Part shown: positions 1-64,000 of the stretch, piece by piece
How positions within the stretch are numbered: the first letter of the stretch is position 1
How the letters are laid out: each line of letters begins with the position of its first letter
From: a virus
IMG/VR virus record: IMGVR_UViG_3300030419_006839
Span: 1-64,000 of that record
Length of the DNA stretch: 64,000 bases
Reading direction: 5' to 3' (one strand)
Program-made: the position numbers and the translations under genes
The notes under the pieces: generated by a model
Told to the model about the DNA's origin: nothing
Seen by the model: the letters and a program-made list of their open reading frames with translations, nothing else
The model's database searches: none

Positions 1-720
1 GGACAATCTTCTCACAAATACATACATAACATAGATTCAGAAACTTCGCTGGCTAGGTTGTCCAAAAAAGATGATTCTTCAATTGATAATGGTAATGTTA
101 AGATGTTTTTAGGTGATAAAGAAGTTAAGTCTGTAAAAAAAATAGGCAATGTTGCAGATTGGGATAAGATAGATGAGAAAATAAGAAAAAAATCTGGTTT
201 TAAAAACCCAATTCAAAAATTAGAAAACCTTGTTGGTGGTATAGTTAAAGATAAGGATGGGAATTGTATTCCTATGACAAATAAAAAATCTCAAGAAATA
301 GATAAAGAAGTAGAAGAAATACTAAAAACAGAAGAAGGAAAGAAAAAAATTGAAGAAATAAAAGATAATAATAAAAAGTTAAAAGATGATGATTCTGCAA
401 TTAAATATGCGAGAAGGTATTTTAGGACAACAATTTATCAAGGTAGGACGGAAATATCTGAAGGTAGACCTGTTGATTATCAAAATCAATCATTAGTTAA
501 TAGGGCAAAGGGAAAATCTTCCGCTAGTTTAGTTGAAATAGGGGTAGGTAATGATAAGATTTATGATATATGGATGAATGGAGATCCTCCACCATACAGA
601 ATGGGTTCTGATATGAGGTATATAAGTAATAAAGAAAATGCTTATACTTTCAATTTTAATAGAATAGTTTATAATAATCAAGGTGGTATAACACAAAGTA
701 GAGGGGTCGTGGCAGAATAA
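1..720 (+). CDS. 3' part of a head-module gene (left-truncated)
   Basis: The reading frame is open from base 1 to the stop at 718-720, so the gene begins outside the window; the TTG at 58 is only the first possible internal start. The visible 239 residues are lysine- and glutamate-rich and hydrophilic, with a charged, probably helical stretch in the middle and a more globular C-terminal part containing DPPPYRMGSDMRY. I do not recognise a family. Its place just before the prohead protease and capsid genes is where portal or Mu gpF/SPP1 gp7-like head morphogenesis proteins usually lie, so a C-terminal domain of such a protein is the best contextual guess. The stop overlaps the next start (TAATG), so the two genes are translationally coupled. 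Confidence 0.6.
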   Translation, partial: GQSSHKYIHNIDSETSLARLSKKDDSSIDNGNVKMFLGDKEVKSVKKIGNVADWDKIDEKIRKKSGFKNPIQKLENLVGGIVKDKDGNCIPMTNKKSQEIDKEVEEILKTEEGKKKIEEIKDNNKKLKDDDSAIKYARRYFRTTIYQGRTEISEGRPVDYQNQSLVNRAKGKSSASLVEIGVGNDKIYDIWMNGDPPPYRMGSDMRYISNKENAYTFNFNRIVYNNQGGITQSRGVVAE

Positions 721-1136
721 TGTTAGATACCTACATAGATATTATTTTAGAGGAAGATTTATTTGTTTCTAGATTTAGTGAGAGATTGTTGGATAGTTTT
801 AAAGAGTATTTTAAGGTAAGGTTTGCAAAAGAATTACCTGAAGAAATAGCTGAAAATAGTTTACAGGTTGATGGTTTTTTTTATGATGATTTTTATAGTT
901 ATTCACTAACTGCACTTATTGGAGAAACAGAAGATTTAAATTTTGATGGAGATTTTTTGGTTTTTGGATATTTTTCTGGAGGATCTAATGGTTACGCAGT
1001 ATTTGACTATGAGACAGATGAATATTGTTTTTTAAAGGTGAATGGTGAAAAGGAAATAGGTTTTGATGATTTAGATGATTTTCTAGGTCATTATGTTTTT
1101 TATGACTTAGATGAAGAAATAGAAGAGGAGGAATAA
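720..1136 (+). CDS. Small acidic protein, possibly SUKH (SMI1/KNR4)-like
   Basis: A 138-residue, strongly acidic protein ending in a run of glutamates. Residues 78-123 read like the core of the SUKH superfamily: a hydrophobic strand (FLVFGYF), a Gly/Ser turn (SGGSNGYAVFD), another strand and an acidic helix ending in DDFLGHYV. SUKH proteins are best known as immunity proteins of polymorphic toxins but also occur in phages. The start overlaps the previous stop (TAATG), and a GAGGGG lies about 13 bases upstream. The assignment rests on pattern only; it could equally be an unrelated acidic head accessory protein. Confidence 0.6.
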   Translation: MLDTYIDIILEEDLFVSRFSERLLDSFKEYFKVRFAKELPEEIAENSLQVDGFFYDDFYSYSLTALIGETEDLNFDGDFLVFGYFSGGSNGYAVFDYETDEYCFLKVNGEKEIGFDDLDDFLGHYVFYDLDEEIEEEE

Positions 1137-1143
1137 AAATTTG

Positions 1144-1172
1144 TTGCAATTTAAAAAAGCATTATATATACT
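1144..1172 (+). promoter_or_regulatory. Candidate sigma70-type promoter for the capsid operon
   Basis: TTGCAA at 1144-1149 and TATACT at 1167-1172 are separated by 17 bases, inside the 68-base gap before the protease gene. The start codon follows 33 bases after the -10 box and has its own site (GAGAGGTG). The call rests on match and spacing only. Confidence 0.4.
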
Positions 1173-1204
1173 ATATGGTGCGGATTGCGAAAGAGAGGTG
1201 AATT

Positions 1205-2611
1205 ATGGCTAAATTGATTGATCATTCTATACCATTTACTTTTGAAATGGCTTTGGATGGTTGTACTACAGAGAAAGACTTGTCTGAAGAGGATAAGAAG
1301 TCTACAAAATACCAATTAAAGGGTATTGCCACAGATAGTTTGCCAGATAAGCAAAATCAACGTTTTGCTAAAGGCTTTATTGACTCAATGGTAGAATCCG
1401 CTATTGGTATGACTTGTTTTTTCGAGCATAAGCGTGACCTTGATAACAGTATTGGTGTTTGTAAGGATGCAGTTATTGAGGGAGATGATTCAACGATGCA
1501 CGTTACTATAGACCTAGAAGACCCTAATGAAAACGATTTAGTTGCGAAGATAATTCGTAAAAGCGAACAAGGTGTTAAGATAGGTCTTAGTGTTAGTGGA
1601 GTTGTTACTAAATCTTCCATTGAAAAATCAATGGATGAAGATGGAAAAGATAAAAAGGAAAGTTCTGGTATTCAAATTCTAGAAGAAGGTCGGCTAGATG
1701 AGATTTCAGCAGTCGGACTTCCTTGCAATCCTAGAGGATGGGCAAGCGTAATCATGAAATCATTCAAACAGGGGGTAAATGAAATGTCGGATGTACAAGA
1801 ATTTGCAAAAGAAACTTGGGATAAACTATCCGAAGAAGAAAAGAAAAAAGCCTACGATCTTCTAGTCGGTCAAGCTGAGAAATCAGTAGATGATGTTGAA
1901 GAAGAAGAAGGTGAAGAAACAGAAAAGGCTGAAGGTGATGATATGATCTCCATTAGTCAAGAAATCGTATCAGGTGTTGCTGGTGCTATTAGTGCTGCTA
2001 TGGCTGGACTTGAAGAAGCTATGGGTGGACTCAAAGAGTTTATTCAAGAAGGTGCTGAAGAAGAAGAAAAGCGTCAAGCCAGTGTTGAAAATTCACTTGG
2101 TAAGATTGTAGAAAGGATTGAAACTCTTGAAAAAAGTCAATACGATAGAATGGAAAACATTCTTCGTACTCAAGCTGATCGTACAGAATCAACCTTAAGA
2201 ACTCACTTAGAAAATGCAGTAAGGTCTACTCACGATAGAACTGAAGATTTAGTTAAATCACAAACTAATGGTCTAAAAGACAGATTGGAAGAAATTGAAA
2301 AGTCTTTTACTGTTTTTGATAGTGATGAATTTAAAGGTTCTGTACAAACTGCTGTAGAAGAAGCCTTAGTGAAATCTCAAGGAAATCCTGGTGTAAGTCG
2401 AAAATCTCAAGGAAATCAAGATTTCAACAATGTCGAAAAGAAACAAGAAGTTAAAGATCGTATTCAGAAAGATGAAGATGGTCAAGTTGTAGTAGATTTT
2501 GGTAGTATTGATCCATTAAGTCTATCTAAATCAGAAATGGGTAAGTTGGAAAAATCACAAAGACTACAAGCACTTAACGCAGGTATTGCCCGTATGATGG
2601 GTAAAGCCTAA
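1205..2611 (+). CDS. Prohead maturation protease with C-terminal scaffold-like domain
   Basis: A 468-residue protein. The N-terminal 190 residues resemble the HK97/XkdF-type prohead proteases: a strand with LKGIATDSLPDKQNQRF, a candidate catalytic histidine in CFFEHKRD (His75), and a candidate serine in VKIGLSVSG (Ser129 or Ser131) followed by LDEISAVGLPCNPRGW. These enzymes cut scaffold and capsid N-terminal segments during head assembly. The remainder, about residues 195-440, is acidic, with a long predicted coiled coil (about 285-365) rich in regular R/E/T spacing, as expected of an internal scaffold. Protease and scaffold therefore look fused in one chain. The capsid gene follows 26 bases downstream. 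The start has a clear GAGAGGTG site. Confidence 0.8.
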   Translation: MAKLIDHSIPFTFEMALDGCTTEKDLSEEDKKSTKYQLKGIATDSLPDKQNQRFAKGFIDSMVESAIGMTCFFEHKRDLDNSIGVCKDAVIEGDDSTMHVTIDLEDPNENDLVAKIIRKSEQGVKIGLSVSGVVTKSSIEKSMDEDGKDKKESSGIQILEEGRLDEISAVGLPCNPRGWASVIMKSFKQGVNEMSDVQEFAKETWDKLSEEEKKKAYDLLVGQAEKSVDDVEEEEGEETEKAEGDDMISISQEIVSGVAGAISAAMAGLEEAMGGLKEFIQEGAEEEEKRQASVENSLGKIVERIETLEKSQYDRMENILRTQADRTESTLRTHLENAVRSTHDRTEDLVKSQTNGLKDRLEEIEKSFTVFDSDEFKGSVQTAVEEALVKSQGNPGVSRKSQGNQDFNNVEKKQEVKDRIQKDEDGQVVVDFGSIDPLSLSKSEMGKLEKSQRLQALNAGIARMMGKA

Positions 2612-2637
2612 ACAAATATAATTGGAGGTAAATTAAA

Positions 2638-3864
2638 ATGAGTGAAGTAACTGAAGTTTTCTCAAAAGCGGATACTACTGGTGCTGGTAGTCCTTCTGCA
2701 CCATCTGCTGCTAGTTCAGCAGGTAACATGGGGAATTTTATTCCTCGTCCACTACTGGAAGAATTTGTAGGTTTATTACGGGAACGTAGTTTTGTTCGTA
2801 GTTTATTTAAAACCAGAACAATGCCTAGTAAAACTGTTGACATTCCAACAATTGCTGCTGGTACTAAGGTATATTATCAAGGTACTGAAGCTGCTGCTGC
2901 TACACAAACAGATTTAAAATCTGGTATTGTATCTCTTGAAGCTAAAAAATTGATGGCAAGAGTTCGCACTTCTAATGAATTGTATGAAGATGCTAATCAA
3001 GACATGCAATCTATAATTGTTCAAGATTTTGCTGAAGCTATTGCTGGTGCTGAAGAAAAGGCTTTCTTAGTAGGTCGTTCTTCTGCTGCTGTGACAAGTA
3101 ATTCTGTCGCTAACAATCATGCAAGTGATACTATCCTAGAAGCTATTGCTAAAACTACAAACGTATGGAAAGGTGGTAATGGTAATATTAGTGATGGTTG
3201 GGAGTCTGCGGTAGCTTATGTTATGGCAACTACTCCAGAGGTTATTTGTGATGGTATAGCTACTCAGGGTATCTCTAATGGTGCTTTGTATTTTGGTGCT
3301 GAAGGTGATAGTTTTTATGGTGCTAGAGCTTTACAAATTATTCGTGAAGCAATTAACAAACTTGGCTTGCTTGGTCGAAACAAGCAAGATTTAGCCTTAG
3401 TTCTAAATCCAGTTTCTGCTAACCAACTTCTTCAAAGTGAGCAATTACTAACTCTAGACAAGTATGGAAGTAATGCTACTATACTAACTGGTGAAGTAGG
3501 TCAGCTTTTTGGTGTTAGGATTTTTGAATCAGTACATATGCCATCTGGTGGTGCTGGTCAAACTGCAGTAGATGCAACATCAGTAACTGCTAACGATGTC
3601 TATACTTATGCAAATTCTGATGGTAATGAGTATGGTGCTGGTGGTACTGCAGCATTAGTTCATGTCCCAAGTGCTATTATTGGAGATCGTAGATTGGTTT
3701 CCATTAAAACAGATGAGAAGATTGAAAATGATGCTGTTGATACTGTCATTACAAGTCGTGTGGCTTTCAATATGGAAAGATCAGGTGCTGCCGTACTTAT
3801 TGGTAACCTAGATAGTTCTATTAATACAGCTAGTGGTGAAGGTCTAGGTGCTTTAGCATCATAG
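2638..3864 (+). CDS. Major capsid protein (HK97 fold)
   Basis: A 408-residue protein directly after the protease. The N-terminal part up to about residue 35 is Ala/Ser/Gly-rich and may be the piece removed on maturation. From NFIPRPLLEEF onward it follows the HK97-family capsid pattern: ERSFVRSLFKTRTM, VDIPTIAAGTKVYYQGTEA, then KKLMARVRTSNELYEDANQDM (E-loop and spine helix region) and AEEKAFLVG. The C-terminal part has the usual P-domain-like features (LALVLNPVSANQLL, GVRIFESVHMP) and ends in a Gly/Ala-rich tail. Length is normal for the family. The start has a strong GGAGGT site. Confidence 0.88.
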   Translation: MSEVTEVFSKADTTGAGSPSAPSAASSAGNMGNFIPRPLLEEFVGLLRERSFVRSLFKTRTMPSKTVDIPTIAAGTKVYYQGTEAAAATQTDLKSGIVSLEAKKLMARVRTSNELYEDANQDMQSIIVQDFAEAIAGAEEKAFLVGRSSAAVTSNSVANNHASDTILEAIAKTTNVWKGGNGNISDGWESAVAYVMATTPEVICDGIATQGISNGALYFGAEGDSFYGARALQIIREAINKLGLLGRNKQDLALVLNPVSANQLLQSEQLLTLDKYGSNATILTGEVGQLFGVRIFESVHMPSGGAGQTAVDATSVTANDVYTYANSDGNEYGAGGTAALVHVPSAIIGDRRLVSIKTDEKIENDAVDTVITSRVAFNMERSGAAVLIGNLDSSINTASGEGLGALAS

Positions 3865-3871
3865 GTTTAAT

Positions 3872-4501
3872 ATGGCTTATACAACTGCTGCTAAAGTCGT
3901 TGCATTAAGTAATAGTAGGTTGTCTGTTTCCGACATTCAGTCAGATTGGTTGACATGGAATGCTTCGGAAATAGACAGTCTTCTTAATGTTACTGACGAT
4001 TTTTTTAACAGTGTGACGAGTGAGGTTCTGTATATTATTACAGAACCTTATTCTAAAGAACTTATATTGAGATCCCCTATTGTGTCTGTAACCTCAATAA
4101 AGGAGGATGACAATGAGATGTTGGGGTCTACTTCATCCACAGCAACAACACTAACAGTAAATACAAATTATCACTTAACTCCAACAGGAATTTATAGAAT
4201 GGAGCAACAATATTGGCAGAAATATGTTGAAGTATCTTATAGTTGGGGGTATTCCTCAACTCCCAGAGACATCGAGTTACTCTCCACTATGATGTTATTA
4301 GATTTTGCTCTAGGTACAAAACAAGACTCAACTAAGGCTCAAGAATCAATTGGTAGCTATAGTTACCAAACAACAAAAAACGAATCCACATCACATTTTG
4401 GTGATCAAATAGGTAGAAACCTAAAGGCGTTAAGAACAAAATATAGTCCTCCCATAATTGCGACTACTCAAATGATAAGTTCACGAAAAGTTATAACATA
4501 G
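3872..4501 (+). CDS. Head-tail connector protein (gp6/gp15-like adaptor)
   Basis: A 209-residue protein just after the capsid gene, where siphoviruses encode the connector ring that docks on the portal. It begins with helices typical of these adaptors (AAKVVALSNSRL, EIDSLLNVTDDFFNSVTS), has a central beta segment (KELILRSPIVSVTSIKED, then YVEVSYSWGYSSTPRDIE) and a closing helix (LLSTMMLLDFALG). That order, with a tyrosine-rich strand followed by a PxDI helix start, is the usual pattern of gp6-like connectors. The last 40 residues are less conserved. Only 7 bases separate it from the capsid stop. Confidence 0.65.
   Translation: MAYTTAAKVVALSNSRLSVSDIQSDWLTWNASEIDSLLNVTDDFFNSVTSEVLYIITEPYSKELILRSPIVSVTSIKEDDNEMLGSTSSTATTLTVNTNYHLTPTGIYRMEQQYWQKYVEVSYSWGYSSTPRDIELLSTMMLLDFALGTKQDSTKAQESIGSYSYQTTKNESTSHFGDQIGRNLKALRTKYSPPIIATTQMISSRKVIT
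4023..4048 (+). repeat. 10-bp perfect inverted repeat inside the connector gene
   Basis: AGGTTCTGTA at 4023-4032 pairs perfectly with TACAGAACCT at 4039-4048 around a 6-base loop (TATTAT). No T-run follows and it lies in coding sequence, so it is not a simple terminator. It may fold in the mRNA downstream of the capsid gene. Confidence 0.5.
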
Positions 4502-4507
4502 TTAGTC

Positions 4508-4912
4508 ATGGCTTTTAATGATCTATTAATACATACCTTTAAGGCTTACACAATAGACAATAGTACGAGAGACATCTATAACAATCCCGTACCTAAGAAA
4601 ACTGCGGTTTCAGGTATGGAGAGTGTTAAGTGTAGGATTGATGTGCATAGGAAGCAAAAAACTAGTGGTAGTTTCAGAGATGAGACAGATTTAATAGAGA
4701 ATATGGAAGCTACTTTGTATGTAACTGGATCATGGAACCCTCAAAATTCAAATTATTTAATACAGTTTTTTCATGATTATACAAACTATCCCAGTGATTT
4801 TACTTATTTTCTAATAAGAGATTTACAGATATTTTATGGTAGTACAAATACATCTGTTCATCATTACGAATTAATTATAACACCATACACACAAAATATA
4901 AGTGATTCATAA
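4508..4912 (+). CDS. Putative head-closure/stopper protein
   Basis: A 134-residue protein, mostly predicted beta strand. It has the layout of small head-tail joining (stopper) proteins: an early strand on the kind of payload these proteins handle (LIHTFKAYTIDNSTRD, with a DIYNNPVP turn), a central segment of the type KCRIDVHRKQKTSGSF and a final strand pair (YFLIRDLQIFYG, HHYELIITPY). Position after the connector supports the role. No catalytic residue pattern is visible. Sequence similarity alone is weak. Its stop codon overlaps the next start by one base. Confidence 0.5.
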   Translation: MAFNDLLIHTFKAYTIDNSTRDIYNNPVPKKTAVSGMESVKCRIDVHRKQKTSGSFRDETDLIENMEATLYVTGSWNPQNSNYLIQFFHDYTNYPSDFTYFLIRDLQIFYGSTNTSVHHYELIITPYTQNISDS

Positions 4913-5370
4913 TGGCTTTAATAGATCCTATTCAAAACATAATAACATACCTTAAAGCATCCAATGGGGGTAGTAATGATGTATATACCCCTACAGCGAA
5001 CAAGATCTTCTCTCCTGACCTTGAAATTTGGAATAGGTCTAATACCACTGAATTGGCAATAACTCTCGTTAGAGGCGATTCTGGTGATGGTAAAAGCATG
5101 TTGGATCAAACTATGGAGTCGGTTTTTAATTTTACCATTTGGGCAAATGAGCCAAATCAACTTTACGATTTGTGGAAGAAGTTGGATGGATTAATGGATG
5201 ATAAACATGATGTTGATTTTGGAAGCATGAGGGTTATGCATTCACACAGGGATTCAGAACCAAAAACATCTTTTAGTTTTACCTCATCCTCTTTTTCTGA
5301 TGCTAAAAGGATGAGGTTGTCAACTTTGGAAATTCAATATAAGTTACTATTGTGGGAACATGATTCATAA
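4912..5370 (+). CDS. Putative tail-completion/neck protein
   Basis: A 152-residue protein starting on the last base of the previous stop (TAATG). It starts with a helix (DPIQNIITYLKAS), then strands (NTTELAITLVRGDSG) and a segment of the type SVFNFTIWANEPNQLYDLWKKLDGLMDD, and ends with LRLSTLEIQYKLLLWEHDS. This helix-strand-helix-strand order fits tail terminator or tail completion proteins, which cap the tail tube and join it to the neck. It is the last gene of the head operon and converges on the primase gene, overlapping its end by six bases. Confidence 0.5.
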   Translation: MALIDPIQNIITYLKASNGGSNDVYTPTANKIFSPDLEIWNRSNTTELAITLVRGDSGDGKSMLDQTMESVFNFTIWANEPNQLYDLWKKLDGLMDDKHDVDFGSMRVMHSHRDSEPKTSFSFTSSSFSDAKRMRLSTLEIQYKLLLWEHDS

Positions 5371-6285
5371 TCTTAGCTTATTCTGTAGTCTTTTTATGAA
5401 GTAATCCTCCTTTGGTTTAATCATATCTTTTAAGTCTTTCTTATTGTTATATGCTTTTATGGTGTCTTCTTTAGACATGTCTGCAGGGTCTAATCCCCAA
5501 TTGCAAACCATAAAATTAATTTCAAATAGCCTGTTATATTTTTCTGAGAATGATTGTATTAGTTTTAATCCACCATCATCTCCGTCTGCATATAGTATTA
5601 TTCTTTTAACACCACTACTTAGAAGTTTTTTTATTTGTTCAAATCCTGGAGATATTCCAAAAACACATATTGAATTTTTAAAACCATAATCCCATAGTTT
5701 CATTACATCAAAAACTCCTTCTACAACAATTACTTCCTCTCCTATTTCTCCAAATATGTACTTTGACTTTTTCATTCCAGATGGGAATAAATATTTTCTT
5801 GAAGCCAAATCTGTATAGTCTCTAGCAACAAAGGACTTCTTATCCTCAAAGTAAACTGGGAATATTATTCTTTTATCAAACTTAGACTTAGTATTGTTAC
5901 ACAAATGAAGATCAAAATTAGTAACACACTCAAAACTTATTCTGTTTAATAAGTAGGTTGGACATTCATTTTTATAGTTTATCCTAACAAAATCAGAAGA
6001 AAAGAAATCAGCATCTTCTTCTTGTTGTTCTGTTGTAGTCATTTCTTTTAATTTTCTTTGTAAATCATCAACACCATAGGAGTATTCAAGTCCATCCTCA
6101 CCTAGTTTCTCAATAAGGCTATCTAGAGTTTCACCTCCACAGACAAAACAATTAAAAACACCTTTAGATTTACTAAAAGATGAGGATGGGTTGTCATCTT
6201 CATGAAACGGACAGAAACACCTAATTTCACTATCCGTTTCACTATGTACTCTAATTCCTAGTTTTTCTAAGAATTCTGTTGTCAT
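5365..6285 (-). CDS. DnaG-type DNA primase (zinc finger plus TOPRIM)
   Basis: A 306-residue protein with two recognisable parts. A CHC2-type zinc finger at residues 23-49 uses Cys25, His28, Cys46 and Cys49 (CPFHEDDNPS and FNCFVCGG). A TOPRIM catalytic region follows: VIVVEGVFDVMK with Glu189, then LYADGDDGG with Asp234 and Asp236, and a DP pair in GLDPADM. DnaG enzymes make RNA primers on helicase-unwound DNA. At 306 residues it is much shorter than cellular DnaG and lacks a C-terminal helicase-binding domain. Its start overlaps the helicase stop (ATGA), so helicase and primase are co-translated. It is encoded opposite to the flanking structural genes. Confidence 0.88.
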   Translation of the reverse strand: MTTEFLEKLGIRVHSETDSEIRCFCPFHEDDNPSSSFSKSKGVFNCFVCGGETLDSLIEKLGEDGLEYSYGVDDLQRKLKEMTTTEQQEEDADFFSSDFVRINYKNECPTYLLNRISFECVTNFDLHLCNNTKSKFDKRIIFPVYFEDKKSFVARDYTDLASRKYLFPSGMKKSKYIFGEIGEEVIVVEGVFDVMKLWDYGFKNSICVFGISPGFEQIKKLLSSGVKRIILYADGDDGGLKLIQSFSEKYNRLFEINFMVCNWGLDPADMSKEDTIKAYNNKKDLKDMIKPKEDYFIKRLQNKLRL

Positions 6286-7808
6286 GATGCTTCCTTAAAT
6301 CGACTAAATTCTTTTTCCATCCTTTCCATTTCTTCTATTTCGTCATAGTTACTAAGTAACATTTTATCAGCTTCAAATTTAGCAAATATTGGATTTCTCA
6401 TAGCTAAATCAGGGTTGTCTCCTTCTGCTCCTTCTTCAAAATCAACTATCAATTGCTTTTCTTCTTCAGAAATATCAACTTTATGGTGTCTTAATTTAGT
6501 AAACCAAAACCTAACTCTCTCATAGTATATATCTTCAACCGTTCTTTTCCAGTTTAATCCAACATCAATATGATCCCTAATAGCTTTTGCATATTTGTAT
6601 TCTCCATCGTTATAGCTTTGAACTGGAGTTATCATAACAACATCTAATTCTCTAGCTAGTGCTTTCAATCTTAAATATAGGTTTGAGTATGTATTCCAAG
6701 ATTGCTCACCTCTAACTACTTCTTCCATAATTCCAGCATAGTCTATTATTATTACATCACAACCTCTTGTTTCTTTAACTCTTAACATTTTGTTTCTAAT
6801 TACTTCTGTAGAACAACCTGTAGGTATGTCTATTGAATAGAATGTGTTTTCTCTTTTTTTAAAGTTGTTTTCTTCAAAGAAGTATTTATCCATTTCATAT
6901 TGATCAAAGTTTATTAATTTTTTACCTATTTTAGACAGTACGATACTAGCTTCGTCTCTATGTTCTTTAGATATAGATTGAAGTAGAACGTTTTGCCTTA
7001 CTTTTAGTATTTCTATTTCTGTTAGTTTTCTATTTTGTATTTTAGAAGCAGAAACACCAGACATCCTAGAGTGTAATCTAGCTAGGAATTCTGACTCTGA
7101 CATCTCTATATTTATGTAAGCTACATTTAATCCTTTTATGAAGGCATTGTATCCAAAATTCATAGATACTATTGATTTACCTCCAGCAGTACCACAACCC
7201 AAAGCTACTAGATTGGGTTTTTTAAACCCACCATTCATTATTTCGTCTATTCTATCAATGCCTGTTGGTATTATTTCTTCTTGTTCAAATGCTTTTGAGT
7301 ATCTATCTAGAGAGTAGGTAGCAAACTCTGAAATATCATAATCTACAATCTTAGATTTAGATGCAGAATGTCTTATTTTAGATATTGCTTCTTCCATTGT
7401 TTCTAATGCTTTAGTAGCATCATTATTGTTGTTTGCAATTATGTCAGTAGCTTCAGACATCTTACTTGCCAATCTAGATCCAATAAAGTTTTTTTCTACG
7501 TTTTCCTTACATGTTGTATATTCTACATCGTGTAATTCGTTTTTGTAGTTTTTTAATGATTGATATAATAGAAATGTTTCTTCATGTTCATATTCTATTT
7601 TTTCAATTTCAACCTTTACTATATCATCTTCTGGAATTCTTCCAGAGGTTAAAAAATAATTACTCAATACTTTAAATATTGATTTGTGTTTTGGGTCAAA
7701 CAACCATTGTGATTCAACATCACTAATCATCCTTCTCAAATAATCTTCTTTGGTTGCATATCTTATTAGTATGTGTTCAACATCCGATGGTCTGTTTTTC
7801 ATTTTCAT
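6282..7808 (-). CDS. DnaB-like replicative helicase
   Basis: A 508-residue RecA-fold helicase. Residues 1-150 are helical, like the DnaB N-terminal domain. The motor starts near IPTGIDRIDEIMNGGF; the Walker A loop is GCGTAGGKS (204-212), Walker B is CDVIIIDYAG (350-359), and the next motif is VMITPVQS with Gln397. A C-terminal acidic extension (about 445-508) is unusual and may contact the primase. The 5'-to-3' ring helicase unwinds the fork and recruits the primase encoded immediately downstream. The first of two in-frame ATGs was chosen because AAGGAG lies 9 bases before it. The leader is shared with the polymerase gene at 54853. Confidence 0.88.
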   Translation of the reverse strand: MKMKNRPSDVEHILIRYATKEDYLRRMISDVESQWLFDPKHKSIFKVLSNYFLTSGRIPEDDIVKVEIEKIEYEHEETFLLYQSLKNYKNELHDVEYTTCKENVEKNFIGSRLASKMSEATDIIANNNNDATKALETMEEAISKIRHSASKSKIVDYDISEFATYSLDRYSKAFEQEEIIPTGIDRIDEIMNGGFKKPNLVALGCGTAGGKSIVSMNFGYNAFIKGLNVAYINIEMSESEFLARLHSRMSGVSASKIQNRKLTEIEILKVRQNVLLQSISKEHRDEASIVLSKIGKKLINFDQYEMDKYFFEENNFKKRENTFYSIDIPTGCSTEVIRNKMLRVKETRGCDVIIIDYAGIMEEVVRGEQSWNTYSNLYLRLKALARELDVVMITPVQSYNDGEYKYAKAIRDHIDVGLNWKRTVEDIYYERVRFWFTKLRHHKVDISEEEKQLIVDFEEGAEGDNPDLAMRNPIFAKFEADKMLLSNYDEIEEMERMEKEFSRFKEAS

Positions 7809-7816
7809 TTACTTTA

Positions 7817-7847
7817 ACTCCTTAGTTACTATCAGTTATTATATAAC
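7817..7847 (-). promoter_or_regulatory. Helicase-primase promoter/leader, shared with the polymerase gene
   Basis: Reading on the minus strand, GTTATATAAT is followed by AACTGATAGTAACTAAGGAG and then the helicase start. Almost the same order of bases lies before the polymerase gene at 54815-54846, with one 2-base indel and one substitution before the ribosome site. TATAAT is a perfect -10 box, but no -35 with standard spacing is evident. A TTGTCGATA box lies upstream at 7885-7893 on the minus strand. The rest of the 200-base divergent region up to 8008 is A/T-rich and must also hold the reductase promoter, for which I see no clear match. Confidence 0.6.
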
Positions 7848-8008
7848 GTGTTTTTTACCTTTTATTTACTAGTTTCTCTATAATTATCGACAAAAACTTA
7901 CTAACTTTAGTAAAAATAACATGTATTTTTTAGTTATATATAAGACAAAAAACAATGAAAAATTTTTTATTCTATGTTAAAATTTAAAACTATTTAGAGG
8001 AAGGTTGC

Positions 8009-10006
8009 ATGAAAAATAACGAAATAATGAGTAAAATAATTCACTACATGAAGTATGCCAAATATGTAGAATCGGAACAAAGAAGGGAGACTTTTGAAGA
8101 ATCCGTTGGTAGAAATAAAAAAATGCATATTGGTAGATTTCCAGAAATTGAAGATCAAATTGGTGATAATTTTGATTTCGTATTGGATAAAAAAGTAATA
8201 CCCTCAATGAGGTCAATGCAGTTTGCAGGTGAAGCTATTTCTGTCTCACCTTCTAGGATGTTTAATTGTTGTTATTTGCCAGTTAAGGATATTAGATCAT
8301 TTAGTGAAGCTATGTTTTTACTTCTTTCAGGGTGTGGTGTTGGGTATAGTGTTCAAAAGAACCATGTAGATTGCTTACCAGAAATAAGAAAACCAACTAA
8401 AACAAGAAGATATTTGATACAGGATAGCATAGAGGGATGGGCAGATTCAATAAAAATGTTAATGAAGGCTTATTTTGCCAATAAATCTGAACCTTTATTT
8501 GATTTTAGATCTATTAGACCTAAAGGTTCATTGTTGATTACTAGTGGTGGAAAAGCACCTGGCCCAGAACCACTAATAGTAGCATTAAATAAGATTAGGA
8601 GTATACTTAACAATAAAAAAAATGGAGATAAAATCACTCCATTAGAATGTCATGACATCATGTGCATTATTGCAGATGCGGTATTAGCTGGAGGTATTCG
8701 CAGGTCTGCTATGATTTCTTTATTTTCTATTGATGATGAGGAAATGTTAAAGTGTAAGACAGCATTCGATGTAATTGTTGAAGAAAAAATATCCTACAAT
8801 AAGGAATCTGATGTTCATCATTTGAATGTTTCAGTCTATCAAGATAGTAAGTTTTATAAAAAGCAAGAAATTTTCATATCTGGACATGATTATAAAACTT
8901 TTGTTGAAACAGGAAAAATTCAGTGGTATTATTTCTTTCCAGAGAGATCTAGAAGTAATAACTCTATGGTTGTAGTTAGGAATTTAATTGATGAGAAAAA
9001 GTTTAAGGAAAAGTGGAGAATTGTTGAGAAGTCTGGTAGTGGAGAGCCAGGGTTTTATTTTACTAATAATGCAGAATTGGGAACAAATCCTTGTTGTGAA
9101 ATCTCACTACTTCCATATCAGTTCTGTAATTTAACTTCTGTAAATGTTTCTGATGTGGAGACACAAGAGGATTTAGAGCAAAGAGTTAAAGCAGCAGCAT
9201 TTATTGGAACATTGCAATGTTCATATACTGATTTCCACTATTTAAGACCAGAGTGGAAAAAAAATACAGAAAAGGAGGCATTACTTGGGGTTTCTCTAAC
9301 TGGTATAGCTTCAATTAATCATCAGGAATTTGATTTTGAATCAGCAGCTAAAGTTGCTTGTGATGAAAATAAAAGAGTAGCTAAGTTGATTGGGGTAAAT
9401 CCTGCTAGTAGGGTGACTTGTATAAAACCAGAAGGAACTGGATCTTTAGTTTTAGGAACATCTTCAGGAATTCATGCTTGGCATTCTGATTTTTATAAGA
9501 GGAGAATTAGAGTTGATAAGAAAGAACCGATTTATTCTTATTTGATCAACAAAATACCAGAGTTGGTGGAAGATGAGGTTTTTGGAAATGGAGCAGTAAT
9601 TACTATACCGATGTCTTGCCCTGAAAATGCAAAAACTAGAGATGAAGATGTATTGTCTTTTTTAGACAGGATAAAGTATATGACCAACAATTGGATTAAG
9701 CCAGGACACAACAAAGGTATGAACACACATAACGTTTCTGCAACTGTTTCTGTAAAGGATGGAGAGTGGGATTTTGTGGGTAATTGGTTGTGGGAAAATC
9801 AGGATTCATTTAATGGTCTTTCATTTTTACCATTTGATAATGGAACCTATGTTCAAGCACCATTTGAGGATTGTAGTCAGGAGGATTTTGATAAACTTTC
9901 TGTCTTCGTTAAAGATATAGATTTAACTGAAATAAAAGAAGAACAAGATGGAACCAATCTACAAGGTGAGTTGGCATGTAGTGGTGCTTCTTGTGAGGTT
10001 TTTTAA
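8009..10006 (+). CDS. nrdJ: Class II (B12-dependent) ribonucleoside-triphosphate reductase
   Basis: A 665-residue enzyme of the monomeric adenosylcobalamin-dependent reductase type, which converts ribonucleotides to deoxyribonucleotides for DNA synthesis. Visible landmarks: PSMRSMQFAG (65-74), the first redox cysteine in FNCCYLP (Cys87/88), LLSGCGVGYSVQ (105-116), the radical-site loop NPCCEISL (Cys362, Glu364) and FCNLTSVN with Cys373. The C-terminal CSGASCEVF supplies the swinging-arm thiol pair (Cys657 and Cys662). Most family members read NPCGE; NPCCE places an extra cysteine next to the thiyl cysteine. It is shorter than the roughly 740-residue Lactobacillus enzyme. No radical-generating partner is needed. 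The start has GAGGAAGG upstream. Confidence 0.88.
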   Translation: MKNNEIMSKIIHYMKYAKYVESEQRRETFEESVGRNKKMHIGRFPEIEDQIGDNFDFVLDKKVIPSMRSMQFAGEAISVSPSRMFNCCYLPVKDIRSFSEAMFLLLSGCGVGYSVQKNHVDCLPEIRKPTKTRRYLIQDSIEGWADSIKMLMKAYFANKSEPLFDFRSIRPKGSLLITSGGKAPGPEPLIVALNKIRSILNNKKNGDKITPLECHDIMCIIADAVLAGGIRRSAMISLFSIDDEEMLKCKTAFDVIVEEKISYNKESDVHHLNVSVYQDSKFYKKQEIFISGHDYKTFVETGKIQWYYFFPERSRSNNSMVVVRNLIDEKKFKEKWRIVEKSGSGEPGFYFTNNAELGTNPCCEISLLPYQFCNLTSVNVSDVETQEDLEQRVKAAAFIGTLQCSYTDFHYLRPEWKKNTEKEALLGVSLTGIASINHQEFDFESAAKVACDENKRVAKLIGVNPASRVTCIKPEGTGSLVLGTSSGIHAWHSDFYKRRIRVDKKEPIYSYLINKIPELVEDEVFGNGAVITIPMSCPENAKTRDEDVLSFLDRIKYMTNNWIKPGHNKGMNTHNVSATVSVKDGEWDFVGNWLWENQDSFNGLSFLPFDNGTYVQAPFEDCSQEDFDKLSVFVKDIDLTEIKEEQDGTNLQGELACSGASCEVF

Positions 10007-13000
10007 ATGGCTAGTGAAATTAAAATAAAAGGTAGTAATGTTGTGTTTTCTCCTATCAATCATGGATCAAGTCATGTGGTTGATGGGGGAAATAGGATAC
10101 CTGATGCAAATGACAATAGCCCTGGATTAATGACTTCATCTCATTATAAGTTAGTTCAGGGTTTATTGAATGATAAGGTAGCAAATATAACCATAAAAAA
10201 TAAAGGTGATAAGGCTCAAACTATATTATCACTTAATAATGTATCTGAATCTGATATTCAGAGTAGTTCAAATACGGGATCTATAATTGCAATAAACCTA
10301 CCTGCTATTGGTAAAAATCAACAATTGATAAGAGCTAGTGAGTTGAGTTTTGGTATGGTTGATTATACATCAAATAGTGAAGATTCTTGTTTTTCAATAT
10401 CTACCCTAGTAAGTGGAACACTAGCTGAAAGATTGACTATAAATTCTCAGGGAAGTGTTTCCATATCTGGTGGGTTAACTGCTAGTGGTGTGATAACTGC
10501 TAGTGGGGGAAATAGCACTAATTGGAATGCTGCACATCAATGGGGCAATCATGCTAGTCAAGGTTATGCAACTGAAACATATGTAGGAACTGAAATAGCA
10601 GGAATTGTAGATTCTGCTCCAGGTGCTTTAGATACACTTAATGAATTGGCAGCAGCGTTAGGGGATGATGCTAACTTTTCAACTACTGTAACCAACAGTA
10701 TTGCCACTAAGTTACCTTTAGCAGGTGGAACAATGTCAGGTAATATTCAAATGGGAACTAGTGGAGTGATTTATTTCAACAACAACACAACATATGGTGT
10801 TGGTGCTGGTGGTAATAACTACAATTCCATATGGGTTGATACTTTAGAAAGTGGTAGCAATACGGATTGGCTTGAACTTACTTATTACAGTGGACATGGC
10901 GTTAGAATTGGAACAGGAGTTAATGGTAGTAAACCATTATATGCAAGCATTTTATATCAAGGTGGAAATCAAGTAATAGACACTGGAGGAACTGGTTTGA
11001 CTAAAGTCAATTCCACATTAAATGTAGATGCATCTCAAACACAAATAACTGCTATCGGAACACTCTCTCACGATTTAGTGTTTAGTGGTACAAGCCAGAC
11101 AACAACTTTAGCAAAAACAGATCCAACGGCTGATAGAACGATTACATTTCCAGATGCGAATGGCACTATTGTCACTACTGGAAATCTGGATGCAATAGAA
11201 GAAGTTGGTGCGGTTACTACAGGTGAATGGAAAGCTACTGATATTGCGGATGACTATATTGCTTCAGCAGCTACTTGGAATGCGAAACAAGATAGTTTAA
11301 ATTTTGGTATTAGTGACAACTATGTTGTCAAGATTAATGATGCTGATGTAGTTGATAATGACTACGCTAAGTTTACTTCTAGTGGTCTGGAAGGCAGAGA
11401 TGCATCTGAGGTTAAAACAGATTTATCATTAAATAATGTAGAAAATACGGCTATCTCTACATGGACGGGATCATCCAATGTGATAACAGTAGGAGATGTT
11501 ACTACAGGTGAATGGAAAGCTACTGGTATTGCGGATGACTATATTGCTTCAGCTTCTAATTGGAATGATGCACATCAATGGGGAAATCATTCTAGTCAAG
11601 GTTATTTAACCACAGTTGATATTAGTGGAGATACAAATTTAGCAGCAACAGCACCTATAGTTTTAACTGGAGATACACTTTCAATATCGGAAGCGACCAC
11701 TTCTGTTGCTGGTTCTATGTCATCTTCAGATAAAACTAAGCTTAATGGTATTGATGACGGTGCTAATGCATATAACTTACCTACAGCTACAACTTCAGTA
11801 TTAGGTGGAGTTATGATTGGAGATAACTTATCTATTAATGCCAGTAGTGGAGTCTTGTCTGCTACTAATGATAATACTCAATATTCAGGAGGTGCTGGAT
11901 TAACGGGTGGTACTAATGGAGGTACTGCTATAAATGTTGGTGAAGGTAATGGCATCGAAGTAGGTGATGATTCTATTTCAGTAAAAGCTGATGATGGAAT
12001 ACTTGTAGGAGCAGGTGGAGTTAAAGTTAATTCTAGTAATGGTATTACAGTAGTTGCAGCAGGAGTTCAGGTTAATCCTCATCATGGTATTACAGTAGAT
12101 GGTAATGGTGTTTCAGTTAATGTAGAAGCTAATAACGGTTTATCTGTTGGTGCTAATGGGGTTGCAGTTAGTTTAGAAGCTAATAAGGGTTTATCTGTTG
12201 GTTCTAGTGGGATTGCAGTTAATTTAGAAGCTAATAAAGGTTTATCTGTTGGTGCTAATGGGGTTGCAGCCTCAGTCGCAGATCCAATATCTTTTCAATC
12301 AGGTAATATAGGTATTGCGGATGGTGCTATTACTAATGCTAAATTAGCTGGTTCTATTGCTAATGATAAATTAGCTAATAGTAGTGTGGTTATACTCGCA
12401 GGAGATCACTTAGGTGGGGGTAGTACCACTTCAAGTCCAACTGCACTTGGAGGTACTGTAACAATTGATCATGACGCAATTGGTTCTCAGGACACCACCG
12501 TTACGAATACTTTAAGTACTTGGAACACTGAGGATAAAACAAATTTAAGTACTAATGCAGGAACAGGAACTACGTATTATGCTTTAGCAGGGCATGATCA
12601 TAGCATTCCCGATCATCAACATGACCTGCCAGACTTAACAATTACAGTAGGACGTGATGAGTATGGACATGTTACGGATGTTACTTTGGCTTGTCATTCT
12701 GAAGATACTTATTTTGAGTTAGTGGGTGGGGGGATTAAAAAGGCAAAAAATTTAGAAAAAGGAGATAAGTTAAAATCTATTTCTTTTAATATAGATGGTA
12801 GTAAAAGTGATATTTCACTAATCACAAATTCTGTAAAATTTAGTAATCAAGATATGTTTAGTAAGACTTTTGAGACTACAGTTTCAGTTAAAGGGATTAG
12901 TAAATTCTACTCAGAAGGTATTTACTTAATAAATAACAAATATGAACTTACTGGAACTCACCCTGTTTTATCTACTAAGTCTTTATCTAGTTTATTGGAT

Positions 13001-13183
13001 TGTTTTTGGTCTTGGACTAGAGTTAAGGATTTACAAGTTGGTGAATTCCTATTTGCAGAGGATTTTGACCATCAAAGAATAAATAGTATAGATTTCTATG
13101 AAGGTTTACAACCAGTAGTTCAGTTAGATGTTGAGGAAGAAGATGTTTATTTTTGTAATGGTATTTTACATCATAATAAGTAG
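10007..13183 (+). CDS. Tail fibre protein with C-terminal Hint (intein-like) domain
   Basis: A 1058-residue fibre. The first 890 residues are Gly/Ser/Thr/Asn-rich, typical of trimeric beta fibres: LDTLNELAAALGDDANF, KLPLAGGTMSG, duplicated TTGEWKAT...IADDYIAS segments, and GL-V-x-NGI-V shaft repeats (about 657-757). From Cys896 to the end is a Hint autoprocessing domain: block A (CHSEDTYFELV...LEKGDKL), block B (LTGTHPVLS, His985), and a terminal VYFCNGILHHNK with His1056-Asn1057. The protein stops one residue after HN, with lysine in place of the Cys/Ser/Thr nucleophile, so splicing is not possible but cleavage at Cys896 may be. The gene begins one base after the reductase stop; the glycosyltransferase follows. 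Confidence 0.85.
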   Translation: MASEIKIKGSNVVFSPINHGSSHVVDGGNRIPDANDNSPGLMTSSHYKLVQGLLNDKVANITIKNKGDKAQTILSLNNVSESDIQSSSNTGSIIAINLPAIGKNQQLIRASELSFGMVDYTSNSEDSCFSISTLVSGTLAERLTINSQGSVSISGGLTASGVITASGGNSTNWNAAHQWGNHASQGYATETYVGTEIAGIVDSAPGALDTLNELAAALGDDANFSTTVTNSIATKLPLAGGTMSGNIQMGTSGVIYFNNNTTYGVGAGGNNYNSIWVDTLESGSNTDWLELTYYSGHGVRIGTGVNGSKPLYASILYQGGNQVIDTGGTGLTKVNSTLNVDASQTQITAIGTLSHDLVFSGTSQTTTLAKTDPTADRTITFPDANGTIVTTGNLDAIEEVGAVTTGEWKATDIADDYIASAATWNAKQDSLNFGISDNYVVKINDADVVDNDYAKFTSSGLEGRDASEVKTDLSLNNVENTAISTWTGSSNVITVGDVTTGEWKATGIADDYIASASNWNDAHQWGNHSSQGYLTTVDISGDTNLAATAPIVLTGDTLSISEATTSVAGSMSSSDKTKLNGIDDGANAYNLPTATTSVLGGVMIGDNLSINASSGVLSATNDNTQYSGGAGLTGGTNGGTAINVGEGNGIEVGDDSISVKADDGILVGAGGVKVNSSNGITVVAAGVQVNPHHGITVDGNGVSVNVEANNGLSVGANGVAVSLEANKGLSVGSSGIAVNLEANKGLSVGANGVAASVADPISFQSGNIGIADGAITNAKLAGSIANDKLANSSVVILAGDHLGGGSTTSSPTALGGTVTIDHDAIGSQDTTVTNTLSTWNTEDKTNLSTNAGTGTTYYALAGHDHSIPDHQHDLPDLTITVGRDEYGHVTDVTLACHSEDTYFELVGGGIKKAKNLEKGDKLKSISFNIDGSKSDISLITNSVKFSNQDMFSKTFETTVSVKGISKFYSEGIYLINNKYELTGTHPVLSTKSLSSLLDCFWSWTRVKDLQVGEFLFAEDFDHQRINSIDFYEGLQPVVQLDVEEEDVYFCNGILHHNK
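11213..11553 (+). repeat. 56-bp direct repeat pair inside the Hint fibre gene
   Basis: Bases 11213-11268 and 11498-11553 match except for one position (GATATT versus GGTATT), encoding the repeated VTTGEWKAT-IADDYIAS segment. A related but less exact pair encodes the HQWGNH-SQGY motif at about 10530 and 11560. It is a likely internal duplication within the fibre shaft. Confidence 0.75.
12122..12283 (+). repeat. 54-bp tandem shaft repeats, three copies
   Basis: About three tandem copies encode an 18-residue unit (EAN-GLSVG--G-AV-L), with closely similar DNA as well as protein. Weaker GI-V units precede them from about 11975. This is the alternating pattern of trimeric beta-spiral fibre shafts. 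The boundaries are approximate. Confidence 0.65.
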
Positions 13184-13188
13184 GTTAT

Positions 13189-13839
13189 ATGAAGATAATT
13201 TTTTGTTTACCTGGAACTAGCTTTTCAGAGAAATTCTTAAGTAGTTGGACAGATCTTTTAACATGGATGAATAAAGTTGGTATTGACTATAGGGTTTCAC
13301 ATGGAGTGAGTTCTGTAGTTTATTTTGCAAGAGCAAATTGTGTTGGTGGAATTAGAGGTCGGGGAGAGTTATTTAATGGAGAAGATTACGATTATTGTAT
13401 GTGGATTGATTCAGATCAAGTTTTTACTAATGAAGATTTTAGAAAATTAATCCTTAGTGCCGATCAAAATAGAGATAAATACATAATAGGTGGTACATGT
13501 AAGATTAGTGATAACATTCACTATCCAATAGTTGAAAAAAGGGAGGATGATTATTTTTATAAATATGGTAGATATAGGTTTTTTACTCAAAAAGAACTAG
13601 ATAGTAAAAAGAAACTATTCCGTGTTTTTTTTACTGGATTTGCTTTTATGTTGATTAAAAGGGGAGTTTTTGAAACTATGGAATACCCTTATTTCAGACC
13701 TCATTGGATTGAAATAAATGACATGAAGGAATTTACTGGAGAGGATCAAGGTTTTTGTATGTCTGCAAAAGAATATGGGTTTGACACTTGGGTTAACCCT
13801 GAAGTAGTTATTGGTCATGAGAAAAGTGTGGTTTTGTGA
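13189..13839 (+). CDS. GT-A fold glycosyltransferase
   Basis: A 216-residue protein with the outline of a compact family-2-like glycosyltransferase: an N-terminal strand (MKIIFCLPGTSF), a nucleotide-sugar and metal site DYCMWIDSDQVF (Asp74-x-Asp76), a hydrophobic segment (RVFFTGFAFMLIKRGVFE), a candidate acceptor/catalytic motif TGEDQGFC (Glu185-Asp186) and a final histidine in VVIGHEK (His210). Such enzymes transfer a sugar from an activated donor to a protein, glycan or base. It follows the Hint fibre by 5 bases, which suggests a virion protein as substrate, but host surface glycan is also possible. The enzyme lacks a membrane segment and should be cytoplasmic. Confidence 0.7.
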   Translation: MKIIFCLPGTSFSEKFLSSWTDLLTWMNKVGIDYRVSHGVSSVVYFARANCVGGIRGRGELFNGEDYDYCMWIDSDQVFTNEDFRKLILSADQNRDKYIIGGTCKISDNIHYPIVEKREDDYFYKYGRYRFFTQKELDSKKKLFRVFFTGFAFMLIKRGVFETMEYPYFRPHWIEINDMKEFTGEDQGFCMSAKEYGFDTWVNPEVVIGHEKSVVL

Positions 13840-13907
13840 TTTATAACAAAAAACACTGGCAATTTTTATATAAATATAATAAAATATAACAAAAAGGAGA
13901 TATGTAT

Positions 13908-14147
13908 ATGTTTGATAATTATACAGATCGGAAATCTAAAGGATTGGTGACACTAGGAACTTCTGGCTTAAGTTATGTGGATGCTGTTTGGAATGAGAAG
14001 CGTTTTGACCCTACTACAGGTGAAGAATCAGAACCTATGCAACAACAAATATCACTAGATGATGTTAAGTTGCAGAGAGATTCTTTATCTTCCCAATTAG
14101 ATAATTTAAACACTTTAATTGAAGATATTGAAGCATTAAGCTCATAA
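13908..14147 (+). CDS. Small protein of unknown function in the tail module
   Basis: About 79 residues. It begins MFDNYTDRKSKGLVTLGTSGL and ends in a predicted coiled coil (LQRDSLSSQLDNLNTLIEDIEALSS). ATGs occur at 13902 and 13908; the AGGAG at 13895-13899 is 2 bases from the first and 8 from the second, so 13908 is preferred. The 68-base gap upstream is extremely A/T-rich and includes TATATAAATATAAT at about 13868, a possible promoter. I do not recognise the family; the coiled coil suggests a small structural or assembly factor. Confidence 0.6.
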   Translation: MFDNYTDRKSKGLVTLGTSGLSYVDAVWNEKRFDPTTGEESEPMQQQISLDDVKLQRDSLSSQLDNLNTLIEDIEALSS

Positions 14148-14156
14148 TAGAGGAAG

Positions 14157-14414
14157 GTGGTGATTAAAACAAATATTAGAATTAAAAATGATCTACCAAC
14201 GATTAGAGAACCCTCTCCAACGTTGATAGAAGAAGCAGCAAGGAATAAGGTTGATATGGTTCTTGGAAGATCTGGTTATTTTAAGGTTTCCCAAATAGAA
14301 CCTAGAATGATTGCACCAAAGGGAATGGATTTAAAAGCGGAGATGTTTTTGAATCAAGATCAAGATTTTTTAGATATGGTTGAGAAAGAAATTGTTTTTT
14401 ATAGGAAGAAATAA
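14157..14414 (+). CDS. Small protein of unknown function
   Basis: About 85 residues, with consecutive GTG codons at 14157 and 14160. AGGAAGG at 14151-14157 overlaps the first, so GTG 14160 is the more likely start. The sequence is mixed charged, with IEPRMIAPKGMDLKAEMFLNQDQDFLDMVEKEI at its end. It sits between the coiled-coil protein and the tail-terminator-like protein and its stop overlaps the next start. This place is often taken by small neck or tail-assembly factors, but there is no recognisable domain. Confidence 0.55.
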   Translation: MVIKTNIRIKNDLPTIREPSPTLIEEAARNKVDMVLGRSGYFKVSQIEPRMIAPKGMDLKAEMFLNQDQDFLDMVEKEIVFYRKK

Positions 14415-15139
14415 TGGGATATAACTTAACTTCTGCCGTATATAGGCAACTTTATACGACTTTAACTACAAACAGTAGATTGGATTATGTTAAGACTTTT
14501 CAATCAAGGTTTGCACCTGTTAGACAGGGTTTTGAACGGAAGGACTTATATCCTTTTGTATTTTTAAGTTTTTTGGATATGAATCCAGAAGAATTGAAAT
14601 ACATGCCAAAGACTTACGAAATTTTTACTTCCATAGGTATTGTTGCTATGACCTATAATGATGGTGATGTCAATTTAACCAAACTTGGAAGTATTTCTAC
14701 AATTGAGAATTCATCAAGTAATGCAGGTAATCAAATAAAAATAACCACTAGTTCAAATCATAATTTATCATCTAATGATGTAGTTACTATAAATGGAACA
14801 ACTAATTATGATGGAGATTACTTAGTAGTATCTGCTTCAGGTACAGTATTTGAAGTATTAAAAACATATTCATCCGATGAATCCCCTTCTAGTGGTAAGT
14901 GGTTTATTCGGAAAGGTATAATAGAATTAATTGAAGATATTAAAGGTGTGTTGTTTGATACTCATAAATCAGACAACTTCGGACAAGGTTCAAGTCTAGA
15001 TTGGAATTTTGGAGCAGTTGGAAGACCTAATGTCACCAGCTTGCAGCCATTGTTGTTAAGCCCATATATAGAAGCTAAACAGATAAATTTAGACTTGAGA
15101 TTACATGAAGATAGAAATGTTGCTTATACCAACGTTTAG
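14414..15139 (+). CDS. Putative tail terminator with inserted beta module
   Basis: A 241-residue protein. The outer parts (MGYNLTSAVYRQLYTTL, LYPFVFLSFLDMNPEELKYM, then GIIELIEDIKGVLFDTH and YIEAKQINLDLRL) fit the alpha/beta layout of tail terminator proteins, which end tail-tube polymerisation. About residues 95-160 break that layout with a beta module (IKITTSSNHNLSSNDVVTIN, then TNYDGDYLVV and SSDESPSSGKW). The same module appears in the distal tail protein at 43586, which shows it is a movable insertion. It precedes two tail-tube-like genes, as expected. Start GTAATGG-type overlap with the previous gene. Confidence 0.55.
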   Translation: MGYNLTSAVYRQLYTTLTTNSRLDYVKTFQSRFAPVRQGFERKDLYPFVFLSFLDMNPEELKYMPKTYEIFTSIGIVAMTYNDGDVNLTKLGSISTIENSSSNAGNQIKITTSSNHNLSSNDVVTINGTTNYDGDYLVVSASGTVFEVLKTYSSDESPSSGKWFIRKGIIELIEDIKGVLFDTHKSDNFGQGSSLDWNFGAVGRPNVTSLQPLLLSPYIEAKQINLDLRLHEDRNVAYTNV

Positions 15140-15162
15140 TTAAAATAGAGAGGTGAAATAAG

Positions 15163-16647
15163 ATGGCTGATATATTTAAGTCTGGATTTATAGGCATGGG
15201 TTCAAAGGTTTATGTTGGATTGCAATCTGATTATAAAACCACAGCAACCAGTGTTAGAGATTATGCTTGTCCAATCCAGCCTGGATCAAGACCAGCAAAA
15301 CAAATAGAATCTTTACAGGTAGATCAACTTTTTCCAACATTTTTGAGAAAAAAACCACTACCTAGTGCAGTTAGAGTTGAGGGAACATATAGTATGTATT
15401 TCCCTCAAGAGAAAATATTGGGTGCTTCTGGATTGGATGAGTTGGCAGAAATGGCAGACCCAACTAGTGGTACTTTTTTAGACCTATGGATACAAAGTAT
15501 GTTAGGGAAAGTATCACCAACTCTTTACTATGTGGATAATGATACAGATAAACCTCAAGCTAGTTTGCTTGGAGATACTAGTGCTTCAGCTACTGATTGG
15601 ATTTTCGCAAAATATAAAATGGATACAGGGATACCTTCTATGACTTTTGTCCATAAAGTTTTTGAAGCATCTCAGGGAAGTGTTGCGGAGATAGAAAAAC
15701 AAAGATATGCTGTTATATCTGGAGCAAAGTGTAGTAGTGCTACTTTTAATTTTAGTGCAGATTCTCCAGTTACTGCTGATTTTAATTTTTTAGCATTAGA
15801 TGAGAAAATTACTGAAGCACCTACCGCAGGTAGTGTAGCTGATGCTCAAGCAATGAATTATAACAATATAGAGGGAATTACTTCTTTTGATATGACTAAT
15901 GGTATTTTTGGCCCAAATTATGGACATGCAGTAGCACACTCTGGAAGTCCATTAGTACCTGCGTCTGGTTCTTTGGCACATTCTGTTAAGTCAGCGGATA
16001 CTTCAGCCACTGAAAAAACGACAGATTTATTTCCTAATTGGGCTACTCAATTATTTTTGAAACCAAAAAGTGTAACTGGTAGTACTATGAGAAGTCATGG
16101 AACAACAATAAACCTTGCTGCTGCAATGGGTGCTAATCCAATGCAAGCCGAAGGAGACTATAGAATTCCATTTATGGATTTTAGTTTCACTATTAACAAT
16201 AATTTAGATTACCCCACAGCAAATAATGGATCTCAATACCCTAGTGAGCCAATTCTAACAGCAACAAAAGAAGTAACTGGTAGTTTGACATTACCCTTTA
16301 CTGATGAAATTATTGATTTACTAACGGGTGGTTCTTCTGGTTCAAGAAAAACTAATCAATTCCAAGATTTTTTGAATTTGAAGAATTTTGAAATGGCTAT
16401 TGTTTTGTCTGACCCAACAAACACTACAAACCCAGGAGCAGAAAGGATAGTTATATCTTTTCCTGAAATATGTTTTACTGGAACTGCTTTGGGTGATATT
16501 CCTCAAGGTGAGATTACAATGCCTTTAAGTTTTGCTGCTTACCAACCAGCAGATGTGACAACTACTGGAACTCCAAGTACTTTAGGAACTACACAATCTG
16601 AAGCATGTACTTTCTATGTTGGAAGAAGGTATCAGTACGATAGTTAA
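15163..16647 (+). CDS. Tail tube-like protein, paralog A
   Basis: A 494-residue beta-rich protein. It opens with FKSGFIGMGSKVYVGLQSDY, passes through RVEGTYSMYFPQEKI and YAVISGAKCSSATFNFSAD, and ends with a strand set IVISFPEICFTG and ITMPLSFAAYQP (about 426-461). The same opening and closing signatures recur in the proteins at 16654 and 34301, so the three are paralogs. Position after a tail-terminator-like gene supports a tail tube subunit. It is longer than most tube proteins (150-300 residues), so extra domains probably decorate the tail surface. GAGAGGTG precedes the start. Confidence 0.55.
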   Translation: MADIFKSGFIGMGSKVYVGLQSDYKTTATSVRDYACPIQPGSRPAKQIESLQVDQLFPTFLRKKPLPSAVRVEGTYSMYFPQEKILGASGLDELAEMADPTSGTFLDLWIQSMLGKVSPTLYYVDNDTDKPQASLLGDTSASATDWIFAKYKMDTGIPSMTFVHKVFEASQGSVAEIEKQRYAVISGAKCSSATFNFSADSPVTADFNFLALDEKITEAPTAGSVADAQAMNYNNIEGITSFDMTNGIFGPNYGHAVAHSGSPLVPASGSLAHSVKSADTSATEKTTDLFPNWATQLFLKPKSVTGSTMRSHGTTINLAAAMGANPMQAEGDYRIPFMDFSFTINNNLDYPTANNGSQYPSEPILTATKEVTGSLTLPFTDEIIDLLTGGSSGSRKTNQFQDFLNLKNFEMAIVLSDPTNTTNPGAERIVISFPEICFTGTALGDIPQGEITMPLSFAAYQPADVTTTGTPSTLGTTQSEACTFYVGRRYQYDS

Positions 16648-16653
16648 TAAATA

Positions 16654-19053
16654 ATGGCTACATACGATAGGCGTTTAAATACTCCTTTAAAGGGAAATTC
16701 TTCTAGGATTTATGTGGCAGATCCGTCTACTAAGACATCTGCCACTTTTAATGAGGATGTTCTGACTACAACACCTTCTGATTTAGGTTTGTGGTCAAAG
16801 GAGGTTTTGCCTATCGTATCTGGTTCTAAACCTAGCGAGTCACATTCAAACATATCATCACGATATATTTCAGGAAGTGGTAGTGCAAACAGGGTTCATA
16901 AGGGAAAAACTAGGGTTGAAGGATCATATACTATTGCATTACCCCAACATTCAGTCTTAAATAGTATTTTTAAAGACTTTTTTGGTAAAAATTCTAAAGA
17001 AGAAACAAAAACATCAGTAAATTTCACATTAAAAGACGAATTAGACACTTCTGGATTGGCAATTTTACAACCAATAGACTACTCTACTAACTCATCTTCA
17101 AATCATCACCATTATGGCAAGGCATACTCTTATTTTCGTGGAATGAGGGTAAAAACACTTACCTTTTCTGCAGATAATGGCACTCAACCAGTACTTTTAG
17201 ACGTTAATTTCTTTGGAAACAGGGAGGATTATATCAACTCAGAAGGATATTTAGAGCCACATGAGAGAGACTTAACCAGTGTTTCAACCCCTTTTCCTAG
17301 CAAACAGAGTGAGATTAATGCATTATTTCATGGAAACTACGGTGTTTATCAAAATGTTTTAAGTTTGGAGGAGTTTCCAAGTTGGAATACTGAGTTGATA
17401 ATAAAAAATTCTAATAATGATGAAATAAAATTACCATTCTCTAATCTTTCTGTAGTTTTAGATAAAAATATACAGTTCACAGATACTATGAATGGGTCTA
17501 GACTTTATGATGATGTATTTTTTAGTGGCAATAGAGTAGTTAGTGGTAGTTTTGACTTATCTTTCATAGGGGAGACTTTCTGGGGAGGTGATGCTGAACA
17601 ACCTAACGGAAGTATCAATAGTAATAATTCCACGTATATAATGAGGGAAATGTTTGACTTAAGTGGTTTTACCCTAACTATTAATTTTAGGACAGTTGAT
17701 GGATCTAAATCTTTTAAAATTGAAATGCCTAATATACAGTTTACTGCAGGTAGGACTTTAAATAGTCTGAGGCATGGTCAAACAATACTACCCGTTTCTT
17801 TTCAAGCATTCCCTAGTGAAACATCCTCAACAATAAATAATAACACTGAAGTTAGTATTCAACAACAGAGAGATCTTTATCTTACGTTTGAAAATGAACC
17901 AACAGTATTTACAAGTAGTGCAGTTAAATATGTAACAACAGATTATGTTTCTAGAGATTCCACTGGAGCAAGTCTAGATAAACATATTATAGCTTATCAA
18001 GATGATACAAACTCATCATACCAATATGGAAAGTTAGTAGTATCTACCGTTAGTGGTAATAGTGTTTCTATAAGTAGTCCATATGTTTTTTCATCATCTA
18101 ATGTCTCTTACGTTTCAACAGTTTATGATGATTCGCAAAAAAGAGTAATTGTTGCCTATAGTGATGGCAGTAAGGGTAAGATGTTTTCATTCCAGTTGGA
18201 TTCTAATGGTCAAATGGTGAATCAAACACCTATAGTAACGTTTTGCAACTCTAATGTTTCACATATATCTACTGTATACAGTATTTTATATCAAAAGGTT
18301 GCTATTTTTTATTTAAGGTCTGATAATTCAACAGGACAGTCTATTGTTTTAAATTATAGTAGTGGAAGTTATATAATAGGTTCAGAAGTTCAATTTGATT
18401 CATATTCTTCTGTAGATGCGATACCAACATATATTTCTTCTATATATAGAAATATATCTGGTGACATTCTGATTTCATACTCTGATCAAAACTGGTTTGG
18501 AGTTGGTAAGGTTATTATAGGAAAAGTTTTGGAAACTACAACAAATAATGTAGCAACCTATAAAATGATATTTGATTCTACAACAAATAAAGTATTTTCT
18601 AGTAGATCTGTTTCTAGTATTGCAATGGGATATAACATACAAAATGATAATTTCTTAATGGTTTATAATGCCCACTATAATTCTCAATATGCTTTTGCGA
18701 GGATAGTTGAAATAGGAAACCCAAGTGCATCATCAATACACATAAGTCAGGAATATATGTTGTTTAGTGGTGAGATGAAGTATCCCTCTGTATCTTATGA
18801 TAGTCGAATAGGTGTTTTTGTAGTTAATTATAGAGATGAATCAGATTCAGATAAGGGTAAATCTAGATTGGTTTGGACAAATAATAATATATTGGAGTTA
18901 GATAGTATGGTAACTTTTGAACAAGGTAAGGCAAGTAGGTTTAAGCCAATAAACGCATCTTCTTATGATGTAGCGTCTAATAAGACGTTAATAGCATATT
19001 CTGATGATTCAGATTCAGATAAAGGTAAAATAGCTCTGGGAGGTATAAGATAA
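16654..19053 (+). CDS. Tail tube-like protein, paralog B, with beta-propeller-like C-terminus
   Basis: A 799-residue protein in two parts. Residues 1-390 align by eye with paralogs A and C: SSRIYVADPSTKTS near the start, TRVEGSYTIALPQHSVL, the strand TLTFSADNGTQPVLLDVNFF, and the closing FKIEMPNIQFTAG and ILPVSFQAFPSE. Residues about 425-799 hold seven repeats of some 50 residues, each with a core like VYD---K-VIVAYSD---GK, the expected pattern of a seven-bladed beta-propeller. Such a propeller could display a binding surface along the tail or at one of its ends. The ribosome site is weak, and the stop codon overlaps the next start. Confidence 0.6.
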   Translation: MATYDRRLNTPLKGNSSRIYVADPSTKTSATFNEDVLTTTPSDLGLWSKEVLPIVSGSKPSESHSNISSRYISGSGSANRVHKGKTRVEGSYTIALPQHSVLNSIFKDFFGKNSKEETKTSVNFTLKDELDTSGLAILQPIDYSTNSSSNHHHYGKAYSYFRGMRVKTLTFSADNGTQPVLLDVNFFGNREDYINSEGYLEPHERDLTSVSTPFPSKQSEINALFHGNYGVYQNVLSLEEFPSWNTELIIKNSNNDEIKLPFSNLSVVLDKNIQFTDTMNGSRLYDDVFFSGNRVVSGSFDLSFIGETFWGGDAEQPNGSINSNNSTYIMREMFDLSGFTLTINFRTVDGSKSFKIEMPNIQFTAGRTLNSLRHGQTILPVSFQAFPSETSSTINNNTEVSIQQQRDLYLTFENEPTVFTSSAVKYVTTDYVSRDSTGASLDKHIIAYQDDTNSSYQYGKLVVSTVSGNSVSISSPYVFSSSNVSYVSTVYDDSQKRVIVAYSDGSKGKMFSFQLDSNGQMVNQTPIVTFCNSNVSHISTVYSILYQKVAIFYLRSDNSTGQSIVLNYSSGSYIIGSEVQFDSYSSVDAIPTYISSIYRNISGDILISYSDQNWFGVGKVIIGKVLETTTNNVATYKMIFDSTTNKVFSSRSVSSIAMGYNIQNDNFLMVYNAHYNSQYAFARIVEIGNPSASSIHISQEYMLFSGEMKYPSVSYDSRIGVFVVNYRDESDSDKGKSRLVWTNNNILELDSMVTFEQGKASRFKPINASSYDVASNKTLIAYSDDSDSDKGKIALGGIR

Positions 19054-22000
19054 TGGCACATGTATTAATTCTTGAAGGTGCAGGAACAGACTATTCTGTT
19101 GGTAGGACAGTGTTGTATGCTTTCGATAATAGTACATATGACCTAACCTCAAATACAAGTAGTATTTTAGTTAAGACAAAACCATCTGCAGGAGGAACTA
19201 CAATACTTACTATTTCTGACTTAAACACAAATAATTCTATTTCAAACTTAGTTACAGGAACTAGTGTTAGTGGTGGAGTTATTCCAGACTTACCTTCAGA
19301 TTTTGTAGGTGGTAAGTATAATTTAAAACTTACAGGAACTACTTGGAGTTTTGAAATTAGAACTGCATATGCAGAGTTGATAGAAGAGTTTTCAGATTCT
19401 TTTATAAAAGTAAATACTGCTGGAAGTTCAAGTGGTTCTGGTGGACTTACTGTAGAATCAGGTAGTGATGATGCTAAAATATATTTTACACATTCTGACA
19501 ACAAGTGGAAAAAAGGAGTTGGGAGTGATAATTATGAGATAGTTGGTAAGACTGAAATTCAAACCCTTACAAATAAAACAATATCAACAGCAAATAACAC
19601 TATAACACGTGCATCAACAGGTGACTTGGGTGTTGCATCTTTTAGTAATAGCAATTTTTCTGTTAGTAATGGTGCAGTTAGTATAAAGAATGATGGTATA
19701 GCACTAGGTACACATACAACTGGAAATTATATTAAGAACATAACTGCTAGTACTGGTCTAACTGGAGATACAGATTCCGAAGGTGGTCAAGCAACTTTAG
19801 CTATAGATAACACTGTTGTCACGCTTACTGGAACTCAAATATTAACCAATAAAACATTAAATGATCCAACAGTATCTGGTTTATATTTATCTGATTCTAG
19901 TATTGTTTTTGAGGGTAGTTCAAACGACTATGAAACAACACTATCAGTTGTAGAACCAACATCAGATAAAACTATTTCACTACCTACTCCAAATGCGAAT
20001 GATACAGTTACTCTTCTTGCGGAAACTCAAACACTAACAAATAAAACTTTGACATCCCCTGTCATATCTGGAGGAACTATAGATAATAATGTTATAGGTG
20101 GAACAACTCCAGCAGCAGGTACTTTTACTACTGGTACTTTCACTTCAGGATCTTTTACTACTTCTATTACTGTTGGATCTTCTAGTTTAACTTTAGATTC
20201 AAATTCAATCACAGTTTCAAATGATAATACAGCAAGTAATAGGAATTTACAACTAATACCTGGAGATCAAGTTGATGGAACTTTAAATACTCCATTTTGT
20301 GTTGGTCATGTTGAGATTATTAATAGTGGTTATGGATTAAGGATAGGTGCAGATCAGTATTACAACTCAGGGAGTTATGGGGTTTATGGAACTAGTACCA
20401 TCTCTAACGGTGATAAAAATAAAATTGCGTCAATAGTAACTCCTAGTTACAATCAAAATGGATCTGTTAAAGATAATGCACTACTTTACTCAGTAGCTGA
20501 ATCTAGTGCAACTGAGATATTTTATGGTGGACTTCCTAGTGGAACAACTCATGCATATCCAGCAACAAAACATGCCTTTATGACAGGTACTGCAAGCGAA
20601 TTACAAGATCCTACACCTACACAGCAAATGAGTATAACTCCATCTGGAGTTTCTGTATTTAATAAATTACATGTAGATGTTGGTGAAAGTGAATTGACTT
20701 TTGATAACGATGCCCCTTTCAGTAATGCTAATTTAAGAATATGGAGGAATGACACATCTATAACATCAGGAAATCCTTTAGGGTATCTTTCTTTTGCTGG
20801 TTCTGATGCAAATACATCACCTACTGATCATGCTACTATATATGCAGATGCTGCATCAAGTCATTCAGATGGTGATAATCCAACTAATTTAAAGTTTCAG
20901 ACTACTGATGATGGTTCTCAATTACCTGCAGATAGAATGACTATCCGTTATGATGGAAATGTAGGAATAGGAACTACTGCACCTACAGTTAAATTAGACG
21001 TTAATGGTGTTATTAAGGGAACAGGAATTACTATAGGTAACTCTACAAGTATTAGTTCTGTTGATACTGATTTATCTAGTGTTTCTGGATCTGATGATAC
21101 TTTAGCTTCTGCAAAATCTATTAAGACCTATGTTGACACCCAAATTACAGCACAAGATTTAGACTTTCAAGGTGATTCTGGTGGGGCTTTAAATATAGAC
21201 TTAGATTCTGAAGTCTTAACACTTACAGGTGGTTCAGCAATTACAACTACTGGTTCTGGAAATACGATTACAATTGACTTGAGTGTAGATGATTCAACCG
21301 TTGAGATAGCTTCAGATACCCTTAAGGTTAAGGATTTAGGAATTACTACAGCTAAGATTGCTGATACCAACGTTACTACAGCTAAGATTGCTGATGCCAA
21401 TGTTACTACAGCTAAGATTGCTGATTCAAATGTTACTACAGCTAAGATTGCTGATGCCAGTGTTACTACAGCTAAGATTGCTGATTCAAATGTTACTACA
21501 GCCAAGATTGCTGATTCAAATGTTACTACAGCTAAGATTGATGATGCCAACGTTACTACAGCTAAGATTGCTGATGCCAACGTTACTACAGATAAGATTG
21601 CTGATGCAAATGTTACTACAGCTAAGATTGCTGATTCAAATGTTACTACAGCTAAGATTGCTGATGCCAACGTTACTACAGCTAAGATTGTTGATGCCAA
21701 CGTTACTACGGATAAGATTAACAATAGTGCAGTTACTACAGCTAAGATTGCTGATGCCAACGTTACTACAGATAAGATTGCTGATTCCAATGTTACTAAT
21801 GCTAAACTTTCAAATAGTTCAATAACAGTTACTGCAGGAGGTGGATTATCTACTGGAGGTTCTGTCTCTTTAGGAAGTTCTGTTACATTAGATCATGCAG
21901 ATACATCAAGTCAAGCAAGTGTTGATAATAGCGGTTCTACGGTTATTCAAGATATTACTTTAGATACCTATGGTCATGTAACATCTTTGGGTTCAGTTCA

Positions 22001-24488
22001 AGTAACTTCAACTCTTGCAGGAGCAACAGATACAAATATAAATACCCCTTCTAGTGCTCATATTTTAGTTTATGATGGAAATGATTCTTGGGATAACAAG
22101 GCAATTTCTGGAGATATAACAATCAACTCCAGTGGGGTTGCTAGTATACAGGCAGATAGTGTTACTTTAGGTACAGACACTACTGGAAATTATGTATCAA
22201 CTATTACTGGTGGTAATGGTGTTTCTAGCACTGGTGCAACTACTGGCGAGAATATATCTCATACCTTATCTGTTGATACTAAAACTAATGGTGGTTTGGT
22301 TTTTGAATCAAACAAACTAACCTTAGATTTAGGTGCATCTACAATAACAGGAACTTTAGCGATTTCTGATGGTGGAACTGGAGCAACAGATGCATCAGGT
22401 GCGAGATCAGCTTTGGGTGTTGATGCATCAGGTACAGACAACTCAACAAATGTGACCTTAGTGACTACTAGTCATGATTATCTTTCTATAAGTGGTCAAG
22501 CAATTACATTAGGAACTATAGATATAGGTGATGATACTAACTTAACCGCAGGATCAGGAATTACACTATCAGGAGATACATTATCAGTTAATACTTCTGC
22601 AGTAGATCATGATTCTTTATCTAACTTTGTAGCTAATGAGCATATAGATTGGACTACATCAGGTGCAGGTACGATTCATTCTAATAATCTCCCAACTGTT
22701 AGTAATGTTACGGTTACAGATAATAATGATAATTCTAATTATGATGTAACATTTACTAATGGATCTAATGCACTTTTAGAGGATAATGGGGAGTTTTATT
22801 ATAACCCATCTACAGGAACTTTAAGAGTTCCAAATTTAACTGTTGAAGGAACCACTACTACTGTTGATAGTGTGCAAATGCAAGCACAAAATGCAATAGT
22901 TTTTGAAGGTGAAACGGCAGATGAATATGAAACAACTTTAACTATAACAGACCCAACTGCAGATAGAACAATTACACTACCGAATATAAATGGTACATTA
23001 ATTACTACTGGAAACTTATCAGATATAACAACAGTTGGTACAGTTTCTAGTGGAACATGGCAAGGTACTGCAATTACTGATACTTATATCGCTTCTGAAT
23101 CAACTTGGAATGCAAAATTAGATACTGCTGGTACAGGACTAACTAAATCTGGAACAACAATTAATTTAGATTCATCTCAATCACTTTCTTCCTTAACTGT
23201 TAGTGGATCAACAGCATTGAATGGTGGAATAACTGTTGACACTAATGCTTTTATTGTTGCAGATTCAACTGGAACTGTGACATCAACAGGAAATTTAAAC
23301 TTTTCAGGAACAGGTAATTCTAATATTGTAGGTAAACTTGGAGTTGGTTTAGCATCTTCAGCTATGACAGGTTCCACTTTAGAGATTGGAACTGGTGCTT
23401 TAAGAGTTAAAAATGCCACTGTTGATAGTCAGGGGTTTAACATAAGTCAGGAATCTTCTAATATATCTAGAATTCATAATGCTTTTGATGATGGTGTGAT
23501 TACTTTTGGAAACAAAGCAACACATTGTGAGAGGATGAGATTAGATTCTAGTGGTCAATTAGGAATAGGAACTTCTCCAGCTACAACTTTACATATAAAA
23601 TCTGCTAATCCTGTAATAAAACTAGAAGATTCTGATCCCGATACTGTTTATGGTCAAATTGATGGTGCTGGTGGTACTTTAATCCTAATTGCTGATGGTG
23701 GTGGTGCTGCTGCAAGTTCTGCAATTAAATTTAGAATTGATGGTGGAACCGCATCTAGTGATAAGATGGTAATATTGGATTCTGGCAACGTAGGAGTTGG
23801 AAATAATTCTCCAGCAGAAAAGCTACATGTTGATGGAGCTATTAGATTGGGAACAACATCTAATGAAGTTGCTGGAAACTTGAGGTGGACAGGAAGTCAG
23901 TTTCAAGGTTATTCTGGAAGTGAGTGGTTAAATTTAGGTGCAGGTGGAGGTGCAGGAACTCCAACAATAAATTCTGGTGTTGCAAAATCTTTAGCGTATT
24001 ACGACAGTGCAGGTAATCAATTATCCGATACTGAAACAACTTCAGGAGATGGAGTTTATTGGGATTCTACAAATGATAGATTGGGTATAGGAACATCTAC
24101 ACCATCATCAACTTTGGATGTAAATGGACATCTTTCCGCAACAACTAAATCTTTTGATATAGAACATCCATCTAAAGAAGGAAAAAGATTAATACATGGA
24201 TCTCTTGAAGGCCCAGAACATGGAGTTTATATTAGAGGTAGAACTAATGGAGAAAAGGAAGTGGAATTACCAGAATATTGGATTGACCTTGTGGATTTGG
24301 ATACAATTACGGTACAATTAACCGCTATTGGTAATAAACAAGATATTTGGGTAGCTTCAATTGATAACAGTCGAATTAAAATAGGAAGTGATATGGGGTT
24401 TGTAGATTGTTTTTATTTCATTCAGGCAGAACGTAAGGATGTTGATAAACTTCAGATTGAAGTTGAGGAGGTAAGCAGTAATGGCTAA
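19053..24488 (+). CDS. Large tail fibre/adhesin with decapeptide repeats
   Basis: An 1811-residue protein of low cysteine and high Ser/Thr/Asn/Gly content, the usual composition of long trimeric fibres. It includes ETQTLTNKTLTSPVISGGT-type segments, sixteen VTTAKIADAN repeats (residues about 764-923), RTITLPNINGTLITTGNLS and VGIGTTAP shaft motifs. The C-terminal 110 residues start KSFDIEHPSKEGKRLIHGS, continue LEGPEHGVYIRGR and ELPEYWIDLVD, and form a tip domain I recognise from many cyanophage and marine phage fibres. GGAGG at 19039-19043 gives the start. It overlaps the next fibre gene by 8 bases. Confidence 0.8.
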   Translation: MAHVLILEGAGTDYSVGRTVLYAFDNSTYDLTSNTSSILVKTKPSAGGTTILTISDLNTNNSISNLVTGTSVSGGVIPDLPSDFVGGKYNLKLTGTTWSFEIRTAYAELIEEFSDSFIKVNTAGSSSGSGGLTVESGSDDAKIYFTHSDNKWKKGVGSDNYEIVGKTEIQTLTNKTISTANNTITRASTGDLGVASFSNSNFSVSNGAVSIKNDGIALGTHTTGNYIKNITASTGLTGDTDSEGGQATLAIDNTVVTLTGTQILTNKTLNDPTVSGLYLSDSSIVFEGSSNDYETTLSVVEPTSDKTISLPTPNANDTVTLLAETQTLTNKTLTSPVISGGTIDNNVIGGTTPAAGTFTTGTFTSGSFTTSITVGSSSLTLDSNSITVSNDNTASNRNLQLIPGDQVDGTLNTPFCVGHVEIINSGYGLRIGADQYYNSGSYGVYGTSTISNGDKNKIASIVTPSYNQNGSVKDNALLYSVAESSATEIFYGGLPSGTTHAYPATKHAFMTGTASELQDPTPTQQMSITPSGVSVFNKLHVDVGESELTFDNDAPFSNANLRIWRNDTSITSGNPLGYLSFAGSDANTSPTDHATIYADAASSHSDGDNPTNLKFQTTDDGSQLPADRMTIRYDGNVGIGTTAPTVKLDVNGVIKGTGITIGNSTSISSVDTDLSSVSGSDDTLASAKSIKTYVDTQITAQDLDFQGDSGGALNIDLDSEVLTLTGGSAITTTGSGNTITIDLSVDDSTVEIASDTLKVKDLGITTAKIADTNVTTAKIADANVTTAKIADSNVTTAKIADASVTTAKIADSNVTTAKIADSNVTTAKIDDANVTTAKIADANVTTDKIADANVTTAKIADSNVTTAKIADANVTTAKIVDANVTTDKINNSAVTTAKIADANVTTDKIADSNVTNAKLSNSSITVTAGGGLSTGGSVSLGSSVTLDHADTSSQASVDNSGSTVIQDITLDTYGHVTSLGSVQVTSTLAGATDTNINTPSSAHILVYDGNDSWDNKAISGDITINSSGVASIQADSVTLGTDTTGNYVSTITGGNGVSSTGATTGENISHTLSVDTKTNGGLVFESNKLTLDLGASTITGTLAISDGGTGATDASGARSALGVDASGTDNSTNVTLVTTSHDYLSISGQAITLGTIDIGDDTNLTAGSGITLSGDTLSVNTSAVDHDSLSNFVANEHIDWTTSGAGTIHSNNLPTVSNVTVTDNNDNSNYDVTFTNGSNALLEDNGEFYYNPSTGTLRVPNLTVEGTTTTVDSVQMQAQNAIVFEGETADEYETTLTITDPTADRTITLPNINGTLITTGNLSDITTVGTVSSGTWQGTAITDTYIASESTWNAKLDTAGTGLTKSGTTINLDSSQSLSSLTVSGSTALNGGITVDTNAFIVADSTGTVTSTGNLNFSGTGNSNIVGKLGVGLASSAMTGSTLEIGTGALRVKNATVDSQGFNISQESSNISRIHNAFDDGVITFGNKATHCERMRLDSSGQLGIGTSPATTLHIKSANPVIKLEDSDPDTVYGQIDGAGGTLILIADGGGAAASSAIKFRIDGGTASSDKMVILDSGNVGVGNNSPAEKLHVDGAIRLGTTSNEVAGNLRWTGSQFQGYSGSEWLNLGAGGGAGTPTINSGVAKSLAYYDSAGNQLSDTETTSGDGVYWDSTNDRLGIGTSTPSSTLDVNGHLSATTKSFDIEHPSKEGKRLIHGSLEGPEHGVYIRGRTNGEKEVELPEYWIDLVDLDTITVQLTAIGNKQDIWVASIDNSRIKIGSDMGFVDCFYFIQAERKDVDKLQIEVEEVSSNG
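21342..21821 (+). repeat. Sixteen tandem 30-bp repeats
   Basis: Sixteen contiguous 30-base units with a core of GTTACTACAGCTAAGATTG followed by CTGATGCCAAC, TCAAAT or similar. They encode VTTAKIADAN with changes mainly at positions 4, 7, 9 and 10. Units 9, 13 and 15 carry Asp in place of Ala4, and unit 16 is degenerate (VTNAKLSNSS). The array makes open frames on both strands and in other phases, which are shadows. Confidence 0.95.
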
Positions 24489-27400
24489 AGATGTACTCAT
24501 AACTCCAGCAAGTGGTAAGATAGAGTTAAAAGATGATAATGTTACTAATGTGTATATTTCAGAAGGAAACGTAGGAATAGGAACTGCTGATCCAGATTCA
24601 ATTCTTCATGTTCAAAATGGGTCTGCTGGAACTGTTGATGCATATTCAAATTCTACTTTAGTGCTAGAAGCAAGTACAGATAATAATTTTATCAATATGC
24701 TTTCTCCTGATGCTAAAAATCAAGGAATACTTTTTGGAGATGCAACTCAAAATTGGAATGGTCAGATTCAGTATAATCATAATGGCAATTACATGGCATT
24801 TTATACTAATCAATCTGAGCAAATAAGAATTACTTCTGGTGGTAGTGTAGGAATCGGAACTGCTTCACCAAGTGAACAATTACACCTTCTTGCTCCTACT
24901 GGTGGTTCTAGTTCACTAAGAATAGATTCTTGTGCTGATGGTGCTGAATTGCAATTGAATGATATTGCTGGCACTGTTACTGGAATGTGGACACTAAAGA
25001 ATAGAAATGGTGATGGTAGATTTGGAATTTCAACTGGTAGTGGTGATGGAACTGATGCATTTGTTATAACTACTGATGGCGAAGTGGGAATCGGAACTAC
25101 TTCACCATCTCATGCACTACATGTTCAGGGGTCTGGTGATACTGTTTTTAGATTAGTAAAGGCAGGGAATGGAAATTTATATACTAGACGTGGAAGTGAT
25201 TCTGTCGATTTTATTAGTGCTAGTGGAACTTCAACAAAAAGAGATATAAAATTTATAGGTGCATCTGATATAAGTTCTAGTGAAACTACTCATATGATAA
25301 TTGAAGGTGATAGTGGAAATGTAGGGATCGGAACTGCTTCACCATTAGAAAAATTAACGATTGGTGGTGGAACAGGAGATGGAGACACATATAATTCTGT
25401 TATAAGATTTGATAGAACTTCTTCAACTGGAAATGTATTGGCAAGTAATATAGTTTTTGATGACCAAGATACCAATTGGGGTGATTTGAAGTTTAGGATG
25501 AAAACTACTGCCAGTTCAGGTGAGGATGCTGGATACTGGACTGATGCCTTAACTATCGAAGGTCGATATGGCAACGTAGGGATCGGAACTACTGCACCAC
25601 AATCAATTTTGGATATTAAAGGTGGAGATACTTCAGGTCAAACTTTAGGAACAGAAATAACAATCCATCACAATAATAATAATACTAACGACAATATAGG
25701 AAGAATTACTTTTAGGAACAATAGTGCAGATGACTTAGCTGCAATTCAAGCATATACTGTAGGTGCAAACACTCAAGGTGAGTTAAGTTTCTGGATTGAT
25801 AATGATGAAAAAGTTAGGATTGATAATGATGGCAAAGTAGGGATAGGGGAGACTAGCCCAACAACCCAACTTGATATTCGCACAGCAAATTGTGCAATAT
25901 TCTGGTGTAATAGCACACATGGTTGTTTCATTTCGAGGGATGGTTCTAATTACCCAAGATTTACTCATAATAATGGTTCTGCTCAATTAGGATTATTTAG
26001 AGCAGGAACTTCAAATCAGGGTGGAATGTATGTTGGTGCTGATGACGGTGGGTTTTATGTTTGGAGTGATGCATTTGCTAAAAGATTTTGTGTATGTGCA
26101 ACTTCAAACATCGCAACTACTAATATTTTTTGCGGTACAACTTCTGTGAATACACCTTTACTCAATGCATCTGGTCAAACTCCCATAAAAATAACTGGTG
26201 ATGCTGATGCTGCCTTTATTTGTTTTACAGGTGGTGCTTCTGATGATTGGCTAGTAGGTACAGTAAACAGTCTTGCAGGATTTGGATTTAAGAACACTAC
26301 TGATGATGAATATAGATTTTTTATAGGGGATGATGGTAAGGTTTCCATAGGTTCTACATCTTCAAGTTATCCACTCCAAGTAATAACAAATATTTCTGGT
26401 GGTACAACTCCTCAAATAGTTGCTAGAGACTTAGGCACTTCTGATGCTACAATTGGATTTCAAATTGCTTCTGCTGCTAATTGGTCAATAGGCATAGATA
26501 ATTCTGATTCAGATAAGTTTAAGATTGCAACGGGTCTGGATGTTGGAACTACACCTAGAATGACTATAGATACTTCTGGCAACGTAGGAATAGGAACTAC
26601 TTCACCAGATACAAAACTTAATATTGATGGTGGAACGGGAAGTCAATCTACAGGTTTAAGTTTTGGTGATGGTGATACAGGGTTCTATGAGCATTCAGAT
26701 GATTCTTTGTGGTTCTTTTCTGCTGGTGTTAGTAGATGGAAGTCAGATTCAGTTTATATGATGTCAACAACCACAGGAGATAAAGCATCTATAGTAAATG
26801 AGGTAGCATCTGGAACCAATCCAGTTTTCACTTTTTATGGTGATACAGATACAGGTATTGGTAAATATGCAGCCGATAAGTTATCACTTATAGCAGGGGG
26901 AACAAATACTGTTACGGTAGCAAATGGTTGTGTAGGAATCGGAACTACTTCACCTAGTGATAAGCTTCATGTTAAATCTGCTAGTAATGTTATTGTTGAT
27001 ATAGAGGCAGGTACAGAGTCTACTAACCATTATTCAATGTTAAGGATGACTCCAACTGGAACTCAAAATTCGTATCTAAGGTTTGGTGGTAATTTTTATT
27101 CACAAAATCTTAGTGGTACAGACTTTTTAACTATTTTATCAGGTGGTAACGTAGGGATTGGATGTGCTTCACCAGCATATAAATTAGATGTATGCGGTTC
27201 AAATGATTTAGTAAGATTTAGGTCTACCAGTGATTCTGCTAGTGATAGTGTTCTTAGAATGGAGAATAATTCTGGAACTGCATTATTTAATATGAGAGGT
27301 AGTGGGTTACTATGTCTTTCTGGCAACGTAGGAATTGGAAAGACTCCAAGTTATGCTTTAGACATTGACGGTACTTTTCGTGGCACATCTAAAGATTTAA

Positions 27401-30400
27401 GATTTGGTGTTTGGGATAGTACGAAAATAAAAATTGTTAATTATGAGGCAGCAGATGCTGCAGATTTACGGTTGTCCAATAGGTATGAAAATCCTATTTT
27501 CTTTGAAACTAATGATACAGTTAGGGGTTGTTTTACTTCTACTGGTTTAGTCGTTGCTGGTGTAACTTGCTCTACAACTTCTGTAAATTCACCTATTGTT
27601 TGTGCTACAAGTTGTTTACAGGCATATAAAGTTTGTCCAACTTATATGCTTCATATGGATGATTGTACGAATTTAGGAGCATCAAAAAGATTTTTCTGTA
27701 TGTACTGGAAACCTAGAGTTACGGCTGCTAGTGGAAATCTTTACAATATAGGGTCGCATATAACTGGTGAGTATGGTGTTCAGAGTGGTTGTACTCATTG
27801 TGGTTATGATGTTGGTATGGCAATTCAGAGATTGGGTGGGGATCAACTTGAAGGAACTGTTGTTAATGCTTCAGCTTTGTACACTCAATTTGGTCATTAT
27901 AGTGATGTTACAGGAACTACTTGTTGTTCATATGGCATTTGTATAGAACCATATTATTATGGGGGAACTGTAACTCATGGGTATGCTATATATATTAAAG
28001 CACCAGTTACAGGTGGAACTATAACAAATCAGTATGGTCTTTATGTAGATGGTTCTAGTGCATGTAATTACTTTGCTGGCAACGTAGGAATCGGATGTAC
28101 TTCACCAGCAGTACCACTTCATGTTTCTGGTGTAACTTGTTCTTCTTGGTTTTGTGCTGATACTGGTGTTTGTTTCAAATCTAGTAGTGCTTGTATTTCT
28201 CTCAATCAGCATTACTTTGATACGAGGGGTGCTTCTGGTGCTTGGTGTGGAATTTCTGCTATATTTAGAACAGCAGCTGGTAATGACCCCAATAATAAAT
28301 GGGTTGCAATAGGAGCAACTAACGATCATGGTTGGTTAAGTTTTGCCTCTGGTGCAAATAAACATTTGGTATTGTGTTCAGATGGAAAAATAGGAATCGG
28401 AACTACTTCGCCTGGTGCAGAGTTAGAAGTTAATGGTGAAGTTTTGTTACCTAACAATAAGGGCATTCTATTCAAAGACAGTTCTTCATCAACTCTAGGT
28501 ATTAAGTCAGACACAAGTGATAGATTGACATTTAGATCTGGTGGTAATTGGGATCGAATGGTCATTGATTCTGGTGGAAAAGTAGGAATAGGAACTACTT
28601 CACCACAAAGACAACTTCATGTACATTGTTCTAGTTCTTCTTGGGATCAGTGTGCATCTCTTAGGTTATCATCCGAAAATGTAACCAATTTTTACGGAGA
28701 AGTTCAGTTTCATAGAGGTACTTCCGATACTTCTGATATGGGATTGAATTTATTAGTTAGTAATTCTGGAAGTGAAAATTTAACTCCCAAACTCCATGTA
28801 AATGTTGATGGCAACGTAGGAATCGGAACTACTACGCCAGATGAAGCATTGACTGTTGGTGGATCACATAACAATCCCATTGGAACTTATTTTGGTGGAG
28901 AAAAACAATTCCGAATTTATCAAGATGCAGCTGGTGCAGTTGTCGGTATTGGTGATAATTTGGCATCTGAGACAGATATAATTCGTTTTGATGGTAGGAA
29001 TTCATCTCAACCTTCTTGGTTTAATGGTGGTAATGTAGGAATTGGAGAGACTAATCCAAGCAGGAATCTTGAAGTTGCAATGGGTGGAGTTAATGAACCA
29101 GCAATAAACATAAAAGGGTCTACTCATTCATCTTGGACGGATCGAGCTACTATTGGATTTAATTATAATGGATCTGATACTGGTTTTATTATAGGAAGTG
29201 GTTTGGGTGATGCAACTAAAGACTTTTATATTTGGGATGTTTATGACGGTGCATCTAGATTTTTTATAGATACTGATGGCAACGTAGGAATAGGAACTAC
29301 TTCACCAGCAGTCAAACTTGATATAGATCAAAATGGAAATCCAAGTGGAAGTGTAGATGTTTTAAGAATACAAAATAGTGATGGTGCTGGTTTTGGGGAA
29401 GAACATAGGATTAAATGGAAGATTGACACTAGAGATATAGCATACATAGGTGCATCATATTTGACAGATACCAATGGCGGTGGAATAACTTTTGCAACTC
29501 GTCAAGGTGGAACTGTTACTGAAACGATGAGATTGGATGAGAATGGCAACGTAGGAATCGGAGTTGTTACACCCAATGCTTTATTACAAGTTAATGGCAG
29601 AGTTACTGCTGGTTATGATGTAGATAATCATGGTCGAGTTACTATTGGTTCGGGGTCTGCTGTAGATGAACTTTTGTCTTTATCTGTTCAAGGTGGTAGT
29701 GGAAGTACACAAGGTAAAGGTTGTATAGGTTTCAGGCAATCTCCTACTAAGACACATCCATCTGTTAGTCTTGATTTTGAAGAATATGACACAGGCGACC
29801 ATATGGGTACTTTTGGTATATCTGTAACTCAATCTAATGCAGATGTCGCACCTACTAGAGCTTTGACTGTGAAAGGTACTGGTAGTGTAGGAATCGGAAC
29901 TACTTCACCAGATACATTACTTCATGTTTGTCAGGCAGGTCAGACTACTTTAGTTAGAACAGAAACGGCAGCCAATTCAACTACTGGATTTGACATCAAG
30001 AAAACTGGATCAACTACACAACATTGGAGGATTGCAGACGGACAGACTACTAATGGGAAATTAGAGTTTTACGATGTAACAGATAGTCGTTCTATTATGA
30101 CATTTGATGGTGCTGGCGAAGTAGGAATCGGAACTACTTCACCAGAATCAAAATTACATGTCATAGATTCTAGTACTTCGACACAACTCAGGTTAAATCA
30201 ATCAGGGGATAATGATGCCTTGATTGGTTCTGGTACTGGATATTTCCAAATCAAAACTGGAGATGCTGGTGCAAATAATGCATTAACTATTTTACATAGT
30301 AATCAGAATGTAGGAATAGGAACTACTGATCCAAAAAATGTTTTGCATGTCAAGCAAGCTGCTGACGGAAATTACTATGAGGGTGGAATTCAGGTTGGTG

Positions 30401-31152
30401 GCACTACTGATGCTTTAGGTGGAATATTTGGATATAGTGGTTTAGGATCAGGTCGTGTCAACATTTCCAATCTCAATAATGCTGGTGGTACTGCTTCTAC
30501 AATAAAATTTGGATTTGGTGCTATTACTTCTGGATCTCCAGCCAGTACTATGATGACTGTGAATCAGTTGGGTAATGTAGGGATTGGAACTACTGATCCA
30601 GGCTCTAGGTTGCATGTAAATGGTACTTCTGCCGATAATAATGGCATTAGACTTTCATATAATAGTTGGGCTGCAAATGGATTTAAGATAGAGCAAGATT
30701 CATCTACTGCTCACTTGATGTTTAGATATATGTCTGGTTCTAGTATTGGTTGTACGATGTTGAAGATTACTTATAATGGTGATGCTGTATGTGCCTCTGG
30801 TGATGTTGTTGCATATGCCTTCTCTGATTGTAGAATCAAAAATAATTTAAAACTCATTAGTTGTCCAATTGATAAAATAAAAGTAATTTCTGGTTATGAG
30901 TTTGATTGGAATACCAAAGAACAGAGTGTATACGAAGGAAATGATGTTGGGGTTATCGCACAAGAAGTTGAAAAGGTTTTACCGCAAATTGTATGTACCA
31001 GAGACACTGGATATAAAGCAATTAAGTATGAAAAAATTGTACCATTATTAATCGAAGCAACCAAAGAGCAACAGTGTACTATCGAAAAACAACAAAGACA
31101 AATAGATACCTTGACATGTCAGGTAGAATTGTTACTAAAAAGGTGTGCGTAG
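24481..31152 (+). CDS. Giant tail fibre with VGIGTTSP repeats and S74 chaperone
   Basis: A 2223-residue fibre. About twenty units each begin with a conserved GNVGIGTTSP-like strand followed by variable sequence ending in a beta strand. The middle, about residues 1015-1260, is rich in cysteine (CATSCLQAYKVCPTY, GCTHCGYD, TTCCSYGICIE). The C-terminus is a peptidase S74 intramolecular chaperone: FSDCRIKNN with Ser2115-Asp2116, ISGYEFDWN, GVIAQEVEKVLPQIV, and a closing coiled coil (LLIEATKEQQCTIEKQQRQ). S74 domains trimerise the fibre and then cut themselves off before the catalytic serine. GAGGAGG precedes the start. Host receptor binding is the likely function. Confidence 0.85.
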   Translation: MAKDVLITPASGKIELKDDNVTNVYISEGNVGIGTADPDSILHVQNGSAGTVDAYSNSTLVLEASTDNNFINMLSPDAKNQGILFGDATQNWNGQIQYNHNGNYMAFYTNQSEQIRITSGGSVGIGTASPSEQLHLLAPTGGSSSLRIDSCADGAELQLNDIAGTVTGMWTLKNRNGDGRFGISTGSGDGTDAFVITTDGEVGIGTTSPSHALHVQGSGDTVFRLVKAGNGNLYTRRGSDSVDFISASGTSTKRDIKFIGASDISSSETTHMIIEGDSGNVGIGTASPLEKLTIGGGTGDGDTYNSVIRFDRTSSTGNVLASNIVFDDQDTNWGDLKFRMKTTASSGEDAGYWTDALTIEGRYGNVGIGTTAPQSILDIKGGDTSGQTLGTEITIHHNNNNTNDNIGRITFRNNSADDLAAIQAYTVGANTQGELSFWIDNDEKVRIDNDGKVGIGETSPTTQLDIRTANCAIFWCNSTHGCFISRDGSNYPRFTHNNGSAQLGLFRAGTSNQGGMYVGADDGGFYVWSDAFAKRFCVCATSNIATTNIFCGTTSVNTPLLNASGQTPIKITGDADAAFICFTGGASDDWLVGTVNSLAGFGFKNTTDDEYRFFIGDDGKVSIGSTSSSYPLQVITNISGGTTPQIVARDLGTSDATIGFQIASAANWSIGIDNSDSDKFKIATGLDVGTTPRMTIDTSGNVGIGTTSPDTKLNIDGGTGSQSTGLSFGDGDTGFYEHSDDSLWFFSAGVSRWKSDSVYMMSTTTGDKASIVNEVASGTNPVFTFYGDTDTGIGKYAADKLSLIAGGTNTVTVANGCVGIGTTSPSDKLHVKSASNVIVDIEAGTESTNHYSMLRMTPTGTQNSYLRFGGNFYSQNLSGTDFLTILSGGNVGIGCASPAYKLDVCGSNDLVRFRSTSDSASDSVLRMENNSGTALFNMRGSGLLCLSGNVGIGKTPSYALDIDGTFRGTSKDLRFGVWDSTKIKIVNYEAADAADLRLSNRYENPIFFETNDTVRGCFTSTGLVVAGVTCSTTSVNSPIVCATSCLQAYKVCPTYMLHMDDCTNLGASKRFFCMYWKPRVTAASGNLYNIGSHITGEYGVQSGCTHCGYDVGMAIQRLGGDQLEGTVVNASALYTQFGHYSDVTGTTCCSYGICIEPYYYGGTVTHGYAIYIKAPVTGGTITNQYGLYVDGSSACNYFAGNVGIGCTSPAVPLHVSGVTCSSWFCADTGVCFKSSSACISLNQHYFDTRGASGAWCGISAIFRTAAGNDPNNKWVAIGATNDHGWLSFASGANKHLVLCSDGKIGIGTTSPGAELEVNGEVLLPNNKGILFKDSSSSTLGIKSDTSDRLTFRSGGNWDRMVIDSGGKVGIGTTSPQRQLHVHCSSSSWDQCASLRLSSENVTNFYGEVQFHRGTSDTSDMGLNLLVSNSGSENLTPKLHVNVDGNVGIGTTTPDEALTVGGSHNNPIGTYFGGEKQFRIYQDAAGAVVGIGDNLASETDIIRFDGRNSSQPSWFNGGNVGIGETNPSRNLEVAMGGVNEPAINIKGSTHSSWTDRATIGFNYNGSDTGFIIGSGLGDATKDFYIWDVYDGASRFFIDTDGNVGIGTTSPAVKLDIDQNGNPSGSVDVLRIQNSDGAGFGEEHRIKWKIDTRDIAYIGASYLTDTNGGGITFATRQGGTVTETMRLDENGNVGIGVVTPNALLQVNGRVTAGYDVDNHGRVTIGSGSAVDELLSLSVQGGSGSTQGKGCIGFRQSPTKTHPSVSLDFEEYDTGDHMGTFGISVTQSNADVAPTRALTVKGTGSVGIGTTSPDTLLHVCQAGQTTLVRTETAANSTTGFDIKKTGSTTQHWRIADGQTTNGKLEFYDVTDSRSIMTFDGAGEVGIGTTSPESKLHVIDSSTSTQLRLNQSGDNDALIGSGTGYFQIKTGDAGANNALTILHSNQNVGIGTTDPKNVLHVKQAADGNYYEGGIQVGGTTDALGGIFGYSGLGSGRVNISNLNNAGGTASTIKFGFGAITSGSPASTMMTVNQLGNVGIGTTDPGSRLHVNGTSADNNGIRLSYNSWAANGFKIEQDSSTAHLMFRYMSGSSIGCTMLKITYNGDAVCASGDVVAYAFSDCRIKNNLKLISCPIDKIKVISGYEFDWNTKEQSVYEGNDVGVIAQEVEKVLPQIVCTRDTGYKAIKYEKIVPLLIEATKEQQCTIEKQQRQIDTLTCQVELLLKRCA
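24565..30605 (+). repeat. Dispersed DNA repeats encoding VGIGTTSP
   Basis: About 21 copies of GTAGGAATCGGAACTACTTC followed by ACCA or close variants, 180-350 bases apart (for example at 24847, 25085, 26585, 26932, 28582, 29286, 29888 and 30121). Several are preceded by GGCAAC. DNA identity is higher than the peptide alone would need, since synonymous sites are also kept. Related copies occur in the preceding gene at about 20960. Confidence 0.85.
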
Positions 31153-32265
31153 ATGAGTTATTTTACAACAAATAATTGCTATGATTGTTGTTTGTTATAT
31201 CCTAAATATAATCACATTTATACGCCATATAACGATACAAACTATCACGAAGCATTAGCATCTTCTGGAGCAATAAGTTTGGGAACTACTGCTGGAACAG
31301 ATAGAAGTATATCTGGTGAGTTTGGTGGTAGTACTCCTCATGCATTATCAGAATACTATGGAGTTGCTAGTGGTATACCATCATCTGGTACAATAGATTT
31401 TTCTGATTTTCATGGAAAATCAGCAGCAAATGAGGAGTTTCGTTGGTTGTATCTTCAAAGTGGAGGTACTACTGACCGTCAAAGTTGTATATGTTGTGCT
31501 ATTCTTTGTACATATAAGTGTTGTATTCATCCATCAAGTAGTTCTTTACATAATTGTCTTGAAAAATTAGATGTATACTTTAGTACAAACCACATAACTA
31601 TTGGTGGTATGCTTGCTCAATGTTATTCTGCTGGATGTGATTATACTGCAATACTTTTTGCTGGAAATGTAGATATGGTAAAAACTGGTTTTAGCGAGTG
31701 TTTATGTTGTGCTGTTAAAACTCATGGTACGGGTTTTGTTACTGGTATGTGGGTAGGTGGACTTCACAATTATGGATTTTGGAGTACAGATTCTTCTAAT
31801 TGTAATGACTGCTATCTTGATGATTTTAGATTAGTTGCTCCTAATGGTAGTAATAGCAATACATGTGCTCCCTATTCAAATATATGGAGTGGTTTTACAG
31901 ATGTTGATTTATCTAGTCATTCCGCTTCTACACACTCAATTTTGTGTAATGTTTGCTGTCTTTCTGGTATTGATGGTAAGACTTCACATAATTGTTGTTT
32001 CTGTTTGAATAGTTGCACTACTGATGGTAGTAGTACAAATTGGGTGTGTACAGGTTCAGTACATAGTGTTTGTGGTGGGAAGATGTTTGTATATGGAGAT
32101 CCTTGTAGTAAGTTTTCTGGTGCTGGTAGGCAAGTATCCCTTAATTTACAACTTGATCATGATGGTTTTGGACTTTGTGGAATTACAGTATGGGATAATT
32201 CTGATTATGGTGGTAGTAGGTTAGTAACGAATTCCCTTATATGGGCATCGAGAGGTGCTTTATGA
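31153..32265 (+). CDS. Cysteine-rich tail adhesin
   Basis: A 370-residue protein with about 29 cysteines, many as CC, CxC or CxxC (NNCYDCCLL, CICCAILC, YKCCIH, NVCCLSG, NCCFCLNSC). Residues 35-85 carry a motif common in phage fibre-tip proteins: ISLGTTAGTDRSISGEFGG, then HALSEYYGVASGIPSSGTID and FSDFHGK. The rest resembles a lectin-like beta fold with WSTDSSNCNDCYLDDFRLV. It follows the S74 fibre directly and shares its cysteine bias, so the two probably form one adhesion complex. Cysteines could make disulfides or bind metal; neither can be decided here. It is unusual for a cytoplasmically assembled virion protein. Confidence 0.75.
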   Translation: MSYFTTNNCYDCCLLYPKYNHIYTPYNDTNYHEALASSGAISLGTTAGTDRSISGEFGGSTPHALSEYYGVASGIPSSGTIDFSDFHGKSAANEEFRWLYLQSGGTTDRQSCICCAILCTYKCCIHPSSSSLHNCLEKLDVYFSTNHITIGGMLAQCYSAGCDYTAILFAGNVDMVKTGFSECLCCAVKTHGTGFVTGMWVGGLHNYGFWSTDSSNCNDCYLDDFRLVAPNGSNSNTCAPYSNIWSGFTDVDLSSHSASTHSILCNVCCLSGIDGKTSHNCCFCLNSCTTDGSSTNWVCTGSVHSVCGGKMFVYGDPCSKFSGAGRQVSLNLQLDHDGFGLCGITVWDNSDYGGSRLVTNSLIWASRGAL

Positions 32266-32510
32266 TTACAATAAATATACCAGAAAAAGTATACGGAATA
32301 GAATTAAGTGAAGTTGAGATTGTAGAATATAGTAAGGATTATTTTTCAAGTTTTCCAAACAACGATTGTTCTCTTGAAATTGTATATGTTTTATCAAAAA
32401 ACGGAACTAGGGTAGGAAATCATGGTGTTCGTTATTTAAATAAAATTGATAAAGATTTTGATGAAGAAGTTCTCAAAGGATTTTTTATAGATGGGTTTAA
32501 TAATATATAA
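32262..32510 (+). CDS. Small protein following the cysteine-rich adhesin
   Basis: An 82-residue protein (MITINIPEKVYGIELSEVEI...). The ATG at 32262 overlaps the previous stop as ATGA and has AGAGG about 7 bases upstream, so it is preferred to the earlier in-frame ATG at 32241. It looks like a small mixed alpha/beta protein with no motif that I recognise. The overlap suggests that it works with, or is co-expressed with, the adhesin. An 85-base A/T-rich gap follows. Confidence 0.65.
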   Translation: MITINIPEKVYGIELSEVEIVEYSKDYFSSFPNNDCSLEIVYVLSKNGTRVGNHGVRYLNKIDKDFDEEVLKGFFIDGFNNI

Positions 32511-32595
32511 TTGGATTAAAATTTAAAAAAGTAGTAAAAAACCTCAGTAAAATTATGTTATAAGGTTAAGTAATATTTTATTGGAGGTATTTAGG

Positions 32596-32925
32596 ATGTC
32601 GAATTTGGATCTAACTCAAGATGAGTTAGTAGAAGCAAAAACGCATATAAATTTAATTCAAAAATCGTATAGAAAATTAGAGTCTGCACAATATGCAGTA
32701 AGAGAATTGGAAGGTGATTTTAGGGATTTAATTACATTACATATTCAACAAAAAGGAGGAGATCCTGAGTTGCAATATAATTTAAACACTGATACGGGAT
32801 CTTTAGAACCTGTACAACAAGATCAGTTGGAAGAAGGTAGTCAAAATGGAAATATGCCTTCAGAGGAATCTCTTGATCCAAGCGGTAACTTTCAGTTTGG
32901 AGAAGATGAAGCTGAAGAAGTATAG
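32596..32925 (+). CDS. Small acidic coiled-coil protein
   Basis: A 109-residue protein. Residues 5-50 form a predicted coiled coil (ELVEAKTHINLIQKSYRKLE and onward), followed by a flexible acidic, Gln/Glu/Ser-rich tail ending in EDEAEEV. ATG 32596 follows GGAGGT by 7 bases, which decides the start. No family is recognised. The composition suits an assembly factor or a virion linker. The gap upstream contains TTATGTTATAAGG, a possible weak promoter. Confidence 0.65.
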   Translation: MSNLDLTQDELVEAKTHINLIQKSYRKLESAQYAVRELEGDFRDLITLHIQQKGGDPELQYNLNTDTGSLEPVQQDQLEEGSQNGNMPSEESLDPSGNFQFGEDEAEEV

Positions 32926-32968
32926 ATATATTAACAACCACGAAAGTGTAAAATAAAGAGGTGATGAA

Positions 32969-33277
32969 ATGGCTTTTACAGCAACAGTAACTGCTTTTGG
33001 GCATGAGTTTAATTCTGCTTATGTTACAGTGAATGAAGCAAACTTAGAATACCGATTAAATGATTTTGAAAATGGAACTGAATCTACTAACCTTAGAGTA
33101 AGTTACAAGGTTTATGTTAATCAAACAGCAAAAGAAGCAGGTGGAGAACCAATTTTAAATAATTGGATTGATAAGTCTGCAGATGATTCTACCGATATAG
33201 TTGACGGTGATTTAAAATCATTAGCAACAGGTATGGTTAAAGCAGAAGAAATTTTTAGTAATATAGCAGATGTATAA
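32969..33277 (+). CDS. Small beta-rich protein, unknown
   Basis: A 102-residue protein, MAFTATVTAFGHEFNSAYVT then LRVSYKVYVNQTAKEAGGEP and a C-terminal helix. The strand-rich first half looks like a small virion beta protein. AGAGGTG precedes the start. A 7-bp inverted repeat (CAGATGT/ACATCTG, 33267-33287) spans the stop codon but has no T-run. It lies between an acidic coiled-coil gene and the GT9-like gene. Function not known. Confidence 0.65.
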   Translation: MAFTATVTAFGHEFNSAYVTVNEANLEYRLNDFENGTESTNLRVSYKVYVNQTAKEAGGEPILNNWIDKSADDSTDIVDGDLKSLATGMVKAEEIFSNIADV

Positions 33278-33299
33278 ATAACATCTGAAAGGAACTTTA

Positions 33300-34205
33300 A
33301 TGGAAAATGATAAAATTATTTTCCACGTAAATGGTGGCATTGGTAAAAATATTGCTGCAACAGCAGTAATTAAGGCTATTAAGAAAAAGTATGACTTACC
33401 GATAACTGTAGTAACTGGTTGGTCAGAGATGTTTAAGATTGACCCAAATGTAGAAAAAGTATATAAGTTTGGGTCAACTCAATATTTTTATGAAGATTAT
33501 ATAAAGCGTGGGAACCCTATAATTTTTGCTCAAGAACCTTATTTATCTACTCAACATATTGTTGAAAGAAAACCTTTAAGGCAGTCTTGGATTGAGATGC
33601 TTGGTATGGAGTTTGATAATGAAATGCCAGAGTTGCACTTTAATTTTAGACATCATCAACTTATTGAGCAAAATTACCAAAGAGATAAACCAACTATTGT
33701 GATTCATTCAAATGGAGGAGCAGTAGATCCAGAAGGAAAGAGGGTGTATTCTTGGGCTAGGGATATGCCCCATAATCTAGTTCAGAGATTAGTTGACAGA
33801 TTAAAAAATAAATATCATATTTTTCAAATTTGTTATAATCAAAAACAATTAGCAAAGGGTGCAGAAGTTGTACAGGGGCTAACAGAAATGGAAGCATTTG
33901 CTTTAGTAAAACAATCTAAAGGTAGAATTTTAATAGATAGTTGTATCCAACATGCTTGTGGTGCAATGAATCTACCTTCTACTGTATTGTGGATTGGCAA
34001 TGATCCAAAGATTTGGTCTTATGAGATGCACGACCACATAACTCCTTGTATTGAGCCTAAATTTAACGCTCCAGCGAATGATTTGTATCAGAGGTATGAT
34101 ATAGCTGGATCAACAGATGAATACCCTTATGATACGGATGAGATTTTCGATATTGAAGCAATTATTTCTTCCGTAGAAAAGCAAATAAATCAGAGTGGCA
34201 CTTAG
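33300..34205 (+). CDS. GT9/heptosyltransferase-like GT-B glycosyltransferase
   Basis: A 301-residue protein. Its start, IIFHVNGGIGKNIAATAVIK, is the glycine loop of GT9 (ADP-heptose:LPS heptosyltransferase-like) enzymes, followed by a Rossmann-like order (PITVVTGWSEMFKIDPNVEK). The C-terminal half has TIVIHSNGG at its beginning and the family's late motif in ILIDSCIQHACGAMNLPSTVLWIGNDPKIW, which normally contacts the nucleotide sugar. This is the second glycosyltransferase in the tail module. A virion protein or host envelope glycan could be the acceptor. The gene ends within the loop of the terminator that follows. Confidence 0.65.
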   Translation: MENDKIIFHVNGGIGKNIAATAVIKAIKKKYDLPITVVTGWSEMFKIDPNVEKVYKFGSTQYFYEDYIKRGNPIIFAQEPYLSTQHIVERKPLRQSWIEMLGMEFDNEMPELHFNFRHHQLIEQNYQRDKPTIVIHSNGGAVDPEGKRVYSWARDMPHNLVQRLVDRLKNKYHIFQICYNQKQLAKGAEVVQGLTEMEAFALVKQSKGRILIDSCIQHACGAMNLPSTVLWIGNDPKIWSYEMHDHITPCIEPKFNAPANDLYQRYDIAGSTDEYPYDTDEIFDIEAIISSVEKQINQSGT

Positions 34206-34230
34206 TAAAGAGTTGCCACTCTTTTTTTTT
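34192..34230 (+). terminator. Strong rho-independent terminator
   Basis: AGAGTGGCA (34192-34200) pairs perfectly with TGCCACTCT (34214-34222), giving a 9-bp stem around a 13-base loop, followed at once by nine T residues (34222-34230). The stop codon of the GT9-like gene lies in the loop. It is the clearest terminator in the window and separates the fibre operon from the next tail operon. Confidence 0.9.
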
Positions 34231-34241
34231 GTGAGAAAATA

Positions 34242-34268
34242 TTGAAAATTTAGTGTATATAATATAAA
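34242..34268 (+). promoter_or_regulatory. Promoter candidate for the second tail operon
   Basis: ATTGAAAATTTAGTGTATAT continues into AATATAAAAT, with TATAAT at 34258-34263. The same TATATAATATAA core, preceded by an ATTGAA at about the same short distance, occurs before the polymerase gene (54801-54828). It sits just after the terminator and 40 bases before the next start. The 10-11 base gap between TTGAA and TATAAT is too short for a standard -35, so this may be an extended -10 or phage-specific promoter. Confidence 0.55.
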
Positions 34269-34300
34269 ATTAAGGTTAAATACTCTATAGGAGGTTTAAA

Positions 34301-35476
34301 ATGGCTTATTTTGGGAATGAAAGTAAAGTTTTTATAAAAAAACAAGCACATGAAAATAATGCAGTAGTTACTACTTATAAAACCTTTGTAAATCCAATTT
34401 CCGCTGATCAGAGGTTAGTTTTTAATAGTGGAATTATCAATGAAAATGTTTCTTTTATTGAGAGGGATGTTGTTACTGGTGATAGACAATATATTTCACA
34501 AGATGTTTTTAGAGATAGAAGTAGTTTTTCTGGTAGTTTTTCAGTACCGCTTACCGATCCTAATGCAACTAATAATTTAGCATTTAAAACTTTACTAGAA
34601 AGTGCTATGGGAAATGTAGATATTTTTACTGTTACTGCTTCTCCTGATAAAAAATACTACACATTAAGTAATTCTAATGATGTTTTGGGAAAATCTTCTG
34701 GTGGTGCTCAAACAGAAGGTACACCAAGATTTTCTGGTTTTTCTATTGGTATAGAATTACCTGGAGCACATACTTCCGCACAATCTCATAGGCAAATTAC
34801 TGGAGCATTAGTTAATTCTATGTCTTATTCTTTAAATGTATCTGGTATAACTAATGTTGAATTCGGAATTATAGCTAATTCTATGTCTTATCCTAGTGGT
34901 GGTGAAGCAATAGCAAAATCTAATGTAGCTCTTCCTAGTTTACATAGAACTGGAGGATATAAATCTTCTATTTCAATAAACGATGCATCCACTGTCGATT
35001 CTACTCTTTTTGGGAATAGTCTTTATACACAGAGTGGTACTGATGATTTTAATTTTACTACAGCAACACCTACAAATTCTAATACAACACTTCAAGTAAC
35101 TGATTTTTCTTTTAATCTTGAAAATGGAATAGAACTTCTTGACATGGTAGAAGGTACAGATAATCAAGGAGTTCCATATTATTCATCACCTAGAAGAATA
35201 ACTGGAAGCTTAAGTGTTCTTTGGAACGATGCTGCGAAATTACTAGCTGGTAGAATATTGGGTAGTTCACCAAATGCAGATATAAAAAGAGCATCCATAA
35301 TACATACAGTAAATGTTTCTACTAGTACAACAATAGATTTTGTCTTCCCTAGTGTTCATTTTGATCAAGGTGGTTTGCAAGATTTAAGTCCAGATCAATT
35401 AACAGCAACTTTTAATTTTGTAGCCTATCAAACATCAAGTGGAATGAATAACGAATTTTTTATTCAATCATCATAG
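34301..35476 (+). CDS. Tail tube-like protein, paralog C (major tail protein candidate)
   Basis: A 391-residue beta-rich protein beginning FGNESKVFIKKQAHENNAVV, with RSSFSGSFSVPLTDPNATN, RRITGSLSVLWNDAAKLLAG and a closing TIDFVFPSVHF and LTATFNFVAYQ (about 343-377). These match the opening and closing signatures of the proteins at 15163 and 16654. It is first in the operon that leads to the chaperone pair and tape measure, the usual place of the major tail protein, so it is the best candidate for the main tube subunit. GGAGGT precedes the start. Confidence 0.6.
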   Translation: MAYFGNESKVFIKKQAHENNAVVTTYKTFVNPISADQRLVFNSGIINENVSFIERDVVTGDRQYISQDVFRDRSSFSGSFSVPLTDPNATNNLAFKTLLESAMGNVDIFTVTASPDKKYYTLSNSNDVLGKSSGGAQTEGTPRFSGFSIGIELPGAHTSAQSHRQITGALVNSMSYSLNVSGITNVEFGIIANSMSYPSGGEAIAKSNVALPSLHRTGGYKSSISINDASTVDSTLFGNSLYTQSGTDDFNFTTATPTNSNTTLQVTDFSFNLENGIELLDMVEGTDNQGVPYYSSPRRITGSLSVLWNDAAKLLAGRILGSSPNADIKRASIIHTVNVSTSTTIDFVFPSVHFDQGGLQDLSPDQLTATFNFVAYQTSSGMNNEFFIQSS

Positions 35477-35485
35477 GATAAAATC

Positions 35486-36253
35486 ATGGCAGATGATATA
35501 AAGATTTGGTTAGAAGATTCATATAATATTGGGTATACGTTGACAACCAACTCTGGTTGGCACAGTAATACCAAAAAATTTCGTCTGTTTGATAGTGCTA
35601 TAGATGATGTATTTTTAATAAGGGTTCCTGAATATAAGAAATTAAAAACTAGTAGTAATTATATTAAGTTTTATTATAAAGATGCAGCTTTTGGTAGTAG
35701 TGAAACTTATAATAATGATGCAATAACGAGTGAATATTTAGATTCCCGTACATATGGGTCTTCAGATGGTGGAGTTATGTCTGGAGTAGTATCTGTTCAG
35801 TCAAGTAATTCAACTACTGATACAATAAGTTCAGATTACACGATAGATTTCCATTTATTTTCAGGATCTAGTAGTCCAAAATTAACATTAAATGCAACTA
35901 ATCAGAATTTACCCAAATCAATGTCAATTACTCCGTATTTTCCACAGAGTAATACTTATCAGTTAATGAATGGAGGAACTTCATCGTATACTCCATACAA
36001 TAAGGTAAAAATAGAATTAGAATTTGAATTTTTACCTGTTGGAACTTTGAATACTATACTAGAGATATTCAGAAAACCAATTTTAATTCAACCAGATCCA
36101 AGTTCGTTTGCACCAACAACAAACTCATCTGATTACGATTGGAAGAATAGATACTATCATTGTAATTGGATGGACGATCAAATAGATTTTAAATACACTA
36201 GTTCCTATAAGGGGTCAGGATATAGTGGTAAAATAACACTAATAGAAGCATAA
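35486..36253 (+). CDS. Tail protein of unknown type
   Basis: A 255-residue beta-rich protein (MADDIKIWLEDSYNIGYTLT...), with DVFLIRVPEYKKLKTSSNYI and VKIELEFEFLPVGTLNTILE, and a C-terminal KITLIEA. It lies between the tail-tube paralog and the chaperone pair. It lacks the opening and closing signatures of the tube paralogs but has a comparable strand pattern, so it may be a minor tube, tail-initiator or distal-tail-type protein. Only 9 bases separate it from the upstream gene. The ribosome site (AGGATAAAATC) is modest. Confidence 0.6.
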   Translation: MADDIKIWLEDSYNIGYTLTTNSGWHSNTKKFRLFDSAIDDVFLIRVPEYKKLKTSSNYIKFYYKDAAFGSSETYNNDAITSEYLDSRTYGSSDGGVMSGVVSVQSSNSTTDTISSDYTIDFHLFSGSSSPKLTLNATNQNLPKSMSITPYFPQSNTYQLMNGGTSSYTPYNKVKIELEFEFLPVGTLNTILEIFRKPILIQPDPSSFAPTTNSSDYDWKNRYYHCNWMDDQIDFKYTSSYKGSGYSGKITLIEA

Positions 36254-36269
36254 TGCCAAAGGAGAAAAA

Positions 36270-36797
36270 ATGGCTAGGAAAAAAAGACAACAAGAAGAAA
36301 CAGTAGAAACCCCAGAGACAGAAGATGTCGAAGAAGAAGTAACTGAGGAAGTAGAAGAAGAAAAGCCCAAAAAGAAAACATTTACAAGTCGTGATGAATT
36401 AATCAAAAGACGATATAGAAAAGGAGTTGTAGAAACTAGTTTAGGCAGGATTTTTGAAATAAAAAGTATTGATCCTAAAACGTTGTTAATTACTAAGGGT
36501 ACAGCATTCTTACCTGCATTTAATGATTTTGTTAGTGAAGCTTCAGCAGAAGCCTTACAAAATCCAGAATTATTGTCTTTTGTAACTGAAGTTGTAATAT
36601 TATCAGTTACATCTTTAAATTTAGTCGATAAGGAAATTGAGGATTGCAATGAGGAAGAAGTTCCTGTTGGTGCTATAGACATGGACGAACAAATAGAGAT
36701 TTTTTCTGCAGTTATGGATCTTTGTGCAACAGAGGAGGAAAAAAGAGAATGGTCGTTTTTTCGTAACACAACTGAAGAAGAATCCACGACTGATTAA
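36270..36797 (+). CDS. Tail assembly chaperone G
   Basis: A 175-residue, highly charged protein. Residues 1-45 are a K/E-rich low-complexity arm; residues 50-150 are more globular and helical (TSLGRIFEIKSIDPKTLLIT, VTEVVILSVTSLNLVDKEIE); it ends EEESTTD. Location directly before the tape measure and an overlapping second frame identify the G component of the G/GT chaperone pair, which binds the tape measure and tail tube subunits during assembly and is not in the finished virion. AAGGAG lies before the start. The frame overlaps the T frame from 36697. Confidence 0.75.
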   Translation: MARKKRQQEETVETPETEDVEEEVTEEVEEEKPKKKTFTSRDELIKRRYRKGVVETSLGRIFEIKSIDPKTLLITKGTAFLPAFNDFVSEASAEALQNPELLSFVTEVVILSVTSLNLVDKEIEDCNEEEVPVGAIDMDEQIEIFSAVMDLCATEEEKREWSFFRNTTEEESTTD

Positions 36798-37002
36798 TAG
36801 TTTAGCAGAATTAGATTTTATGGCTCAAAGGTATTCATTAGACCCTGTAACTTTAATTTATCCAGATTGCAGTAATCCTTTCTACAGGCTTGCACTGATG
36901 AGAAAGATTGCAGAAGCAGGTGTAGAGATGGAGAAAAGAGCCTATCAAGAGGCTGAAGCTAAAGCTAAAGCACAATCTCAGCAACAACAATTCATGAGGT
37001 AA
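36697..37002 (+). CDS. Tail assembly chaperone T frame (expressed by frameshift)
   Basis: A second frame open from 36697 (after a TAG at 36694) to the stop at 37002, overlapping the G gene by about 100 bases. Its unique part reads NPRLINSLAELDFMAQRYSL, then DPVTLIYPDCSNPFYRLALM, and ends with a charged helix and QQQQFMR. It has no convincing start of its own: the GTG at 36724 has no ribosome site. This is the T part of a G-T fusion. The frame is +1 (equivalently -2) relative to G, not the more usual -1. The tape measure gene begins 4 bases later. Confidence 0.75.
   Translation, partial: RFFLQLWIFVQQRRKKENGRFFVTQLKKNPRLINSLAELDFMAQRYSLDPVTLIYPDCSNPFYRLALMRKIAEAGVEMEKRAYQEAEAKAKAQSQQQQFMR
36700..36762 (+). 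promoter_or_regulatory. Candidate slippery sites for G to GT frameshifting
   Basis: Three homopolymer hexamers lie in the G/T overlap: T6 at 36700-36705, A6 at 36739-36744 and T6 at 36756-36761. At the A6, a lysyl-tRNA on AAA (36742-36744 region) can re-pair perfectly after a +1 or -2 move. At the last T6, codons TTT TTT are followed by CGT, so a phenylalanyl-tRNA can step +1 from TTT to TTC and continue at GTA. All would yield the required change to the T frame. Which site is used cannot be read from the sequence. Confidence 0.55.
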
Positions 37003-37005
37003 AAA

Positions 37006-40000
37006 ATGGCACAAATAGATATTAATGTAGCTCTTGAAGGTTTTCAAAGAGCCAATCAATCATTACAAAATTTAGAAGATAGAATAAATGCCATTAATGA
37101 AGCTAGGAAAAGGCAAGAAGTAGCTGAGAGATCTGTCCAAGAAGCACAAAGAAGATTAAATATAACACAAGATGCTTCTTCAGCTTCAGCAAGCTCTGTC
37201 GAGATTGCTACTGCAGCATTATCTGAAAGAACAAGGGAATATGGAGAAGCTGTAGCAGCATCTCGTAATCAAGTTGAAATACTAGCAGTAAGTTTAAAAA
37301 GCTCATTAGTTGATGGATTAGCCCGTGTTGCTGCTGCTTCAATAGATGCTGCTTCTAAATGGGAGAATTTTACCTTAGCTATGAATTCTGTATCTGTTAG
37401 TTCAGATAGAGCAGCAGAATCAATAGATAATTTAGTTAAAATTTCTAGACTTCCTGGAGTAACTTTAAATGATGCATTAGAGTCTAGTGTTAAACTGCAA
37501 GCAACTGGAGCTTCTGCAGAAGAAGCTGCTAGAATGGTTGCTGAATTAGGTAATGCCTTAGCTACCGTTGGTGCTACTCAAGGGCAATTGCAAGGTGTGA
37601 TGTTAGCAATCACACAAATCCAAGCTAAAGGATATGTCTATGCAGAAGAGATTTATCAAATTGCTGAACGACTCCCCCAGATCAGACAAATAACTAAAGA
37701 TATATATGGTACAGCTAACACAGAAATAATTAAAGCAGAAGGTTTTACGGCAAAGGAATTCTTAAGGGGATTAACTGATGGTCTTGAAAGATTACCTAGA
37801 TTGAAAGATTCTTTAACTAATTCTATAAAAAACTTAAATAATGAGATATTTCTTTTATTTAGAACAGTAGGTGAGGATTTAGTTAAAGCCCTAACTACTG
37901 CTGCTAATTTAGCTAGTGAGTTTTTAAGAGCAGTAAATTCATTAAATCCTGCTGTATTAAAAGCTGTTGGTAATCTTACAATGCTTTCTCTTGTTTTGAT
38001 TACAGTAGATAGAACTCTTAAAACATTGAATCAATCTAAATCAGTTTTGGCAATATTTGAAGTTTTTCAGAAGGGAGCAGTTATGGGTGGACTAACTAAG
38101 TTTTCAACTGGACTTAGTAGTTCTTTAGGAAAGGTTGCTACAGCATTTTCACTTATTGGTTCACAAATAGCTAAATTATTACCTTTTGTTGCTGGTTTTA
38201 CTACATTGGTTGGAGGATTAGTAGCAGCGTTGGCTGTAGTTTCTATAGGTACAGTACTATATATAAAACATAAAACTAAGTTAGCAACAAAATTAAAAGA
38301 AGTTCAAGAATCAACAGCAGAGACAACAGAGGAGTTCAAAAAGTACAACGCACTATTAGGAGATACCAGACTTGCAATAGCTCAAGCAGAGTCAATAGAT
38401 CAATTAACTCAAAGTATAGATAAAGAAACTGATGCTAGGATTAAAAGAAGACTTGAGGTTGAGCGTGAGTTAAAATATCAACAATCATCTAAACAAGTGA
38501 AAAGTTTATTTCAGAGAAGTACTGATTCTAAAGGTAATGAGAGATTAACTTTTAACATTAAAAGTGAAAACGACTTATTAGCAACTCAAGAAGAGATAAG
38601 AGAAAGAAACATAAAAAACATACAAAAACAAATCAAACAAGCATCAGAAATTGTGGAAGTAGCTAGGAAAAATATGAATAAGAAGAGTCTTAATCCATTT
38701 AAGATTTTTGATGAAGAGAAAACTTCAGAGAAAAGGTTAGTCGTGTATCAAGATGCTTTAAAAGAACAGCATAAATTAATGTCTATGTTGGATTCGTATG
38801 TATCAACAAGGGAAAGAACTACGAAACTTTTATCTATTAACTTAGAAAAAAGTTTGAATGAAGCTGAACAAGATATACAGAAGTTTAGTACTTTTTCTCA
38901 AGATCAATTAACTCAAATAGAAAATGCTGGATCTCTTACAAAGAGAAAGCAAGTAGAGGAAAACCTTGCTGCTCAAAATGCTTTACGAACTAGTTTAGCT
39001 CAAAATAGAAAAGAAATGATTTCTATACAAAAAGAACTATTGAAAAACCAATTTAGAGATTTAGTTCAGATATTATCTGATGAAAGTGGTGAATTTGCTA
39101 AATTAGAACAAGAACAAAGGTTAAGAGTTTCAGAAGAAATGATAAGGCAACTTGATAAACTAAGAACAAGGGAACTTAGTGGACAAGATATAACAGGAGA
39201 AAGACTTAAATTAGATGTTGGTGATTTTTTAGGTGACCAGAATATTGATATTAAAATAAACACAATACTAGACCCAACTACAGTTCAAAATATTGGCCCT
39301 GCAATTGCTCAGTTTAAAACTCTTGCTAATAGGTTTGAAACAATGGAAACACAAGCAAGGAAGTATAAAGAAGAAGAAAGACAAAGACTTAATGAGCAAC
39401 TATATACTAATGAAAAAACTAAATTAGAACTAAAAGAAATAGAATTCACTTTAGAAAGAAATAAATCTAGTTTAACAAACACTTCAGAAGCTCAAGAATA
39501 TTTAAATACATTAACTGAACGTCATTTTGAAATACTTAAACTAGATTTAGAAATATTGAAAGCTACAAACGATAATGAACAAGAAAGATTGGAAGTTTTA
39601 GAAAAACAAAAGATTTCAGTAACTGAATTTTATACTGCTAAATTACAGAAAATGAAGGAAGAACATAATCTTCTAAAATCTAATTTAGAGCTTGAGATGA
39701 AAATAGGAATGGCTCAATCTGGTGGAGGATCTGATTCTGAAACTGTTCAAAGTTTTATTTCTTTATCTCAGGCATTAAATAAAATACAAACACAAAGAGA
39801 TAAATTGCTTAAGACTTCTCAAAGACAAACTGAATTGGAGAACAAAAGAATAAGTACGGATAAGTCTTCCGCTGAACTCCAAGAGGAACTTGATAAAGAA
39901 CGTACTAAATTAAGTAGACTGACAGTAACCTCTGAAAGAAAATTTGAAACAGAGAGAAAAAACCTTGAAAGACTAAAGAAAGAACAACTTTCAGAAGTTT

Positions 40001-42993
40001 CTAGAGATACATCAATGAGTCCTAGTAGTTATAAGTCTTATATTGAGGGAGATTCTTCAAAAAAGGTGTTTACAGAAGTTAGCAAATCCTTAAGTAATCT
40101 TGGTATGCAAGCTATTAATTACAATTTATTAATAGAGGAAAATCATAAATTTGAAAAACAAATAACTGAAGAATTGGAAGAACAAAAAGATAAAGTTAAA
40201 AACATAGATTTATCATACCAGAATTCATTATCAACACTAGAGTCTATTGGAAGTGAGATAGAAAGTTCAGTTTTATCTCAAGTCATACAAACACAAGAAC
40301 TTGCTAATTACCATCAAGAATTAAAAAATAGTACTGCAACATTAAACCATCAAGCAGATCAGTTAGAATTTCAATTAGATTCTATTGAAAAGATGAAGAC
40401 ATCAATGGAAGCATTAAATTTATCAATTAACAGTGGTGCAGAAGCATACGAAAAACAAAGAAAAAACATAGAACTTAATATAAAAGAAAAACAAAATGAA
40501 TTGGCAGTAGAAAAATTATCAATACAAAATGCTGCTGATAATTTGGAAATTTCTATAGATATGAACGAGATACAAAACAATATTAAAGAAATTACAAAAA
40601 CAATTACAGAGGAAGAGGAAGAATCAAATAAACTAGGTAAACAAAACCTAGTAGCAGCAATGGAAAGATATTTGGCAAATGTGAATTTGAGTGAAGAATT
40701 AATAAAACAAATGGAGATTTCTATACTAAACTTAGACATAGAGAGACGATCAACTGTTATTAGAGAGGAAAATAGTAGAAAATTAGCTATTTCCAATAAG
40801 GAAGTAGAAGATAGTTTATCTGTTCAAATTGCAAGGCAAAAACTATTGGATGATACTGAGCATAATAGATTACGAACTATGGAATTAACACATAGGAAAA
40901 ACATAGAAATACAAGAAGCACAACTAGAAAACATTAAAGGAAACTTAGAAGACGGTAAAAAAGCATTTCAAGAGCTTAGGAAAGAAGGTTTTGTTGAAGA
41001 GGGGAGAGTTAATTATACCAAAATAGAAGGAATAGAAAGTGAAAAAGAAAGATATAAGGAAATAATGACATTGGCAGCAACGGCATATAATGCTATTGAA
41101 GAAATAGCAATTAAACATGATATTAAATTAAAAGAAATGTCTATAGAAAATGCGAAAGATCTTTTTAATATAGAAGTAGATTTATTTGAAAGGGCAGAAC
41201 TTAAAAAGAGACATGAAATTGACATAACAAATAAAAAAAATGAAGATAGTATAAAACTATTAGAACTAGAGTTAGAACTTGGTAAGAAGTTTTCCGAAGG
41301 GAAACAGAAAGATTCTGAACAGTTAGAAATACTAATCAATAAACAAAACCGACAATTAGAAATAGAAGGAGAGATTTTAAATAACCTAATAGAAAGTGAT
41401 GGTATATTAAGTGATACAGTGGCTAAACAAATACAATCTCTGCAGCATCTTTCAAGAGAAAATGATTTACAAAGAAATATTTTAGAATTGCAATTAAAAA
41501 GAAACGAACAAGAAAGAATATATAATAATTTATTAGATGAATCATCTAATTTCTTGAAAATGTCTGATTTGGAACGTAGAACTCAATTAACAAGACAAAG
41601 AATGACTCCTGGTGGTATGATTCCAAATCCATTACAAGAATATTCTAATATAAATGCTGAACTAATTAGAGCAGAAATGGAAAGATCAGTTCAACTTAGT
41701 ATAATTAAGGATAAACATAAAGAGGATGATAAAAAAAGAGAACAAGAAACTCTTAAAATAAATAATGAATTTAATATAAAAAGAAGTGAATTGGCCTTAC
41801 AAGTAGAACAACAAGATTTAGAAAACTTTGAAAAAGTAAAAGACAACATAACAACATTACTTGAAGATAAAATAAATAATCACTTTGAAGCAGCAGAAGC
41901 AGAGAAAGAATTAAATAGAGAAAAAAATGAAGCAATTGCAGAGATGGAAAGAGATCTATATAGAGAATTAAGAGACATACAAGAAGATTACACACTAACA
42001 TTTAATGAGAGAATGAACAAATTAGAAAGTTTAGCTAGAGATAGTTCAGAAAGAAGATCTGAGATAGAAAAAGAAGCCGATGAAAAGAAAGAAGAATTTG
42101 ATACAAATAATCTATTTAGTAGAGAAAGATTAGTTAATTATGGATCTTCAGTTGGTGGATCTCTTATTGCTTCAGCATCTATGCCATTGATAAGATCTCT
42201 AACTAGACCTACTGTTGAAGCTAATAGTGAGGGATTAGATGGTCGTTTAGGTAACTTAAGTAATACTGATTTTACAAACATGGGTAGTATTAGCGATATG
42301 TTTAAAAACTTATTTCTAGGAAAGGTAGAACAAGCAGAAGGTATTACTATAAACGAAATTCTTGAAAAAAACACTAATGCAATTGTAGATAACACTCAAG
42401 CACTATTGATTACAACAAATAATCAGAGAGGATATAAACAAGCGGAAAATTACATTTTTGATAAACTTAGTGGGGGTCTACTAGGTGCTGGTAGTGCTGG
42501 TAGTAGTGAAATAGATAATAGTGGTAAGTTTAAAGAATCGGTGAAAAGTCTTCCCTCTTTAACTAATTTCACTAAGATTTTTAAGGATGTGGGTGCAAGT
42601 TCTATTTTTAGCGGTCTAGGAGGAATTCCTACAAGCCCTGTACTTAATAATTTATGGGAAGATATATCAAAAGATATTTCAGTTCCAGAGACGATTTTTA
42701 GAAGTTTTCTTAGATTACTTGCTCCTTTCGACAACCCAACAAATGACAATAAACTCATGACTCAATATAAGCAACTTGGATCAGAGATGCAAAAAGCTCA
42801 AGAAAGATCTGCTGCTGACATGATAGGAATAAGTGCTGGAGCATTTACTGAAGCGTATGCACAAGCAGCATCAAATTCTGGACAAGGTGGAGTTCCAAAT
42901 GTTACCATTAGTGGTGAATTTCGTTTAGATCAGGGAGCAATAAGGTTCTTTGAGGATGAGAGAAATAGATTATCCAAACGTGGTAATATTTAA
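37006..42993 (+). CDS. Tape measure protein
   Basis: A 1995-residue protein, the expected neighbour of the chaperone pair. Residues 1-100 are a coiled coil; residues about 115-290 are the tape-measure N-terminal domain (AAASIDAASKWENFTLAMNS, LPGVTLNDALESSVKLQATG, ERLPQIRQITKDIYG). Two hydrophobic segments follow at about 320-345 and 385-420 (FVAGFTTLVGGLVAALAVVS), which may enter the host membrane at genome delivery. About residues 430-1690 are an almost continuous charged coiled coil. The C-terminal 300 residues are Gly/Ser-rich and globular. At about 0.15 nm per residue it implies a tail near 300 nm. I see no peptidase motif. Confidence 0.93.
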   Translation: MAQIDINVALEGFQRANQSLQNLEDRINAINEARKRQEVAERSVQEAQRRLNITQDASSASASSVEIATAALSERTREYGEAVAASRNQVEILAVSLKSSLVDGLARVAAASIDAASKWENFTLAMNSVSVSSDRAAESIDNLVKISRLPGVTLNDALESSVKLQATGASAEEAARMVAELGNALATVGATQGQLQGVMLAITQIQAKGYVYAEEIYQIAERLPQIRQITKDIYGTANTEIIKAEGFTAKEFLRGLTDGLERLPRLKDSLTNSIKNLNNEIFLLFRTVGEDLVKALTTAANLASEFLRAVNSLNPAVLKAVGNLTMLSLVLITVDRTLKTLNQSKSVLAIFEVFQKGAVMGGLTKFSTGLSSSLGKVATAFSLIGSQIAKLLPFVAGFTTLVGGLVAALAVVSIGTVLYIKHKTKLATKLKEVQESTAETTEEFKKYNALLGDTRLAIAQAESIDQLTQSIDKETDARIKRRLEVERELKYQQSSKQVKSLFQRSTDSKGNERLTFNIKSENDLLATQEEIRERNIKNIQKQIKQASEIVEVARKNMNKKSLNPFKIFDEEKTSEKRLVVYQDALKEQHKLMSMLDSYVSTRERTTKLLSINLEKSLNEAEQDIQKFSTFSQDQLTQIENAGSLTKRKQVEENLAAQNALRTSLAQNRKEMISIQKELLKNQFRDLVQILSDESGEFAKLEQEQRLRVSEEMIRQLDKLRTRELSGQDITGERLKLDVGDFLGDQNIDIKINTILDPTTVQNIGPAIAQFKTLANRFETMETQARKYKEEERQRLNEQLYTNEKTKLELKEIEFTLERNKSSLTNTSEAQEYLNTLTERHFEILKLDLEILKATNDNEQERLEVLEKQKISVTEFYTAKLQKMKEEHNLLKSNLELEMKIGMAQSGGGSDSETVQSFISLSQALNKIQTQRDKLLKTSQRQTELENKRISTDKSSAELQEELDKERTKLSRLTVTSERKFETERKNLERLKKEQLSEVSRDTSMSPSSYKSYIEGDSSKKVFTEVSKSLSNLGMQAINYNLLIEENHKFEKQITEELEEQKDKVKNIDLSYQNSLSTLESIGSEIESSVLSQVIQTQELANYHQELKNSTATLNHQADQLEFQLDSIEKMKTSMEALNLSINSGAEAYEKQRKNIELNIKEKQNELAVEKLSIQNAADNLEISIDMNEIQNNIKEITKTITEEEEESNKLGKQNLVAAMERYLANVNLSEELIKQMEISILNLDIERRSTVIREENSRKLAISNKEVEDSLSVQIARQKLLDDTEHNRLRTMELTHRKNIEIQEAQLENIKGNLEDGKKAFQELRKEGFVEEGRVNYTKIEGIESEKERYKEIMTLAATAYNAIEEIAIKHDIKLKEMSIENAKDLFNIEVDLFERAELKKRHEIDITNKKNEDSIKLLELELELGKKFSEGKQKDSEQLEILINKQNRQLEIEGEILNNLIESDGILSDTVAKQIQSLQHLSRENDLQRNILELQLKRNEQERIYNNLLDESSNFLKMSDLERRTQLTRQRMTPGGMIPNPLQEYSNINAELIRAEMERSVQLSIIKDKHKEDDKKREQETLKINNEFNIKRSELALQVEQQDLENFEKVKDNITTLLEDKINNHFEAAEAEKELNREKNEAIAEMERDLYRELRDIQEDYTLTFNERMNKLESLARDSSERRSEIEKEADEKKEEFDTNNLFSRERLVNYGSSVGGSLIASASMPLIRSLTRPTVEANSEGLDGRLGNLSNTDFTNMGSISDMFKNLFLGKVEQAEGITINEILEKNTNAIVDNTQALLITTNNQRGYKQAENYIFDKLSGGLLGAGSAGSSEIDNSGKFKESVKSLPSLTNFTKIFKDVGASSIFSGLGGIPTSPVLNNLWEDISKDISVPETIFRSFLRLLAPFDNPTNDNKLMTQYKQLGSEMQKAQERSAADMIGISAGAFTEAYAQAASNSGQGGVPNVTISGEFRLDQGAIRFFEDERNRLSKRGNI

Positions 42994-43009
42994 TCATAGG
43001 AGGTAAATC

Positions 43010-43363
43010 ATGGAAGAAACACTGTTAACGACACTTACCGAATTAGGTAGTACTGCATTTATTCAATTACTATTAGGTATTGTGATATACTTAGCAATAA
43101 CAAAGTACCTTCCTAGAGTTGCCCAAGAACACAAAGAGCAAATAGAGAATCAAAGAACTGATTTCATGACACAACTAGATAAGCTTGAAAACAATAGACA
43201 TGAAGCGGTAATAGCGTTTCAGAAAACAATTGATGATTTGGAGACAGCAGTAGAAAAGAATGAAAAATCTTTAGGTAAGTTGGTTTCTATTATAATCTCC
43301 ACTCAAACTACTTCTGCAGAAGAAAGTCAAAAACTATTAGAAAAAGTTTTAAATGGAGATTAA
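43010..43363 (+). CDS. Small membrane protein with cytoplasmic coiled coil
   Basis: A 117-residue protein with one transmembrane helix (about residues 14-32, STAFIQLLLGIVIYLAITKY), followed by a charged coiled coil to about residue 85 and a hydrophobic helix (SLGKLVSIIISTQT). AGGAGGT precedes the start. With the next gene it forms a pair of small one-helix proteins between the tape measure and distal tail genes, which could be holin or spanin-like components, or membrane factors for tail assembly. No endolysin is visible nearby, so the lysis role is tentative. Confidence 0.65.
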   Translation: MEETLLTTLTELGSTAFIQLLLGIVIYLAITKYLPRVAQEHKEQIENQRTDFMTQLDKLENNRHEAVIAFQKTIDDLETAVEKNEKSLGKLVSIIISTQTTSAEESQKLLEKVLNGD

Positions 43364-43364
43364 T

Positions 43365-43583
43365 ATGGAACCACATTACTTAGAGGAACTAAAACGTATA
43401 AATAAAAGATTAGATGATTTAGATAAAAAAATTGATGTCATGATGGAAAACCATATATACCATTTATCTTTAGAGATAACAAAAATGCAAACATATTTTA
43501 AGGTATTAACTGGTTTTGTGGTTTTTTTACCACCTATAACAGTGACAGCAATAAAAGTTTTTGAAGTTCTAACTCAGGGATAA
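43365..43583 (+). CDS. Small membrane protein (holin-like candidate)
   Basis: A 72-residue protein. An N-terminal amphipathic, coiled-coil segment (EELKRINKRLDDLDKKIDVM) is followed by a C-terminal transmembrane helix (FKVLTGFVVFLPPITVTAIK). This resembles XhlA-type cell-surface or holin-associated proteins. GGAG lies 6 bases before ATG 43365, so this start is preferred to the ATG at 43353, which would overlap the upstream gene. It is translationally close to the previous membrane protein and the two may act together. Confidence 0.65.
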   Translation: MEPHYLEELKRINKRLDDLDKKIDVMMENHIYHLSLEITKMQTYFKVLTGFVVFLPPITVTAIKVFEVLTQG

Positions 43584-43585
43584 AA

Positions 43586-44806
43586 ATGTCAATAACTTTT
43601 TTAGATGCCCTACAACAAGATATTAGGCCAAAATATTCTTTTTTTTTAGTGGAGAAGCCACCTTCCTATAAAAAAAATCCATACCCACCCATACATAATA
43701 CAACAAATAACAACCCATTAAGAGTAACCAATATTTCTTCTAATTCTGTAGGTGGTATTAACTATGTAAAAATAACTACAGAATATGACCATCAAATGGA
43801 AGTTGGTGATGAAATATATATTTCTGGTTCTGGAGGATTTAATGGACACCATACAGTCAAACAAGTATTGAATACTACAGTTTCAGTATTGGAAACTATA
43901 TATTCTGGAAGTGATGAAAATCCTTCAAGTTGTACATGGAAGTTTTATTGGTATAAGTGGTCAGAAGACTTACAAAACACATCTTCTGATTTAGGTGGTT
44001 CACTAGAGAAAACAAGGAGAATAGATATTAGCAAATATGTACTTGAATGTAGAGATGTAAGTTTTGATTCAGAAGGAATTGTTCCACATACATATATGCA
44101 TAGCTCTGTTGATATTAGGTTACTTAAAAATTTAAACAAAAACAAACAAAAAGAAGAAAGTTTTGACATAAGTAGAAGCGAAAATATATTTACAGAAATG
44201 AAATATAAATCGAGTGGATATGGAGCAAAAATATATTGCAATATAGAATTTGAATATTCAGATGGTACTTCAAAAAGTATAGAACCTTTCTTTATTGGTT
44301 TTGTTATAGATGCTAAAATGGGTGTAGATTATATTAACCTTACATTAGATAATGGAACTTATGAAATAAAAGAGAAGGAAATAAGAGAGTTTGGAACCTA
44401 TATACAAGACGTAATTCCTGTTAATAATAGATCTTCTAAAGGTGATGGGGTTACTTTTAAAACTAATATATTCCCTATTTCTAAAGGTTTTTTTGAAGCC
44501 TGGTTGTTTAAGAGAGCGGATAGAAAACCTGAGTTAAAAGATCTAGAACCAGATAGATTTTCTATAGAACCTAAATATTCAGGGTTTGATGTGTCAGACA
44601 CTTACTGGAAAGAAGAAAAAAAGCCATATGAAAACATAAACGAAGGAGATGTAAAAATAGCTGATTTTGTAAGAAGATCAAATGTTTATGATTTAAGTAA
44701 TGTTAGAGATAGAATGTTTAAAGTTAAAAGCAATCCAAGTGATGGTGATTACTTCGGTGAATACAATAGAATAACTGATTATGAAGAACATAAGGTAGGG
44801 GGATAA
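43586..44806 (+). CDS. Distal tail/baseplate protein with inserted beta module
   Basis: A 406-residue protein. After MSITFLDALQQDIRPKYSFF a beta module is inserted at about residues 45-125 (VKITTEYDHQMEVGDEIYIS, then GFNGHHTVKQVL and SGSDENPSSCTWKFYW), which repeats the insertion in the tail-terminator-like protein at 14414. The remainder (RRIDISKYVLECRDVSFDSE, FFIGFVIDAKMGVDYINLTL) looks like the beta-barrel part of distal tail or hub proteins. Position between the tape measure and the giant tail-tip protein supports this. Two bases separate it from the next start. Confidence 0.6.
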   Translation: MSITFLDALQQDIRPKYSFFLVEKPPSYKKNPYPPIHNTTNNNPLRVTNISSNSVGGINYVKITTEYDHQMEVGDEIYISGSGGFNGHHTVKQVLNTTVSVLETIYSGSDENPSSCTWKFYWYKWSEDLQNTSSDLGGSLEKTRRIDISKYVLECRDVSFDSEGIVPHTYMHSSVDIRLLKNLNKNKQKEESFDISRSENIFTEMKYKSSGYGAKIYCNIEFEYSDGTSKSIEPFFIGFVIDAKMGVDYINLTLDNGTYEIKEKEIREFGTYIQDVIPVNNRSSKGDGVTFKTNIFPISKGFFEAWLFKRADRKPELKDLEPDRFSIEPKYSGFDVSDTYWKEEKKPYENINEGDVKIADFVRRSNVYDLSNVRDRMFKVKSNPSDGDYFGEYNRITDYEEHKVGG

Positions 44807-44808
44807 TA

Positions 44809-47800
44809 ATGGCTAAGATACCAGACAAGGAAATTAGAGAGAATTGGAGTCTTCCTAATTTGTATGAAGATGAAAATGGAAATCAAAAAACTAAACTAAA
44901 AGAACAGGAATCCATCTCTCACTACAACTTCAATCCTTATGGTGCTAAAGTTAATTATGACACTGGTGAAATAAATTTAGCATTTGATAATAATGCATCA
45001 TCTTTATTTAATGATTTTATTCAAGCAAACTATATATTTTCACCAAGATACCAAAGTCCTCACTCTTTAGTTAAAGATTTATTTAAAAATATAAATTCTC
45101 CAATAGTTAAAGATGAGAATTTTGAAGAAATAATTCTAAAAAACAAAGAAAAAACATGGACAAGTTTGGGTAAGGTTTCATATTTAGATAAAAACACTTA
45201 TCCAAATTGTCTTTTACTTGTAGAAGGTACATTTTCTAATGTAGATAATTCAAACTCAACTGAAGTAAAAAAACTATATATAGCCTTTGGAGATCAGCTA
45301 TTTTCTCAAGATTTAATTACAGGTGACTTAAAGTTAGAGTGTAGGGTTTGGGGTAATATTTATGGTTTAGAAAAAGATACTTATGGAAATGTATTTATAA
45401 TTTCCAGTTTAAACGATGAGTGTAGAACTAATGTATCAGATGATAACTCATTTAATACGGATGATAATACAAACCCTGCTGGATTGGGTATCGTAAACAT
45501 TTACAAGTGGTGCTTTGATAAAAATAGTTTTCCAAATGTTGAAAATAGATTAGATTACAATAAAAAACTTAAAAGAATATTAACAACTTATTATAATGGT
45601 AGAACTGATTTTGGTAGCTTAAGTGATTTAGGTTTTTTATACAATAACTATTCTCCCTATCAAGGAAAGATAGACGAAGATAATTGTAATTTAGCAAAAA
45701 CCACAGTAGGATTCTTTAAAGACAATGTTATAAATTGTGGTCAATATTTTTTCCCTTGTCAGTCTTATGAATACTTGCCTAAACAAGTTAGCTATGATGG
45801 TGGCCCTACATCTACAAAAATTACAAATACATATGTTGAACTAGAGAAACTTGATTCAAAAGTCGTGGAAACAAAAATAGGGGGAAAAGAAATTGAACTT
45901 AATATATGGAATGCCCTTAAAGCTGCATGGAATGGAGAAGATCCAGAATCAATTATAAAAGAAAAAGATTACAAAGAAATTGAAAAAATCATTAAAGAAA
46001 ACACTAATACAACGAGATTAGAACTACCTAGTATTATTGGTATGCCAAATCAAGGTTTTTCATGGTTTGAGGATTTTTTGTACATACCCTTCGATAAAGG
46101 AAGTGTTTTTGGGTTGATGAGAATACCAACACCACAAGTAATTTTTAGTGATTCAGTTTTAGATACCTTAAAACTACCAAAACCCTTCATAAAAGGAAAC
46201 ACTAATTCTTCTATTTCCAATTGTGATGATGATTTTATAAGTGTTTCAGATGTTCCAAACTATACATCATATTTTAACATGTTACATACTGGAATTACTT
46301 GGTTGTCAAGTAGGGGTTTTGATGGAAAAAACTGTGGGTTATTTTCAAGAACAAACCTAGAGGTAATAAATAAAAACTTAAGAGAAGGGGGAGATGGAGC
46401 AGGAGATAAATACAGTGATACTTACAGTGATGCAGATAAAAAGACACAAACTAAATCTGTAAATGAACATGAAAATACAACCTTGAGTGGTAACAATTTA
46501 ACTAGATTTTATGGAAATAGATACCATAATAAAAACATGGCAGCAGGTAAGATAACTGAATTTTATGGTGATCAATCAAGTAATTCATATAGTGGTAAGA
46601 TAGTTGAACATTCAAATTTAATCGGTGGTGGTTTCAAACCATCTTCAACAAAAAACTATTATTCATTTATTATAGATACTGAAAATGTTCCAAAAAGAGG
46701 AGAATCTGGTTCAACAGATTTATCTTTAGCACCAACTGGATGGACAGTTCCAGCCAATATTATTCACATTTCTAAACCTGTTGGAATTAATCCATCCTCA
46801 ATAAGAAAACCACTAACTCACAAACTTGAAACTTTCATATACGATAGCACATTGCAAGAATTGACTAATGAGATGGTTGATGTTTTACTAACATATAATA
46901 AATCCACTAGTAGTGTTGTACCTGTAAACTATATACTACAAGCCGAAGATAGTAGTATAAACACACAAACAAGTAAACCAAACAAATTCGGGGCTAAAAC
47001 GAAGGAAAGATTTTGGAACATGAGGACTTCAGAAATAACACCTAGTAACGACATTCTATCATATGTTAAAAGAGGTAGTGAATCATCAGATCCATTTTTA
47101 ATTGGTAGTGCTAATGAGTTTTCAACCTCTTGGGGATTAGGTGGTGGTGTTCAATATGGTAGATCAGATGGTTCTCATTACTACCAAATACACAGGACAA
47201 TAATTGGTAAAAAAACTAGTACTGATATACATACCAGGACAACGGGAATTAAACATACTAAGAGGTTTGTATTAAACAATACTAGAAATGGTAATTATGA
47301 ATATTTTGATAGTAGTGGAACTAAACAAAACAATAGTGAATCAGGTGGAGCATTAACCTCTGTATACACAAATAGTGGTAGTGAATTAAATTTTGATAAT
47401 AGCCAATACAATGGTGCAGAATTCTTTTGTATTAATTCATCCAATAATTCTGCTGATATTTCTTTAGAAAGGTCAACACCTAGAGAAGTGGATTCAAGCG
47501 ATAGAAATAACTTAAAACTAAATGATAATCAAATATTTTTTAACTTACCTAATCCAATACACTGGGGTGATGTTGGTAGTATTATTATACATAAAAACAG
47601 ATTATACTTTACTGTATTTGATTATAAATCAACAGAGCCTCATCAAAGTTGGGAAAATTCCGATAGGGTTGACATGGAGGTTTCTGGAAAACCAGCAGTA
47701 GGATATGAATTAGAAGCAGGTATTTATTGTCTAAACATATCAGTAGATTCTGCAGATAGTCACGGATCTTCAGGTTTCAGCAAAACTAACAATTGTACAA

Positions 47801-50800
47801 AATTCACCAATAAAGTTAATGAAACTATAAAGAAATTATCCAATGATGACCAATATTACAGCAATAATCTAAATCCCATCTTGGAAAACATTCCACACAC
47901 AACAACAGAAAATCAAGCATCTGGTGGTAGTCAATCTTTAGATTCTGGATCTGGTTCTAGTAACTATCAAGGAACATCAACAAGTAGTGAACTTAATTAT
48001 TTTAAACCTGATGAACAATACGATGCGTCTGGTAGTATGCCGATAACTGAAATAAATCCAGATTTTACTTCTAGTCCAGTTAATAAAAACCCCAAAGATT
48101 TCCCTCCAATACAATTTCTTTTAGATCCTTCAAAAGATTCAAGACAAGTTAGATTGAAAAGAATTTCACATAGTAGCTATCGTGGAGAGTATGTTGAGAA
48201 AATGTCTTTAAATAGAGTTTTTTCCGATGGTGGAAAGAAAAGACGGCAATTAGAAGTTAGTCAATACTCCTCACCTAGATCTCCATTTGTTTCTGGAGAT
48301 AAGGTTATATATTTAGCTGGAAATGAATTTTGGAGAGGTAGTTTGTTTAGTAGTAATGTTAGATTTAATCCATACTCTATGGATGGTAAAATGCTAATAT
48401 TGGATTGTAAGAATACATCTAAAGAAAACATATTTTTTGGCAAAGCATCTCCTATAGATGAATTTACAAACTATGTAAATGCTAAAGGAAATAATGATGC
48501 CATGAAAGGTTTTTCATCAAACTCAGTAACAGATAGTTCTGGAAATACATATGTTGTTTCTGGGAAAGATGCTTTACACCTACTAAGTTTTAGTGATGTA
48601 CCTAAACCAAAACAAAATAGCTCAGGTAGTTTTAAACGTAAAAATAGTGGATATATGTTAACTTTGATTGATGGTAAGTTAGAACTATCAACTCAAGCAA
48701 ATAGAGATTTCTTATCGAAAACAATAAACTATAATGAAGAATTAATAACTGATGGTAATAATTTCTTTAATTTTTCAATATTAAAGTATGGAAACGAACT
48801 ATCTACAAAAATACCACTAATTGATACTAATAAAGAAAATTACTATGGCATTATTTCTAAATTAGCAAGTTTAGTTGATGCTGAATTTGGTATAGAAAAT
48901 CAAGAACCATACTTTAGAAATAAAGATTCAAATATGCTACTGTCTTCAGATTTTGGTACATCATTAACACCAAGAGGTGGGCCATTAGATACAGACAACT
49001 CAATACTGAATAAATTCCTATTGGATTCAGAATATACATTTTGGTATGTAAATGGTGAAATAGTCTCTGTCTATAATCAAGCATACAATGGATCTTCAAC
49101 AAATAAGATAGTTGAAAGAGGGTTATTAGGTACAGAAGTAAAAGAACATGGACAAAACCAAATAGTTTATAGAATGAAACTATATGCAGATGATAAGAAT
49201 CTCATAAGTATAAATAACTACAGTAAAGATTATGATAATATATATAATGAAGTTAGAGTTGATTTTAACAGTAAAGAGGGTTTTCAAGATTCTATTGTTG
49301 TCTCTACAAACAATGAAAGTTCATCATATGATCGTACTTTTAATTATTCTGCTCCATTTATAACTGAAGGTTCTTGGGCTAAGGGAATTGCATATAGGCT
49401 TTTAAATAGACTTTCAAAAGAAAAATATTTAATTGACATGTCTATAAGGATTAACCCTGAATTAAAAAATGCAGATTTTATAGTAGTTAATTGTGGTGAG
49501 TATAATATTAGTAATAAGCTTTTTCAGATAAAATCAGTATCACACAACTTAACGGAACATATCACAAATATAAGTGCAATTTCCGTAGAAGAACCCACAC
49601 TTAGTCTATCGTATTATAATGGTAGTAGTTTTGTTGCATATAACGATGGAATAGATGCTGGATCAAATAAAATAGCTGGAAACGATGAGACTTTAATAAT
49701 TAAACTAACAAATGAAGGAAATTATGATTTAAATATCAGTGATATTTTTATTGATGACATAAGTTTTAAAGTTTTTAGATATGTGAATGGGGTAAAGAGT
49801 AAGGAAATAGAAAGAAATGATTCTGATTCTGGGTTTAAAGTTGGATCAGAAAAAGACTTAACCATACCTGTTGGCTCTAGTAAAGAGTTTTATATAAGTT
49901 TTATCTTACCACAAGAAAGTAATTTCTTTAGGGAATTAAGTATAGTTTCTAATTTAGAAAAAAATCCCATTAGCCACTTCTCTATTTTTGGATCAATTAA
50001 ATCTATAAGTCTAGATGTAGAAGGTGATTTAAGTTTTGGAAACATAAACAATAACCAACCTAAATCAAAAAGAATTGTTGTTAAAAATAAGGGAGTTAAT
50101 GAAATTAAATTAACCAATCTAGAAATTAAGTCTGGGAAGCAAGGAACAATTTTAAACAGTTTAGATGGATTTTCTTTCAACAAGATAAATATAAGTAACA
50201 ATCAATCAACATCAATAAACACATCTAATGTAAACATTACATTAAAAGGAGAGGATAGTGGTAGTGGAGAAGATTTCACAATAATTGAAGTTGTTTTTGA
50301 CCCTAGTGAAACTGTTAGGAATGGAAGATATAGAGTGGATAAAACTGGAATTGAAGGAAATATAAAATTATTTATAGATGCAGAAACTACTGGTGGTACT
50401 AGTACCACATTAGCTTCAAGTTTAAACAGTACATCTCAACAAATAACCCTTACAGATTCCAGTGGGTTTGATGTTGGTGATAACATAATGATAGATACAA
50501 TTGAAATGGAAATAGTAGGTAAAAGTGGAAATACAATTTCAGTGGACTCTAGAGATAAACACAATGATAGTATACAAACCATACCAAAATCTTACAATTC
50601 TGGTACAAGTGTAATTAACCTAAAAAATACAGTTTCTACAAAAAGGATAAATTATAGTGGTAAAATAAATAGTATACCAGTAAGTGCTAGAATACATGCC
50701 AATAGAATAAAACTATATGGCTTAGACAATTTAGAACTTCCAAAACAAGATGGAAAGTATTTATTAGATAATCAAATCACTAGAAATAGGTTTTCAGCAA

Positions 50801-53800
50801 AACTAAAAAGTATAAAAAACCAACTAAAAACAAACAATTCAAATGCAAATAAAATTAAGATAGAAGAAGGAAGAGTTTATATTGGAACAGATAGTGGATA
50901 CCAAACTGGAACTACTGTTCCTCTTTTTGTTTCAGATAGTTCAAATTTACAATACAATCATGATTGGGAATCTAAAACATATAAAGTTAAAGTAAACTTA
51001 ACAGATAATGATCAGAAAAACTTCAAATTACTATTACATTTAGATAAAGAAAACAGTGGCAATAGACATATTACTTTAAATAAATATGAAATAAGCAATT
51101 CAACAAATACACTTTTAGCTAGACAAAGAAGAAATTTAGAAAATTATACTTTTACTAATGTAGATGAAGATGGTCATATTGTTCTTAACTATATTTTCGC
51201 TCGTACAGATAATGAAAATCTAAACTTAGAAGAAAGACATAATTCTTTATTTCATCAAGATAGCGACACAACAGCGGTAGTGTCAGGTAAAGAATATGTA
51301 ATATATCATTTAGGTAGTGGAACAGATGCAGAAAAAGAAACTAGATGGCAAAATGTCGGATTTGATGGAGTACCTTTTGAAGGAGCATACTTTACTGCAA
51401 ACACAACAACAACGATGACTGATGACGCTAAAGTAACTGAATCTTTTATAAATATATCATTGAATTTACTACATTTAAGTGTAGATACATATGACTCTAA
51501 AAACAATTCTCTAACTACGGTTGTTGATGGTTATGCAATAAATCAATGGAGAAAGGCATTATCAATAGATATTAAAACTGAAACAGTCTTCACTCTTGAT
51601 AGATTGTCTGCAATGAATGTTGGAGACAAGTTTGCAATAATAACAGAAACTGAAAATATAGATGGGGATGTTTCAAATTATTCTAAAGAAGGATTTGATT
51701 CATCAAACAACAATCAAAAAACAGATGCAAGTATTAAGTCATGGCAATCAGGTTTACCATTAAGCTATGGAGGTAGTGGTAATGTTAGGTATATTATGGT
51801 TAATCTTCAAGACCATAAATTTAAGGCTGGAGAACAATTACTTATATATTCGTCAAATGGTGGTAAGTTTGATGGTGTTCATGATATACATAGTGTTTCC
51901 CCTGATATAATAAATTTGTATGGAGATAGTGCACTAAGTCCTAGTAGTGGTAATTTAAATGACGTATTGGATACTAATGTTAGAGTTACTAAGGTACATA
52001 CAATAGATAGGATAATTAATCAAAACTCATTTGTTGTTAAAGATTTAGGTAGAGAAGATAGTACATCAGAAATAACATTACGAAATACAGTAAACGAACT
52101 TAGTACTCCAAATAAAGATTGCAACATTGTCTTATTAAATGACTTTACTAAACAGGAAGGAATTATAATAAGAAATGAACCTGATATAATTACTGGTACA
52201 GTTGTAGGAGAAATATCAGAATTAGGTGATTATTTTATAAAAATAAGAATAGATGAAGATGAGGAGCTATTTCCAGGTGGTGTAGACCTAACAGAAGAAA
52301 ACTGCATAAAGTTTATAGGTGATTCAAATAGTTTGTTTGATGGATATTTTAAATATCAAACTCCAATACCTATAGACAAAGATACTTTTAAAATTAAACT
52401 ACCCAAACTATCCTTATTGAATGTGGCGTATTCTACAAGTCAAAAAAAGTACTATGCTATCTGTAAAACGACAAAAAAAATAGACACCTTAAAAACTACA
52501 GACGGAGATGAAAGTACTAATAGGGAATATAATCCATATGGTCTTAAAAACATAATACCATTTAATGAAGGAGATACGGTTTCGATAGAAGGAACCTCAA
52601 ACGAAGAATACGATAATATAAAATCAATTAAAATAAATAAAATACATGACGAAATTGGATTATTAACAGATGGTGTAATGGAATCTTTTGGTGGTAAAAG
52701 TGGAGAAAAAACTTTTTATGTTGAACTTGATTTACCACTAGATACGTACAGTAAAACACAGGCACGTACTCAGATTACACAATTATCTTCAAGTGTGGGC
52801 AGTACTTCAGCAACAACTTTCTCTGTTGATGATGCAAGTAACATTAGTCAGTATGACATTTTATTTTTCTCTTCTAGTATTTTTAATGAAGTTGAAGAAA
52901 TAGTTAGAGTAACCAATATTAGTAGTAATGAAATTACTGTTGAAAGAGGAATTGATGGATCTACAGCAGAAACCCATAATAGTGGTGATAAACTTTTCAA
53001 ATTTGATAACATAATTAGTAAAGGATTTTTGCAAAAAAAATCTCCACATAACGGAACTAAACTTAATTTCGTTTTAGAAGCTAGTAATAAGCAATATGGA
53101 TTAAAGTTTTCAACCAACACTAGTAAGAATTATGATTCTAATCTTGCAACTTCTTTTTCAAGTTCTCAAGATACCTTCTCTGATGGTATTGGTATAAAAA
53201 GAGCTAAAATACTTAGTAGTGAAAGAGATAATAGCAAAATAAGGATTTGGTTTGATGTAGATACTTACCCTACAACACAACTACAATCTTCAATCACTAA
53301 TTCACAAAACAACATTAAAGTAGGAAATACTGACCATATTAGTGAAGGTGAGATTATAAAAATTGATAATGAAGAAATGAGAGTAACCTCAGTTAGTAGT
53401 AATACCCTACTAATGGTTAAAAGAGCAGTAAATAGTACATCAGCAGCAACGCACCAAACATCCTCAACTGTTTCTAATGTTTTTGATTCTATATTTTCTG
53501 TTGGTGAAAATATAATAATTTACGATACAGATAATCAAGATTCTCATGGAACTTGGAGTATTAGTGGTACAGATGGTTTCAACTACATTGAAGTAACTCT
53601 TGGAACTGGTGATAGTAGTTTTGTAATTAACAGAGGATTTATAGCAACGACAAAACAAAATTTAGAATCGTCAAGTATTATTAAGTCATTTGATTCTATC
53701 AGTTTACCAAAAAAGACAAGTTCTACTAGTGGTGATAATATATGCAGACCTTTTGAAACATTTGAAACTAGCTTAACTAAATCTTTTGGATCTATGAATA

Positions 53801-54765
53801 AGACAAATTCAAATTTAAAAAATAAATATAGATCAATTTATGATAGTAATAATGACAATGAAGTTGATATTTTTGATTTAGTATTGTTTTTTAGTAAGAT
53901 GAAGGTTACTCCAGAAATCAGTCCATTTGTTTTTAATAGTTTTAGTAATTCTGATGAAAGTATATTATTTGAAGTTAAAGATAATATAATATACAAAAAA
54001 TCAGGTCAACTATTAACTGGGATTGAAGATGTGTTAGAAGGAGATGGTGAATCAAACATTGTAGTTTCAACAACAGATCCAGAAAACCCAACAATCAGTG
54101 TAAGCTCTGTTTTAAAGTCTTATCCTCAAAATCAAAATATATCAATTAGAGAAGCAGGAACTGATGATTCTAGAGAGGATTTTTTAAATGTAAAATATGA
54201 TCATGACAATTCAAAAAGAAATATTATAGACTTATCAGGTAGTTTAACGTTTACTGATGTCGAGATTGGTTCTTCCTACACAAAGAAGTTAGAGTTAACT
54301 AATGTTAGTCCAAATATTGATTATGAATTAACTATTTCTACAATTATAAATACTCCATTTTATGATGAAAGTATGATATACGCACTAGATAAAGATGGAA
54401 ACACTATATCATCTGATGCTATGCGTTTAGATTTTAGTAAAAATAAAATTATAATAAGTCCAGATCAGGTAATAGATATACCTATATCTTTAACTACACA
54501 AAACACCTTAGAGAAATTAGATGAAGGTGAAAAAGGATTAGAAGTCAGAGGAACCAACGTAAGAATACCACAAGTATTATTACTAACAAATGAAAAAATA
54601 AGACAAATTTTCTCTCCAAATTCTGAAATAGGTATTTCTAATTCATATCAAATTAGAAAAGCATACATTAAAATTGAATTTGTTGAATTAAATTCCTCAA
54701 ATAATTCAAATAGAAATAAGACCTTTATAGTTTTACCAATAAATACTATACCAAAAAATAATTAA
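44809..54765 (+). CDS. Giant tail-tip/host-interaction protein
   Basis: A 3318-residue protein, the largest here, following the distal tail gene as gpJ-type tip proteins do. The first 1100 residues are unfamiliar, with a Ser/Gly-rich linker near 1040-1060. Residues about 1320-1600 resemble the hub region of tail-tip proteins (LASLVDAEFGIENQEPYFRN, KIVERGLLGTEVKEHGQNQI). ASH-like beta domains occur near 1600-1790 (LSFGNINNNQPKSKRIVVKN) and again near 3130. Three modules of the type GD-I-ID--EM-V-S--NT--V-R------H lie near 1865, 2655 and 2825. Residues 3012-3023 (DSNNDNEVDIFD) form a dockerin-like calcium loop. Coding is uninterrupted, and a GGGGG site precedes the start. Confidence 0.75.
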   Translation: MAKIPDKEIRENWSLPNLYEDENGNQKTKLKEQESISHYNFNPYGAKVNYDTGEINLAFDNNASSLFNDFIQANYIFSPRYQSPHSLVKDLFKNINSPIVKDENFEEIILKNKEKTWTSLGKVSYLDKNTYPNCLLLVEGTFSNVDNSNSTEVKKLYIAFGDQLFSQDLITGDLKLECRVWGNIYGLEKDTYGNVFIISSLNDECRTNVSDDNSFNTDDNTNPAGLGIVNIYKWCFDKNSFPNVENRLDYNKKLKRILTTYYNGRTDFGSLSDLGFLYNNYSPYQGKIDEDNCNLAKTTVGFFKDNVINCGQYFFPCQSYEYLPKQVSYDGGPTSTKITNTYVELEKLDSKVVETKIGGKEIELNIWNALKAAWNGEDPESIIKEKDYKEIEKIIKENTNTTRLELPSIIGMPNQGFSWFEDFLYIPFDKGSVFGLMRIPTPQVIFSDSVLDTLKLPKPFIKGNTNSSISNCDDDFISVSDVPNYTSYFNMLHTGITWLSSRGFDGKNCGLFSRTNLEVINKNLREGGDGAGDKYSDTYSDADKKTQTKSVNEHENTTLSGNNLTRFYGNRYHNKNMAAGKITEFYGDQSSNSYSGKIVEHSNLIGGGFKPSSTKNYYSFIIDTENVPKRGESGSTDLSLAPTGWTVPANIIHISKPVGINPSSIRKPLTHKLETFIYDSTLQELTNEMVDVLLTYNKSTSSVVPVNYILQAEDSSINTQTSKPNKFGAKTKERFWNMRTSEITPSNDILSYVKRGSESSDPFLIGSANEFSTSWGLGGGVQYGRSDGSHYYQIHRTIIGKKTSTDIHTRTTGIKHTKRFVLNNTRNGNYEYFDSSGTKQNNSESGGALTSVYTNSGSELNFDNSQYNGAEFFCINSSNNSADISLERSTPREVDSSDRNNLKLNDNQIFFNLPNPIHWGDVGSIIIHKNRLYFTVFDYKSTEPHQSWENSDRVDMEVSGKPAVGYELEAGIYCLNISVDSADSHGSSGFSKTNNCTKFTNKVNETIKKLSNDDQYYSNNLNPILENIPHTTTENQASGGSQSLDSGSGSSNYQGTSTSSELNYFKPDEQYDASGSMPITEINPDFTSSPVNKNPKDFPPIQFLLDPSKDSRQVRLKRISHSSYRGEYVEKMSLNRVFSDGGKKRRQLEVSQYSSPRSPFVSGDKVIYLAGNEFWRGSLFSSNVRFNPYSMDGKMLILDCKNTSKENIFFGKASPIDEFTNYVNAKGNNDAMKGFSSNSVTDSSGNTYVVSGKDALHLLSFSDVPKPKQNSSGSFKRKNSGYMLTLIDGKLELSTQANRDFLSKTINYNEELITDGNNFFNFSILKYGNELSTKIPLIDTNKENYYGIISKLASLVDAEFGIENQEPYFRNKDSNMLLSSDFGTSLTPRGGPLDTDNSILNKFLLDSEYTFWYVNGEIVSVYNQAYNGSSTNKIVERGLLGTEVKEHGQNQIVYRMKLYADDKNLISINNYSKDYDNIYNEVRVDFNSKEGFQDSIVVSTNNESSSYDRTFNYSAPFITEGSWAKGIAYRLLNRLSKEKYLIDMSIRINPELKNADFIVVNCGEYNISNKLFQIKSVSHNLTEHITNISAISVEEPTLSLSYYNGSSFVAYNDGIDAGSNKIAGNDETLIIKLTNEGNYDLNISDIFIDDISFKVFRYVNGVKSKEIERNDSDSGFKVGSEKDLTIPVGSSKEFYISFILPQESNFFRELSIVSNLEKNPISHFSIFGSIKSISLDVEGDLSFGNINNNQPKSKRIVVKNKGVNEIKLTNLEIKSGKQGTILNSLDGFSFNKINISNNQSTSINTSNVNITLKGEDSGSGEDFTIIEVVFDPSETVRNGRYRVDKTGIEGNIKLFIDAETTGGTSTTLASSLNSTSQQITLTDSSGFDVGDNIMIDTIEMEIVGKSGNTISVDSRDKHNDSIQTIPKSYNSGTSVINLKNTVSTKRINYSGKINSIPVSARIHANRIKLYGLDNLELPKQDGKYLLDNQITRNRFSAKLKSIKNQLKTNNSNANKIKIEEGRVYIGTDSGYQTGTTVPLFVSDSSNLQYNHDWESKTYKVKVNLTDNDQKNFKLLLHLDKENSGNRHITLNKYEISNSTNTLLARQRRNLENYTFTNVDEDGHIVLNYIFARTDNENLNLEERHNSLFHQDSDTTAVVSGKEYVIYHLGSGTDAEKETRWQNVGFDGVPFEGAYFTANTTTTMTDDAKVTESFINISLNLLHLSVDTYDSKNNSLTTVVDGYAINQWRKALSIDIKTETVFTLDRLSAMNVGDKFAIITETENIDGDVSNYSKEGFDSSNNNQKTDASIKSWQSGLPLSYGGSGNVRYIMVNLQDHKFKAGEQLLIYSSNGGKFDGVHDIHSVSPDIINLYGDSALSPSSGNLNDVLDTNVRVTKVHTIDRIINQNSFVVKDLGREDSTSEITLRNTVNELSTPNKDCNIVLLNDFTKQEGIIIRNEPDIITGTVVGEISELGDYFIKIRIDEDEELFPGGVDLTEENCIKFIGDSNSLFDGYFKYQTPIPIDKDTFKIKLPKLSLLNVAYSTSQKKYYAICKTTKKIDTLKTTDGDESTNREYNPYGLKNIIPFNEGDTVSIEGTSNEEYDNIKSIKINKIHDEIGLLTDGVMESFGGKSGEKTFYVELDLPLDTYSKTQARTQITQLSSSVGSTSATTFSVDDASNISQYDILFFSSSIFNEVEEIVRVTNISSNEITVERGIDGSTAETHNSGDKLFKFDNIISKGFLQKKSPHNGTKLNFVLEASNKQYGLKFSTNTSKNYDSNLATSFSSSQDTFSDGIGIKRAKILSSERDNSKIRIWFDVDTYPTTQLQSSITNSQNNIKVGNTDHISEGEIIKIDNEEMRVTSVSSNTLLMVKRAVNSTSAATHQTSSTVSNVFDSIFSVGENIIIYDTDNQDSHGTWSISGTDGFNYIEVTLGTGDSSFVINRGFIATTKQNLESSSIIKSFDSISLPKKTSSTSGDNICRPFETFETSLTKSFGSMNKTNSNLKNKYRSIYDSNNDNEVDIFDLVLFFSKMKVTPEISPFVFNSFSNSDESILFEVKDNIIYKKSGQLLTGIEDVLEGDGESNIVVSTTDPENPTISVSSVLKSYPQNQNISIREAGTDDSREDFLNVKYDHDNSKRNIIDLSGSLTFTDVEIGSSYTKKLELTNVSPNIDYELTISTIINTPFYDESMIYALDKDGNTISSDAMRLDFSKNKIIISPDQVIDIPISLTTQNTLEKLDEGEKGLEVRGTNVRIPQVLLLTNEKIRQIFSPNSEIGISNSYQIRKAYIKIEFVELNSSNNSNRNKTFIVLPINTIPKNN

Positions 54766-54778
54766 AGTTAGTGTGAGG

Positions 54779-54846
54779 TTGTCGATATTCTAGTAAAGAA
54801 ATTGAATTTTACCTGTTATATAATATAACTGATAATAACTAAGGAG
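54779..54846 (+). promoter_or_regulatory. Polymerase promoter/leader, shared with the helicase gene
   Basis: TTGTCGATA at 54779-54787, ATTGAATTTTACC at 54801-54813, then GTTATATAAT and AACTGATAATAACTAAGGAG run up to the polymerase start. TATAAT is at 54819-54824. The last 30 bases nearly match the leader of the minus-strand helicase gene (7817-7847). An 87-base gap between the giant tail gene and the polymerase gene contains nothing else. No hairpin terminator for the tail operon is visible here. Confidence 0.65.
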
Positions 54847-54852
54847 TAATAA

Positions 54853-57800
54853 ATGGGATACGTTCCATTACATGTACATTCACACTTTTCACTACTTGAT
54901 GGTTTAGAATCACCAAAACAACTAATACAGAGGGCTAAAGATGTTGGTATAGATGCATTAGCCTTAACTGATCATGGTACTATGGGTGGTCTTATAGATT
55001 TTTATTTTAGCTGTAAAGAAGAAAACATAAAGCCAATTATGGGTTCTGAATTTTATTTTGCAGAAGATAGATTAATTAAAGAAAAAACTGCTCATGGAAA
55101 TTCTAACTATCATCAAACAATTCTTGCAAAAAACATAGAAGGTTGGAAAAACTTAATCACTCTGACTACAGAAGCAGCATCAACTGGTTTTTATAGAAAC
55201 CCTAGAATAGATTTTTCCTTATTAGAACAACATAATGATGGATTAATAGTTGGATCTGGTTGTGCTGCTAGTATAATAAGTAAATGTATTGAATCTGATG
55301 ACTTTTCTAAAGTCAAATGGCTATTTAACTTCTTTAAAAAGAATTTTGATGGAAGATTTTTTGCTGAATTAACCTCCATAGAAAATATATATGAAAATGG
55401 AGACTTAGCCGTAGATCAGAAAAAGATAAATAAATACCTAATTCAATATGCTAAAGAGTTTGGTATTCCTTTCACAATAATGTCAGATGCCCACTACGCT
55501 GAAAAAGAGCATTATGATGAACACGATCTTCTACTTGCAGTTCAGACTAAGAAAAAACTGAAAGATAAAGATAGATTTAGATTTGGAACTAAAGAAGTTT
55601 GGCTAAAAAGTGAAGATGATATGTGGGATTATTGGCATAGAGAAGGTAAGGATCATATATCAGAAGATGATTTTGCTACAGCACTAGAAAATACTGTTAA
55701 AATAGCAGAAATGACTTCTATTGATTTAGAAGAATATTATAAATCATATCGTATGCCTAAACTAGATGTTAAAGATGCAAGAGAAGCTCTCTTTAATCGT
55801 GCTTTAAACAATAAAGAAAGAACTATGTTAATAAACAGGTTGTCTGACTCAGAACAATCTAAATATGTTTCTAGGTTAAATCGTGAATTAAATTTAATAG
55901 TAGATCAAGGATTTGCATCTTATTTCATGATGACTGCGGATTTAACTGACCATATGCGTGAGAATAAGATAATGAAAGGTTTAGCTAGAGGTTCCGCAGG
56001 AGGCTCTCTTTTGGCGTATATGCTTGGCATTACCGATATTGACCCTATCACACACAACCTATCATTTGAACGCTTCATGAACGAAGATAAAGCGTCTATG
56101 CCCGATATAGATATAGACATAGATGATGAAAAACGACAAGAAATCTTAGACTATTTTATAGGTAAATATGGAACAGACAACGTTTCTCAAATAGGAACTA
56201 GAATAACAATGCAATCTAAGTTAGCTAGTAAAGATGTTGGTAGAACTTTAGGTATTTCTTTCGATAAGTTAAATGATTTAAGTGATGATTTGGAAGTCTT
56301 ATCTACAGTTAACAACTTCAAGGGAACAAAGGAGGAAATAAACAACATTATTTCAGGTTTGAATGAACAATTAATCAGTTCAAATCCATCTCAGAATAGT
56401 AAGTTAACTAAGAAATTAGAATCTTGGAAAAAAATTAAAAATATTTCTGAAAAACACCCACAATGGCTACCTATGTCATCTAGAGTGTCTGGAAAACCAA
56501 AAGCAATAGGTAAACATGCTGCAGGTATTGTTGTGGCAGATGACTCATTAAAGAAAATATTACCACTACAACATGCTAAGAATGAAACATTGGTGACTGA
56601 GTGGTCTGATGGCCTTTCAAGAAAAGAATTATCTGATGTTGTAAAGGTATTAAAGTTTGATTTATTGGGGCTTTCTAATTTAGGTATAATTCAGAACACT
56701 ATTGACCTTATTAGACAGAGACATAATGAAACAAAAAGATTAGATTTAAATCTTTCTGACCAAAACATACTAAATTCAATCGTTTTAGATGATCCGTATG
56801 TTTTTGACAATTGTTTACCTAATAAATTAATGGGAGTTTTTCAATTTGACACATATGCTGCAGAAAGAGTGCTTAATCTTATAACTCCTGAGAATATTAT
56901 TGAACTTTGTGCATTAAATGCCATGAATAGACCTGCTGCTTTACAGGCAAATGTTCCATTTATGTACGCACAGAGAAAAACTGGAAAAACAAAAATAGAA
57001 TATTCCCATCCATTAATGGAAGAAATATTAAAGGAAACCTATGGATTAATAATATATCAAGAGCAAGTCATGGAGATTGCCAATAAGATAGGAGGATTAA
57101 CTCCAGCAGAAACAGATAAGTTTAGAAAGGTTCTAGTTAAGGTAACTGAATCTAATAAAGAAAAAGAAGATAAAGAAAGGATAAGTTTAATTGATAAATT
57201 TCAGGTTGGTGCATTAGAGAAAGGAATGAGTCCTGATGACATAGTTTCTTTATCAGAAAAGTTAATTTATTTTTCAGGATATGGGTTTAATAAATCTCAT
57301 AGTAGATCTTATGCCTTATTAGCATATTACACTATGTATTTAAAAACTTATTTTTATCCAGAATTTTTAACGGCATATTTAAATAAAAGACCAGAGAATT
57401 TAGATAGAGCTATAAGAGAAGCTGGATTCGATATGTTTTTACCAGTAGATGTGAATCAATCTAATAATAGTTTTATTTTAGATGAAAGTGGTAGAATAAG
57501 AGTAGGTTTTTCAGCAATAAAAGGTTTAGGTGCAGTTGCAGTAAAGGAAATAGTAGAAAAAAGACCTTTTATGGACTTAGATGATTTAAAAAATAAGGTT
57601 GAAAAAAGAAAGGTAAATAAGACTAGAATTTCTGCGTTAATAAAGAGTGGTGCTTTAACTTCTTTGAAGGTGAAAACCAACCTAGAGTCTGAGTTACAGG
57701 TTTTAGGAATACCTCTTTGGTCAATTAAAAAACAACTTTTCTTGATAAAAAGATTAAAAAATGATCTTAGATTACCTGCTAGAGGTAGTCAGGTTTTAAA

Positions 57801-58065
57801 CAATGAGGATATAGACTACGTTGAAGATGGAACTTCTGTAATTTCTTTAGGATTTATAAATAAGATTGAAAAGAAATTTAAATCTGGAGGATATTTGGCA
57901 GAGTTATATGATGGAACTTCATATGTTTCCCTAGTTAAGTATTCTTTAAATCAAAATGATACATACCCTAGATTGGGTCAAATAGTATTGATTGAAGGGG
58001 AAAAGAAGACATATGCTAAACACAACTCTACTCAATTAATGGTCAATAGGGTAAAGGGGTTTTAA
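54853..58065 (+). CDS. dnaE: DNA polymerase III alpha subunit, DnaE type (C family)
   Basis: A 1070-residue C-family polymerase, the phage replicase. The PHP domain is at 1-230, with HVHSHFSLLDG (7-17), LTDHGTMGG, GSEFYF and SDAHYAEKEHYDEHD all kept, so its metal site looks intact. The catalytic palm has LARGSAGGSLLAYMLG (377-392) and PDIDIDID (417-424), matching the two catalytic aspartates of E. coli PDFDVDF; the third should be in KFDLLGLSNLG. Then come fingers (YGLIIYQEQVMEIA, GYGFNKSHSRSYALLAYYTM) and, near the end, helix-hairpin and OB-like segments. It is about 90 residues shorter than E. coli DnaE. AAGGAG precedes the start. Confidence 0.93.
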   Translation: MGYVPLHVHSHFSLLDGLESPKQLIQRAKDVGIDALALTDHGTMGGLIDFYFSCKEENIKPIMGSEFYFAEDRLIKEKTAHGNSNYHQTILAKNIEGWKNLITLTTEAASTGFYRNPRIDFSLLEQHNDGLIVGSGCAASIISKCIESDDFSKVKWLFNFFKKNFDGRFFAELTSIENIYENGDLAVDQKKINKYLIQYAKEFGIPFTIMSDAHYAEKEHYDEHDLLLAVQTKKKLKDKDRFRFGTKEVWLKSEDDMWDYWHREGKDHISEDDFATALENTVKIAEMTSIDLEEYYKSYRMPKLDVKDAREALFNRALNNKERTMLINRLSDSEQSKYVSRLNRELNLIVDQGFASYFMMTADLTDHMRENKIMKGLARGSAGGSLLAYMLGITDIDPITHNLSFERFMNEDKASMPDIDIDIDDEKRQEILDYFIGKYGTDNVSQIGTRITMQSKLASKDVGRTLGISFDKLNDLSDDLEVLSTVNNFKGTKEEINNIISGLNEQLISSNPSQNSKLTKKLESWKKIKNISEKHPQWLPMSSRVSGKPKAIGKHAAGIVVADDSLKKILPLQHAKNETLVTEWSDGLSRKELSDVVKVLKFDLLGLSNLGIIQNTIDLIRQRHNETKRLDLNLSDQNILNSIVLDDPYVFDNCLPNKLMGVFQFDTYAAERVLNLITPENIIELCALNAMNRPAALQANVPFMYAQRKTGKTKIEYSHPLMEEILKETYGLIIYQEQVMEIANKIGGLTPAETDKFRKVLVKVTESNKEKEDKERISLIDKFQVGALEKGMSPDDIVSLSEKLIYFSGYGFNKSHSRSYALLAYYTMYLKTYFYPEFLTAYLNKRPENLDRAIREAGFDMFLPVDVNQSNNSFILDESGRIRVGFSAIKGLGAVAVKEIVEKRPFMDLDDLKNKVEKRKVNKTRISALIKSGALTSLKVKTNLESELQVLGIPLWSIKKQLFLIKRLKNDLRLPARGSQVLNNEDIDYVEDGTSVISLGFINKIEKKFKSGGYLAELYDGTSYVSLVKYSLNQNDTYPRLGQIVLIEGEKKTYAKHNSTQLMVNRVKGF

Positions 58066-58838
58066 TGAAAAAAATTATTATTGTTTTGTTTTTATTTTCA
58101 ATTAGTTGTTTTGCAAAAGATCTTTATCATAATAAAAATCTTATTTATTTTTGGAATTTTGATAATGAAAGAAGATTTTTAATAGACGTTAAATCAAATA
58201 CAATAGCACATAAAAGAGGAACTGTAAGGTGGATTCCAAGAGAGTATTCATATAATAATTCACCTGTTATTCATATACATGGTAATATAGATCCTAATTC
58301 TAGTTTTACAATACCTGCTAGATACCTTGAGCGTGAATTAAATGAGTGGACACTTGATTTTGAGTTTGGGGCTGGAAGTCATGATTTGGATCATACAAAT
58401 AGGGATAATGGAGAATTAATGCCCTTTGGTCAGATACTCAGATGGGGTGATTTAAGAATTACTTTTTATCAAGATTCTGCTCAAGGATGGAAAGGAATCG
58501 TGAGAATAATATATCAGGGTCAGAAGAGAACTATTGAGTATTTACGAGGGTTTAAATATTATTACATGGCAGTTAGATCGGAAGAAAATGGTATTTCAAT
58601 TTGGCTAGATTCTTATTGTACTGATTATATTGAGATACCTAGAACTTCTGTAGTTGGTTTACCAATAGTTTTTGGAGGTAATGGGTTTGCTGGTAGGTTT
58701 GATGATATAAAGGTCTATAATGAAAGACTTAAACCCTGGGAAATAACAAGTAATTATTGGGGGAAAGAGTTAAATATTGAATCTAAAGACAAATTAATAT
58801 TTTTATGGTCAAAAATAAAAAAACAAGGAGATTTATAG
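58065..58838 (+). CDS. Secreted LamG/concanavalin-like protein
   Basis: A 257-residue protein with a clear signal peptide (MKKIIIVLFLFSISCFA, likely cut before KD). Cys15 is not in a good lipobox. The mature part looks like a laminin-G/concanavalin-A-like jelly roll: LIYFWNFDNERRFLIDVKSN at its start, WTLDFEFGAGSHDLDHTN in the middle, YYYMAVRSEENGISIWLDSY and GFAGRFDDIKVYNERLKPWE near the end, the last being the usual LamG closing motif. Such domains bind glycans. Export from the infected host and a start overlapping the polymerase stop (TAATG) are odd for a phage replication region. It might coat the cell surface or modify phage adsorption. Confidence 0.7.
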   Translation: MKKIIIVLFLFSISCFAKDLYHNKNLIYFWNFDNERRFLIDVKSNTIAHKRGTVRWIPREYSYNNSPVIHIHGNIDPNSSFTIPARYLERELNEWTLDFEFGAGSHDLDHTNRDNGELMPFGQILRWGDLRITFYQDSAQGWKGIVRIIYQGQKRTIEYLRGFKYYYMAVRSEENGISIWLDSYCTDYIEIPRTSVVGLPIVFGGNGFAGRFDDIKVYNERLKPWEITSNYWGKELNIESKDKLIFLWSKIKKQGDL

Positions 58839-58839
58839 A

Positions 58840-59085
58840 ATGGTAAATACGAAAATATTTATTGTTCTTTTAAAATATGGTTGGAATGTGAGAAGAAAAA
58901 ATTGGTGGTATAGGTTTCCATTTATTCCAATACCACCAAGAAATTGGTTGTTGTGGAGGTTTGAAACAGCTTGGGGGATTGATTCAAGAACATTCAAACT
59001 ATCAGACTTACCTCCTGTTAATAAAATAATTAAAGATGTTTGGAAGTTTGGACATTGGTTGAGTTATATAGGGAGATATAGATGA
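58840..59085 (+). CDS. Small aromatic, basic protein, unknown
   Basis: An 81-residue protein rich in tryptophan, arginine and proline (NWWYRFPFIPIPPRNWLLWR). The hydrophobic stretches are short and broken by charged residues, so it may be membrane-associated rather than membrane-spanning. AAGGAG lies about 8 bases before the start. It overlaps the HNH-like gene at its end. No family recognised. Confidence 0.6.
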   Translation: MVNTKIFIVLLKYGWNVRRKNWWYRFPFIPIPPRNWLLWRFETAWGIDSRTFKLSDLPPVNKIIKDVWKFGHWLSYIGRYR

Positions 59086-59627
59086 AGAAAGAACGGGGAA
59101 GAAAAAGAACTAAGAAATATGAAAAAGGAAATGAAGCTTGGAATTTAAAAGATTCTGATTGGAGATGCCCATCTTGCTCTAGACTTAAGGATGAAATATT
59201 AAGATTTGAGGATGGTAAGTGGATTGGGGGTCTTCATGAACATCATGACCATTCAAATGATTGGCAAAGTAGGAGTGATGCAAGTAGGGTTAAGTTTCTA
59301 GCAATACATATTTGTGATCAATGTAATCATGCAGATGGATTAATTAAAAAACAATATCCTGGAATAATTGATGATGAGTTCTCTTTCTCACCGATTCAAA
59401 TTGGAATGTTTGTTACAGCTAGTCCGAATAAAAAGCATAGGATAAACTATGTCAAAGCATTAGAAATATACTATGAAGAAATTGATATGGGTATGGATGA
59501 ATTTGAGATCTATTATAGAGATATGGTTAATGATGAAACTAACAACTTTGCTATTCATGCGATATATAAAAGAATGATTAAAGAAGGAACTAAGCCATCG
59601 ACCTACTTTGAGAGCCAATATGTATAA
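59082..59627 (+). CDS. HNH/His-Me finger-like zinc protein
   Basis: A 181-residue protein. It has CPSC (Cys29, Cys32), then a histidine cluster LHEHHDHSNDW (His52, 54, 55, 57), and then HICDQCNHADG (His76, Cys78, Cys81, His83). The order CxxC, HHxH, CxxCN-xxDG is that of HNH nucleases with a structural zinc site. The C-terminal half is helical and unknown. HNH proteins in phages act as nicking or homing nucleases or in packaging and repair. Its place before the SbcC-like ATPase fits a repair role, but activity is unproven. It overlaps both flanking genes. Confidence 0.55.
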   Translation: MKKERGRKRTKKYEKGNEAWNLKDSDWRCPSCSRLKDEILRFEDGKWIGGLHEHHDHSNDWQSRSDASRVKFLAIHICDQCNHADGLIKKQYPGIIDDEFSFSPIQIGMFVTASPNKKHRINYVKALEIYYEEIDMGMDEFEIYYRDMVNDETNNFAIHAIYKRMIKEGTKPSTYFESQYV

Positions 59628-60600
59628 GATAGAAACTATTAAAATAAATAATGTTCAGTCTTGGAAAAATGCTACTTTTAATTTCAGCAACTTTAATATT
59701 ATCAGAGGAAGATCTAATTCTGGTAAAAGTGCCTTAATTAAATCAATATCAATGGTTTTTGCAAATGAGTGGGATTCTTCTTGGTTAAGGCAGGGAGAAA
59801 ACACTTGTTTCGTAGAAATATACTTTAAAGGTGGTAATTACATTAAAAGAATTAGAGGAAGTCAGAATAGTGTTGAAATAAAAAACGAAAAAGGATCAAA
59901 TAAATATACAAGCTTTTCTACTAAGTATCCTCAAGAAGTTTTAGATTTTTTAAACAATACTGACTACAACATAGGTTTTCAATTTGATTCTCACTTTTTT
60001 ATAAGTGAATCTCCAAATAAGAGAGCTAATACGCTTAGTTCTTTTACTGATTTGTCAAAGGTTGATAATATGTTGGATAGGGTTAAGTCATTAATAAATG
60101 AGAATAGAAGTAATAAGAAATTTGTAACAAATGAAATAGAAAACATAACTGATAAAATAAATAAAAAAAATAATGAAAGTTTTCCAAACAAGGATGATGT
60201 AGTTAATCTAATAAAGGAATTATCACTTGTTGAAGAAATGAAGAAAAAACTATCATTTAGGCAAGAGTTAAGTAACGTGAATAGTAATATCATATTATTA
60301 TCAAGATCCTTACTACTTAGGAAAAGTTTTAAAAGGTTATCCTTAAATAGAGATTTAGTTAATTTAAAAAAAATAATGATGAAAGAGGAAGTTTATTCTG
60401 AAATAATAAGTAAGTTAAAAGTTATTTCAAAAAGAAAAAACTTTTTAAAAAGTACTCAAGAGTTGAAAGTTGTCAACGAAACCTTAGACTTTATTTCTTT
60501 AAAAATTAAAGAATTAGAGAAAGAAAAAGTTGGGAAAATTTGTCCAACTTGCAATACTGAATATAGAGGTGCAATTAGTAATGGTACATTTAATTCGTAA
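59620..60600 (+). CDS. Half-length Rad50/SbcC-like ATPase ending at a zinc hook
   Basis: A 326-residue protein. It starts YKIETIKINNVQSWKNATFN, then the Walker A loop GRSNSGKS, an SMC/Rad50 lobe-I pattern, and a coiled coil from about residue 145. It ends 15 residues after KICPTCNTEY, the CPxC zinc hook. A normal SbcC continues with a returning coil, signature motif and Walker B; none is encoded in this or the next gene. The product is thus the N-terminal half of a Rad50. ATG 59620 is preferred to the upstream TTG 59608. The SbcD-like nuclease lies 1.3 kb downstream. Confidence 0.75.
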   Translation: MYKIETIKINNVQSWKNATFNFSNFNIIRGRSNSGKSALIKSISMVFANEWDSSWLRQGENTCFVEIYFKGGNYIKRIRGSQNSVEIKNEKGSNKYTSFSTKYPQEVLDFLNNTDYNIGFQFDSHFFISESPNKRANTLSSFTDLSKVDNMLDRVKSLINENRSNKKFVTNEIENITDKINKKNNESFPNKDDVVNLIKELSLVEEMKKKLSFRQELSNVNSNIILLSRSLLLRKSFKRLSLNRDLVNLKKIMMKEEVYSEIISKLKVISKRKNFLKSTQELKVVNETLDFISLKIKELEKEKVGKICPTCNTEYRGAISNGTFNS

Positions 60601-60832
60601 AGAAGGATATAAGGAATATCAGGTTTTTTTATCTTCTATGAATGAAAGTTCTTCCATAATAGAAGTAGTTACTTATGACGCATTGGAACCAAGAAAAGAT
60701 TCGTTACCGTTGTGGGTAGACACAAATAATGTAGAAATACAAAATTCAGACCAAGTAGAATCTAAATTCCATAGTTTTATGGATAATGAAGGCACAGAAA
60801 AAATAACAACTTTAGGTGGGTTTCGTAACTAA
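60581..60832 (+). CDS. Small protein, unknown
   Basis: An 83-residue protein, MVHLIRKEGYKEYQVFLSSM... with a central SSIIEVVTYDALEPRKDSLP and ending TTLGGFRN. ATG 60581 has GAGGT about 10 bases upstream and lies in the last bases of the ATPase gene, so it is chosen over a possible earlier in-frame start. It does not resemble the missing C-terminal half of SbcC. Its stop overlaps the next start (TAATG). Confidence 0.55.
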   Translation: MVHLIRKEGYKEYQVFLSSMNESSSIIEVVTYDALEPRKDSLPLWVDTNNVEIQNSDQVESKFHSFMDNEGTEKITTLGGFRN

Positions 60833-61053
60833 TGAAAGATCTTAGAGAATGGAGTATAATTAGCTCTGGTGATAAAAACTACATAATTGTAGATTATGAC
60901 TATGAAAATTATGAAGCGGAATTAGCTGAATGGACTTTCGAGATAGGAGATAAAACTGCTTTACAAATCGTAGAAAACATTCTAGATTTAAAATCTGAAA
61001 TGTTCTTAGATATAAATCAAGTAAAAAAAATGGAAAGATTATTTGAATGGTAG
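60832..61053 (+). CDS. Small acidic protein, unknown
   Basis: A 73-residue protein (MKDLREWSIISSGDKNYIIV...), strongly acidic and aromatic, with DYDYENYEAELAEWTFEIGD and a closing helix. AGGTGGG lies upstream. It is probably a small mixed alpha/beta protein. No family recognised; it is co-transcribed with the ATPase and SbcD-like genes. Confidence 0.55.
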   Translation: MKDLREWSIISSGDKNYIIVDYDYENYEAELAEWTFEIGDKTALQIVENILDLKSEMFLDINQVKKMERLFEW

Positions 61054-61060
61054 GTTTATT

Positions 61061-61240
61061 ATGAGTAAGAAAAAAGAAACTAGTGTTAAAGATGTTTATA
61101 ATGACTATACAAACAATTACGGTTGTTGGTCTATATCTGATATAATAAGTGAATTGTGTGAAATAAAACGAGAAAAGAAGCTTAATAGTGAATATAGTTT
61201 CTTTTTTTCTGAAAAAAAACCTAAAGTTAAATCAAAATAG
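61061..61240 (+). CDS. Small basic protein, unknown
   Basis: A 59-residue lysine-rich protein starting MSKKKETSVKDVYNDYTNNY. The ATG at 61061 is favoured over the in-frame TTG at 61043, although its AGG ribosome site is weak. The last residues (KKPKVKSK) are basic. No domain recognised. It ends right at a promoter-like element. Confidence 0.5.
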   Translation: MSKKKETSVKDVYNDYTNNYGCWSISDIISELCEIKREKKLNSEYSFFFSEKKPKVKSK

Positions 61241-61258
61241 TCGATATATATAATATAG
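61238..61258 (+). promoter_or_regulatory. Promoter candidate before the SbcD-side genes
   Basis: AGTCGATATATATAATATAG contains TATAAT at 61249-61254 within the same TATATAATATA core seen at 34256 and 54819, here directly preceded by a GTCGATA box. It lies 34 bases before an ATG with a strong GGAGGGGAG site. No clear -35 at standard spacing. Confidence 0.55.
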
Positions 61259-61287
61259 GCATTTCAAACCTAATTTGGAGGGGAGAT

Positions 61288-61488
61288 ATGAGTATTGTTG
61301 TTTTAGAAAAAGAAGAAGGTGTAATAAATGTAGACTTTAAAAAAATAAAAGAAAATAGAGATAGACAAAAGACATTCCAAGAATTATTGTCTACAATAGA
61401 TCTAACTCCACTTGAACCAGAAAATATACAATATCATGAAGAAATAACTTTATTTCAAACAATAGAGAAGGATGACTGTGAAAATTGA
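61288..61488 (+). CDS. Small acidic protein, unknown
   Basis: A 66-residue protein (MSIVVLEKEEGVINVDFKKI...) with the best ribosome site of this region (GGAGGGGAG). It is first after the 61238 promoter candidate. Mostly charged; no recognised domain. It overlaps the next gene by 17 bases in a different frame. Confidence 0.6.
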   Translation: MSIVVLEKEEGVINVDFKKIKENRDRQKTFQELLSTIDLTPLEPENIQYHEEITLFQTIEKDDCEN

Positions 61489-61717
61489 TTATTTTAAAAG
61501 TTTAGTAGGCAAACATATATATGAATTAGTTATAGATGGTGGTCAAACATATAAGGACGTAAAAGTAGTTAAATTGCTATGGGACGATATGAATGATTTA
61601 ATTTACTTATCCTACATTGAAAATAATTCAATAGGTTTTTATTGTGATGTTAAAACAATAAAATCAGTATCAACAGATGGTGTTTTATCCCAATGGTTTG
61701 ATGAAGATGAAATATAA
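61472..61717 (+). CDS. Small beta-rich protein, unknown
   Basis: An 81-residue protein (MTVKIDYFKSLVGKHIYELV...). It has a strand-turn-strand beginning (KHIYELVIDGGQTYKDVKVV) and an acidic end (WFDEDEI), like a small SH3-type barrel. GAGAAGG precedes the start. No family recognised. Confidence 0.6.
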   Translation: MTVKIDYFKSLVGKHIYELVIDGGQTYKDVKVVKLLWDDMNDLIYLSYIENNSIGFYCDVKTIKSVSTDGVLSQWFDEDEI

Positions 61718-61731
61718 ATTAGGAGGTGTAA

Positions 61732-61881
61732 ATGTCAGACGGTCCATGTCCTAAATGTTCCGTTCTAAAGGAAAAGTTTGGAAAATATTGGTGTTGGGTT
61801 GTTTTTAAAAACAACAAACTTAAAACAGTTTTAAGGACAAAAAAAGAAGCATTAAGTTGGGTGAGGAAAAATTGCGAATAG
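61732..61881 (+). CDS. 49-residue CPxC zinc-ribbon-like microprotein
   Basis: A 49-residue frame starting MSDGPCPKCSVLKEKFGKYW, with a CPKC pair (residues 6-9) and further cysteines in WCW and at the end (KNCE). A strong AGGAGGTG is 5 bases before the ATG. The middle (WVVFKNNKLKTVLRTKKEAL) is basic. It resembles half of a small zinc ribbon; with only one full CxxC pair it might dimerise round a metal or bind the SbcD-like nuclease. Its stop overlaps the next start codon in another frame, a tight coupling. Confidence 0.7.
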   Translation: MSDGPCPKCSVLKEKFGKYWCWVVFKNNKLKTVLRTKKEALSWVRKNCE

Positions 61882-62762
61882 TATTTTTTACAGACCCTCA
61901 TTTAAGTGTTAAAAAACCATCTTGTAGGAAAGATGATTATCATAATACAATAAACAGTAAGTTAGACGAAATAATACAAGAGTCTAAACTTAGTGATTAT
62001 GTTATAAGTGCAGGGGATATTTTCGATAGATATAATCCAGTGATAAGGACAATGAATGTTTTTATGAATTTCATAGATAAACTTCATTGTCCTTTAGTTT
62101 TGTGTGCTGGAAATCATGATTTACAAGGAAATAATTATGAACAAATAGAGTCTACAGGTATAGGACATGTTTGTAGATTTTTCTCTGATAAAAAGGTGGT
62201 GTTGTTAAATATAGATAGAAAAAAATATAGTTTAAGTCATAATGTAGACATTTGGTTTAAAGAAACTGATCCTATTAAAAGTATGAAGTTTTTTAATGTA
62301 GAAAAAGAAAAGGCAATTAATTTTGGCATTATTCATGATATGGTTATAAATAATGAGTTTTTTGATAATTTTACCTTATTGGAAGATTTTGAAACTAATT
62401 TGGATTTATTGTTTAATGGTCATTACCATCCAGGGCATGAACATAGATACATTAATAAAACTCATTTTGTTAATACTGGAGCAATGTCTAGAATGTCTTT
62501 AGGTAAGTCAGATATTACGAGAAAACCTAAGTATGCAATTATAACTGTGAATGAGGAGGAAAAAAATATAGAAGTAGATTATAAGTCGTTTGCTTCATAT
62601 GAGAAAGATGTTTTTCACCAAGTAATTAAGTCTTCATATCAAGAGTTTTTTGATAACATAGAGGAAAAAGCAATAGATAATGATGTTATTTCTTTTATGT
62701 TTGATGAATCAAACAAACTTAGTGAATCAGCTAGAAATGTTTTAAGGGAAATATATGATTAA
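61872..62762 (+). CDS. sbcD: SbcD/Mre11-like exonuclease subunit
   Basis: A 296-residue calcineurin-like metallophosphoesterase. All five motifs are visible: TDPHL (Asp8, His10), SAGDIFDRYN (Asp49), AGNHDL (Asn81, His82, Asp83), GIIHD and NGHYHPGHEH (about 183-190). This is the Mre11/SbcD pattern of a Mn-dependent dsDNA exonuclease/ssDNA endonuclease that works with SbcC/Rad50 in phage DNA recombination and end processing. TTG 61872 is chosen as start since GAGG lies 5 bases before it; an earlier TTG at 61857 lacks a site. It is shorter than E. coli SbcD (about 400) and lacks most of the capping domain. Confidence 0.88.
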   Translation: MRIVFFTDPHLSVKKPSCRKDDYHNTINSKLDEIIQESKLSDYVISAGDIFDRYNPVIRTMNVFMNFIDKLHCPLVLCAGNHDLQGNNYEQIESTGIGHVCRFFSDKKVVLLNIDRKKYSLSHNVDIWFKETDPIKSMKFFNVEKEKAINFGIIHDMVINNEFFDNFTLLEDFETNLDLLFNGHYHPGHEHRYINKTHFVNTGAMSRMSLGKSDITRKPKYAIITVNEEEKNIEVDYKSFASYEKDVFHQVIKSSYQEFFDNIEEKAIDNDVISFMFDESNKLSESARNVLREIYD

Positions 62763-63045
62763 GAATTTAAAAGAAGTATTAGCTAAAGAATATCCATATG
62801 CGGTTTATTTAGATTCTTTTGATGATTGTTTTGTTGGTATTTTAGAAAAGCAAGGATCTCCACAAACCTCATGTTACAATAAGGAGAAAATGATAATCAG
62901 TATGATGAAAAAGATGAACTTAAGTTTTGAAGAGACTAATCTCTTTTTTGAAAAATTTATATTAACTCAAGGTGCTGGATTGATAACTCCTTCATTTATT
63001 CATTTTCCTGTTGAGATAGAAAAAGATATATCGAGGCATATTTAA
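62755..63045 (+). CDS. Conserved-looking small protein, unknown
   Basis: A 96-residue protein starting MIKNLKEVLAKEYPYAVYLD, continuing SFDDCFVGILEKQGSPQTSC and ending with a helical part and FIHFPVEIEKDISRHI. It overlaps the SbcD-like gene by 8 bases and has AAGGGA upstream. The opening looks like a small alpha/beta regulatory protein. Function unknown; the coupling suggests a link with the nuclease. Confidence 0.6.
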   Translation: MIKNLKEVLAKEYPYAVYLDSFDDCFVGILEKQGSPQTSCYNKEKMIISMMKKMNLSFEETNLFFEKFILTQGAGLITPSFIHFPVEIEKDISRHI

Positions 63046-63272
63046 TGGAGTTTAATGAGATACAGGAAAAAATAAAAATGTATGAAATGGAATATCAAAA
63101 ACTCTTAGGAGTTAAAGAAAGATTAATTAAACAATTAGAAATGGAGGGATATTCAAAAGAAGAAATAGAAACAATAGATTTTGAAAAAGTTTCAATAGAA
63201 ATGGAAGAAAGTATATTGAATGTTAAGACAGAAATTGAAAAAATGGAAGAACAATTGGTCAGAAACAAATAA
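63045..63272 (+). CDS. Small coiled-coil protein
   Basis: A 75-residue protein, almost entirely predicted helix: an N-terminal coil (KIKMYEMEYQKLLGVKERLI), a short turn (GYSKEEIETID) and a second coil (SILNVKTEIEKMEEQLVRNK). It starts on the last base of the previous stop with GAGG upstream. A helical hairpin of this kind often acts as an adaptor. No family recognised. Confidence 0.6.
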   Translation: MEFNEIQEKIKMYEMEYQKLLGVKERLIKQLEMEGYSKEEIETIDFEKVSIEMEESILNVKTEIEKMEEQLVRNK

Positions 63273-63299
63273 TGTCCGATAATAAAAAGGAGTCATAAG

Positions 63300-63473
63300 T
63301 TGGAAATAACAATTAAAGTTACATGTTTTAATCCTGGTTGTGATGTTTTCATAACAACAACGTTAGAAGAATTTGATTCTACAACATGTAAGAACATAAT
63401 AAAACAATTATCTATAGAAGTAATGAACATTATGAACAACAGAGAGTTGGATAATAAAAAAGAGGAACAATGA
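63300..63473 (+). CDS. 57-residue protein with TTG start
   Basis: A short frame that starts at TTG 63300 with AAGGAG seven bases before it, reading (M)EITIKVTCFNPGCDVFITTT and ending in a charged helix (NNRELDNKKEEQ). It has CxxxxxC spacing (CFNPGC), too loose for a confident zinc finger. Its stop overlaps the start of the PQ-loop gene as ATGA, so the two are translationally coupled. Function unknown. Confidence 0.55.
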   Translation: MEITIKVTCFNPGCDVFITTTLEEFDSTTCKNIIKQLSIEVMNIMNNRELDNKKEEQ

Positions 63474-63736
63474 TAGCATATTTGTTAGGGTCTATGATGA
63501 TGTTTTGTTTTACCTTTTCTTTCTTACCTCAAATAGGTAAGATGATGATTGGTAGAACTAACAAAAATGTAAGTATATTTATGATTATGCTACAGGTTAT
63601 AGGCTATTTTTGTGGTGTTGTTTTTCTAAAAGTAGAGAGTGTTGATAATGTTTTATTGTTTTTAAACTACCATGCAGGTTTGTTTATATCTGTTATTACT
63701 GCATGTGCTTGGTTGTATTGCAATAAGGTTGAATAG
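63470..63736 (+). CDS. SemiSWEET-like PQ-loop membrane protein
   Basis: An 88-residue protein with three predicted transmembrane helices (about 3-24, 34-54, 60-82). Helix 1 ends with the PQ-loop signature FSFLPQIGKMM (Pro20, Gln21), followed by a basic loop (GRTNKNVS) and helix 2 starting VSIFMIMLQVIGYF. Length, three-helix layout, the PQ pair and the NxxVSxxM turn are those of bacterial SemiSWEETs, which dimerise to form a facilitative transporter, mostly for sugars. Substrate residues cannot be assigned by eye. Coupled (ATGA) to the preceding 57-residue gene. It would sit in the host inner membrane. Confidence 0.7.
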   Translation: MIAYLLGSMMMFCFTFSFLPQIGKMMIGRTNKNVSIFMIMLQVIGYFCGVVFLKVESVDNVLLFLNYHAGLFISVITACAWLYCNKVE

Positions 63737-63738
63737 TT

Positions 63739-63807
63739 ATGGATAATTTTGAGCTTACAGTAATTTGCTTAATATTTATATTAATAATATTATCTAACAA
63801 CCCTTAA
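63739..63807 (+). CDS. 22-residue hydrophobic peptide (possible)
   Basis: A very short frame encoding MDNFELTVICLIFILIILSN plus two residues, with one clear transmembrane stretch. It starts 3 bases after the previous stop, and AAGG lies about 10 bases upstream. The tight packing with its neighbours suggests that it may be real, as a single-helix accessory peptide, but length makes the call weak. Confidence 0.35.
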   Translation: MDNFELTVICLIFILIILSNNP

Positions 63808-63818
63808 GAGGTGTTATA

Positions 63819-64000
63819 TTGGAAACTTTTTTGTTATTAGGTTTTTTCATGTCTGCATACTCAGTTGTAGCTAATGATAGTATTCAGACTTTAGGTACTT
63901 TTATTTCGTCAAATAAGAATAAATCTTGGTATCAGTTGTGGATTTGGTTTGGTGGAATAATGATAGCAACAGCTACGATTGGATGGTTTCTAAATGGAGG
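63819..64000 (+). CDS. 5' part of a membrane protein, possibly phosphate-permease-like (right-truncated)
   Basis: The frame starts at TTG 63819, with AAGAGGTG eight bases upstream, and is open to the window end (60 codons). It reads (M)ETFLLLGFFMSAYSVVANDS, then IQTLGTFISSN, a basic loop and a second hydrophobic helix (WIWFGGIMIATATIGWFLNG). The ND-xxxxxGT-xxS arrangement after helix 1 recalls the GANDVANA-type signature of PiT inorganic phosphate transporters. With only 60 residues visible the family is uncertain; it is at least a polytopic membrane protein in line with the SemiSWEET-like gene. Confidence 0.5.
   Translation, partial: METFLLLGFFMSAYSVVANDSIQTLGTFISSNKNKSWYQLWIWFGGIMIATATIGWFLNG

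What the first reader, a model, noticed from the sequence alone, without database searches (positions are those of the whole stretch)
63470..63736. Phage-borne SemiSWEET-like transporter
An 88-residue, three-helix protein with the PQ-loop signature FLPQIGK and a following VS turn has the full layout of bacterial SemiSWEETs. Sugar-type facilitators are not a standard part of phage genomes. It could redirect carbon or other small solutes during infection, making it a new kind of auxiliary metabolic gene. It is coupled to a 57-residue unknown gene.
Basis: partly seen in the sequence, partly recalled or inferred. Interest (0 to 1): 0.65.

Follow-up and report, generated by a model that had tools for sequence, protein, structure and literature searches.

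The report
Phage PQ-loop half-transporter with altered pocket
A bacterial virus carries a small membrane transporter of the SemiSWEET kind that belongs to a viral branch in which the residues that grip sugars in known relatives are consistently replaced, so it probably moves a different small molecule into or out of the infected cell.

Summary
Window 63470-63736 (+) encodes an intact 88-residue, three-helix protein. Pfam PQ-loop matches above its curated cut-off (29.2 vs 22 bits, E 7.8e-7). An AlphaFold2 model built with 13 viral relatives (pLDDT 86) matches solved SemiSWEETs best (top 13 PDB hits, probability 0.96-1.00). The host record is a real tailed-phage genome of 104,851 bp.

The sugar reading is not supported. 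I found 22 viral contigs (18 distinct proteins) with the gene. They separate from 30 prokaryotic SemiSWEETs by one branch (94/96 support). In all 18 the pocket Trp of SemiSWEETs is Gly, Ala or Cys, and its Thr partner is Phe or Trp; the pocket Asn and the PQ hinge are kept. In the prokaryotic set Trp is kept in 29 of 30 and Thr/Ser in 29 of 30. Three groups of close viral homologues show purifying selection (dN/dS 0.03-0.17).

Best reading: a homodimeric PQ-loop facilitator with a rebuilt pocket and an unknown, probably non-sucrose substrate. Viral PQ-loop proteins are already named in databases (Geobacillus phage GR1; BFVD entries), so the kind is not new. The pocket-swapped branch appears undescribed in the literature I could search. 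The 57-residue partner gene is not conserved.

The parts
63470..63736 (+). PQ-loop half-transporter (88 aa), member of a viral SemiSWEET-like branch
   Evidence: Pfam PQ-loop 29.2 bits > 22; leave-one-out viral HMM 64.3 bits vs 28.9 for a prokaryotic SemiSWEET HMM; model matches SemiSWEET structures
63509..63511 (+). Phe14 codon: replaces the pocket Thr (Thr15 of E. coli SemiSWEET); Phe or Trp in all viral homologues
   Evidence: Alignment counts
63527..63532 (+). Pro20-Gln21 codons: the PQ hinge motif, invariant
63614..63616 (+). Gly49 codon: replaces the sugar-stacking Trp (Trp50 of E. coli SemiSWEET); Gly/Ala/Cys in all viral homologues
   Evidence: role of Trp50 from PMC4309421
63665..63667 (+). 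Asn66 codon: pocket Asn kept in all viral homologues
63300..63473 (+). 57-aa ORF (TTG start) of unknown function whose stop overlaps the PQ-loop ATG by four bases; no relatives found
63819..64000 (+). Start of a 307-aa multi-helix membrane protein that continues to record position 64742; 82-84% identical in two related phage contigs aligned over the full length
   Evidence: no Pfam, PHROG or PDB match

Best explanation
The gene encodes one half of a PQ-loop transporter. Two copies pair as a parallel homodimer (inferred from SemiSWEETs), giving six helices around a central path. The conserved Pro-Gln kink in helix 1 acts as the hinge of a binder-clip motion that opens the path to one side of the membrane at a time, so a small polar solute moves down its gradient without energy input (inferred). 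The hinge, the pocket Asn and the fold are kept (shown by sequence and model). The aromatic residue that stacks on sugar is moved from helix 2 (Trp to Gly) to helix 1 (Thr to Phe) (replacement shown by alignment; the three-dimensional swap is inferred). The substrate is therefore probably not the sucrose or glucose of known SemiSWEETs. A nucleoside, a short organic acid or another small polar metabolite useful during infection is more likely. The gene has been kept under purifying selection in several unlike phage groups, which argues for a working protein that benefits the phage.
For: PQ-loop family match above cut-off, and stronger in relatives: 53.7 and 48.4 bits. Best PDB fold matches are SemiSWEETs, query TM 0.69-0.82, 15-24% identity in the top 11. 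22 viral contigs carry it, the window included; pocket swap in 18 of 18 distinct viral proteins against 29/30 Trp and 29/30 Thr/Ser in prokaryotic ones. A single branch separates viral from prokaryotic sequences, 94/96, one change in 97% of bootstrap trees. dN/dS 0.03-0.17 in three groups of close homologues. No prokaryotic match above about 43 bits in 894 sampled genomes of three phyla, while viral members other than P0001 score 99-150 bits when left out of the model.
Against: No transport has been measured for any viral member. P0001 is the most divergent member (28-33% identity, long tree branch) and also lacks the Trp before the pocket Asn found in most relatives. Foldseek E-values are weak (0.03-0.2), as expected for 88 residues. 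The dimer was not modelled. The genomic setting differs from phage to phage, so no pathway points to a substrate.
Confidence: 0.62

Rival explanations
1. It is an ordinary sugar facilitator (true SemiSWEET) that moves mono- or disaccharides during infection.
For: Same fold and hinge, pocket Asn kept; the relative in L006 also passes the MtN3_slv cut-off (25.0 vs 23.7 bits); NCBIfam SemiSWEET_2 is the best subfamily match.
Against: The stacking Trp, whose change to Ala markedly lowers uptake in E. coli and L. biflexa SemiSWEETs (PMC5972207), is absent in every viral member, and Thr is replaced. SemiSWEET_2 scores only 25.4 and 33.3 against a cut-off of 80.
Confidence: 0.15
2. It carries nucleosides or nucleobases and feeds phage DNA synthesis.
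For: In one relative the gene starts one base after a dCMP deaminase gene; RNR genes lie within about 3 kb in L006 and L026, and an RNR-like ORF, identified by eye only, in L082/L083. In Geobacillus phage GR1 a PQ-loop gene overlaps a nucleoside 2-deoxyribosyltransferase gene and lies near an RNR gene. PnuC, the nicotinamide riboside carrier, has a SWEET-like fold (established knowledge).
Against: Nucleotide genes are common in large phages and no baseline was computed. In the window genome the neighbours are membrane and iron-sulphur genes. The GR1 protein lacks the viral-branch pocket residues.
Confidence: 0.15
3. It is a holin or another membrane protein that does not transport solutes (lysis, exclusion of other phages, membrane scaffolding).
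For: Size and three helices fit class I holins (general knowledge); all transport claims are by homology.
Against: PQ hinge, pocket Asn and several Gly/Tyr positions are invariant in 18 distinct proteins; the GH108 endolysin gene lies about 15 kb away; no holin family matched in Pfam or PHROGs.
Confidence: 0.08

Closest known systems
Bacterial SemiSWEETs (solved: E. coli 4X5M/4X5N, L. biflexa 4QNC, 4RNG, B. japonicum 9KAX)
   Same: Three-helix half-transporter, PQ hinge, pocket Asn, predicted fold (query TM 0.59-0.82)
   Different: Pocket Trp to Gly/Ala/Cys, Thr to Phe/Trp, Tyr-Gly to Tyr-Met/Leu; separate branch
Viral proteins named PQ-loop in databases (Geobacillus phage GR1 UDY80682.1; BFVD A0A6J7X7D0, A0A8S5P1N9 and giant-virus entries)
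   Same: Small PQ-loop proteins in viruses; fold probability 1.00 for the best BFVD entries
   Different: GR1 protein lacks the Asn and the Phe/Gly pocket signature; the BFVD entries were matched by fold only, their pockets were not examined
Mitochondrial pyruvate carrier subunits
   Same: Related three-helix fold, second-best group of PDB matches
   Different: No PQ motif (general knowledge), weaker matches (E 0.8 or more), eukaryotic heterodimer
PnuC vitamin B3 transporters
   Same: SWEET-like full-length fold (established knowledge)
   Different: Poor match: query TM 0.34, probability 0.11

Membership tests
PQ-loop family (Pfam PF04193) | Profile match above curated cut-off | tested here: met
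   29.2 bits vs 22
PQ-loop family (Pfam PF04193) | Pro-Gln motif in helix 1 of a three-helix unit | tested here: met
   P20-Q21; helices 2-28, 36-56, 61-87
SemiSWEET sugar transporter | NCBIfam SemiSWEET_2 subfamily cut-off | tested here: not met
   25.4 bits vs 80; the relative in L006 scores 33.3. No characterised SemiSWEET was run as a control for this cut-off
SemiSWEET sugar transporter | Fold of solved SemiSWEET protomers | tested here: met
   Top 13 PDB matches, query TM 0.59-0.82, probability 0.96-1.00, E 0.03-0.45
SemiSWEET sugar transporter | Pocket Trp in helix 2 (Trp48/Trp50) | tested here: not met
   Gly49 here; Gly/Ala/Cys in 18 of 18 viral proteins; Trp in 29/30 prokaryotic ones
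SemiSWEET sugar transporter | Pocket Asn in helix 3 (Asn64/Asn66) | tested here: met
   Asn66, 18 of 18 viral proteins
SemiSWEET sugar transporter | Pocket Thr in helix 1 (Thr13/Thr15) | tested here: not met
   Phe14 here; Phe/Trp in 18 of 18
SemiSWEET sugar transporter | Homodimer and sugar uptake | not testable with these tools
   No dimer prediction or assay available
Holin | Match to a holin family | tested here: not met
   No holin match in Pfam or PHROGs
Holin | Placement beside the endolysin gene | tested here: not met
   GH108 endolysin about 15 kb downstream; not all holins sit beside the endolysin

The most novel reading that the evidence does not exclude
A virus-specific branch of PQ-loop half-transporters, spread over several unlike groups of tailed phages, has swapped the pocket aromatic residue between two helices and gained a new substrate (for example nucleosides or an organic acid), making it a new class of phage-encoded solute carrier.
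Probability: 0.4. Interest if true: 0.68.

Novelty: new variant of a known kind. Interest (0 to 1): 0.48.

Why it matters
Few transporters are known in phage genomes, and this one is of the smallest type. A conserved, selected viral branch with a consistent two-residue pocket exchange gives a compact system for asking how PQ-loop proteins choose their substrate, and whether phages change solute flow in infected cells. It also warns against labelling such genes 'sugar transporter' in auxiliary-gene surveys.

Tried and rejected
Single-sequence scans of viral and genome collections with P0001 found nothing; they succeeded only with an alignment. DNA-level search of the region in phages: no match. 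The 57-aa ORF: no family match and no relatives. The idea that the downstream 307-aa protein is a PiT phosphate transporter (motifs resemble AND...GVPVSTT by eye) was tested against PHO4, E. coli PitA and PDB sequences: not supported. Terminase_6N in the viral records matched none, including the window genome, so it says nothing. Portal_T4 matched one record. Holin and PnuC readings rejected. Promoter scan no better than shuffles, and no terminator found. The first single-sequence model was weak (pLDDT 70.6) and was replaced by the aligned one.

Full report
What was checked. The ORF is real: 63470-63736, plus strand, ATG start, 88 residues, with a GAGG stretch just upstream and its ATG overlapping the stop of a 57-residue ORF. 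The window is the first 64 kb of a 104,851-bp virus record. The record carries portal, terminase pieces, major head, tape-measure, tail-fibre, DnaB-type helicase and DNA polymerase genes, so it is a tailed phage.

Family. Pfam PQ-loop matches at 29.2 bits against a cut-off of 22, E 7.8e-7. NCBIfam SemiSWEET_2 is the nearest subfamily, at 25.4 bits, far under its cut-off of 80. PDB sequence search gives only SemiSWEETs, at E 0.06-0.2. An AlphaFold2 model using 14 viral sequences has mean pLDDT 85.9 and pTM 0.72, helices 2-28, 36-56 and 61-87. Its first 13 PDB matches are all SemiSWEETs (probability 0.96-1.00, query TM 0.59-0.82, but E 0.03-0.45); mitochondrial pyruvate carrier subunits follow, and PnuC is poor. 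So 'PQ-loop half-transporter' is well supported.

Relatives. P0001 alone found nothing in viral or genome collections. Related phages found through the next gene and the portal carried PQ-loop genes at 53.7 and 48.4 bits. An alignment of these three then found 13 viral contigs and a further alignment 21, together with the window 22 contigs and 18 distinct proteins. Contigs reach 166 kb; one carries a T4-type portal (353 bits), and others show tail or RNR-like genes by eye next to the gene (not profile-tested).

A separate viral branch. A leave-one-out HMM of the viral set gives P0001 64.3 bits and the others 99-150, whereas a prokaryotic SemiSWEET HMM gives P0001 28.9. In 894 prokaryote genomes sampled from three phyla (398 + 296 + 200) no match exceeds about 43 bits. 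In a tree of 48 sequences, viral and prokaryotic sets are split by one branch, 94/96 support, one change in 97% of bootstrap trees. Limits: short sequences, P0001 on a long branch, prokaryotes sampled from few phyla, eukaryotic-virus sequences not included.

The pocket. In E. coli SemiSWEET the substrate site is formed by Trp50, Thr15 and Asn66, and Pro21-Gln22 is the hinge (PMC4309421); Trp or Asn to Ala markedly lowers uptake (PMC5972207). The equivalents here are Gly49, Phe14, Asn66 and Pro20-Gln21. Across 18 distinct viral proteins the Trp position is Gly 15, Ala 1, Cys 2; the Thr position is Phe 16, Trp 2; Asn, Pro and Gln are kept in all. In 30 prokaryotic proteins Trp is kept in 29, Thr/Ser in 29, Asn in 29. 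The prokaryotic set was picked by score against the viral HMM, which should favour, not hide, viral-like pockets. That the two changes exchange places in space is my inference; no coordinates of the model were available.

Selection. Pairwise dN/dS is 0.05-0.17 in the L020-L024 group, 0.03 for L025/L028 and 0.06 for L077/L078. P0001 itself has no close homologue, so selection on it was not measured.

Context. Downstream of P0001 lie a 307-aa membrane protein, a 4Fe-4S ferredoxin, a glutaredoxin, an IscA-like and a NifU-like protein. The 307-aa protein looked PiT-like to me by eye, but three tests did not support this. The 57-aa ORF has no relatives. In other phages the gene sits by a dCMP deaminase, near RNR genes or between a ClpP-like and a baseplate-like ORF (by eye). 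This variety suggests a free-standing function. The nucleotide-gene neighbours are a lead without a baseline.

Known before. Geobacillus phage GR1 carries an annotated PQ loop repeat protein, and BFVD holds PQ-loop proteins of uncultured phages and giant viruses. Searches of open-access papers for PQ-loop or SemiSWEET with phage, auxiliary metabolic gene or giant virus found no discussion in the returned titles and abstracts; two SemiSWEET surveys do not use the words virus, viral or phage in their main text. Subscription papers and preprints were not searched.

Verdict. A real PQ-loop half-transporter in a phage, member of an apparently virus-specific branch with a rebuilt pocket; sugar transport is neither shown nor the best guess.

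Noticed in passing
L002:1750-3617 (record positions about 64750-66617): Run of genes for a 4Fe-4S ferredoxin, a glutaredoxin, an IscA-like protein and a NifU-like protein; conserved in relative L005 (by reading the ORFs).
   Followed up: partly
L002:7394-8290 (record positions about 70394-71290): Phage-encoded flagellin-like protein with both Flagellin_N and Flagellin_C domains; a similar ORF (by eye) lies two genes after the PQ-loop gene in L018.
   Followed up: partly
window 63819-64000, continuing in L002:819-1742: 307-aa membrane protein, 82-84% identical in two related phage contigs over the full length, no known family; motifs resemble PiT phosphate transporters by eye but profile tests failed.
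   Followed up: yes
L003:18103-19191 (-): ORF beginning FDQDTEILTQDGFKSI, intein-like by eye, lying among split terminase pieces.
   Followed up: no
window 62755-63045 and L002:4597-4836: Two related-looking copies of a small protein of PHROG 13182 (first copy E 1e-11); a similar ORF is in L016:6894-7196.
   Followed up: no
L016:1892-3397: ORF that reads like a hybrid histidine kinase with response regulator (by eye), in a viral contig that shares the portal gene.
   Followed up: no
L016:4751-5083: SET-domain protein in a phage contig, close to the PQ-loop gene.
   Followed up: partly
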